NCBI GenBank assembly: GCA_024710565.1
Contig: JANJUN010000006.1
Span: 1 to 45,139, forward strand
Reading direction: 5' to 3'
From: Candidatus Altimarinota bacterium
GTDB lineage: Bacteria; Patescibacteriota; Gracilibacteria; BD1-5; UBA6164
Length of the DNA: 45,139 nucleotides
The notes under the pieces are model-generated. The model was not told where the DNA came from. It searched no databases and saw only the letters and a program-made list of their open reading frames with translations. Shown here in pieces: positions 1 through 45,139 of the stretch. Within the stretch, counting starts at the first letter, position 1; the number at the start of each line of letters is the position of its first letter. The position numbers and the translations under genes were made by a program.

Positions 1-158
1 GATTTACACTCAGTGAAGATAGTGAAAAAGAACTCCTTCCGGTTTGACTCCAAATACTCGCACCTCAATTTGCAGACCAAAAAGTACTTGAAGTCGCTCA
101 TGTATATGAACAAGCAACTCAATTTTGAAAGAAAAATCCTCATTGATTTGAAGATTAG
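1..158 (+). CDS. gatA: Aspartyl/glutamyl-tRNA(Asn/Gln) amidotransferase subunit A, C-terminus (partial)
   Basis: Only the last 51 codons are in the window (phase: first full codon at base 3; stop TAG 156-158). The tail 'LPVGLQILAPQFADQKVLEVAHVYEQ' is split here as LPVGLQ, then APQFADQKVL, then VAHVYEQAT, and matches the end of GatA amidases, which release ammonia from glutamine to amidate Glu-tRNA(Gln) or Asp-tRNA(Asn) in the GatCAB complex. Three TGA codons are in frame; the one in PVGLQ stands at an invariant glycine, good evidence for code 25. An opposite-strand frame of similar length exists but shows no family resemblance. The assignment is from the C-terminal motif only. Confidence 0.85.
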
Positions 159-166
159 GGAAATTT

Positions 167-195
167 TTGCAAAAATAGACGTATTGTGATACAAT
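167..195 (+). promoter_or_regulatory. Sigma70-type promoter TTGCAA-N17-TACAAT
   Basis: TTGCAA (167-172) and TACAAT (190-195) are separated by 17 bp, with a TGn extension just before the -10. It lies directly upstream of the ATG at 227 and downstream of the gatA stop, so it should drive the coiled-coil gene. The -10 region is also a small palindrome (ATTGT-GAT-ACAAT). Confidence 0.55.
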
Positions 196-226
196 CATAA
201 TACGTTTATTTTTTAATGTATTGTTT

Positions 227-811
227 ATGGGAAATCCTGAAAAACAAGATCAAAATCCAGAAAAAGAAAAGTTTGAACAAGCCTTTAGCGAAGAACTTAA
301 AAACTGATGAGATAATATTGATAAAAAGTCTTTTTGAGACATCATTTCTGGGGCAACATTTGATGAATGATTATCAAAAGAAGAAAATTTTAAAACCGCT
401 TTTGATTCAAAAGTAGATGCTATGATTCAAGCAAATTTAAAAAATATTCCTAATGATAAAAAAGAAGAATTAAAAAATCTTCAAAAACAAGCAAATAGTT
501 GAAAAAATATACCTGAATTACTAGAAAGTTTCAATGAAATAAAAGAACTATTTGCTACTAGACATGCTGAATCAAAAAAATCAGAATCTGATATTCAAAA
601 TAAAAATATGCAAGAAAAAATAGAACATGCAGAAATAAAATCTCAAGAATTCTTAGATGAGTTAAAAACAAGTATTTCTGAAAACGCTAAAAAAGAAGAA
701 TTAAAAAGAGAAGAATTAAAAAAGCAACTTGCTGAAAATTGAGAACATATCAAACAAGAAAAAGCAAGTGCAGAATGAGTTCTTGATTGATTTCCTGATT
801 CACAAGCTTAA
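227..811 (+). CDS. Hypothetical charged coiled-coil protein (194 aa)
   Basis: Family not recognised. Reading TGA as Gly gives 194 residues, very rich in Lys and Glu, with an internal heptad-like stretch (about residues 100-180, with repeated KKEELKREELKK) that should form coiled coil. There is no signal peptide or membrane segment, so it is probably cytoplasmic. Eight or more in-frame TGA codons confirm that it belongs to this genome. The ATG at 227 is the first start after the promoter at 167-195; no SD is visible. It ends in a strong hairpin terminator that overlaps the 3' end of the convergent comEC gene. Confidence 0.75.
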
Positions 812-835
812 AATCCTATTTTATAGGATTTTTTT
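811..835 (+). terminator. Rho-independent terminator, shared by convergent genes
   Basis: The arms AAATCCTA (811-818) and TAGGATTT (824-831) pair around a 5-nt loop and are followed by a T run. The hairpin starts in the TAA of the coiled-coil gene and covers the last codons of comEC on the other strand. Confidence 0.75.
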
Positions 836-2297
836 CTTGCCAAAAATAAATAATTCAAAATATTAAGACTAAAAAATATATTATTTCTAAAAATACTCCA
901 AATATTCAAAAATCTATTTTTAAAACGGAAATATCTAGATTTCAAAAAAAATCTGCAATCAAAATAATATACTTGAGTATAAAATAATTAATAAATCAAA
1001 CCATAACCCCTAATAACGAAGAAAAAAACTGTGCTATTATTGCCAAAAACCCAAATAACATCGCAAATGGAATCACTCATCAAACAAGCATATTTGTGAT
1101 TGGGGAAAAAAGACTTACTTGTCAAAAACTAAAAATCATTATAGGTAAGGTGGTTGTTAATGCTGACATCGTAAGAACAAAACTTTCTTTAATAGCAAAA
1201 AATTTAGGTAAAAAATAAAATATTTTTGTCCAAAAATCTTGAAAATATAAAAGCCCTAAAACAGCCAAAAAACTTAAATGAAAAGACGTGTCATAGTTTA
1301 AATATAACGGTTGATACAATACGATCAAAAATGCCGTAAATAAAAGCAAGGCAAGACTATCTGCTTTTCTCCCAAATGTTAAAATAATATATCCGATCCA
1401 CCCCATAATCCCAGCTCTTATAACGGGAATATTTTCACCAACTAAGAATACAAAAAATACTAAACAAAACGAAATAATCCCTACTCTCAAAAAAAGCGGA
1501 AGCCCTTGTAATAAAAATCATAAAAATATTATGATAATCGTGATATTAAATCCACTTACCGCTACTAAATGTGTCAAACCAGAATTATTTAAACTATTAC
1601 GAAGCGATGCTGGCATATCTTCTCTTGCTCCTATTAAGATTCAAGCTAAGAATATAGCTTCATTTTTCGGATATGTATTATAGACATTTTCAAGAATTGA
1701 TTGTCTTGTGTCCACAATAAATTGCCTCCAAGTAGAGAGATTATTGGTTTTTATGATATTTAATTCATTGACAAAAAATTGAGCATATATATTTTTTGTT
1801 TGAAGGTATTTTTGATAATGAAACTCTTGTGAAAAATCTGTTATTCACAAAAGTTCTGATTCAAAAAAAATAATATCTCATAAAGAAAGTTTCAAATAAG
1901 GCGAATAATACATAAGTCCTGAGATATTTCATACTTTTTTATCATCTAGAGATTGGAGTTTGATAATATAGGAATAACTATTATTTGATTTTTTATATAA
2001 CTCTTTTACTTCTCAAATCACCGAAACTTGTTTATTATAATACGGCTGCATATAGGTAATTTTATTTGCAATATAGTAGTTATAAATCCCTGAATAAAAG
2101 GCTCCGAAAGTTATCCCACAAGAAATAATGAGCAAAAAAAGATGGTATTTTTTCATAAAACAAAGAATTATGAATAAAACCACCATCACTCAAGATAAAA
2201 AAAGAGTTATAAGTGCAAAATCTCAAAGGATATTACAAACAAAAACTCAAACAAAAAATGAAATTAAAAAAAATATAAAAACCTTACTTCTTAGCAT
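816..2297 (-). CDS. comEC: ComEC/Rec2-type DNA uptake channel, no metallo-beta-lactamase domain
   Basis: Translated with TGA as Gly this gives 493 residues. It has N-terminal membrane helices (about 1-70), a soluble OB-like DUF4131 region (about 75-180), then the competence domain with the characteristic block 'GILIGAREDMP' (about 205), 'GLTHLVAVSGFN' and 'RAGIMGWIGY', and further helices to the end. ComEC is the inner-membrane channel that brings one DNA strand into the cytoplasm in natural transformation. The protein stops after the membrane part, so the C-terminal beta-lactamase-like nuclease domain found in many ComEC proteins is absent. ATG 2295-2297 is preferred over the later ATG at 2156 because the extra 47 residues encode the expected helices. 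It follows the lgt-like stop (2299) by 1 bp, so the two are probably co-transcribed. Confidence 0.9.
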
Positions 2298-2298
2298 A

Positions 2299-3084
2299 TT
2301 AATGAATTATTTCTGTAGATTTAGGAGTTTTATATATTCTATAGAGTCCAAATATTCAAACTATAATAAATGCTATTGCTCCTATTTGATTAAAATTTAT
2401 TCATAACTCTATCTTAAAAAAATCATACTTTCCATTAAATGTTTCAAAAATCATAAAGATTGCCCCGATTAAAATAAGCCCCGTATAACCGATAATTCCT
2501 CTTACTGAAACAAACATCGCTAACATATAAAGCGCAGAAAAAAGAATAAAAAATACCATCGAATAAACAAGCGCTAAAGGAAAGACTGGAACTTCGTATG
2601 GAACTGGAGAAAAAGCATTACTATAAAGGACTTCTATTCCATACATAGTTTCTTTTCCATATATTTGCCCTCCAAAAAACGCTCAAATATACCCCACTAT
2701 AGATGCAAATAAAAATGATAGTACAGAAACATCTACATATTTTCCACTTCTTAAATTGTGAAGTATTACAGATATATACAACACTAAAAAAAATCAAAAA
2801 AAAGCACCGATAAGAGAAAAATTATAATCATTCATAAAGAAAAATTCTATTGGATCTTTCATATATTTAAAGTCCCCCCACCTACTCATCACATAAAAAA
2901 CTCTTGAAAATAAGAAAACCGATAAAAAATACCATAATATTCTATTGAAAAAAAAGGTATCATTAATTCCAAATCTATGACATAACCTTCTTAACATCCA
3001 TAAAAAAAGGAAAAAACAAACCGTAAGTGAAATTCAAAAAGTATAAATATAAAATCACGAAAAGATTTCAAAAAAAGGATACAT
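2299..3084 (-). CDS. lgt: Prolipoprotein diacylglyceryl transferase-like membrane protein (divergent Lgt)
   Basis: The protein has 261 residues and seven or so hydrophobic segments. The N-terminus (MYPFFEIF..YIYTFGISL..R..HRFGI) and the central 'GGQIYGKET' with a following 'PYEVPVFPLALVYS' follow the Lgt plan (N-terminal YG, GRxGNFxNxExxG signature, HPxQLYE). Lgt attaches diacylglycerol to the lipobox cysteine of prolipoproteins. The signature is eroded: where enterobacterial Lgt has G-R-I-G-N-F, this protein has GYIGAFFG, so the usual arginine and asparagine are missing. It may be a divergent but active enzyme or a relative with another role. The start at 3084 gives the family N-terminus. 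The gene directly precedes comEC. Confidence 0.65.
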
Positions 3085-3192
3085 GTGTATTGATAGTTAA
3101 TAAATATGATTTGATTTTATTTTTAACACAAAAAAAGTCAAACTTTAATTACTCCCCCTATCGCTTGAATTCAATTTTAAAAAAGAATTCGA

Positions 3193-3224
3193 AAAAAGCC
3201 CCCCTTAAAAAAGGTGGACTTTTT
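3193..3224 (-). terminator. Terminator after rny
   Basis: The arms (3193-3204 and 3211-3224) pair with two mismatches in the G/C part, flanked by A and T runs. On the minus strand the hairpin is followed by T residues. It lies 24 bp beyond the rny stop and before the lgt-like gene, so it separates the two units. Confidence 0.6.
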
Positions 3225-3247
3225 AAAAACAAATACTAGATAAAAAA

Positions 3248-4762
3248 TTATTTTGCATATTCAATAACTCTCATTTCCCTGATAAGGTTTACTTTTACTT
3301 CTCATGGGTAATTTAGTTTTGATTCAATATCAAGGGCAATATTTCTTGCCATTTCATGAGCTTCAAAATCTGAAACCGTATCAGAGTCAACAAAAACTCT
3401 TACTTCTCTTCCAGCACTTATTGCATATGCTTTGGTTACTCCTGAAAAACTTCCTACTAAAGCCTCCATCTCTTTTACTCTTTTTACATATTGTTCTATT
3501 GATTCTCTTCTCGCTCCTGGTCTTACTGAACTAATAGCATCAGCCATTTGAACGATGGCTGCATAAATAGTCAGTCCTGTTGGTTCATTATGATGATTTT
3601 CGATCATATCAATTACATCTTCAGATAATCCATATTTTCTTCCTACTTTTGCTCAAATTTCTGGATGAGTTCCTTCAATATCATGGTCAAGAGCTTTCCC
3701 TATATCATGAAGAAGTCCTCATTTTTTTGCTAAAACAGGGTCTAATTTTAAATCTTTTGCTATACTTTCAGCAATATAAGCTACTTCTGTTGAATGTTTT
3801 AAAATATTTTGTCCATAACTGGTTCTAAATCTTAGTTTTCCAATCAGTGGTATCATTTCTTCAGGAACTCCTGTAATATTGAGTTCATCAAGAGTCTTTT
3901 TCCCAATATCTTTTAAAAGTAATTCTGCCTCATTGGTAGTAATTTCAACAATTTCTTCAATTCTTGCTGGTTGAATTCTTCCATCGTCTAAAAGTTTTTC
4001 GAGTGATTTTTTAGCGATATATCTTTTAAATAAATCAAAGGCCGATATAAATACGGTATCTGGAGTATCATCAATAATTAACGCTACTCAAGTAGCTCTT
4101 TCAAATGCTACTATATTTCTTCCTTCTTTTCCAATAAGTTTTCATTTTAAATCATCATTTGGAAGAGGAATTAAAGTTGTGGTAACTTCACTGGTTACAT
4201 CTCAAGCATATTGTTGAATAGATTTTATAACAACCTCTCTTGCAATTTCATTTTTTCTCTCTTCGATTCCTTTTTTATATTTCTCGATTTGAGTAATAGA
4301 ATCTTTTTCATACTTTTCTGCTACCTGTTTCAAGAGAAGTTCTCTAGCTTGTTCCAAAGAAAGTTGTGCTATTTGAGAAAGTTTTTCTCATAATTCTCAT
4401 TCTTTTTTAGATAGATCGTCTTGTTTTTGTTTTAAATTTTCTTCTCTTTGTAAAATGGCATCTTGTTTTTTTCCGATTTCTTCAAGTTTTCCTTCCAATT
4501 TTTCTTCTTTTTCTAAAAGTCTTTCTTCGAGTTTTTCTGCTTTTTTCATCAATTCTTGTGATTCTTGTCTTGCTTTATTGAGAGAAGTATCAGATTCTTG
4601 TTTTGCTTTTTTTAGGATTTCTTCTTTTTTTGTTTCGGCTGACGCAATAATTTCTTGTGCTTTTTTTTCAGATTGACTTATTTTTTTTGATTCCAACAGT
4701 TTTGAAATCAAAAACATAATAAATCCTCACACAATAAGTCATGTTATGAGATAATAATACAT
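3248..4762 (-). CDS. rny: Ribonuclease Y
   Basis: The product is 504 residues, normal for RNase Y. It has one N-terminal membrane anchor (about 2-20), a long Lys/Glu-rich coiled coil (about 25-150), a KH RNA-binding region, then an HD phosphohydrolase domain with 'LLHDIGKALDHD' (His-Asp near residue 352) and the family tail 'LIREMRVIEYAK'. RNase Y is a membrane-bound endonuclease that starts mRNA decay. The start was moved upstream to ATG 4760-4762 because this restores the membrane anchor that the ATG at 4717 would lose. In-frame TGA codons fall in glycine positions such as the one preceding LLHD. Confidence 0.95.
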
Positions 4763-5039
4763 ATTTTTTGATAATAAAATAATAAAATAGTTTCCACTAT
4801 TAAAAGAATAAGCATACAAATAAATAGAAAATGATTTCTTTAAAAAGGTAATTTTAATGAAGTAATTTCAATAGAGGTGACTATTAAAAATAATTATAAT
4901 TTTTAGATATTTGAAAAATTTTTATTCTTTTAATTCTTTGTTAATTCATATATATTTAACATATTTTCAGGAACAGCTTTTTGTTTTTAAAAGCTATACT
5001 TAATATTACAAAAATAGTGAAAAAGTCAAATAAAAACTA
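4763..5039. other. Intergenic leader between fusA terminator and rny
   Basis: No gene is recognised here. On the minus strand a TTGACT (5024-5029) with A/T-rich -10 candidates (TAATAT to TATTAA, 5000-5008) could be the rny promoter, which would leave a 230-nt leader. The leader contains a short hairpin (AGCTTTT..AAAAGCT, about 4974-4996) and only very short open frames. The role of the leader is unknown. Confidence 0.35.
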
Positions 5040-5067
5040 AAAAAACACTCCATTCGGAGTGTTTTTT
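5040..5067. terminator. Bidirectional terminator downstream of fusA
   Basis: CACTCC (5046-5051) pairs with GGAGTG (5056-5061) around ATTC, with A and T runs on the two sides. It lies 68 bp past the fusA stop on the minus strand. Confidence 0.75.
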
Positions 5068-5134
5068 ATAAGAAATATGCACCGCATAAGAAAATTTAAC
5101 AAATAATTTTTTTCAAAATTTATTTGATTTTTTC

Positions 5135-7276
5135 TTAATCTTCGTCTTCTTCAAGTTTAAATCCTCTTTCTTCTCTGATTTTTGTAGCAACATTTCCAGG
5201 AACTTCATCATAGTGGTGGAATTCCATAGCATACGTAGCTCTTCATTGTGAAGCCGATCTTAATTCAGTTGAATAACCAAACATTTCAGATAATGGAATG
5301 TAAGCAGTAATAATTTTTGCTTGTCCTCTTTGTCCCATTTCTTCAATTCTCCCTCTTTTTGAATTTACTTGCCCAAGTACGTCTCCCATGTATTCTTCAG
5401 GAGTATTGATTTCAACTTTCATGATTGGCTCAAGTAATACTGGAGAAGCTTTTTTACAAGCAATTCTAAACGCTTTAGAAGCAGCAATTTTAAACGCTAG
5501 TTCTGAAGAGTCTACTTCATGGTAAGAACCATAGGTTACAGAAGCTTTTATATCAACCATTGGGTATCCAGCTAAGTATCCTCTACCATATGCTTCGTTT
5601 AATCATTTTTCAATTCATGGAATATATTCTTTTGGTATAGAACCTCAAACTACTTTATTTACGAATTTATTGGTTAATTTAATTCCATCTTTATCATCAG
5701 CATCAGCTTCTTTATATGGTTCGAAAGTAATCACAACGTGTCCAAATTGTCCTCTACCTCATGATTGTTTTGAGTATTTACATTCAGCATCTACTACTGC
5801 ATTTCTAATAGTTTCTCTGTATGCAACTTGTGGAGCGCCAACATTACATTCAACTTTAAATTCTCTTTTCATTCTATCAACGATGATATCTAAGTGTAAT
5901 TCACCCATACCAGAGATAATAGTTTGATTGGTTTCAGGATTTGAAGATACTCTAAATGATGGGTCTTCTTCAGCTAATTTATTGAGTGCCATACCCATTT
6001 TTTCTTGATCAGCTTTTGTTTTTGGCTCTACTGATATAGAAATAACTGGTTCTGGGAATTCCATAGATTCTACTAAGAATTTATCATTCATATCACAAAG
6101 TGTATCTCAAGTTTTTGTATCTTTTAATCAAATAACAGCTCAAATATGCCCAGCTTTAATTTCTTCGATTTCTTTTCTTTCATTAGCATGCATTTGAACA
6201 AGTCTTCAAACTCTTTCTTTTTCTCCAGAAACTGGATTAAATACATAAGAACCTGATTTTAATGTTCCAGAATATACTCTTACGAAAGTAATTCTTCAAA
6301 CGAATGGGTCAGTGGCAATTTTAAATGCTAACGCTCCAAGAGATGAATCATCAGCCATTTTAACTTTTCTTACTTCTTCTTTATTATCTGGATTCATAGC
6401 ATCTATAAACCCTTCATTTACATCGATTGGACTTGGTAAATAATCACAAGCTGCATCAATAACCAGTTGTAATCATTTATTTTGTAATGCTGTACCACAA
6501 ACTACTGGGTAAAGGTTATTAGCAATAACCCCTTTTCTCATTCATGTTTTAATTTCTTCAATTGATAATTCCCCTTCAGCAAAATATTTTTCCATGAGTG
6601 CGTCATCTTGTTCCGCAACTTTTTCCATAAGTTCAAGTCTGTAACTTTCTGCTTTATCTTTCATATCAGCAGGAATTTCAATTTCAACTATTTTTTCTCC
6701 GTGTTCTCCTTCAAATGTAAATGCTTTCATTTGAACGAGATCAATAACTCCGTAAAAGTCATTTTCTAAACCAAGTGGTAATTGAATTGGAACTACTTTA
6801 TTTCCAGCTAATTTTCTTTTTATAGAATCTACAGTCATGAAAAAATCTCAACCTGTTTTATCCATTTTGTTTACGAATGCAATTCTTGCAACTCCGTATT
6901 TATCAGCTTGTTTCCAAACTGTTTCTGATTGAGGTTCTACTCATTGAGATCCATCAAATACAGCAATACCTCCATCAAGAACTCTTAGAGATCTTTCTAC
7001 TTCGATAGTAAAGTCAACGTGCCCTGGAGTATCGATAATATTGATTTGTTTATCTTTCCAAAATGCAGTAGTTGCAGCAGAAGTAATTGTAATACCTCTT
7101 TCTTTTTCTTGTTCCATCCAGTCCATTGTTCCTTCTCCATCATGAGTTTCTCCGATTTTGTGAATTCTTCAAGTATAGAACAAAATTCTTTCCGTAGTAG
7201 TAGTTTTACCCGCATCAATGTGGGCAAAAATACCTATATTTCTCACCAAGTGTAATGGTTTCGTTTCATTTGCCAT
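5135..7276 (-). CDS. fusA: Translation elongation factor G
   Basis: At 713 residues this is full length. EF-G uses GTP to move tRNAs and mRNA after peptide bond formation and acts with RRF in ribosome recycling. Seen: G1 'AHIDAGKT' (about 16-23), G2 with 'ERGITIT', G3 'IDTPGHVDF' (about 82), G4 'NKMDK' (about 136), then domains II-V, including the domain IV stretch '[19 protein letters not shown]' and a C-terminal acidic tail. TGA codons sit at conserved glycines (YTGRIHKIG, DGSQG). A promoter fits 52 bp upstream of the start. There is no SD before the ATG. Confidence 0.98.
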
Positions 7277-7327
7277 AAGATATTTTTAATAACTAAATAA
7301 TAACTATTTTAAAAAATAGACTGGTAG

Positions 7328-7355
7328 ATTGTATACAAAATAGGCTTAAAGTCAA
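7328..7355 (-). promoter_or_regulatory. fusA promoter TTGACT-N16-TACAAT
   Basis: On the minus strand, TTGACT (7355-7350) is followed after 16 bp by TACAAT (7333-7328), about 50 bp before the fusA ATG. Both hexamers are close to the sigma70 consensus. Confidence 0.55.
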
Positions 7356-7426
7356 AGTTTTTTTATTTTTTATCTGAAGAAAAAATCCTTTTATTCGACT
7401 ATTGAATTCGCGGAAAATAAGGCGTT

Positions 7427-8149
7427 TTATACAAAACTATTTTTTTCAATTATTTTTAAATCCTTATCTTTAAATGTATATAATTTTGCGGGACGATTGG
7501 TTGATGAATCAAACTCGCCTGTTTCGAGTAATATTTGAAGAGAAAAAATCTTCTTTTGAAAATTTCTCTTATCATATATGTTTCCAGTTATTATCTCGTA
7601 TATCGCTTGAAGTTGGGACATTTTAAATTTTTCTGGAAGAATTTCCTTTGCCACATTGGTATACTCAAGCTTCCATTCAAGGCGCTGTTTTGCATATTGA
7701 ATAATCTCAAAATGATCTGAACCGATATTTTTATCCTTAAATCCTATATTTTTTTCATTTATGTCTTTATATTTTACTATAGCCACTTTGGTAAAATCAA
7801 TATTTTTAAAGAAATTATCCATAGAAACGAGCGCAAAATAGCTTATAGAAAGCGTATGACCTCTTTTATCTCTCTTGGGACTTCAAAAGGTATAAAGTTG
7901 TTCTTTATAGACTCCAGTAATTCAAGTTTTTCTTTTTAAAATATCGTCAAAATTTTCTTCAAGAGAAAATCATTTTGCAATAATTCCTCCAGGCAAAATA
8001 TAACTACTTTCTCATTCAAAATCTTGTTTTAATAAAACAACACAAAGTTCATTTTGATACACAGTAAAAATAACGATATCAATTGCTGGAATTGGTATAG
8101 AGAGTTCTTGAGACCAAATGTCAAATTGTTTTTCTTTTGAAATGAGCAT
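7427..8149 (-). CDS. nrtR: NrtR-type transcriptional regulator (degenerate Nudix + winged helix)
   Basis: The 240 residues comprise an N-terminal Nudix-fold domain (about 15-115) and a C-terminal winged-helix part (about 145-235) ending in 'STNRPAKLYTF', typical of NrtR. NrtR proteins repress NAD metabolism genes and sense ADP-ribose or related ligands. The Nudix box here reads GGIIAKGFSLEENFDDILKR: the glutamates of the REUxEE motif that bind metal are missing, which fits a sensor rather than a hydrolase. The NAD gene cluster is 3 kb upstream on the same strand, and a candidate operator overlaps the probable -10 of this gene, suggesting autoregulation. Confidence in the family is good; the target genes are inferred. 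Confidence 0.85.
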
Positions 8150-8160
8150 ATTTTAATAAT

Positions 8161-8203
8161 AGTAAATATTACACTTATTATATGGAAAACTTTGTGATTG
8201 CAA
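8161..8203 (-). promoter_or_regulatory. nrtR promoter with candidate NrtR operator
   Basis: On the minus strand TTGCAA (8203-8198) and TATAAT (8182-8177), 15 bp apart, precede the nrtR ATG. The motif AGTAAATATTACACTTATTA (8161-8180) covers the -10 region. Three similar motifs stand before pncB and pncA. Binding by NrtR is inferred from recurrence and position. Confidence 0.55.
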
Positions 8204-8232
8204 GAAAAAACAACTTATTATAAGCTGCCTTT

Positions 8233-9141
8233 TTAGTCGCCCATAATAATTTTTTCCACGAGTGGCGCAATAGAGAGTATTTTCATATTTGAAAGTATCT
8301 TTGCGCGAGAAATATTTTCTGGAATGGAATCAGTTACGATGAGAGTATCGAGTTCACTCGCGAGTGAAATATGTGAATCATTTGGAAATACTCAGTGAGT
8401 AGCGTAGGCACTCACTGAAATAGCTCAAAGTTGTCTCAATTTTCTGGCAGTTTCTTTAATAGTTCCACCTGTTTGAATGAGGTCGTCTATAATAACAACC
8501 TCTTTCCCGTCAGGATTTCCTTCTTTGATTTCGATATATCTTTCATTTCCTATTCTTACTTTTGAGCATACAATAGTGTCAAAGGTGTCGAAATCTTTTC
8601 AAAATCTTTTTTTTGCACCATCATCAGGAAAAACAATAGTCTTTCCTTCCATTTCTTTTTTGAGTAAACTCATGGCAGTATGAATTTCTGCGTTCACTTG
8701 GCGAGAATCAAACAGAAATCTTTCCACTAAAGCATGGATATCAAAGATGTGAATCGAAGTTTTTTGAGATCTTCCTGAAGGCGACATACTCATGATATCA
8801 GCAAAATATTTTGCAGTTGCGACTTCTCCTTTTGTCTCAATTCTTTCCATAGTTCCAACTGGAAAATATGGTAAGATAACTCTCACTTTATCAGCATAAT
8901 AATCAAGGATTCATCTGATAGCTGCGAAATTCAGAAAGAAATCTTTTGGGTTTGAGAAATCTCAAATATAAGTGACTTCTTGGTGTTCGATTTTTTCTTT
9001 TACATCATCGATAAATATGTTTGGCCAACCATCCGCGAAGTTTTGCATAGATATCTTTCCGAGAGAGAGTTTATCTGGATGATTTTGGACTATTTTTTTT
9101 GAAAGTTCATCAAAATTTGGATGAGAAAGAATTGTTTTCAT
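8233..9141 (-). CDS. prs: Ribose-phosphate pyrophosphokinase-like protein (PRPP synthetase family)
   Basis: The protein has 302 residues and should make PRPP from ribose 5-phosphate and ATP. The PRPP-binding loop 'VVIIDDLIQTGGT' is clear (about 214-226). The blocks 'FADGWPNIFI', 'ILPYFPVGTMERIE', 'GEVATAKYFADI' and 'FDIHALVERFLF' look more like the plant-type (class II) PRPP synthetases than like the usual bacterial Prs. PRPP is the co-substrate of the APRT gene just upstream and of PncB in the NAD cluster, so the neighbourhood is coherent. It lies 17 bp after the APRT fusion and is probably in one operon with it. The exact donor specificity cannot be read from the sequence. Confidence 0.85.
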
Positions 9142-9158
9142 AATAAGAAAATTAAAAA

Positions 9159-10136
9159 TTAATCATTATAGCTTATGAGAGCATGTGAAGAATATTTTTC
9201 GAGTGCTTTTCTTGAGGGAAATTTTTTGAGTTCATCTTCGTTTAATGCAATGATAAAAGACAAATTATGTACGACTCACTGAGATTTTTCGACTAAATCA
9301 ATCGCTGCTTGAATACTTCCCCCAGTAGCGAGGATATCATCAATGAGTGCTACTTTTTGTCATGGAAGAATGCTTCCTTGTTGGATTTCAATGGTATCTT
9401 TTCCATATTCGAGACCATAACTTACGCTATGAGTAATTCCTGGAAGTTTCCCTTTTTTTCTGATCATGACAAAAGGTTTATTCAAATTCTTTGCGATAAG
9501 ACTTCCGAATATGAACCCCCTCGCATCAAGTCCGACGATAACATCAGCTCCTCTACAAGATTCTGCCATTTCAAATACTGCATACTCGAGGGCTTTTTGG
9601 TGAGCTATGAGTGGAGAAATATCTTTAAAATTAATTCCTACTTTTGGAAAATCTTCATAACTCGAAATATAATCTTTCAGATTTATATCTGGTTTATAGA
9701 GTTCTTTGCGAGATTCAAATTTTTGTATACTTTCTTGGAGTATTTGCTCGACAGTTTTGGTTTTATCAGTGAAGTTCAGAATATTTTCCACGAGTATTTT
9801 TGTTGATACTCTCACTTCACTGAGATTTTTTGGTGATTTTGAATATCTGTTTCTCAGAGCATTTATATCACTATTCCATTTTCCAGAATTGATAGCAAGC
9901 TCGAGAGGTGAAGTACTTTTTGGTGAATAATTTTCTTCAAGTATTCCAAGTTCTTGACTCACAGAAAGTATATTTACGAGACTGTCGGCTGCTTCTTTTT
10001 GCGTTTCAATAGTGTCATTTTTTACGATGGCTTCTATGAGTTCTGCGATTTCTTGCGTGCATTTATTGAGGATATCGTCAAAAGAGATGTGCACGTATCT
10101 TTCGATAGATTTATAGTTTTGGAGTAATGGTTTCAT
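9159..10136 (-). CDS. apt: Fusion: MazG-like pyrophosphohydrolase domain + adenine phosphoribosyltransferase
   Basis: This is a single 325-residue frame. Residues 1-65 look like an all-alpha MazG/PRA-PH domain: 'QEIAELIEAI' followed by 'KEAADSLVNIL' supply the E..E and E..D metal-binding pattern. Residues 65-150 are a helical linker. From about 150 the sequence is APRT: 'GINFKDISPLI', 'DVIVGLDARGFIFG', 'IRKKGKLPG' and the PRPP loop 'VALIDDILATGGS'. APRT converts adenine and PRPP to AMP and pyrophosphate; ordinary bacterial APRT is about 170-180 residues, so the first half is an addition. The N-terminal domain may hydrolyse a nucleotide by-product; its substrate is unknown. A PRPP-synthetase-like gene follows at once. 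Confidence 0.88.
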
Positions 10137-10153
10137 ATTTCGTTTTTTAAGAA

Positions 10154-10432
10154 TTAAAAGCTAAATTTTATAAAAGTTTTTCCTTCATAACTTTCGTTAT
10201 ATCATGGATAATCACTTGAAATCTTTACATTGCTGTATCAAAGTTGGATGAGATAGGCCTCTACGTGTTTATCGTCTTCTCTGCAGTCTTTATATCATAG
10301 GGCAATATCGACTTTATTTTTACCTTCTTCGATGGCTTTTAATATAGCGCTATCAAGTGCTTGATCTAAGCTAGATCATACTTTTACGAGTTTTGATTTT
10401 GCTAACTCTTGAGCTTCTTTTGCGTCTATCAT
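10154..10432 (-). CDS. Hypothetical protein (92 aa)
   Basis: Family not recognised. It has 92 residues with four in-frame TGA codons, no membrane segment, and a mix of a helical, charged N-terminal half (MIDAKEAQELAKSKL) and a Tyr/Gly-rich C-terminal half ending in 'KTFIKFSF'. It is the first gene of the presumed operon with the APRT fusion and the PRPP-synthetase-like gene (17 bp to the next start) and is divergent from the TrmB-like regulator. Context suggests a link to nucleotide salvage, but nothing in the sequence proves it. Confidence 0.65.
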
Positions 10433-10594
10433 AATTTTTATAGGTTAAGAACTAAAGACAAACGCAGTATAAATGAAATATGAAAATATAATTTATTTTA
10501 CCTGATTTGGTAACAAAATATAATTTGATATATTTAAAAATCTCTTATAATAAATAAAAATGAGTGTATTTTATTTTGTAACAATTTGTCACTT
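10433..10594. promoter_or_regulatory. Divergent regulatory region between salvage operon and TrmB-like gene
   Basis: The region contains a plus-strand promoter candidate TTGATA (10525-10530)/TATAAT (10546-10551) for the regulator gene. Two copies of a GTAACAA-containing motif lie at about 10510 and 10578, the second (TTTGTAACAATTTGTCAC) directly before the start codon. They are reasonable operator candidates for the adjacent regulator. Confidence 0.35.
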
Positions 10595-11326
10595 ATGAAA
10601 AAATTTCTTCCGATGTTTCGTTTACTAGGACTCGGTGAGCAAGAAGCAAATATTTATTTATCACTTCTGGAATATGGAACTTTGGGGATTACGGAACTTG
10701 GTGAAAAGACTTCGCTCCATAGAACGCAACTCTATAGAGTATTGCCATTTCTTATTGAGCTTGGGCTTGTAGTGCAAACACAAACCGGAAAGAAAAAACT
10801 CTATGCTCCCGCTTCGCCTCAAGTGCTTCAGGCTACTTTTGATACTATTGCGACGCAAAATAATCAAAATATTGCGTATCTCGAGAAACTCTATCAAAAT
10901 ATTGACACTAAGCCAACAGTAATCTATGAAAAATGAGCCAAAGGAATCAAACATGTGTTTGAAGATATTGTCAATTCGACACAAAAATGAGATGTTTTTT
11001 ATCGTATTACTTCAGAAACCGATACTGATTTTATCAATGAGAATTATCTCCCAAAAGACTACAGAGAAAAAAGAGATAAAAAGGATTTGGAAAGATATGT
11101 CATCATGTCGAGTAAAGCAGGAAAGCTCAAATCGCCACGCTTAGAAAGAGAACTCAAAGTAATTCCAGAAAAAATAGATGAGTTTGAAGATAATGTGCTT
11201 ATGACTATTTATGGACAAAAAGTTGCCTTTGTCGACTTTAATTCTCAAAGCTCTATTATCATCGAAAATAAACAAATTGCTGATTTTCAAAAGAAGCTTT
11301 TTCAGATGCTGTATAAAAGTTTATAA
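10595..11326 (+). CDS. TrmB-family transcriptional regulator
   Basis: The 243 residues begin with a winged-helix domain of the TrmB type (about 1-75: 'LLGLGEQEANIYLSLLEYG', 'GITELGEKTSLHRTQLYRVLPFLIELGLV', here quoted in parts). The remainder (about 110-243) resembles the effector region seen in short TrmB relatives, with 'FINENYLPKDYREKRDKKD'. TrmB-like proteins usually sense sugars or related metabolites. ATG 10595 is preferred to the in-frame TTG nine bases earlier. TGA codons are present (EKGAKGIKHVF). It is divergent from the salvage operon, a typical arrangement for a local regulator; the stop overlaps the 3' end of the convergent Nudix gene. Ligand unknown. Confidence 0.8.
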
Positions 11327-11878
11327 TATTTTATTTATTTTATTAAGAGTCATATAGATAGCCATACAAACCTTTGGATCTATAATAAGTCATTCTTTCA
11401 TTTTAGAAGTCAAGAAAGTATTAAAATCACTATATGGAATTTCAAATACTTGAATATCTTCCATATCTCAGAGATCTTGTATTCATTTTGGTCAACCAAT
11501 CTCTATATCATAGACACTAGTAGTTTCACATAACGCACCAGCAGAACCAGATGTTTGAGAGAGAAATTCAATATTTCAAATTTGTGTATATCCTGTTTCT
11601 TCTCTGACTTCTTCTTTTAGAATGTCTATTATCGACATTCATGGTTTATCGATAACTCAAGCAACCAGTTCGAGTACTCTTTGTTTGAGTGGGTAGCGAT
11701 ATTGTTCAATAAGTATGTAGCTTTGATTTTGAGTATGCCTTAGGAGTCATGCTACGGCATTTTTATTTCCAACTCTCGACACAGCATCATATATTTTTCC
11801 TCACTGGAGTTCTATTTGCAAAAGCTCGAGATGTTTTCCTGATGCTAGGAGGGTTCTATTTAATTCTTTTAATGGCAT
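11321..11878 (-). CDS. Nudix hydrolase, ADP-ribose pyrophosphatase type
   Basis: The product is 185 residues with the Nudix box region 'GVIDKPGMSIIDILKEEVREETGY' quoted in two parts: GVIDKPGMS and ILKEEVREETGY. The metal-binding EExREE core is kept, unlike in the NrtR protein. The frame also has 'LELVAG' before and a 'SAGALCET' after the box, as in ADP-ribose pyrophosphatases that cut ADP-ribose to AMP and ribose 5-phosphate. Being last in the NAD cluster, 28 bp after nadD, it fits recycling of ADP-ribose from NAD breakdown, and would remove the ligand that NrtR proteins sense. Substrate is inferred from family and context. Confidence 0.85.
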
Positions 11879-11905
11879 ATGGGATTATTTAAAAATTAAG
11901 TGTTT

Positions 11906-12490
11906 TTAGTAAAGTTCTTCTTTTAAAATAAATTCGTGAACTTTGGGAGTTAAAATATGATTTACCTTCAGTTTATTTCTTATCATTTCTCTAATAGTCG
12001 TTGATGATATTTCAAGAATATCTAAATCATAAAGAGAGTAATTTTCCATGTCAATATTTTCAGGGAGTAAAAATCATTTTCTTAAAATAAAAATCTTTTT
12101 TAATTTATCTTGAATATATCTATCTTTATTTCAAACCCGATTTGGCATATTTTTTATTGTATCAATTCAAAAAATATGCGATGGACTAAATCATAATTTA
12201 TCTTTAAAGTATTCCTCAACTTGCATTGTTGTAGTATTTCAATCTTTTCTTGTTAGAAAATAATCATCAAATTCTACATTTAATCATTCGTCAGTTAATT
12301 CTTCAAAAAATATTTCCATCATTTTACATCTCTGAGTAAATGAAATTTTATAATTCTTATCAGCTCTTTGTCAGTCTGGAGAAAATATAATCTTATCTAC
12401 TTTTTTTTGAGTTAATAATTTATTTACAATATCTTTATGTCATATTGTTGGAGGATTAAAAGCGCCTCAATAGATAGCTATAGATTGCAT
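11906..12490 (-). CDS. nadD: Nicotinate-nucleotide adenylyltransferase
   Basis: The 194 residues carry the nucleotidyltransferase signature 'GGAFNPPTIGH' (about 8-18; a T/HxGH form) and 'ISSTTIREMI' near the C-terminus. NadD joins nicotinate mononucleotide to AMP from ATP, giving deamido-NAD. In the first motif two glycines (GG and IGH) are written TGA. The usual substrate is NaMN, supplied by PncB from this same cluster, so NadD is preferred over an NMN-specific enzyme. The gene lies downstream of nadK, separated by a long inverted repeat. Confidence 0.92.
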
Positions 12491-12529
12491 AACTTTAAAA
12501 TTAAAAAATATTTTGATATGTTTTTTAGG

Positions 12530-12612
12530 CTTTATAAATTGATTTTTTTGAAACGAGGACTGTTTGAGTTATATCCACGAGTTCCGCAGTAAAATAAAAT
12601 CAATTTATAAAG
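12530..12612. repeat. 17-bp perfect inverted repeat with 49-nt loop (candidate structured RNA or MITE)
   Basis: CTTTATAAATTGATTTT (12530-12546) and its exact complement (12596-12612) enclose a more G+C-rich loop that has further pairing (ACTG with CAGT). It lies within the 142-bp gap between nadK and nadD; on the minus strand it starts 21 bp after the nadK stop and ends about 40 bp before the nadD start. It is not followed by a clear T run in the direction of transcription. It could be a processing or attenuation hairpin, a ligand-binding RNA, or a small mobile repeat. Confidence 0.6.
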
Positions 12613-12632
12613 TTTTAATGATAAAATGAAAA

Positions 12633-13427
12633 TTATTTTATTTGAAATCCTTGTTCTTGAAGTACTTTATTATCCCAAATATCAATATATTCAGAAGCAA
12701 TTATAACTCTCACAGCATCTTTACTTTTTTTAATAGTTATCTGTGTTTGAAGTCCATCTTGTGTAATAAGAAATTCTTTTCAGTCACAATATATTTCCGT
12801 AAAAAGCCTTCTTCAAACATTTTTTATTTCAATAACTTCTGAATCATTTATTAAAATGGGAGTTTGTCATTTTGGTTTCCAAGGAGCTTTTGGAGTGATA
12901 ACAAAAGCATTTAACGTATGAGGAATAATAGGTCATCCTAGAGAACTATTATATCCGGTTGACCCGGCTGGAGTAGAAACAATTATTCCATCTCATTCTA
13001 TATTTATTGCTTGTCTTTTTGAAAGGGAAATATCAAGAGAAATCATTTTTCAGTTTCCAGCTCTAATATCGATTTCATTTACCGCAATTGCTTTTTTTGT
13101 TATTCAATTACTTTCAATTTCAACTTCTATTAAAGGATATTTTCTTTCCACATAAGACATATTTGGCTTTATAACGTCTTTTGAGTTAAGTAAAAATCAT
13201 TTATGTCCAAAATTGATTCATAGAAATGGGAATCATTTTTTATAGTGTTCTTTTATAGCTCTGAGCATCGTTCCATCTCATCCCAAAACTACTATCACTT
13301 TTTCTTCAAAAGAACTTACAATTTGTTTTAAGTAATCACATTCTAAAAAATCAACCAGTTCTTTTTTTTCCTCTAAATGGTAATCATCATAACAAATAAA
13401 ACTTCAATGTATCTCTATTTGCTTCAT
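12633..13427 (-). CDS. nadK: NAD kinase
   Basis: The 264 residues contain the NAD-kinase motifs 'VLGGDGTML' (about 46-54), 'GINFGHKGFLL', 'AVNEIDI' and 'VSTPAGSTGYN' in order. The enzyme phosphorylates NAD to NADP using ATP or polyphosphate. Several motif glycines are TGA. The start at 13427 keeps a short N-terminal beta strand and no SD is present. nadE ends 45 bp upstream, so the two are probably co-transcribed in the NAD cluster. Confidence 0.95.
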
Positions 13428-13472
13428 GGTATAAAATTATGTTGTATATTTCCTTAAGTATACTTAAAAAAT

Positions 13473-14417
13473 CTAAATATCAAAAACTCTTGGCATTTGC
13501 ATTTTATGTGCATTTGCAAAATGACGTTGTAAATATATTTCCATAACTTCTCTTTTTCTTCATGAAAATGATTCTAAAAAGTTTTTTGTAGCATTTTTAT
13601 CATCACAAGGAAGAAAATTAGATGCTATTATAGACATAAATTCACTATGTTTATACATTGCCCATTCCAGTTCATCATAACTACACCCGATTTGATCTTC
13701 GTCAGTCGCTCAGTTTGGATGTAATCCGTCAGTTGGTCTCGCATGTAATATATCTTCATTCACTCATAAATGTTTTGCCATATTGTAAACTTCTGATTTT
13801 AGTAATTCTCAAATAGGACTTATATCAACAGCTCAGTCTCAGTATTTTGTAAAAAATCCTATTCCATAATCTTCCACTTTATTTCCAGTTCACGCAACTA
13901 TACAATTATGTTCGTTTCAAACTGCATATAAAGTTACCGCTCTTAAACGAGAACGAGAATTTACATAAGCCATATATCTTACAATTTCATCATCAATTTT
14001 TGGAAGAGCTTTTTTAAAAGTTTCAAACGTTTGGGTTAAATCTATAGAATATCTTTCTACATTTGGAAAGTTTTTTTGTAACCAATCCATATGTTTTGCG
14101 GCTCTTGAAACCTCTTCTTGTCTTTGATGAATAGGTAAATCCATAACAATAGTTTTTTCTCAAGTGAGAGCACATAAAGTTGAAACTAGCGCACTATCAA
14201 TTCATCCAGAAACTCAAACTACAAATCATTTTTGTTTTGACTCCAGTAAATAGTTTTTGAGTTGTGATATAAGTTTTTGAGAGGATTTTTCATAATCAAG
14301 ATTTCTATTTATTTTTAAAAGTATATCATCAACTTCATATTTTACTTCTTCTAAATCTTTTTTTAAAGGGCTTCATGACTCAATTCCTCAAGCCTCAGGA
14401 TTTCTTAAAGTTTCCAT
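13473..14417 (-). CDS. nadE: NAD synthetase, ammonia-dependent type
   Basis: The protein has 314 residues: an N-type ATP pyrophosphatase fold with the P-loop 'VSGGIDSALV' (about 69-78) and the signature 'GTGNKVEDYGIGFFTKYGDG' followed by DISPIGELLK. There is no N-terminal glutaminase (nitrilase) domain, so ammonia is the expected nitrogen donor. It amidates deamido-NAD to NAD, the last step of the route. It is longer at the N-terminus than the minimal bacterial NadE (about 270), with a charged helical extension. It lies between pncB and nadK in the same direction. Confidence 0.95.
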
Positions 14418-14478
14418 AATTTTATAGTTAATTTATAAAAGGTTTTATTATATAATTTTACAAGAGTTTTGCAAAAAA

Positions 14479-15828
14479 TTATACAAAAACTTCTGTTTTT
14501 TCTACTCATTCTTGTCCGAAAGTTTTTCTAAAAAGTTCTATTCTTTCTATATCTCAAGTAGCTTTAGTAAAGTTATCACTGAGTTTTACACATGATACCC
14601 AAGTTCCGTTGGGTCTTTTCACTTTATTTGGTTTAATTACCACTGAAAATGATCAAAATGGTCAGAAATTTTCTTTATCTTTAGGAAAAGTTCATTTCGT
14701 ATTATTTGAAAGATTTGTTCCGATTCCAAAAGGTAATTTTCAAACTTTAGAATAATTTTTGTTATAAATTTCTAAAGCTGACTTTGCATCCAGTCAGTCA
14801 CTTGGCATTCAAACTTTTTTTAATGGATCTCAACCATTTTTTAAAACAAAATCAACATATTCTGGAATTGCTATAAGCGGATCTTTTGAATCAAATCTAC
14901 ATCAAATATGGCTTTCAAAGATATCTTTAGGACAATTTTTAAAGTAAAAACTACTTCAGTAAGTATCAGGTAATAAAATGGCTGCTTCAGGAAAATGTTT
15001 CGCCCGATCTCTATCGACTTGATACATAGCATGTATTATTTCTTCAGGTTTATCATAAAGTGCTGTAGGTATCATACGAAGTTCATGAGCGTTTGTTCAT
15101 TTGGGTATCGTTCCAAATTCGCTCGAAAGCATAACATTTGAAGTTCAAATACATTGATTTGGTATTTCATTTCTAAGTATTTCATATACTTTTCTTTGAA
15201 ATAAAGTAGAAGCACTTCTTCTGGTTCAGTATTCTAGAAATTGTACTCAAGGATTTTGTCTAAAAATATCAATATCAGAGTAAAGTCTTTTGAGAGTAGT
15301 ATTAATAATTTGAGAAAATTCTAGATTTGAAAGATGAGCTTTTTTTATATAGTTGTATAAATAAGAGCTATTAATTATTTTAAGTCCCGCAATTTCCCAC
15401 ATCATAGAAGTACTCCAAGGTCAAATAAATTCTAGTTCATAATTATTATTTTCATCAATACTGAGATTGTAATCAGGTAACTTAAAATCTTTTAAGAAAT
15501 CAAGAGTCATTTGTGAAAATAAAGGGAATCAATTTGGTCTTTTTAAATTTCCTAAATATTCTAAGTCTTTTTTATTCACTCAAGAGATATTTTTTGCAGC
15601 ATTAAGTTGTTCTATCAAAGCTTTTTCTGGTATAACTAAAGCAGTTTTTATATCTTTACTTCTTATTGTCATCTTCCGACTCACTTCAAGATCTTTATAT
15701 TCAGGATGTGCTAAGATAAAATCAAGCATCATAAATTTATATAAATCATTATTCAAAAAACTTGTTATTTCAGCTTCGTCTCTTGCTTCAGCAAAGAAAT
15801 CAGATGCTGCATATATATTTGTTTTCAT
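14479..15828 (-). CDS. pncB: Nicotinate phosphoribosyltransferase
   Basis: The product is 449 residues, usual for PncB. It starts 'ASDFFAEARDEAEITSFLNND' (in part) with the 'LNNDLYKFMMLDFIL' block, has 'EYGTRRSASTLFQRKV', 'GTSNVMLSSEFG', 'GTNAHELRMI' containing the histidine that is phosphorylated in this family, and 'FDSKDPLI'. It makes NaMN from nicotinate and PRPP, stimulated by ATP. A candidate NrtR operator lies 23 bp upstream of the ATG, inside the 3' end of pncA. PRPP would come from the synthetase-like gene next to nrtR. Confidence 0.95.
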
Positions 15829-15850
15829 ATTTAGGAAATTAGTAAATTAT

Positions 15851-15872
15851 TGTAAAATATACACTTATTTTA
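15851..15872 (-). promoter_or_regulatory. Candidate NrtR operator before pncB
   Basis: TGTAAAATATACACTTATTT (15851-15870) shares the TGTAAA-N-ACACTTA core with the motifs before nrtR and pncA. It stands 23 bp upstream of the pncB start and overlaps the last pncA codon. Confidence 0.45.
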
Positions 15873-16478
15873 AGGTAAAATTTTTGCTCATGCTTGCCTC
15901 ATTTCTTCTAAGGCATTTTCTCCATCATTTGGATGAACATTTACAGCAGCAATCGCGCTTTGTATGATTTCTACTTCGTATCAAAGTTTAAGAGCATCCA
16001 TTACAGTTGCTTTATCACAATATTCAGTTGCGAGTCCAACGATTTTTAAGAGTTTGATTTGATATTCTTTAAGTATTTCATCAAGTGAGAGTAGTGTTTT
16101 TTCTTCTTTTCCTCCAAATGAACTATATGAATCAATATCTTTTGAAGTTCCTTTGAGTACTCTTCTGTCTACTAAACTTTTCTCAAATCCTTTGATAAAA
16201 TCAGCTCACCAGCTACCAGCTTCACAGTGATTTGGCCATTTTACTTCGCCATCTTTTAAGCTAAATGCTGGAAGTCAGAAATTTGATGCAAATGAGACAT
16301 GATTACTCGGATGCCAATCTTGAGAGGTAATGATAATTCCTCATTTGGCTTTCGTTTCTTTCATGATTTCATTGATTCTTGGAGCGAGAAGCTCTCCTCA
16401 TGATACGTAGAGGCTTCCATTTTTATCTCCAAAATCATTTTGATAGTCTACTACTATCACGGCTTCTCTTTTATTCAT
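15870..16478 (-). CDS. pncA: Nicotinamidase
   Basis: The 202 residues follow the isochorismatase-like nicotinamidase pattern: catalytic Asp in 'VVDYQNDFGD' (about 8-17), the metal site 'SQDWHPSNHVSF' (D..H..H), the catalytic Lys region 'RRVLKGT', and the nucleophile Cys in 'GLATEYCDKAT'. It deamidates nicotinamide to nicotinate, the entry point of this pathway. It is the first gene of the NAD cluster. Its upstream region has a candidate promoter with an NrtR-like motif between the -35 and -10. Confidence 0.95.
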
Positions 16479-16503
16479 AATAGGATATATTAAAAAATAT
16501 TAT

Positions 16504-16533
16504 ATTGTATTTATTACACTTACTTTATTTCAA
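16504..16533 (-). promoter_or_regulatory. pncA promoter with embedded candidate NrtR operator
   Basis: On the minus strand TTGAAA (16533-16528) and TACAAT (16509-16504) are 18 bp apart. The motif TTGTATTTATTACACTTACT (16505-16524) fills the spacer and the -10, a position where a bound repressor would block polymerase. Confidence 0.5.
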
Positions 16534-16592
16534 AAAAAATAAATATTTATTATGACTTCTTTTAAAGATACTTATATTTAAATTTTTATTGA

Positions 16593-16620
16593 ATGTGTAA
16601 ATAGTACACTTATATATTAT
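16593..16620. promoter_or_regulatory. Second, palindromic NrtR-like motif upstream of pncA
   Basis: GTGTAAATAGTACACTTATA (16595-16614) has perfect GTGTA/TACAC arms 5 bp apart and the same ACACTTA core as the other three copies. It lies about 115 bp before pncA and about 80 bp before a plus-strand promoter candidate. Confidence 0.45.
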
Positions 16621-16855
16621 TTAAATTTTAAATATGTCAAAAAGAAAATTTTTTTTTAGTTTTTTTATATTAAAATAGCTATTAAAATATAAATTGACTT
16701 TTATTTTTATTATTTATAATAATTTCGTTGGCATATAATAGGATACGCTGACATGGGAAAAATTTTTTTAGGAGAGTAGATGGACGGATATATTTTTTAA
16801 AATGTAATATTTCGCATTTGTTATAAACAAAATCCAATTCATTTAGGAGATTATC
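16621..16855 (+). promoter_or_regulatory. Leader of the small SD-led membrane gene, with promoter and 6-codon upstream frame
   Basis: A promoter candidate TTGACT (16694-16699)/TATAAT (16715-16720, 15-bp spacer) is followed by an SD (AGGAG, 16770-16774) and a minute frame MDGYIF at 16780-16800 ending in TAA. A second SD (AGGAG, 16845-16849) serves the next ATG at 16856. A 66-codon frame on the other strand over this region has no supporting signal. Confidence 0.4.
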
Positions 16856-17092
16856 ATGGATTTTTTTAATTCTGTAGGTCAAATCTTTAATGGTTTTAAT
16901 TTTATAGAGATTATATTCTTTTCTTTGATGATAATTTCGATAACTATAGGTATTGCTAAAATTCTTATTATTGACTTCTTATCTTTTAAAAAGTGGGAGC
17001 GTATAATAATTATTCTTACTATTCCTATATTATACTGGTTTTTCTCTCTTATGGATCGTTTGTTTAAAAATATATTTCCTAATATATTTTAA
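16856..17092 (+). CDS. Small membrane protein with strong Shine-Dalgarno (78 aa)
   Basis: Family not recognised. The 78 residues have two hydrophobic stretches (about 15-38 and 48-66) separated by a charged turn (FKKWERI), so a two-helix membrane protein is likely. AGGAG stands 6 bp before the ATG, unlike almost all other genes of the window. All three glycines are written GGT and there is no TGA, whereas neighbours use TGA for a large share of glycines. The gene is alone in a gene-poor stretch upstream of pncA (divergent). Confidence 0.6.
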   Translation: MDFFNSVGQIFNGFNFIEIIFFSLMIISITIGIAKILIIDFLSFKKWERIIIILTIPILYWFFSLMDRLFKNIFPNIF

Positions 17093-17452
17093 TATAAAAA
17101 GCTTTACAGCTTAAAGTAGTAAAACTTGATTCCCCGTAAAACGTTTTCTCTGTGATGATAAAAACATCCTTTGAAAAAATGTCCTCTTGCTTGTGTCTAT
17201 ATTTGCTTATAAAATATCCCTTTAGGGATTTAGAATACATGCAATATAGCTAAAAACTATTTCCAAAGTTGCATATTTGTCAACTTTGACGTTGAACTCT
17301 AGTTATTTTATTGAGAAATTTGATATTTTTCTTTCTCAATAAAACTTAAAAACGACTACAAAAATCTTACACCTTTCAAAAAGTTGTAATGAGTACTCGA
17401 TGACTATTTATACTTTTCAAAAGTTACCAATGGTTGACTTTGAAATGCTCCC
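17093..17452 (+). other. Non-coding stretch with several hairpins (possible ncRNA)
   Basis: No credible frame is seen under code 25 or the standard code. Inverted repeats are present: AAGCT/AGCTT (about 17099-17112), CAAAGTTG/CAACTTTG (17264-17271 / 17281-17288) and a 13-bp perfect pair TTTTATTGAGAAA/TTTCTCAATAAAA (17306-17318 / 17332-17344). The stretch ends in a strong plus-strand terminator at 17453. It is either the 3' part of the small membrane gene transcript or a separate structured RNA; no known RNA family was recognised. Confidence 0.35.
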
Positions 17453-17485
17453 CCCCCCTTGACGAATGTCAAGGGGGGCTTTCGT
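17453..17485 (+). terminator. G+C-rich terminator
   Basis: CCCCCCTTGAC (17453-17463) and GTCAAGGGGGG (17468-17478) pair perfectly over 11 bp around GAAT, followed by CTTTCGTTT. Such a G+C-rich stem is unusual for the surrounding sequence. Confidence 0.75.
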
Positions 17486-17599
17486 TTAATCATCATCTCA
17501 TCCTTCTATTTTTATAAAAATAATTGATTTATTTTTATAATCATTAAAATCTGTCTGTTAGCATAATAGTGTGTTAATATATTCAAAAGGAGTATCGAC

Positions 17600-17824
17600 A
17601 TGAAAAAGATAGTTCAACTCTCTGATTTTCGTACCCCCAAAAAGCCTCGCACTTGTTCTTTTTCGACCGTGTCGGATAACGGCAATCGTGTCTACGGAAC
17701 TGCTGCTTTTCTCGTGGTAGCCAAACGCAATGGTGGAATTGATAGCTATATTCAATCCATTGCTCAGAATGCTGCTGAAAACGCATTGGCCTCTGCTATC
17801 AATTCTGGGAAAAAATCGGCATAA
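17600..17824 (+). CDS. Small SD-led protein of unfamiliar codon use (74 aa)
   Basis: Family not recognised. AAGGAG lies 7 bp before the ATG. The 74 residues have a basic N-terminus (MKKIVQLSDFRTPKKPR) and an Ala-rich C-terminal helix (about 50-70), no membrane segment. Codons such as CGC, GGC, CTC, TCG and GCC are common and five glycines are all GGN, with no TGA: this is unlike every long gene here and suggests recent acquisition or strong selection for expression. A frame on the opposite strand covers the same bases but has no SD. The gene is followed by a hairpin and a strong terminator. Confidence 0.6.
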   Translation: MKKIVQLSDFRTPKKPRTCSFSTVSDNGNRVYGTAAFLVVAKRNGGIDSYIQSIAQNAAENALASAINSGKKSA

Positions 17825-17842
17825 TACAACCATCTCTTGTTT

Positions 17843-17898
17843 CAAGCATGGTGCTTGTATTTAAAAAAAATCCCCCCTTTAAAAAAGGGGGGATTTTT
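17843..17898. terminator. Hairpin plus bidirectional terminator
   Basis: A small hairpin CAAGCA/TGCTTG (17843-17857) is followed by a strong stem: AAAAATCCCCCC (17866-17877) with GGGGGGATTTTT (17887-17898). It can end the SD-led gene on the plus strand and the convergent hypothetical gene (stop at 17903) on the minus strand. Confidence 0.75.
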
Positions 17899-17902
17899 AT
17901 AT

Positions 17903-18565
17903 CTATAACTCTTGTATCTCTAAAGTTTGTATCTTTGTAAATATCTGTTGCATAATAAAATCTATATAACTATACGATTTTTTTTGAGAGATATTGATGT
18001 TGAGCTCCTGAAAAAAGAATTCAAATACCAAAGAAGAAAAAACTACTAACTGGTGATAGGCTTCTCTTTTGATAAATAATGTTTTTATTTGAGAGATTTG
18101 GAGAGATGAATATTCTATAGAAATAATATCTATAATGTCCTCTATCCAAAAATTGATTCTATTTTTAACTTCCTCATCAAGATTATTATCATCAAAGTAC
18201 ACTTTTTCAAACGTTTTTATATAATCAAATGCTATGGGTTTTTTGGTTGATAATTCTCTTATTTTATCACTTATAGGAAGATACACAAGGGATAAAATTC
18301 AAAGTAAAAAATTTGAACTATATCCACTATCTAAGGTTTTAAATAGATCATCGAGTAAAAAATCATATTTTGGATTCCTAATAATTTGGGTCAAAAAAGA
18401 GGCCAAAAGTAAATCAAATTTTTTTGCTTTTTTTTCATCTTTTTGAACCCTTTTAATTCCAGCACCAGCTTTTTTTACCGATTCTTTAAATTTCTCTGAA
18501 ATCTCGCTGGATTTTGGTCAAGCGTCAGCTCAGGATTCACTGGGAATAAAATCTTCTAATCACAT
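17903..18565 (-). CDS. Hypothetical protein (220 aa)
   Basis: Family not recognised. The 220 residues are mostly predicted helical: a low-complexity Gly/Ser/Lys start (about 1-45), then alternating hydrophobic and acidic helices, with no clear transmembrane segment or signal peptide. In-frame TGA codons near the start (MGLEDF, SGADAGP) place it in this genome. It is the last gene of the minus-strand series and lies 73 bp after the prmC-like stop. No functional residues can be named. Confidence 0.7.
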
Positions 18566-18638
18566 ATTTTTAAAATTAAGATCTATTGTTTTATAATAAG
18601 ATTTTTTTATGTTCTAGAGTGTAGCATTTTTATAGCTT

Positions 18639-19340
18639 TTAGCAAATAAAATTTTTATTAAATTCTATTTTTACACATCTAAAAATTCCATTTAAGTCTT
18701 TGAAATATTCAAATTTTAATCATAAATCAGATAAATATTGCCAGGAATAATCATATTGATCAAATCCTATCTCAATAAAGAGGACTATATTCAAAAACTT
18801 CTTTGTTTTTTGTAATTCAAGTATTTGTCATATAAGTCTTTCATACATTTCAAATCCTGTTTTTTCTCATCAAAATAATGCTATATGTGGTTCATTATCA
18901 AGGACCTCTTGGTCCATATTTCCAATATCTCCATTTTTTATATATGGAAGATTCGCTGTTATAAATAAATTTTGTGCTGATTGGAGAGAAAAACTTGGGG
19001 AAAAAATTATTTCCAGTAAATCTGATTGAAAAAGTTGGGCCTTATTTTGAATATTATTTTTGACTATATTTATATTTGCTACTTCCAAAGCTTCTGTTGA
19101 AATATCGAGTCATATGGCTTGCTTAAAAGCATCCTGAATATTTTTCACCACTGCGGTTAAAATAGCAGAACTTCCTGTTCCAACATCTATAAACACCGTC
19201 TCTTTATGAGAAAAATGCTTGGATAATTTTATAACCTGATCGACTAAAATTTCTGTGTCATTTCTTGGAATAAGTACTCTTGTATCAACATAAAATGGAA
19301 GTGAATAAAATTCTTCATTGTCTGGGTAATTAATTTTCAA
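18639..19340 (-). CDS. prmC: PrmC/HemK-like protein N5-glutamine methyltransferase, short form
   Basis: The frame gives about 233 residues of a Rossmann methyltransferase: 'VLIPRNDTEILVDQ' as in PrmC, SAM motif I 'FIDVGTGSSAILTA' (about 52-65) and motif IV 'ITANLPYIKNGD', where PrmC has NPPY. PrmC methylates the GGQ glutamine of release factors. The N-terminal helical domain (about 80 residues) is absent. No ATG is available upstream; TTG 19338-19340 is the best start, overlapping the end of the ABC permease (stop 19330). The NLPY change keeps Asn, Pro and Tyr. With UGA sense, RF2 is expected to be absent and RF1 would be the only target. Confidence 0.75.
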
Positions 19341-20091
19341 ATTTTTTTCTATTAAATATTAAAATAGTAAAAAATAAAACTAACACTAAGTATAAAATAC
19401 TATATATGATATTTTGAACAAAAAATGAAGGTGAAAATTCTATAAAGCTTCCAATATAATCTTTTGTATTTAATGCTTCAAAAGGAGGAAATAAAAGTTG
19501 TAATATTTTTCAAAATACCTCTAGAAATACTATTTGTGTCCTCATTATAAGGTCAAGCAAAAGGCTAAAAGTATGACTTACAAAATAAATCATTATAGAC
19601 ATAACTATAGTCAAAATATTAGACATAAAGGTTGATAAAAAGAGAACAATTGCAATTAAGATAATAAGTTTGAGAAAAATAAATACGAGTGAAAAAAGAA
19701 TAAGTGATTCTATTTGAATACCTTTAAAAAATAATACAATAATATATAAAAACGATTGTAACGCTATTATGAGAAAAATAATCATCGCGAATCACAAAAA
19801 TTTTCATAAAATAAATTCATATCTTTTAATCGGCTTTGAAAGGATGAGAAAAATAGTTTTTCCTTCGATTTCTTTAAATAAGAGCTGACTTCCAACAAAT
19901 AATACTCCTATAAATCAAAATATTTCTATCATAGCAATTCAAAAATCCGTAATTACTTTTAAATCATCTCCAATAGTCAATTTTCCGAGCGAAATAGAAA
20001 AAATAATAAATAGAAAAGCAAATACCAAAATCAAATAAAGAAATTTATTTCTCACGATTTCTTTAAAGGTGTTCAGTGCAATATTAAACAT
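19330..20091 (-). CDS. ABC-2 type transporter permease
   Basis: The 253-residue protein has six or so hydrophobic segments and starts 'MFNIALNTFKEIVRNKFLY', the usual beginning of ABC-2 permeases (a helix with TFKEILRNK, then TM1). 'FKEIEGKTIFLILSKPIKR' between TM2 and TM3 is also typical. Such permeases work with a separate ATPase to export lipids, polysaccharides or drugs. No ABC ATPase gene is adjacent in this window, so the partner must be elsewhere. It overlaps the prmC-like start by 11 bp and follows fmt closely. Substrate unknown. Confidence 0.75.
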
Positions 20092-20115
20092 ACTTAATAT
20101 AGTTAATAAAATAAT

Positions 20116-21084
20116 TTAAAATGATCAGATAAAGTTATATTCTAAAAAATCTCTATTTCCATTTACAAAATCCTTTATACTCATTTCTTTTTTTCATTCA
20201 AGTTTTACTCTCTTCAAAATAAGAATTCCCTCCTTGCAAAGAATTCAAATGGAGCTTTTTCCATGGTCTTCAAACTCAACGACATCTCACAGATGAAAAT
20301 CATCATCAAACATCATATCATTTTCCTCAAAAAAACAATCGGTTATATCGAGTTTTTTTTCTTTATAGTACGTATAAATTCATGGCCAAGGAGTATAGGC
20401 TCTAAATGTATTATATATATCTAAAACCGTTTTATTTTCAAAATCTATTTTTCCATCTTCTTTTTCGATTTTTTTACAATAGCTCGCTTTACTAGAGTCC
20501 TGAGGAGTTGCTTTTATACTTCATTTCATAATAGATTGTAGTGTATTGGTCAGCAAATTCGCTCAAATATTTTCAAATTTTTTAAAAATATCTGGAGTTT
20601 TATCTGTTATTTCTATTGGAACCTCTTGAATAGATAAAATATCCCCCTCATCCATCCCCTCTGACATATACATAATAGTGAGTCCTGTTTTTTTATCTGC
20701 CTTTTTCAAACTTTCTTGTATTGGAGAGGCTCCACGATATGCTGGTAAAATACTTCCATGAATATTGATACATCCATATTTTGGAATTTGTAAAATTTCT
20801 TTAGGAATAATTTTTCCATAAGCCACAACCACTATAAAATCTAAATCTAAAGCCTTTAATATATCAAAAAAATCGTGATTATTTCTTAAGGTATCTGGTT
20901 GTAAAATATCTCATCCTTTTTCTAAAATAAGACTCTTTACTGGTGTAGAGGCAAGTTCTTGCTTCCTACCAAATGGTTTATCTGGTTGTGAAACAACCAG
21001 TTTGACATCAAATTCTTTTTTTTCTAAAATATTTGATAAAATATTTTTAGAAAAATCTCCAGTTCAAAAAAATGCTATTTTCAT
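20116..21084 (-). CDS. fmt: Methionyl-tRNA formyltransferase
   Basis: The 322 residues match Fmt: N-terminal 'KIAFFGTGDFS', 'VVVAYGKIIPKEIL', the formyl-transfer block 'CINIHGSILPAYRGASPIQ' (about 108-126; Asn, His and a later Asp active site), 'EGMDEGDIL', then an OB-like C-terminal domain (about 215-322) with 'FRAYTPWPGIYTYY'. It formylates initiator Met-tRNA using 10-formyl-THF, whose one-carbon unit can come from GlyA, encoded a few genes upstream. The G of FFGTGDF is written TGA. Full length. Confidence 0.95.
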
Positions 21085-21090
21085 ATTATT

Positions 21091-21759
21091 TTACGGGGTT
21101 AGTGTTAATTGGACTTGGGCTCACTCATTACTCTCAAAAGTAAGAATAAGCGGTCCTGAGATAGTTTGTCCAGTATGGGTAAGAAATTGTCTTTTTTGTC
21201 CAATATTATTTTTTATGAGAATTCCTGTATAGCTCTGAGACTGAGAACGAATTTCGGATAGGTGTATTTTACTCTCTTTTTTTATTTGACTATAATGAGA
21301 AACATATATCGGATTTAAAAGACTTTCTTCATGATACGTTTCTATTTTATAATGAGAATATTGTGAAAAATCATATTCATAATTTTGACTTCCTGAATGA
21401 GAAAAAACAAGAAGTTCTTGAGCAAAAATATGGGAAGTATCTGTTCCTGTTGCGGTTTGAATGTATCATGTATAGGATTGAAAATCAAGTATTTTTTGTG
21501 TATTGGGTAAATAATTTTTATTTACCGTATAAAAATACAATTCTCCTAAAAAGAGTGATATTTCATAATCACTAAATTGCTTAGTTAGTTTTTTTTCTAA
21601 ATCTTCTAGATTGTCTCTAAAGAAAGTTAATTCCTCATTTACAGATTGTATTTCAAAATTTTTTCCAAATCAAGAAAGAGCAAATATACTTACTATTGAG
21701 AGTATTGCGATTGCCACCAAAATTTCAACAAAGGTAAATCCAAGTTTATTTTTTTTCAT
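21091..21759 (-). CDS. Type IV prepilin-like protein
   Basis: The 222 residues begin MKKNKLGFTFVEILVAIAIL: a short basic leader, the prepilin peptidase site after Gly 7, Phe at +1 and Glu at +5, then a hydrophobic helix. The rest is a Ser/Thr/Tyr-rich globular part (about 35-222) with no cysteine pair. This is a pilin or minor pseudopilin of the type IV pilus/competence class. PilB and PilO-like genes at the end of the window, plus comEC and comF, support a working pilus-based DNA uptake system. It overlaps the preceding transferase gene by 14 bp. Confidence 0.85.
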
Positions 21760-22807
21760 ACTTTAAAAACTTAGCAAGTATTCTTGGGAAAAATATAACA
21801 AAAAATATCATAAAAACAAATAAAAGTATTTTTCAAGTCTTATCTAAAAATAAAGAACTCACTCAAAATAAAAAAGAAAATGTAAATAAAAAAGTGAGTA
21901 CTTGATTTTTTGTCCATCATAAATCAAGAAGTCTGTGATGAAGATGGGTAAAATCTCAGGAAAGTGGATTTTTTTTATTTTTTATTCTCGTTACAATCAC
22001 ATAGATAGCATCGATAGCATATATTCCAAATACGACTAAAACCGTGGCTATTTTTCCTCAAGAAATGATGGCTAAACTCGCTAACATAAATCCTAGAAAC
22101 ATGGTTCCACTATCTCACATCAAAATTTTTTCCTTAAAATCAAAGTAAAAAAATGGTATTAAAATAGCGATTAAAATAGTCGTAATCGATAAAATAAATT
22201 TCGCATTTTCTATTCATCCACTATATTCATCCGTAAAATAGAGTTTTCCTCAGAGTAAAAATAAAACAAAAAAACTAATAATAGACAACCCAGAAGTATT
22301 TCCCTGAATTCCATCCGTCCAATTAAGTGCATTAAATATAAATACAAACCAAAAAATAGTAAACAAAAGAGAAATAACATAGATTTTATACTGAAAAATT
22401 TCTATAAAAAAAGAATCCAAATCTATAATTCATCCAAAAATATTACTAATATATCATACTTTTATAGCCGTTAAACCAATAATCGCTCCAATAATAATCT
22501 GTATACAAAGCCTAATTTTAGGGCTAATATTAAGCCTATCATCTATAAAACTTACAAACGTGATAATTCCTCAAAAAAACCATAAAAGATATAATTTATA
22601 ACTTAGAGGAATAAAAATAAAACTTAAAATAAAAAATGAAATAAAAAAAATTATTCCCATACCATACGGAATCGGAGCTCTTTTTTTCTTGTATTTTCAA
22701 GGATTATCTAAAATATGGAAATGGATAAAAATTTTTTTTATCACTAAAATAGTGAAAAAAGAAGTCACTATTGATACCAAAAAGAGAAATAATATATCTA
22801 TTATCAT
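21746..22807 (-). CDS. Undecaprenyl-phosphate sugar-1-phosphate transferase (WecA/TagO/MraY family)
   Basis: The 353-residue polytopic protein has the family's cytoplasmic motifs: 'RAPIPYGMGIIFF' (P-Y-G-M-G), 'FIDDRLNISPKIRL' (DD), 'FNALNWTDGIQGN' (N..N.DG..G), 'GDSGTMFLGF' and 'HLHHRLLD'. Members move a sugar-1-phosphate from a UDP-sugar to undecaprenyl phosphate, starting peptidoglycan or cell-surface glycan. The DD..NW.DG..HR pattern is closer to WecA/TagO (GlcNAc-1-P) than to MraY, which would be about the same length; the donor is inferred. About ten TM helices; many glycines are TGA. It overlaps the next upstream gene by 7 bp. Confidence 0.85.
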
Positions 22808-23484
22808 AAATATTTTTTAATATTTTTAAAATAAAATATAAAAACCGTCAGCGGAAGCAGGAAAAAAGAAATATCTATTCCTTTTATATCTGCTATGAGA
22901 AAAGAATTATAGGTCTCTATTCCCGATGATACGAAAATAAAAAATATCGCTACCAAAGATCAAAAATATTTTATTTTTTCGTCATTTATAGATAAAAATG
23001 CTGCAAAGAGTATAAATCAAATTATTTGTAAATAGGCTCAAAAACCATGAATAATATCAAAATACATATATCCTCATATAATAAGAATTCCAAGTCAAAA
23101 TATAGTTTTATAATTGAATATTTTTTGATTTGATTTTTTTATATCAAAATATGCTTTGAGAGAACTCATTCAAAACACTATTTGAGAAATAAGGTAGTTT
23201 AGCTTCCCATTAAAAATAAATGCGTAGATTGAAATAATAGTAAACGTTGCCATACTTAAAATCTGATATATTCCTCATTTTTTCTTATCATTTTGTGCAT
23301 AATAATCTCACATCATCATCATAAAAATATCTCCTAAAAAATGAAGAAAAAATACAATAGTTATTTCAAAAATATTTCCCGTATTTGTATATCAAATAAT
23401 AAAAATACAAATAAAAAATATTATATAAATCCGCCCATTTTCAACTGAAAATTTTTTTATTTCTTGGAAAAATCTACTCATCAT
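22801..23484 (-). CDS. Hypothetical polytopic membrane protein (227 aa)
   Basis: Family not recognised. The 227 residues have a short cytoplasmic start (MMSRFFQEIKKFSVENGR) and about seven hydrophobic helices with a central short basic loop (FDIKKSNQKIF). It could be a small transporter or a sensor; no motif decides. It overlaps the deaminase-like gene by 11 bp at the start and the transferase gene by 7 bp at the end, so translation of the three may be coupled. Two adjacent ATG codons are possible starts (23484 or 23481). Confidence 0.7.
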
Positions 23485-23959
23485 AATCAAAAGATAAATC
23501 ATTATATTCTTGTGTATTATAAACACAAAATCCTTTTTCTTCCCACAAAACAAATTCACTTATTCAAACATCTAATGCGGATTTGCTACATATCGTACAA
23601 TAGGGGTTTCCTGATCTTTTTGGAGTCTCATTTTCATCTAAGCGAATAAAATAAAGTCTTGATCACAATATTTTTTCTCAATTATTTTTTAATGCATCAA
23701 AAATAGCTCTTTGTTCGGCATGAATACAGCAAGTTTTATCAGTTACTTTTTTATGGTACATACTTTTTTCGCAACTACATCTTCTTTGAGATTCTAGAGA
23801 GTTTGGTGGAGAGTTGTATCATTTTCCAATTATTTCCCCATTTTTGAGAAGAATCGCTCCACATTTACTGCGAGTGCAGGTTGCTTTTTTTGCTTCTTTT
23901 ATAAGTATTTTAAAAAAGGGTTGAAAAGCTATTTCTTCTATTTTATCTAAAAAATACAT
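23474..23959 (-). CDS. Cytidine/deoxycytidylate deaminase-like zinc protein (ComEB/dCMP deaminase family)
   Basis: The protein has 161 residues. It keeps the deaminase zinc site: 'CIHAEQRAI' (His ligand and catalytic Glu, about 84-92) and 'PYCTICSKSA' (a PCxxC variant with both Cys). It also has extra cysteines in the loop CTRSKC and RRCSCEK, as in dCMP deaminases. The likely reaction is dCMP or dCTP deamination toward dUMP, feeding thymidylate synthesis; GlyA just upstream provides the methylene-THF that thymidylate synthase would use. Substrate is from family resemblance only. Confidence 0.85.
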
Positions 23960-23965
23960 ATTATT

Positions 23966-25264
23966 TTATTTATAAATCGGAAATTTTTTACAAAGTTCTA
24001 AAACTTCTCACTTTAAAACTTTTAATTTATTTTTTAAATTTTCGTTTTCAAATATTTCCATATTTGATTTATCTTCAACGGTTGAATTATATCATTTTGC
24101 TTCTTTAGTTGCTTGTATTGCTTCAGTAAAAATTCTCGCTATCATTTTCATTTCATTTTGCATCATGCCTCTCGTTGTTGCTGCTGGAGTTCAAACTCTT
24201 ATTCAGCTTGGATCAAGTGGTTTTCTTGGATCATACGGAATCATATTTTTATTCGTCGAAAGACCTACTAATTCTAAAGCTTTTTCAGCTTCTTTTCAAG
24301 TTAATCAAAAACTAGAAAAAACATCAACTAAAATCAGGTGATTATCCGTTCCGTTTGATACTATTTTAAATCCGGCATTCATAAGCTCTGTAGCTAAAAT
24401 TTTTGCATTTTCTACTACATTTTTAGCATACACTTTAAAACTTGGATCTAACGCTTCTTTGAAAGCTACTGCTTTTGCTGCAATAAGGTTTTCATGTGGC
24501 CCACCTTGAACTCATGGAAAAACAGCTCTTGCTATTTGTTGAGCAAATTTTTCTTTTGACATAATAATAGCTCATCTTGGTCATCTGAGAGTTTTATGAG
24601 TTGTGGTTGTAACAACATCACAATAAGGCACTGGATTTTCTAAAACTCATCCAGCAACTAATCACGCAATATGCGCTATATCCGCCATTAAAACAGCTCA
24701 AACTTTATCAGCAATGCTTCTAAATCTTTTCCAATCAAGACTTCTAGGATAAGCTGAAAATCATGCTAAAATCATTTGTGGTTTGTGCTCTAAAGCAAGT
24801 CTTTCCACTTCGTCCATATCAATAATTTCTGTATCTTTATTGAGAGTATAAGGAATGATTTCATACAATAACCCTGAAAAATTGAGAGGATGTCCGTGAC
24901 TGAGGTGTCCTCCTTGATCAAGAGATAAACCTAAAACTTTATCTCCTGGTTTTAACACTCATAAATAAACGGCTAAATTTGCTGGACTTCCTGAAAGTGG
25001 TTGAACATTCACATATTCTGCTCCAAAAAGTTCTTTGGCTCTATCTATAGCTAACTGTTCAATTTGATCAATAAATTCTTGTCCGGCATAATATCTTTTT
25101 CCAGGATATCATTCTGAATATTTGTTGGTTAAAATACTTCCATTTGCTTCTAGAACATCGCGTGAAACGTAATTTTCAGACGCAATGAGTTCTATTTCTT
25201 CGTCTTGTCTTTTTGATTCTTTTTGTATTAAATCAAATAAAACTTTATCATTTTCTTGTAACAT
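23966..25264 (-). CDS. glyA: Serine hydroxymethyltransferase
   Basis: The product is 432 residues, normal length. It interconverts serine and glycine with THF/5,10-methylene-THF and uses PLP. Seen: '[14 protein letters not shown]' (about 23-36), '[15 protein letters not shown]', '[14 protein letters not shown]', '[12 protein letters not shown]' and the Schiff-base lysine in '[13 protein letters not shown]'. Glycines are often TGA, e.g. in YAGQ and GVQGGPH. The ATG at 25264 yields the standard N-terminus (a short leader then [17 protein letters not shown]). A weak minus-strand promoter (TTGCAT/TATAAT, 25406-25380) lies upstream. Confidence 0.97.
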
Positions 25265-25434
25265 AGGTGGATAATTTAAAAAATAAAAAATAGATTTTTT
25301 CTTCTATTTTTATCAAAAAATAATAAGTTTTGTTATAAAAAAATAGTTCATATTTTTATAGATATCAAATATTAAAAACATTATATAGAAAATACTTTGA
25401 ATGCAAAAAAATAACAAAAATTAAAGCTTAAAAT

Positions 25435-25462
25435 TTGACAAAATATTTTATTTCAATATAAA
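25435..25462 (+). promoter_or_regulatory. Promoter TTGACA-N16-TATAAA before the SD-led secreted peptide
   Basis: A consensus TTGACA (25435-25440) is followed after 16 bp by TATAAA (25457-25462). The next features downstream are a strong SD and the ATG at 25547, giving a leader of about 75 nt. Confidence 0.6.
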
Positions 25463-25546
25463 CAACTCCGTCAATCCTATCTTTTGTTTTAAAAAAGCAG
25501 ATGGTATGTGAATGACATTTTAAATTAACTTGAAAAGGAGTTCATC

Positions 25547-25708
25547 ATGCAGAAAAAAGCCCTCGCCATTGCGATTGCTGCTATTGCCATCGGTGCTCAA
25601 GCCTGAGCTGTGCAAGTAGGGTCCCCCTACTGAAACGAATTTTCTTCAACCAAAAGCCTTCTGAGGCCCCCGACAATGTCGGGGTTTTTCTTTTTAAAAA
25701 ATCGATAG
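25547..25708 (+). CDS. Small SD-led peptide with signal sequence (19 aa standard code / 53 aa code 25)
   Basis: AAGGAG lies 6 bp before the ATG. The first 19 codons encode MQKKALAIAIAAIAIGAQA, a textbook signal peptide with an AxA cleavage site. Codon 20 is TGA. Under code 25 the frame goes on with GAVQVGSPYGNEFSSTKSL and runs through a terminator hairpin to TAG at 25706. Under the standard code it would stop at 25606. Codon use in the signal part is G+C-richer than in neighbours. It has its own promoter and terminator, so it is probably expressed; which end is right cannot be told from the sequence. Function unknown. Confidence 0.5.
25667..25690 (+). terminator. Terminator of the SD-led peptide gene
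   Basis: CCCCGAC (25668-25674) pairs with GTCGGGG (25678-25684) around AAT and is followed by TTTTTC. It falls inside the code-25 reading of the small gene. Confidence 0.75.
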
Positions 25709-25727
25709 AAATTTCTATCGATTTTTT
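25696..25727. terminator. Perfect 16-bp palindromic terminator between convergent genes
   Basis: AAAAAATCGATAGAAA and its exact complement (25696-25711 / 25712-25727) form a bidirectional terminator. It stands 4 bp before the stop of the S41 protease gene on the minus strand and just after the SD-led gene on the plus strand. Confidence 0.75.
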
Positions 25728-25730
25728 ATT

Positions 25731-27107
25731 TTATTTTTGTGTGCTTCCTGTTCAAATTTTTACTTGACTCCCTGTTTGTGATAATTCCGGATTTTCCTTT
25801 TTGTATTCTTCAACGACTAATCCTATATTTCCAAGTTTAATAAATTTTTTTAATACTTCTTTTGCTGTTTCTAGTTGTCTGTCATAAGGAACAAAATCCT
25901 CTTCTTTTCCAGGTTCTGGAGTATAATCTTCTTTTTTAAAACTTACCTTTATATCTGGTTCAATCCCATTATGATCAATTGAATAATCTTTTGGAGTATA
26001 CCATTTTGCAATAGTAAGTTTTACCATACTTCCATCTGAAAGATTAAATGGTTGTTGTACTGATCCCTTTCCATATGATTTCTCTCCAACTAAAATAGCT
26101 TTATTATAATCTTTTAATGCTCAAGCGGTTATTTCTGAAGCTGATGCTGAGTTTTCATTGATAAGCACGACTATTTTTTTATCAAAAATAGTTCCAGAAT
26201 TTTCACTATAATAACTATTATTTAAAATACTGTCTTTATATTTTGTAGTAACGAGCGGTTTTCCATTTTCTATAAAATAAGAAAGTATCTCAACAGCACT
26301 ATTTAAATACCCTCCTCCATTATCTCTCAGATCTATAATAATCCCTTTTACAGTATCATCATTGAAAGATTGAAGCATTTCTAAAAATTCTCTTGAGGTA
26401 TTTTCTCAAAACATATTTAAGGTAATATATCCTATTTCCTCATCCTTCATATCAAGAGTATCAACCGATGGAATTTTAATTTTATCTCTTTGTATTTCTT
26501 TTATTAAAAAATCACTTTCTCAAGAACGAATAATTTTTAGAGTTACTGTGGTACCTGCTGGTCATTTTATATGATTTACTGCCTCTGTAGAAGAAAGTTC
26601 TTTGAGATCAACTCCATTTGCTTCTACTACTATATCTCATTTTAAAATCCCATTTTGAAGCGCTGGTGAACCTTTTAAGACTCTATCAACCACAATTCAA
26701 AGTTCATGCTTATTGATAACCGCTCCGATTCCTTCAAAATCTCCATTTAAAGTATTTTCAAATTCTTTGGTAACTTCTGGAGTCATAAATTCAGAAAATT
26801 TATCTCACAGTGATTTCACAAAACCATCTATTACTCCATATTGTAAATCTGTTTTATTTATTTCATCAGAAGAATAATAATTTTGAGAAACTATATTATA
26901 TACTTGCCAAAAAAGTTCTAAATCTAAATCCTTTTTTAAAAATTTATCTTGTATAAAAGTATCGACTATATTTTTTGATGGAGTTTCTGGTTGATCTGGT
27001 ATAAATATTTCTTTATTTTCAGAAAGGTAAAAACCCAGTGAAAAAGATGTTAAAAAAATGAGAAAAAATAGTAAAAATCTATTTGAATTTTTATTTTGGT
27101 CTGACAT
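25731..27107 (-). CDS. ctpA: C-terminal processing peptidase (S41 family)
   Basis: The product is 458 residues. It has an N-terminal membrane anchor or signal (about 10-27), a helical region, a PDZ domain (about 115-200, 'GIGAVIN..LGIVVDRVL..SPA'), then the protease core with 'GYITLNMFGENT', 'GIIIDLRDNGGGYL', the nucleophile Ser in 'NENSASASEITAG' (about 325) and the general-base Lys in 'GEKSYGKGSVQQ' (about 343). It should trim C-termini of envelope proteins. A flexible acidic C-terminal tail ends the protein. It is monocistronic, with its own upstream space of 311 bp. Function from family. Confidence 0.95.
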
Positions 27108-27418
27108 ATTTTATATCTATTGTTAAATAATATTTCACAAGTTTATAATACTGATTTACTCATTAAACACAAGTCAATTTAAAAAAAATATTATTGTAAA
27201 AAAAATGTTAATATTTTTTAATCTCTTATAGAAGCCATTAAAAAATACTTTTTATTTTTTAATCGTATATTTTATAAATTTTAGTGTATTTTTACTTATA
27301 AAAAGTTTTTCACAAAATTTATTATTACTACTACTATTATATATTTATATATTAAATAATTTGTAATTAAAGAAAAAATGTGGTAAAATGTTAAAAATTA
27401 TTTTATAAAGCGTATCAT
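27108..27418. promoter_or_regulatory. Divergent intergenic region between ctpA and the unknown membrane cluster
   Basis: The region is over 80% A+T and has no frame of interest. On the plus strand TTGTAA (27361-27366), a 17-bp spacer ending in TGTGG and TAAAAT (27384-27389) form an extended -10 promoter for the 27419 gene. The spacer end and -10 start (AAAAAATGTGGTA) are identical to those of the promoter at 42258. No terminator is seen. Confidence 0.5.
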
Positions 27419-27730
27419 ATGATTTTAAATATTTTTAAGAAATACTCTGAAAAATCAAAAAAGAAAAAAATTATTTCCACCATTATTGAAAATCTCAATA
27501 TAAATGAAAAACAAAAAAAACTCTATTTAGATAGTTTAGATTTTTTAGATGAAATTTGACTGGATAAACTCTATAAAAATTTAGAAAGTTTTATGGGAGA
27601 AGTAGAAAAAACGCAAATCGAAGATATTTCCCGTGAAAGTTTTTCTAAAATAGCAGGTATGAGAAAAAAAGAAGTCGTAGAAAAACAAAAAGAAATAAAT
27701 AGTTTTTGATTTTTAATTAATAATTTATAA
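27419..27730 (+). CDS. Hypothetical protein (103 aa)
   Basis: Family not recognised. The 103 residues are Lys- and Glu-rich and helical, with a basic start (FKKYSEKSKKKKIISTIIEN) and 'MRKKEVVEKQKEINSF' near the end; no membrane segment. Two in-frame TGA codons. It is the first of four closely spaced genes (gaps of 3, 24 and 19 bp) driven by the promoter at 27361. It may be a soluble partner of the membrane proteins that follow. Confidence 0.65.
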
Positions 27731-27733
27731 TAT

Positions 27734-27985
27734 ATGTCAGTAGAAAATAAAGAAATTGGGTGAAATAATACGCCAGATATAAAAAAATTATTAGAAAAAC
27801 AAGATATTGACTGAGCTTTATCTTGATTAGGAGAGATTTCAAATAAAACTATTGAAAATAAAGAGCAAGAATTAGCGGGATGTTTTGAAATAGCAGAATT
27901 TACTTCTCAATTAAATGAAAATGAAACCGATAGAATACAATCTATTCTGTCACAATTTTTAATTCCCCAAAATTTACCATCATAA
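27734..27985 (+). CDS. Hypothetical acidic protein (83 aa)
   Basis: Family not recognised. The 83 residues are acidic and helical (about 15-80) with three TGA glycines close together (IGGNN, DGALSGLG). One cysteine, no membrane segment. It starts 3 bp after the previous stop, so the two are probably translated together. Small size and acidity suggest an adaptor rather than an enzyme; that is inference. Confidence 0.6.
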
Positions 27986-28009
27986 TTTTATTTATAGAAT
28001 AAACAAAAA

Positions 28010-29386
28010 ATGAAAAATTTTAAAGTCCAAGTTTCTAAATGATTAGAAAAATATAATCTGATAAGAAAGGCTGAAAATGAAATTCTTTTGAAAGAAATGT
28101 TACATAAAGAATGATTTTGAATATTATCCATACAAACTATGGGGGATATTGAAGTGGACGGAAATAAATTTTACTTTGAAATTATTCAAAATGGAGAATT
28201 AAAATCAGGAACGATAGTATCTCAAGATCTTTTTAAGGCATTTTTAAAAATAAAAGACCAGTTAAAATACGATATTAAATATATTTATTCTCAAAAAGAT
28301 ACTTCTCTGCAAGAAAAAGAGAAAATTATGCATGAATTATACGAACAATACAGAATTTATCTTGATACGAATAAAAAACAAATTCAAAAAAAAGAAGAAG
28401 TAGAAAAAGAAAAAATTAAAGTAGTAGAAGAAATAAAAATAGAGGATTTTCAAATGAAAAAAGAACTCGATGAAGTGTATGAAATCATTTCTAGAGTAAT
28501 GGTAAAATTAAAATTTTTCATTGATATACCAGAAAATCAATATATTGATTTTCAAAAAAAAGAAAAATTAAAAGATATTTATAATACACTTATAAAATTA
28601 AAAAGTTCTACCAATATTACAAAATTAAGACAAATTGGAGAATTAGCATTGGCAAAAATAGGAGAATTAGAGTTAAAAATACTCGAATCAACCAAAAACG
28701 AAGAAGTAAAAAAATTATTATGAGAAACCAATAGGCTTTTAAAAGATGTGTGATCAAGAATGAGTTTTACTCCAAAAGAAAATGATATTTGATACTTACT
28801 AAAAACTTTTTTTCAAGATGTATTTAGCTTTTTAAAACCAAATACCCAAAAAAAGAAAAAATTTAGTGTCGATACTTCTTCCACGAGTTATTTAAAAACA
28901 AAACTTCTTATTGAAAAATATGAAAAAAAATTAAAAAACCTCACAAAAGAAAAACAAAAAAACTTTTTTATTTATATTATTCCTTCTAAGGAAAATGCTT
29001 CTTTAAAAGAAAATATTTATTTAAGAGAAAAGGTAATTAGACAAAATCTCATGATTTTAAAATCAAGACTTACCGGAAAAACCTATTCGTATACAAAAAT
29101 AGTAAAATGATATCATACATTTGTAGAAAAAGTATTAGCTATGGTCTCTTTTTTACAAACACCACTATTATTTTTAGTAAGTTTTTATTCATGATTTTTT
29201 TTACTTGCCAACGCAATGAATTTTTTATGAATTTATACTATGAGTATTAATTTTTATGGAATGTTTTATTTTTTATTTATCAATATAATATTTATTTTAC
29301 TTTCATTTGTGAGATGAATAGGAAGTTTAATTTTTAATATTGTAATTTTAAGTTTTTTGTTTATATTTTGAGTGATAAATTTTTAA
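28010..29386 (+). CDS. Large hypothetical protein with C-terminal membrane domain (458 aa)
   Basis: Not firmly recognised. Residues 1-75 form a small alpha/beta region (KVQVSKGLEKYNLIRKAENE .. EMLHKEGFGILSIQ) that resembles the N-terminal pattern of GspF/PilC proteins, where a short repeat region reads 'A.s..eA...L...G...l.I'. Residues 75-215 are a long charged helical part with probable coiled coil; residues 240-345 are basic and helical; residues 355-458 hold about four hydrophobic helices. A true PilC/GspF has another helix distribution, so the likeness may be superficial. The protein is probably anchored in the membrane with a large cytoplasmic part. Confidence 0.65.
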
Positions 29387-29405
29387 TCACTCATTTTTTT
29401 GTTTT

Positions 29406-30740
29406 ATGAGGTATTTATTTTTTTTGTTATCAATTCTTTATTCATTTATTTTTTATGTTTTTTACACTTTTTCTCACAAAAAAGATATTTTTTGAAATCC
29501 TTTAGAAATACCACAAAACATTGTAAATCTTTCTCTGCGTGATAGTATAATTTTTTCTACTTCAGATACTATTATTTTACAATCTCTTTTTTGAAATTTA
29601 TTATTTGAAATTATTATTTTTGGAATTATTTCATTATTTTTATTTTTTTATTTCTCTTCTTGAGGAAATAGCGAAGATGGAGAGAAAAAAGAAAAAACTT
29701 TTGTATGAAATATTTTTAGTTTTCAAAATGTAGTATTTTTTTTAAGAAAATTTTCTTATTATATTGGATTTGTTTTATTTTATCTTTCATTGTATCTTAT
29801 TTCTTTAAGTTTTGAATTTTTAAATTTTTCACTTTTTATTTTACTGGTAAATATTTTGATATTTATTTTTTATTTTTCCTCTCAATTTTCAGAAATATCA
29901 AGGAATTTTTTAAGAATCAACTCCGTTATATTTTCACTTTTTTATGGAGTAAATTATTTTTTTATCATTTTGAGTGATAATAATTACTTTAATTACATTG
30001 ATTTACTTAATGGATTTCTTATTCTTTGAATTTTTCCAATCCTTTTATATTATGAAAAAAATTTACTAAAAAAAGAAAATTTTGACCATTCTTTACTCAT
30101 ACATTTCAGTTTGTATATTTTTTCGTTTATTTTATTTTATTTTTATTACTATCTTTTTCATCAAAATCTTTTATTTTGGATGAGTGTTATTTCCACCCTT
30201 TTATGAATTATTTGGTTTGAATATCTTCCAAAAATAAAACTCTTTGAAAGGGATAAAATTATGCTGAGATATATAGGAATTATTTTTACCTATATGGGAA
30301 TCATTTTATGAATTATTTATCAATTTTTTTGATTTTCTTTATTTTTATTTTGTACTTTACTTCTTCAGGCAGGATATAATATTTTTATCCATAAAAAATA
30401 CACCAATTATATTTCTCTTTTTTTAGGTATTTTTGTTTCTTTATACCTCATTTTTTACGCGATTATTTATTTCCAAGTGATCGATTATAGATCAATATAT
30501 TTTTTAATATTTAATATAGTATTATCATTGAGTGGAATTATTTTTACGTATTTTTATTCTCTTTCTAGAAATCTTGATAACTATATAATTCATATTTTTT
30601 GCCACCTGGTAAATGTTTTTGGAATTATCTTATTTTTTATATTTAATAATTTTGAAATTCTTTATATTTGAATATTATTACTTTTAGAATCTATTTACTT
30701 TTTTTTAAGTTATTATAAATTAAATCCTAATAAAAAATAA
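29406..30740 (+). CDS. Large polytopic membrane protein of unknown family (444 aa)
   Basis: Not recognised. The 444 residues contain about 13 hydrophobic helices that are very rich in Phe, Ile, Leu and Tyr, with few charged residues, and one short charged loop (about 85-100: NSEDGEKKEKTF). There is no ATP-binding site. The overall look is that of a transporter, flippase or polymerase of the cell envelope, but no motif supports a choice. It lies 19 bp after the 458-residue protein and 1 bp before pepA. Frequent TGA codons confirm the frame. Confidence 0.7.
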
Positions 30741-30741
30741 T

Positions 30742-32142
30742 ATGTTACAAATTATAAATAGTTATACTGAAGCGAAAAAATCAAATCTTTTTTTATTACT
30801 AACCAATAAATTTGATGCAGAAAAATTAGCGTTTCTTCATCTTTGAGAAAATATTTTATCTAAAATAGAAAATATTTTTGAAAAACAAAAAAATACTTCT
30901 TTTCAAATATATTTGGGATGAGAGGATTTTGAAGAAGTAATTTTGTTTTTTTATTTGGATAGAAAACAAGATATTCATGTTTTTTTATGAGAAAATATAG
31001 ATAAAATACCTGAAAAAATTACTTTTGAATACACAAAAGATAATATACTACTCGATAGCATTATTCTTGGAAAATACGATTATAGTGAATATAAACAAGA
31101 AAAAAAAGAATTAGAAATCAATGTATTATGTCCAGAAATATATAAAAAAAATCTTTCAGAAAGACTTTCTACTTTAAAAAATATTACCGATGCAAGAGAT
31201 ATAGTAAATAAACCATCTTGTGATAAAACTCCGGAAAAATATGTAAGTGCTATAAAAAATATAAAATTTAAAAATACTCGTGTTAAGGTGATTGATTATG
31301 AAGATATTAAAAGAGAGTGACTTTGACTTTTGGAAGCCGTTTGAAAGGCAAGTAATTATAAACCAAAACTTGTAATTTTAGAAAAAATAATAGATAAAAA
31401 GCTTCCATATGTTTGATTTGTCTGAAAAGGGGTTACTTTTGATACCGGATGACTTAATATCAAAGTTGAAGATTATATGTATGGTATGAAAGATGATATG
31501 GCAGGAAGTGCGAGTTTACTCTTTATGATGAAAGAATTAGATGAAAAAGAACTCAATTGTAATATTATTACAGCTTTACCAATAGCAGAAAATAGTATTT
31601 CAGGAGACGCTTATAGACCAGGAGATATTATAAAATCATATTCTTGAAAAACAGTAGAAATTACCAATACAGATGCTGAATGAAGACTTGTTTTAGCTGA
31701 TTGAGTGAGTTATATTTCAAAAAATTATAACCTTGAAAGTATTACTACTGTTGCTACGCTTACTTGAGCTTGTATGGTAGCGCTTGGGTATAATTATGCA
31801 GGAATTATGTGAGATAATAGACCGTTTATAGACAATTTATTAAAAAATGAAACATTTGAATCCTATTGGGAACTGCCACTTAGTGACTTTTACAGAGAAA
31901 AAACAAAATGAAAAATCAGTGATTTTATCAATTATACTTCAGGAGTTATGGCTGGAAGTAGTATGTGAGGAGCATTTTTAAAAAATTTTTGTTTAAAAAA
32001 TGAAAAATTTACTCATATTGATATTGCCTGAGTTTCTTTTGTAAAAGAAAAATATGGATTGTATAATGTTTGAGCTACTGGGTTTTGAGTTGATAGTTTA
32101 TCAAAATTACTTTTAGAATATGGAAAAACTAGTGAGAGATAA
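30742..32142 (+). CDS. pepA: Leucyl aminopeptidase (M17 family)
   Basis: The 466-residue protein has a variable N-terminal half and a conserved catalytic half: 'GKGVTFDTGGLNIK' (metal-binding Lys and Asp), 'MKDDMAGSASLLFMM', the family signature 'NTDAEGRLVLADG' (about 313-325), and 'ITTVATLTGACMVALG'. It removes N-terminal amino acids using two metal ions, useful for a cell living on imported peptides. Many catalytic-site glycines are TGA (e.g. both in FVGKGVTF and EGRL). Its last codons overlap the start of the next gene by 23 bp. Confidence 0.95.
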
Positions 32143-32416
32143 AATAATTCCAAGAGCGCTCTAAAATGGAGAGATGCTTGAATTTAGACAGGTTGTATGG
32201 GAAGAAAAATTAAGATTTCTTTTTAAAAAGTTGGTAGAAGAAGCTTTAGAACTACAACAAGATGGAAATATCGAAGAAATGGCTGATGTAGAAGAGGTTA
32301 TTCTTGCTTTATATGAACATATTTGACGGACAAAAGAAGAGGTAGAAGAAATTAGACTTCAAAAAATCCAAAAAAATGGAGGTTTTGAAAAGGGATATAT
32401 TCTAAAAATAAATTAA
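32120..32416 (+). pseudogene. House-cleaning NTP pyrophosphohydrolase (MazG-like, COG4997 type) interrupted by TAA at codon 15
   Basis: One frame reads MEKLVRDKIIPRAL, then TAA (32162-32164), then NGEMLEFRQ, WEEKLRFLFKKLVEEALEL, GNIEEMADVEEVILAL and KNGGFEKG. Both sides of the stop belong to one family: these proteins start with KLVRDKIP, carry a E-rich metal site, ADxxEVxxAL and end with GGFEK. The stop sits outside the 23-bp overlap with pepA. Either the gene is broken, the base is a sequencing or assembly error, or translation restarts at ATG 32174 to make an 80-residue protein without the KLVRDKIP start. TAA is a normal stop here, so readthrough is not expected. Confidence 0.75.
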
Positions 32417-32418
32417 AT

Positions 32419-33117
32419 ATGAACTTTTTTACGATACTTAAAGATATTTTAGCTCCTAAAAAGTGTTATTCTTGTAAAAAAGAGTGACACTTTTTGTGTA
32501 GAAAATGTCTTGATAAAATTTGATATTTTCATTCTATTTGTCCAGTATGTAAAGAGCTCACTCATGATTTTGAAGTTCATTTTTATTGTAAAAAAGAAAC
32601 AGTGTTTTTAGATAAAGTTATTATTTTAAGTCATTACCAAAATAAAACGATTCAAAAACTTATAAAAGATGCAAAATTTTACGGGAGAAAAGATATTTTA
32701 GAAGATATATCACTCTATTTATGAGAAAAACTTTTTGATCATATCGAGGAAAATACGCAGGATATTATCCTTATACCGACTCCGATGTATTTTTGGAAAA
32801 AACTCAAAAGATGATACAATCAATCAGAAATACTTGTCAAAAATATGTCTAAAATATGTCAAATTGATTATAATAACTCTCTTGTAAAGAAAACTAGAAA
32901 TACAAAAGCACAATCACACCTTTCAAAAATAGAGAGAATGGAAAATCTTCAAAAAGCTTTTTCTATCGATGAAAAATTGATAAAAAAATTTACTCATAAA
33001 ACTTTTATAATCGTTGATGATGTAGTTTCTACAGGAACCACGTTAAATGAAATATCAAAACTTCTCAAAAAATACGGAGTAAAAAAAATATATGGACTTT
33101 GTATTGCTTCAGATTAG
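32419..33117 (+). CDS. comF: ComF family phosphoribosyltransferase-like competence protein
   Basis: The 232 residues have the ComF layout: an N-terminal zinc site of CxxC pairs (CYSCKKEGHFLCRKC, later CPVC; about 16-48), 'LIKDAKFYGRKDI', 'IPTPMYFWKKLKRGYNQSE' (RGYNQ, about 128-138), 'KTRNTKAQSHLSKIERMEN' and the phosphoribosyltransferase loop 'IIVDDVVSTGTTLNE' (about 195-209). ComF is needed for single-strand DNA handling during transformation in several bacteria. Together with comEC and pilus genes in this window it supports natural competence. It starts 2 bp after the pyrophosphohydrolase stop. Confidence 0.93.
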
Positions 33118-33121
33118 AAAA

Positions 33122-33150
33122 TTGACAAAATAAATATTTTATGTTATTAT
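33122..33150 (+). promoter_or_regulatory. Promoter TTGACA-N17-TATTAT
   Basis: TTGACA (33122-33127) and TATTAT (33145-33150) have an ideal 17-bp spacer and a TGn extended -10. It directly follows the comF stop and precedes the ATG at 33183 by about 30 bp. Confidence 0.7.
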
Positions 33151-33182
33151 AGAGCTATAATATTATTAGTAATGTATATCCT

Positions 33183-33671
33183 ATGATTCAATTAGATTTA
33201 CCTTTTGATACAGGAGTAGATACCCCAGAGGTAAAGTCACCACAGAATTCTCCTGTCACAAGCCAAACCGAAACTACTCAGGAGTCTGCAAATAAATTAT
33301 TAGATACATACAATTATATGTATCAATATGGAGACTATAAATCATATAGAATATGACTAGAGAAAGAAAAAATTTCAAAAATATATTTTTCTTTTTGAAA
33401 TCATAAATTTCTGGTTCATTTAGATGAATACTCCTTTACCTCTGAAAAATTATCAGTCAATAATTATTATGAAACAGATCCATCTGAAAGGGAGGTAACT
33501 TTTTCAACACAAGTTTTAAAAAATGTTACTATTCAAGGAATACAAAAAAAAGATCCTGTTTGATATGGCTGATTTCAAAAAAATGTAAATTATTTTCAAT
33601 TCGCTGGGATAAAATACTCGGAATTAAAAAATTTTTTAGAAAGGCTATTAAAAAAATACCACAACTTGTAA
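33183..33671 (+). CDS. Hypothetical protein (162 aa)
   Basis: Family not recognised. The 162 residues have a Pro/Ser/Thr-rich disordered start (about 1-38) and a folded part rich in Tyr and Phe with alternating strands (about 55-150). In-frame TGA codons occur (YRIGLE, FSFGNH, PVGYGGF). There is no signal peptide or membrane helix. It is a single-gene unit with a strong promoter and its own terminator, so it is likely well expressed. Confidence 0.7.
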
Positions 33672-33703
33672 AAAATATTCAAAAGCTTGAATATTTTTTT
33701 TTT
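33671..33703 (+). terminator. Terminator after the 162-aa gene
   Basis: AAAAATATTCAA (33671-33682) pairs with TTGAATATTTTT (33687-33698) around AAGC, followed by more T. Confidence 0.75.
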
Positions 33704-33749
33704 TCCATATAATGGATATTTATGAATTTACTCGTTAATAAAAGAAAAG

Positions 33750-36581
33750 ATGTCTGAGTTTTTAGAAGTATATGGAGCAAAAACACATAATTTAAAAAAT
33801 GTAAATGTAAAAATTCCCAAAAATAAGCTTACGGTTATTACGGGGCTTTCAGGAAGTGGAAAGTCTTCTTTAGCATTTAAAACGATTTATAATATTGGAC
33901 AACAAAAATATCTCGAATCTCTTTCGAGTTATGCCCGTATGTTTATCGGATGAATGAGTGAAGAAGCTTTGTATGAAGATATAAAATGACTTTCTCCAAC
34001 GATTTCTATTGATCAAAAAACAACCAACAGAAACCCAAGATCAACGGTTGGAACTATAACAGAAATTTATGATTATTATAAATTACTCTATTTAAATATT
34101 GGGGAGAGAAAATGTATTGAGTGTGGAAATCAAATTAAAAAAGATACTCTTTCTAGTATTATAGAAGAAATATCTTCTTATCAAATAGGAACTAAATTTA
34201 TGATTAAAGTCCCTATTTTAAAAAATATAGAAGATTTGTCTTTAGAATTGGTAAAAAAAGAAGTGTTAAAATTATGATTTATCCGTTATTCTCTTTGACA
34301 AGATGTTTATACGTTAAATGATTCCCCAAAAATAGATGGAAGTTATAAAAATCAGGTGTATATTATACTCGATAGACTGATGGTAAAAGACTATTTGGGA
34401 GAAGATAATTTGGACATAAAAAGACTCAAAGATAGTTTAAGTTTGGCTTTTAAAATAGGAAATGGTCTTTTAAATATTGATTTTATCACTGATAATGAGA
34501 TTTTTTCTAAAAAATACTCAAATATTTTTGTTTGTTCTTCTTGTTGACACGTTCCTCGTGAACTCGATATTTCAAGTTTTTCCTTTAATTCTCCATCTGG
34601 AAGTTGTCCAGATTGTCATGGACTTTGAGAAAAACCAGTATTTTTAGAAGAAAATATCGTTAATCCTCGCCTGACGATTGCAGAGGGGGCATTATTGCCT
34701 TGGTTTTGAAGTGGATATTATTCTGAGCTCGTACTTCAGGTTTGTAAAGCTCATAAAATAGATGCTAATATAGCCTATTCAAAGCTAACCAAAAAACAAA
34801 GAGAGATTGTTTTGTATGGAACTGGAGAAGAAATCTATAAAATGTCTCCTGAAAATACATTTTCTGGAAAAATATACCATTCAAAATATAAGTGACTTAT
34901 CAATATTTTAACTGAAAAATATTTTTCTTCAGAATCAGAAGATGAAAAGATTTCTCAATATATCAGCAATATTACTTGTCCATCATGTGACGGAAATAGA
35001 CTCAATTCAGAGAGTTTATCGGTATATTTTCAATGACTTAATATTGGTCAATTATCAAATAAATCAGTAAAAAATACTCTTGAATTTTTTAAACATATTT
35101 CTTTGTCTAAAACTGAGGAAAAAATAGCAAAAAATGTGATGAAAAATATTATTGATAGATTAGAATTTTTAAGTGGAGTGGGACTTGATTATATGACGAT
35201 TGCAAGAAAATCAAACACTCTCTCTTGAGGAGAATCTCAAAGAATTCGTCTTGCTACTCAAATAGGAACTAAACTCGAAGGAATAATTTATGTTTTAGAT
35301 GAGCCATCTATAGGACTTCACCCAAGAGATAATGATATGCTGATTGAAAATTTAAAAAAACTCAGAGATATTGGAAATACTCTTATTGTAGTTGAGCATG
35401 ATGAGGATATTATGAAAAATGCGGATTATATTATAGACATAGGTCCAGGAGCAGGAATTCATGGAGGAAATGTCGTAGCTGAGGGAACTCTTGAAGAGTT
35501 AATTCAAAATAAAAACTCGATTACGGCACCTTATTTAGCAAAACATATTTCTATTCAAGTCAAAAGAAAAAAAAGGCATTTGAAACATTTTTTAGAAGTG
35601 ATTGGAGCGAGTCAGAATAATCTCAAAAATATTGATGTCCAAATTCCTTTAGAGCATTTAACCGTTGTTACTGGAGTTTCAGGAAGTGGAAAATCATCCC
35701 TCGTAAATCATATTTTAGCCAACTATCTTTCAAATGAACTCAATGGAGCAAAAAGAACAGTCTGAAATGTAAAAGAAATTCGCGGACTTGAGCATATTGA
35801 TAAAGCTATTGTGGTTGATCAATCGCCTATTGGAAAAACACCTCGTTCTAATCCAGCTACCTATACGGCAGTATTTACTGCAATTCGTGAACTTTTTGCA
35901 TCGAGTGAGGAGTCGCTCGTAAGATGATATGGACCAGGAAGATTTAGTTTTAATACGAAAGATGGAAGATGTCCATATTGTGATGGAGATGGGGTAAAAA
36001 AGATAGAAATGCATTTTCTTCCACCAGTGTATGTAAAATGTGAATATTGTGAATGAAAAAGATTTAATAAAGAAACTTTAGAGGTCACTTTTAAGGGAAA
36101 AAATATAGCGGATGTTCTTGATATGACCGTAGAAGAAGCACTTGATTTTTTTAAAAATCAGCCAAGAATAGTAAAGGTGTTAGAGGTTCTCAATGATGTT
36201 GGACTTTGATATATAAAACTTGGACAATCTTCAACGACTCTTTCTTGAGGAGAATCTCAAAGAATTAAACTGGCAACGGAGCTTTCAAAAAGATCGACTT
36301 CGAAAACTTTTTATATCTTAGATGAGCCAACTACGGGACTTCATTTTGCAGATACTCAGAAATTACTCAAAATTCTTCACTCTTTGGTTGATAAAGGAAA
36401 TACGGTTTTAGTTATTGAGCATAATATGGATGTCATACTTAATGCAGACCATATTATCGATATTGGACCAACCGGTTGAGATGATGGATGAAATCTGGTC
36501 GTTGCAGGTGATATAGAAACCGTAAAAAATTGTAAAAAAAGTTTTACTTGAGAAGCGATTAAAAAATACACACAATCATAA
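33750..36581 (+). CDS. uvrA: Excinuclease ABC subunit A
   Basis: The protein has 943 residues, full length. UvrA scans DNA for bulky damage and loads UvrB in nucleotide excision repair. Seen in order: first P-loop '[10 protein letters not shown]' (about 31-40), a zinc site (CIECGNQ) and a second CSSCGH..CPDCHG zinc module, ABC signature '[12 protein letters not shown]' (SGG written with TGA), Walker B '[11 protein letters not shown]', then the second half: '[13 protein letters not shown]', zinc 'CPYCDG..CEYCEG', '[12 protein letters not shown]' and '[11 protein letters not shown]'. The gene has an upstream terminator and its own downstream terminator. No SD. Confidence 0.98.
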
Positions 36582-36584
36582 AAT

Positions 36585-36620
36585 AAAAAACAACATAGAG
36601 GTTGTTTTTTATTTTTTCTT
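36585..36620 (+). terminator. Terminator after uvrA
   Basis: AAAAAACAAC (36585-36594) pairs with GTTGTTTTTT (36601-36610), followed by ATTTTTTC. It stands 3 bp after the uvrA stop. Confidence 0.75.
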
Positions 36621-36662
36621 GATTATACTATTTGAGAGCATCATTTATAATACAAAAAATCT

Positions 36663-37547
36663 ATGGAAAAACTATTACAACAAAATGTAGACATTACCCA
36701 TTTGTCAAACTTTAAGACGAAAGCAAAAACAAAATATTATTATGAAATAAATCATATAGAGGATGTATTTCATATGAAGGATATTATTGCTTTTTCTAAG
36801 GAAAATAATTTAAAACTTCTTTTTATTTGAGGAGGAACCAATTTACTTTTTGCGTTTGATATATTTGAGTGAATTGTGATAAAAAATAACCTTAAATGAT
36901 TTGCTTATGATAGGGTGAAAAATATTTTAGAAGTTTATAGCTCTGAAAGTATTTGGTATATTGCAGAAAAATTAGAAAATGATTATGGACAAAAATTGTG
37001 GCATAGATTTATAGGACTTCCCGGAAGTATTGGAGGTGCTGTTTTTTGAAATGCGGGATGTTTTGGATTAGAGACACAAAATAATTTTTTAGAAGCAGAA
37101 GTGTATAATCTTGAATCCGGAAAGATTGAAAAACTTAATAAAATAGAATCAGCTTTTTGATATAGAAATAGTATTTTTAAACAAACAGAGAAATATTTTA
37201 TTATAAAAGTAAAATTTGACCTCTCTTTTTTAGAAGAAAAATATTCTTCAGATGTCGACAATATTCAATTTAGAAAAGAAATCCAACCATCTGGAAATAG
37301 TTGTGGGAGTTTTTTTAAAAATCACTCTAAAGAATATTCTGCCGGAAAACTTATAGAGGAAGTAGGATTAAAATGATATGTTCATAATACGGCTTTTTTT
37401 TCTGAAAAACACGCAAATTTTTTAATGACCCAGGTGGATAATTGAGATTATAGAGATTTACTTTTCTTGATTGATTTAGCAAAAAAGAAAGTACACGATA
37501 GATTTTGAATAGAACTTCAAGCAGAGGTAAGAATTATTCAAAATTAA
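36663..37547 (+). CDS. murB: UDP-N-acetylenolpyruvoylglucosamine reductase
   Basis: The 294-residue flavoenzyme reduces UDP-GlcNAc-enolpyruvate to UDP-MurNAc with NADPH, a committed peptidoglycan step. Seen: 'FIGGGTNLLFA' (FAD loop, about 56-66), 'IGLPGSIGGAVFGNAGCFG' (about 116-134), 'FGYRNSIFK' (active-site Arg and Tyr), 'QPSGNSCGSFFKN' (the Ser that protonates the intermediate) and 'SAGKLIEEVGLKG'. This is a compact type lacking the extra insertion of the long enzymes. The use of NADPH links it loosely to the NadK gene. Confidence 0.95.
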
Positions 37548-37638
37548 ATTACCCACTATCCTCTCAAAAAAGCAAGAGAGAACTATTTGAAAAAAATAAA
37601 AAATATATATTATTGTTCCTTATAAAATAATTTTTTTT

Positions 37639-38610
37639 ATGCTGGAACAAAAATACAGAGTATACCTCAACGTTATTCAGAAAATAAAACAGGCAAAAAA
37701 TATTGCCCTTATCAGTCATAAAAATCCAGATATCGATACGATTTGATCTTCTACCTGATTCTATCAAGCGATTCAAGATAATTTTTTATACAAAAAATTA
37801 GATCTCATTTGTGTAGATGTCATTCCTCAAAAGTATAATTTCTTAGCTCATAGAGAAAAATTTAAACAAGATTTTCATCCGAAAAATTATGACCTCATTA
37901 TATTTTTTGATAGTGGAAGTAAGAGTCAAACAGGATTTGATGAGAAATTTCCTGAGTTATTTGATGGAAAAACATATAATACCATTTCTATAGATCATCA
38001 TATTACCAATGAAATCTATGCCAAACAAAATATTTTAAATATTACTTATTCTTCAACTACGATGATAGTATTTGAAATATTATTGCTCACTCGCCTCACT
38101 ATCTCAAAACAAACCGCAACCCATCTTTTAGCTGGAATATATACCGATACGGGAGGATTTAAACACGCTAATACAAACGAAGTTACCTATTTTTTAGCAG
38201 GAAAATTGATAGAATTATGAGCGGATTTTCAAAAAATAGTAGAGAGATTTTTTAAAAATAATTCATTATCAACTATAAAACTTTGGGGAAAAATTTTATC
38301 AGATAGTTTTATAGATGAAAGGGGTGTTTTATACTCATATGTAAATAAATCAATGCTGGAAAGTTTTTGAGCTAATTATGAAGATATTTCTGGGGTAATT
38401 GATTATTTGAATATGTCAGAATGAATTACCTATTCAGCCCTTCTTACTCAAAAATGAGAATATATAAAAGCATCCCTGAGAACTCTCAGAGATGATATAG
38501 ATCTCACACAAATTGCGAAACAGTATGATTGAGGATGACATAAAAAAGCCTCTTGATTTACGACAAAAGCACAACTAGAAGAAATCAAAAGTTTTAATTT
38601 AAAAATATAA
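37639..38610 (+). CDS. DHH-DHHA1 phosphoesterase (NrnA-like)
   Basis: The 323 residues start with the DHH-domain motif I 'ISHKNPDIDTIGSS' (about 25-38), a 'IIFFDSG' strand (about 93), the name-giving 'SIDHHI' (about 121-126), 'AGIYTDTGGF', and end with the DHHA1 block 'YDGGGHKKASGF'. Such proteins are nanoRNases that degrade 2-5-nt RNA, pAp phosphatases or cyclic-dinucleotide phosphodiesterases. This one carries no PAS/GGDEF part, so NrnA-type is likely; substrate unknown. It is 2 bp upstream of the pseudouridine synthase gene. Confidence 0.9.
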
Positions 38611-38612
38611 TT

Positions 38613-39320
38613 ATGGAAACGATTAGAATACATAAATACCTCTCACAAGCATGAATTTGTTCGCGCAGAAAGGCAGAAGAATATATTGCGGCAGGACTGA
38701 TAACCGTAAATGGAAAAACAGCCCAAATTGGACAAATGATAGATCCAACTATTGATAAAGTTGAAATGTGAAAAGAGGCCATTCAAGAACAAAAAGAACT
38801 TTTGTATTATAAAGTGAATAAACCAAGAGGAGTTGTTACTACATGCGCACAAAGTGATGAAAAAACTATTCTGGATGTCATTCCTCTCGATAAAAGAGTC
38901 TTTCCTATAGGAAGACTCGATAAAGATACGACGGGTCTTATTTTAATGACCAACGATGGAAGGTTGGCAAATTTTTTGATGCATCCGCGTTATAATCATG
39001 AAAAAGAATATATTGTTGAAACTTTTTGACCGATTTCAGATGATAATTTGGAAAAAATGAGAAACGGACTTTTTATTCTCGGGAGTTATACGAAAAAAGC
39101 AAAAATAGAAAGAGTATCGTCAGGAAAATTTAGTATTATTATCTCAGAATGAAGAAATAGGCAGATAAGAAGAATGGTAGAAAAAGTTGGAAGTATCGTA
39201 AAAAAATTAAAAAGAATTCGTATAGAAAACATAGAACTTTGAAATATGAAAGAGGGAGATTATAAAGCTCTGACTCAAAAAGAAAAAGACGAATTATTTC
39301 AAAGGTTGAATATACAATAA
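38613..39320 (+). CDS. RluB/RsuA-family 16S/23S rRNA pseudouridine synthase
   Basis: The 235 residues comprise an S4 RNA-binding domain (about 1-60: 'IRIHKYLSQAGICSRRKAEE') and a catalytic domain with 'KPRGVVTTC' and the active-site block 'PIGRLDKDTTGLILMTNDG' (Asp, about 101), plus 'SEGRNRQIRRMVEKVG'. It isomerises a specific uridine in rRNA. The family covers RluB, RluE, RluF and RsuA; the target base cannot be assigned from the sequence. It ends exactly at a terminator that also serves the opposite-strand minigene. Confidence 0.93.
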
Positions 39321-39346
39321 AAAGCCCCCCTTATGGGGAGCTTTTA
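39319..39346. terminator. Bidirectional terminator
   Basis: AAAAGC (39320-39325) with GCTTTT (39340-39345) and CCCC with GGGG form a stem around TTAT, flanked by A and T runs. It ends the pseudouridine synthase on the plus strand and the small SD-led unit on the minus strand. Confidence 0.7.
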
Positions 39347-39371
39347 ATTTTCCAATAGCAAACCTTTTTCA

Positions 39372-39450
39372 TTACTGATAGACTTCTCGTGTTCTATCAG
39401 AGATATGGGATCACCTCCTCTCAGTTAGTTGTTTGACCATGATTTTTCAT
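39372..39450 (-). CDS. SD-led minigene: one or two overlapping very short peptides
   Basis: On the minus strand a strong SD (AAGGAGG, 39464-39458) lies 7 bp before ATG 39450. That frame gives MKNHGQTTN, then TGA (Gly in code 25), then EEVIPYL, TGA and TAG at 39394: 18 residues, or 9 under the standard code. An ATG ten bases later (39440) opens a second frame of 22 residues under code 25 (MVKQLTERR, TGA, SHISDRTREVYQ), ending at 39372. A second, even better SD complement (AGGAGGTGATCC, 39419-39408) sits inside both, followed by a hairpin (CTGATAGA/TCTATCAG) and a terminator. A coding role is plausible; a regulatory RNA is equally possible. Confidence 0.4.
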
Positions 39451-39483
39451 GACGACACCTCCTTACGATAGAAATTGGTAATT

Positions 39484-39512
39484 AGATAATAGTAAAATAA
39501 AATAAATGTCAA
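39484..39512 (-). promoter_or_regulatory. Promoter of the minus-strand minigene
   Basis: TTGACA (39512-39507, minus strand) with TATTAT after 15 bp or TTATCT after 17 bp as the -10. It is 20-30 bp before the SD at 39464. Confidence 0.5.
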
Positions 39513-39571
39513 GTTTACATTTGAGTTTTTTTTATTATATTGAGTAAAATTTATTTTTTGTATATGAAAAG

Positions 39572-42208
39572 ATGATTATTGCGCTTGATTTAGAAACGAC
39601 AGGAATTGACCCAAAAAATGATAAAATTCTCGAAGTAGCTCTCGTAAAATTTGACGAAACTACCTTTGAAATTATAGATACATTTTCTACTCTTATCAAT
39701 CCTTGAATACCTATTCCAGAGATAATTTCAAATATTACTAATATTTTTGATAGAGACGTTGAAAATGCTCCTATTTTAAATGATGAATATAAAGAAAAAA
39801 TAGAGGATTTTATACAAGACTTCCCTATTTTATGACACAATACTAATTTTGATAGAGATTTTTTAATTCAAAATGGGATAGATATAAAAGAAAATATTGT
39901 TTTGGATACTTTTGTTTTGGCAAATATCGTATTTCCGTATGAAAAATCATTAAATCTGTGAAATCTTTGTGAGAGTTTTTCCATAGATTTACAAGATGCT
40001 CATAGAGCCCTTGATGATACCAAGGCAACGATTGCCTTATTTCAAGTAATAACTCAAAAATTTTTACAACTTTCTCAGGATAAGAAAGATATTTTAAATT
40101 TTATATTTTCCAAGTCTCATATTCAATCATTTTCTTTTTATAAAAATTATTTTCACTTTTCTTTAGATGTTATTGATGAGGAAAAATTTATCAAAAAAAT
40201 ATTAAAAACTATTGGAAAGTATAGCACAAAAGAAAATCCAGAAATATTTTTTGAAAAAGAAATTAATAATGATTTGATTCGTGATATATTTCAATCTCTT
40301 CCCAATTCAGAACTCAGGGAAAATCAACTTCAAATGGCGTATAAAATAAAAGAAGTACTCTTTGATGATAAAAAAATTGCCATCGAAGCACCTACTTGAG
40401 TTGGAAAAACTTTTGCCTACCTTATTCCGTCTTTATTAAAAGCACTCAAACACGATGAACAAGTTATTATCTCAACGCATACAAAAGCTTTGCAAGACCA
40501 AATTTTTTATAAAGACCTACAATTTTTAGAACAACATTTTCCTCACTCATTTCAATATTCAAAACTAAAATGAAGAAAAAACTATCTTTCAGTTTTGAGA
40601 TACTTTGAATTTATTTTAGATACTGGGAGTTTTCAAATAGATGAAATTTGATTTATATCAAAAATTTCTTTATGGCTTTTTGATACCGAGTTTTGAGAGC
40701 TCGATGAGCTTAATTTTTATCCTCAAGAACAATATTACCTAAAAAATATTCATTCGGATCACTTTTTGGTGCTTTTTGATAGTAATGAATATAAAATGTA
40801 TGAATATGTTTTTAAAGCAAGAAGTCATGCTCTTACCTCTCAAATAGTTGTCATAAATCACTCGCTTTTGATTCAAGACAAAGCATCGCTACAGCCAATT
40901 TTTGGACATATTCAAAATCTTATAATAGACGAGTGACATAATATAGAAGATACTCTTACGGATGCTATGATAAAAAGTTTCTCTTTACAAAGCTTAAAAG
41001 ACTCTATTTCTCATGTCGAAAATACACTCAAAAAACAAAATTTTCCAATAGACAACATTGACAAAAAATTTGAAAATCTCTTTTTGCAAATCAACTTTCT
41101 TTTCGATATGTTTTTTTACTATGCACAAAAACAAAATACTTTTGGAAATGAGGTTTTTCAAGCGCTTATAGAAATGAATTTTTTTACTGAAAACGAAAAT
41201 ATTCAATCCCTTTGTCACACGATTGAAATTCAATATATAGAAATATTTAATCACCTTCAAACTTCACCTGATAAAGTATTTCAAGCTCTTAAAACAGAAA
41301 TTTCAAATTTTGAAGAGGTCATACAGATTATAAAAATATGTACATCAAAAGAATCCCTTCAGACATATATTCCTATTTTTTCTATACAAAAAAATGGAAA
41401 TAATATTTTGTATTATACCGTTCTCAATCCAGGAATATTTTTACAAACGATTCTTTGGGATAAGGTAGAAAGAGTTGCTCTTACCTCAGCAACACTTCAA
41501 ATTCAAAATTCTTTTGAATATATAAAAAATACCCTCCATCTCCAAGATTTTGATTTTTTATCACTCGAGAGTGATTTTGATTATAGCACTCAGGCGCTTT
41601 TGTTTATTCCGAATGATTTAGGGTCTATAAAATATAACAATCCTAAAATTAACGAATTTGTTTTATCATTCCTTACTATCATGAAAGGAAAAACGCTTAT
41701 TTTAATGACGAGTTTTAATGCGATTCGTGATCTATATCTTACTCTTAATCTTCCGCTCAAAAAAATAGGAACTACGGTTTTAGCACAATGAGTATGATGA
41801 AGTAAGCATAAAATAGCAAATCACTTTAAAAAGCATTCATCTACGAGTGTTATACTTTGAACCGATAGTTTTTGGGAGGGGGTTGATATTCCTTGAGATG
41901 ATTTGAAATACTTATTTATTCATAAATTTCCTTTTTTGGTTCCAACAGATCCTATTTTTAAAGCCAGAGGAAAACTTTATAATGATCCATTTCGAGACTA
42001 CTCTATTCCCAAGGCAATTATAAAAACTCGCCAGTGATTTGGAAGGCTTATTCGTACCAAACAAGATACAGGAATTGTTATTTTGCTTGATGATAGATAT
42101 TATTCCACATCTTGGGGGACGCTTATGAGAGCTAGTTTTCCTCATGATATAAAAATAAAAATGGGAAATTCGCAAAATTTTTTAGAATTATTAAAAAGTA
42201 AGTTTTAG
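39572..42208 (+). CDS. dinG: DnaQ-like exonuclease fused to DinG-type helicase
   Basis: The 878-residue protein begins with a DEDD 3'-5' exonuclease domain (about 1-165: 'LDLETTGID', 'GHNTNFDRDFL', 'DAHRALDDTKAT'). The rest is a superfamily 2 XPD/DinG helicase: P-loop 'APTGVGKTFAYLIP' (about 274), 'ISTHTKALQDQ', Walker B 'LIIDEGHNIED' (DEGH instead of DEAH), 'TSATL', 'SFWEGVDIPG' and 'RQGFGRLIRTKQDTG'. The iron-sulfur cysteine cluster of Gram-negative DinG is not seen. This layout is the one of Gram-positive DinG, which acts as an exonuclease on single strands. The ATG at 39572 is used because the one at 39564 runs into TAG. Confidence 0.93.
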
Positions 42209-42227
42209 TTAAAACTTACTTTTTTTA
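42193..42227 (+). terminator. Terminator after dinG
   Basis: AAAAAGTAAGTTTT (42193-42206) pairs with AAAACTTACTTTTT (42211-42224) around AGTT and runs into further T. The left arm includes the last codons of dinG. Confidence 0.8.
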
Positions 42228-42257
42228 AAAGTCTAGTAAAAAATAGGGCGATTTTTT

Positions 42258-42286
42258 TTGTAATTTTAAAAAAAATGTGGTATTAT
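42258..42286 (+). promoter_or_regulatory. Promoter of the pilus gene set
   Basis: TTGTAA (42258-42263) and TATTAT (42281-42286) are 17 bp apart with an extended -10 (TGTGG). A 13-bp stretch AAAAAATGTGGTA is identical to the promoter at 27361, suggesting a shared expression class. Confidence 0.6.
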
Positions 42287-42316
42287 TCTTCTGTTATATA
42301 TTTTAATTTATAAACT

Positions 42317-43207
42317 ATGTTTGACAACAAAGAAAAAAATCCTTCTTCACCTCAGGAAAGTTATTCAGAAAATATTTTTGAAGAATTATCATGAGAGTTA
42401 GATTTTGGTAAAGAGGCCCCTGTATCTGAATCAAAAAAGAGACAACCTCAAGATTATATGAAAATGGTAGTAACGGGATTATCTATTCTTAATGTACTAC
42501 TTGTATTATTTTTTGCATTGAGTTTTTTGTACGTAAAAGTGCAAAATAATCCAACCTATACTGCAAAAACGATACTCGATCCATTTTGTTTTTTAATCCT
42601 TTGAGATTTACAAGAGAGAAATACTTCTTGATCTTGTTCATCATTGGCATCACTAAAAAATACCTATATTTCACAAACAGAGGAATTGAAAAATACTCTT
42701 TCTGAAAAAATAGAATCAATATTTTTAGATCTTTATGTAATTGAAAATTTTTGATCTTCTCAAGAAGTTTCCTTTTTAATGAAAAATAAGGTTGATAAAA
42801 TGAAGGTAGTAGATATTCTCAATGATTTTGATAAATTAAAAAATGAATACACTGCGTGAGACAAGAAACAAATTGAATGTAGTGGTATAAAAATCGTGAG
42901 TGATAGTGTGATAAATATGACTTGTGAGGTATATAGTTCGAGTTGGGATAGAGTAGATATGTCCAATAGATTATGAATTATTTGAGATACATGAGATAGA
43001 AAAAATAGTCTTGTAGAAGGAACGAGTATATCAGCGGCTGCAAGTTTTCTTAATTTTATTGAGAAAAATCCGGCATACAATTTTCAACTTTTAGAGAAAC
43101 AAAAAATATTTGATTCAGAAATGGTTTGAGAATGACCATATGTAAGAAAAACAAAAGTTGAATTGAAACTCAAATACAATAACTTAAAAAATAACTTATC
43201 TTTATAA
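42317..43207 (+). CDS. Single-pass membrane protein upstream of pilus genes (296 aa)
   Basis: Family not recognised. The 296 residues have a hydrophilic cytoplasmic start (about 1-50), one membrane helix (about 51-75: 'VVTGLSILNVLLVLFFALSF') and a large exported part (about 80-296) with four or so cysteines (DPFCFL, SGSCSS, IECSG, MTCEV), which could form disulfides. Position directly before a PilO-like gene and pilB suggests a pilus assembly role. The layout of one N-terminal helix and a periplasm-side domain is shared with PilN-type proteins, but no sequence motif confirms that. Confidence 0.65.
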
Positions 43208-43216
43208 TAGAAAAAT

Positions 43217-44485
43217 ATGGAAAATATACAATTAGAAAAAGAACTTTCTATCATTAAAAATAAACTTATAGCATCATCTATAATTACTATTGTATTATGA
43301 ATTGTGGGATTTGTTTTTATTCTCCCAAGACTTCAATCAGTGTCAGCTTTAAAAAGTGAAACATTAGATGTAATAGCAAAATATGATGAACATTATAATA
43401 AAGGGATAACCGATATTGGATTTATCCAAGGTAAAATTCAAGACCCAGCATTAAAAAAACTCCTTCTCTCTCCAGAAGGAAAAGAGTTTTTTTTAGCACA
43501 ATTTAAAAATAATGGGACGAAAAATTACGAAACTTTTTTAGATGAAAAAGAAACAAATATTACGGCTATTAAAAAATCAGGAGTGATTGATAAAAGAAAT
43601 GAACAAATAGCAAAGGTAATACCATCTTATACCGAATGAGTTTCTGTAGAATGAAATATGACTGATCTTGGATTTGTGAATTATGTAGAATCTCTTTTAA
43701 GGGCATTTCAACTTAAAACAACTTCAAAAATAGGAATAGAATGAGTGACCCCCGTAGATAATGAAGATATAAATATACAAACACAAATATTTTATATCCC
43801 TTTAAAAATGGATGTAATAGGAAGAAAAGCAGATATTGTAGAATTTTTATACTTTTTACAAAATGTTGGAACTTTAAAAAGTGTTGACTCGGAGGATAAT
43901 AATGCACTTATTTTTTATAAGGACAATATCGTAAATAGGATGATCCCAGGGCAAACAAAAACATTGAATTATAATATTTATGAAAATAAGCTTGTTGATA
44001 TAGAGTCAATAGAGTTAACATCCTATATTGATAACTCAACGATTCCAAGACCAGCAACACAACTTTCTCCACAAGGATTTGTAACATTCCTCAAAAATGG
44101 AAGTGAAAAAAACGATGAATACAGTGTGAATTTAAATTTAAAGTTTTATGTAAAAGGTTTGCCAACGTATAAAATAGAAGTTTTTGTTGAAAGTGTTGTA
44201 CAAAAATATACCGATACTTTAACAGAAGTAAAGACGCTTTTATCTCAGGCTCAAAACAGAAAAACGATGCTACTAAATGGAAATATCGTAGAAGTTATTC
44301 CAACAATTAAAAGTATTGAACTCTATTTGAATGAATTACAATCACCAGTAAATAAATTGAAAGATGGAGTAAGTAAAAAAGTAAATTTAAATGTACTATA
44401 TAAAGAAGCTATGCAAATTGATTATGAGATATGAAACTTACAACAGTATCTAAAATCTATTCAATTGGAGCAAAATAAAAAATAA
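43217..44485 (+). CDS. PilO-like pilus assembly membrane protein (422 aa)
   Basis: The 422 residues have a short cytoplasmic N-terminus, one membrane helix (about 17-38: 'IASSIITIVLGIVGFVFIL'), and a long outside domain. 'IPLKMDVIGRKADIVEFLYFLQNV' (about 195-218) is like the PilO domain, where a ferredoxin-like fold reads '..v.G.y..i..Fl..l'. A C-terminal helix-rich part follows. PilO links the pilus motor to the outer machinery. It is longer than classic PilO (about 200). The gene is 9 bp after the previous and 16 bp before pilB. Confidence 0.65.
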
Positions 44486-44501
44486 AATTTAAAATCAAAC
44501 T

Positions 44502-45139
44502 ATGAATTATAAAGAAACCGTAGATAATCTGAGAGAACTAGTATATACATGAGAAAATGTACAACTTATTTGTGACTATATCATATTAGGAGCTGTTTTA
44601 TCTGGTTCCTCAGATATTCATTTAGAACCACTTTCTAATTTTGTAAGATTAAGATATAGAATTGATGGAGAATTGAAAGAAATTCTAGAATATCAAAGCT
44701 TTCTTCATACTGGAGTAGTTGCGAGATTTAAGATTTTATCAGAATTAAAAATAGATGAATCACGTATCCCACAAGATGGAAGAATTTCTAAAACTATAGA
44801 AGAAAAACCTCTTGATCTGAGAGTTTCAACGCTTCCTACGGTTCATGGAGAGAAGATAGTAATGAGAATCGTTGATAAGTCTAAAAAAATTCCCAAATTA
44901 GAAGATTTATGAATTGAAGGACAAAATTTAGAACTTATTAAATCAGCGATATCACTTCCAAATGGAATTGTTATTACCTCTTGACCAACGGGTTCTTGAA
45001 AGTCTACGACATTATATGCGGCACTGAGTTTGCTTAATAAAGAAAATGTGAATATTATGACTCTTGAAGATCCAGTAGAAAATCAGGTAGATGGTATTAA
45101 CCAAAGTCAAGTAAAGCCACAAATAGGATATACATTTGC
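44502..45139 (+). CDS. pilB: Type IV pilus extension ATPase PilB/GspE (partial, 5' part)
   Basis: The first 212 codons are in the window. The sequence lacks the usual N-terminal MshEN/T2SSE_N domain of about 150 residues and starts almost directly with the ATPase N2 part: 'GSSDIHLEP' (about 36-44), '[11 protein letters not shown]', '[10 protein letters not shown]' and '[18 protein letters not shown]'. The P-loop is '[18 protein letters not shown]' (about 160), with two of its glycines written TGA, then '[20 protein letters not shown]'. It powers pilin polymerisation. PilT is less likely because this upstream context (1-TM and PilO-like genes) fits an assembly set and the GEKIVMRI block is GspE-like. 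Confidence 0.93.

Follow-up and report, generated by a model that had tools for sequence, protein, structure and literature searches.

The window, by which we mean the whole 45,139-nt stretch of DNA analyzed here, belongs to a CPR bacterium using genetic code 25 (TGA = Gly); long open reading frames are seen only when TGA is read as glycine. On its minus strand, a real, standalone transcription unit is found between the convergent pseudouridine synthase gene and the divergent gene for an exonuclease/DinG-type helicase (Table 1). The parts named in the original prediction, namely a TTGACA hexamer, a first Shine-Dalgarno sequence (SD1) with a tiny gene, a second one (SD2) without start codon, a hairpin and a terminator, were all located on this strand. 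The predicted promoter was borne out in its TTGACA but not beyond it: the −10 box is poor, and a promoter scan detected neither a promoter nor a consensus −10 on the strand of the unit. In relatives, the promoter-like region is kept as TGTAAACTTGAC in genome G003 and as AGTAAACTTGAC in G001. Under code 25, the TGA at 39421 does not end the tiny gene, which is read on across SD2 as far as a TAG within the hairpin.

Table 1. Features of the minus-strand unit and its flanking genes (window coordinates)
Feature	Position	Strand	Remarks
Pseudouridine synthase gene	38613-39320	+	convergent with the unit
Transcription unit	39320-39512 (approx.)	-	
Intrinsic terminator	39320-39345	-	at its 3' end, shares the final base of the convergent pseudouridine synthase gene
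Hairpin CTGATAGA/TCTATCAG	39375-39400	-	compensatory changes
Conserved ATCT	39401-39404	-	at the start-codon position (AUC instead of AUG)
SD2, orphan Shine-Dalgarno AGGAGGTGATCC	39408-39419	-	complement of the canonical 16S 3' end
Mini-ORF, standard code	39421-39450	-	MKNHGQTTN; stop TGA (39423-39421) adjoins SD2
Mini-ORF, code 25 (TGA = Gly)	39394-39450	-	MKNHGQTTNGEEVIPYLG; TAG within the hairpin
SD1 TAAGGAGGTG	39456-39465	-	5 nt 5' of the ATG at 39450
Promoter-like sequence	39484-39512	-	TTGACA (39512-39507) and AT-rich −10 region; −10 candidates TATTAT (39491-39486) at 15 nt or TTATCT at 17 nt
Exonuclease/DinG-type helicase gene	39572-42208	+	divergent from the unit

No start codon (ATG, GTG or TTG) is present 3' of SD2 at the spacing of a ribosome-binding site (RBS), and SD2 was accordingly rejected as the RBS of a downstream gene. 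The terminator lies 60 nt 3' of SD2, and no same-strand gene follows it in the window. In the predicted fold of the whole RNA, SD2 is partly masked. A single copy of AGGAGGTGATC is present in the window and none in 100 shuffles, and the decamer GATCACCTCC has a single occurrence in the 1.2-Mb genome; on these grounds, and on the count of SD-led mini-ORFs given below, a chance origin was rejected. Contamination was likewise rejected: the genes of the 45-kb contig around the unit use code 25, and two congeners have the unit in synteny. A candidate second conserved ORF past the hairpin (MKKVCYWKIKSSP) was discarded, its frame and start not being kept in G001, G003 or G069. None of 4227 Rfam covariance models matched the window at gathering score; at relaxed E-values, matches over units were weak, far below gathering scores, and none was relevant. 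A literature text search on AGGAGGTGATCCA was uninformative because this sequence belongs to a common 16S primer.

A short SD-led ORF followed by a hairpin and a terminator is also the layout of trp/erm-type leader-peptide attenuators, in which case translation of the mini-ORF would choose between hairpins and control a downstream gene, and some phage counterparts described below do carry a terminator-like hairpin 5' of a gene. However, the lack of a same-strand gene beyond the terminator, in G001 and G003 as well as in the genome of the window (G000), makes attenuation unlikely. Moreover, in contrast to trp/erm-type attenuators, neither the peptide nor its codons are conserved and the orphan SD is over-long; a run of a regulating codon is missing, and the genes neighbouring different units are unrelated. 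A leader-peptide device, one of the three functions originally suggested, is thus very improbable.

Conservation and recurrence in CPR genomes

Units orthologous to that of the window (G000) were found at diverged loci in G001 and G003, with neighbour proteins 57-94% identical; G063 and G015 form another such pair. The units of G001 (88% identical) and G003 lie at the same place as the window unit. In G002, which belongs to the same genus, the region upstream of the exonuclease/helicase gene holds tRNA genes and no unit. Conservation extends to SD1, the start region, the position of the stop codon, SD2, ATCT and the hairpin. In the hairpin, three of eight pairs are changed on both sides with 100% of cells paired, although four sequences give modest power. 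In the window unit as in the others, the hairpin begins 0-6 nt after ATCT and is kept by compensatory change.

The mini-ORF peptide, on the other hand, is not conserved. It diverges freely, which makes the toxin/immunity minigene of the original prediction unlikely. A functional micropeptide (toxin, immunity or signal), with the SD2 part incidental, would fit the two copies in G069, whose mini-ORFs are shared while their 5' UTRs differ, but peptides, frames and C-termini diverge between orthologous units (G000/G003, G063/G015, G136/G100), and we consider this reading highly improbable.

A covariance model and a pattern search revealed sporadic units across 380 CPR genomes; the groups with named representatives are Gracilibacteria, Kazan and Paceibacterota. 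Their common anatomy consists of SD1, a mini-ORF with a standard stop codon at SD2, then AGGAGGTGATCC, ATCT and the hairpin. When a stop at SD2 is defined as a first standard-code stop at −6 to +14 of the orphan SD (GGAGG), 18 of 20 CPR units have an SD-led mini-ORF of this kind, compared with 5.3% of shuffled upstream sequences; the stops of these 18 lie at −5 to +10, and that of the window unit at −5. The genes neighbouring CPR units are unrelated to each other, as one would predict for an independent RNA gene. In five of six genomes the decamer GATCACCTCC is confined to units, and no hidden partner RNA carrying it is encoded elsewhere in the same genome; the one further copy, in G015, lies in a clpB-like gene and was set aside. 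Weak matches within the order (G038, locus L350; G035; G020) resembled coding sequence and were dropped, and the many exact pattern matches in proteobacteria were discarded as apparently representing one gene coding ..REEVIQYLY.. (DnaE-like).

Several units have individual features. The g13 units of G063 (L351) and G015 (L354) are ∼270 nt long, lie directly 3' of a beta-CASP RNase gene and have a conserved 3' region, GGAAGTCAGG..CTGGC..GGCCCTTC. At locus L494 (G069:C45), the two unit copies, 1.3 kb apart, have near-identical mini-ORFs (MYYNLATSCWWEEVI) but 5' UTRs that have diverged; a protein with M23 peptidase and phage-lysozyme domains is encoded nearby. The Kazan-type units L101 and L102 carry an extra SD and micro-ORF (MSGTSGN and MTVGIGDD) after the hairpin, with a terminator at the end, and in their predicted fold SD2 is paired to the start of the mini-ORF.

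Genetic code, 16S tail and the pairing of SD2

Seven unit copies come from code-25 genomes. Relative to SD2, their first standard-code stops are found at −5, −5, −5, +40, +10, −5 and +5, and their code-25 stops at +22, +43, +10, +40, +10, +148 and +47, so that the stop lies at SD2 in six of seven copies by the standard code (−5 to +10) and in two of seven by code 25. Five of the seven have UGA as their first stop in the standard code, at −5 or +5. Under a random-frame null, such UGA placement has a probability of 0.22-0.27 per lineage, and the apparent preference for a standard-code stop beside SD2 is suggestive only; one copy, G069a, ignores UGA. Across the six unit-bearing genomes of the order, release-factor searches gave one match per genome, below the prfB cut-off, and no RF2, which argues that the organism of the window does not normally read UGA as a stop. 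This is consistent with the reported absence of prfB in Gracilibacteria (PMC6851277).

The 16S rRNA of this organism (G000:C35:29826-31301) has the 3' tail GGACTATCTCC, its 3' end being given as GGATGGACTATCTCCTTA, and lacks CCUCC; across the order, 33 of 77 genomes matched an altered tail of this type. In other families of the same order CTACCTCTTT or CTATCTCTTT is found instead; with the tail of G000 and that of Kazan-type genomes (GGAACACCTCC), these make up a series of anti-SD variants in CPR. None of 102 genes examined over 160 kb of the G000 genome is preceded by an SD, either canonical or fitted to the altered tail. Upstream regions of G000 genes are enriched in A at −12/−11 (63-64%) and in T at −1 (72%), and the share of G falls to 2-8%, a pattern that is possibly the organism's own initiation signal. 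In SR1 relatives and Gracilibacteria, the anti-SD is described as lost or changed and the organisms as 'SD-scarce' (PMC10783764). The organism of the window shares with these a 16S without CCUCC and genes without SDs; whereas that work concerns genome-wide initiation, the unit described here is an exception with a canonical SD inside such a genome.

SD2 had been described as complementary to 12 bases of the normal 16S 3' end. This is true of the canonical 16S but not of the organism's own, which ends in GGATGGACTATCTCCTTA. RNAduplex predicts a pairing energy of −28.9 kcal/mol with the canonical tail and −16.8 kcal/mol with the own tail, and for an SD2 adapted to the own tail the value would be −26.9 kcal/mol. 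With the own tail (GGACUAUCUCC), the GGAGG of SD2 pairs through G-U, and its UGAUC does not follow the tail. The same holds elsewhere. Tails are altered in the window order (CUAUCUCC), in the Kazan-type genomes G136, G100 and G193 (GGAACACCTCC) and in G310 (GGAACGCCTCC), yet SD2 matches the canonical 16S in all of them, being of the GGTGATCC type in the Kazan-type genomes and G310, and in all three lineages pairing is predicted to be better by 9-15 kcal/mol with the canonical than with the own tail. Since three altered-tail lineages keep a canonical SD2, TGATC cannot owe its preservation to pairing with the 16S of its owner. Among the units found, SD2 thus appears tuned to the canonical 16S and not to the owner's, with the qualification that the searches were anchored on GGRGGTGATC and may have missed self-adapted forms (GGAGATAGTCC in the order, GGAGGTGTTCC in Kazan-type genomes). 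Of the two observations that would have counted against the original prediction, a 16S end that no longer matches SD2 was therefore made, while loss of SD2 and hairpin conservation was not, both being conserved. This combination is more interesting than the claim it replaces.

Poor pairing with the owner's ribosome keeps three other readings alive: another binding factor, cis-pairing, and foreign canonical ribosomes. SD2 may not, or no longer, be a ribosome site, GGAGGTGATCYNNNATCT and the hairpin instead binding another conserved factor (a protein or RNase) or pairing in cis with SD1 and the start region or with the unit's own AUCU. This would account for the failure of SD2 to track the 16S of its owner in three lineages. 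Moreover, in the predicted folds of G000 and the two Kazan-type units, UGAUC..AUAUCUC is paired to SD1 and the start region; in the one G069 copy folded, SD2 is paired to its own CUUCUC. However, over 11-12 nt the motif is identical to the complement of the canonical 16S, an SD1 mini-ORF that looks translated is retained in every unit, cis pairings are predicted differently from unit to unit, and no partner is known. On balance, we regard either form of this explanation as rather unlikely.

Alternatively, the RNA might act on foreign canonical ribosomes, those of an epibiont's host or prey or those in a shared phage/host setting. There, SD1 would start translation, UGA would stop it and SD2 would capture the ribosome, the producer being spared by its altered anti-SD, SD-free genes and UGA = Gly. 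The absence of SDs from the producer's own genes, the better predicted binding to canonical 16S in all four order copies tabulated, the near-confinement of the decamer to units and the standard-code stop positions are in line with this, and relatives are described as predatory or epibiotic (PMC8080830). No RNA export route is known, however, and the evidence from UGA placement is tempered by its chance level, by copy G069a and by the anchoring of the searches. We consider the idea improbable and its more specific form, in which the RNA of a Gracilibacteria-type epibiont would be a species-selective trap (12-17 nt) for the canonical 16S 3' end of host or prey, with own ribosomes largely insulated, slightly more so.

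Phage counterparts and a proposed terminate-then-park model

In many phages, a stop codon is followed by AGGAGGTGATCC and then, at the place expected for a start codon, by ATCT and a hairpin. The element of Streptococcus phages is one example, with a small gene on one side and the scaffold/capsid genes immediately 3' of it. As the first viral scan had included ATCT, the scan was repeated on TAAGGAGGTGATCC alone, yielding 98 distinct loci. ATCT is found at +2 to +6 in 27 of these (∼2 expected), mostly replacing the start codon, and the next 40 nt fold at −9.3 kcal/mol, compared with ∼−4.9 kcal/mol after true start codons (P = 2e-4). The excess of ATCT and the more stable folding thus indicate that this SD occurs in two kinds of site, namely true RBSs and orphan sites marked by AUCU plus a hairpin. 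At viral loci L383, L425, L450, L457 and L467, an orphan AAGGAGGTGATCC is followed by strong hairpins without ATCT, perhaps a sister type.

An SD without a start codon at RBS spacing is the hallmark of STAB-SD, known from Bacillus thuringiensis cry3A and relatives (Agaisse and Lereclus 1996; reviewed in PMC4113751), where the start-less SD is reported to bind the 30S subunit and block RNase J1 (PMC4113751). The present element resembles STAB-SD in its strong start-less SD able to pair with a 16S 3' end (here the canonical and not the own one), in the presence of the SD in untranslated regions and in the proposed holding of 30S. It differs in that SD2 comes after a stop codon, that of a mini-ORF or of a gene, and is accompanied by conserved ATCT and a hairpin. 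Moreover, whereas STAB-SD sits in the 5' UTR of a protein gene, as some phage copies do, the CPR elements, that of the window included, sit in standalone RNA genes.

By analogy, a STAB-SD-like ribosome-parking element is our best explanation, and we tentatively view the window unit as a small standalone RNA gene built around such a putative element (probability roughly 0.45). A ribosome would initiate at SD1, translate a mini-ORF of arbitrary sequence and terminate beside SD2. The 30S subunit would then be captured by the over-long SD2, and AUC in place of AUG, with a hairpin 0-6 nt further on, would prevent a restart. The parked 30S could shield the RNA, stay out of circulation or both, as in STAB-SD mRNA stabilizers. 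Parking could stabilize capsid mRNA in phages, while the standalone CPR RNA may be a stabilized carrier or a ribosome sink; the phage copies are no proof that the CPR RNA acts alike. The layout, its recurrence, the hairpin covariation, the stop at SD2 and the missing start codon are observed, and to these we add capture of 30S, the effect on stability and the role of the CPR RNA as proposals. The parking model is strained in the organism of the window, as its own ribosomes are predicted to bind SD2 much less well and UGA is not their normal stop.

The original observation was largely right, and the unit is out of the ordinary. Of the functions first envisaged, a ribosome-binding or decoy RNA fits best, given the conservation of SD1, the start region, the stop position, SD2, ATCT and the hairpin, in contrast to the peptide. 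The findings point to an undescribed RNA class, absent from Rfam and recurring in CPR, with a related junction motif in phages, and would broaden the STAB-SD concept to elements of a 'terminate, then park' type. The copy in the window places canonical translation signals in a genome without SDs and with a changed anti-SD and stop code. It thereby offers a natural experiment on what the pairing partner of the orphan SD is and on whether RNAs directed at other cells are produced by CPR epibionts.
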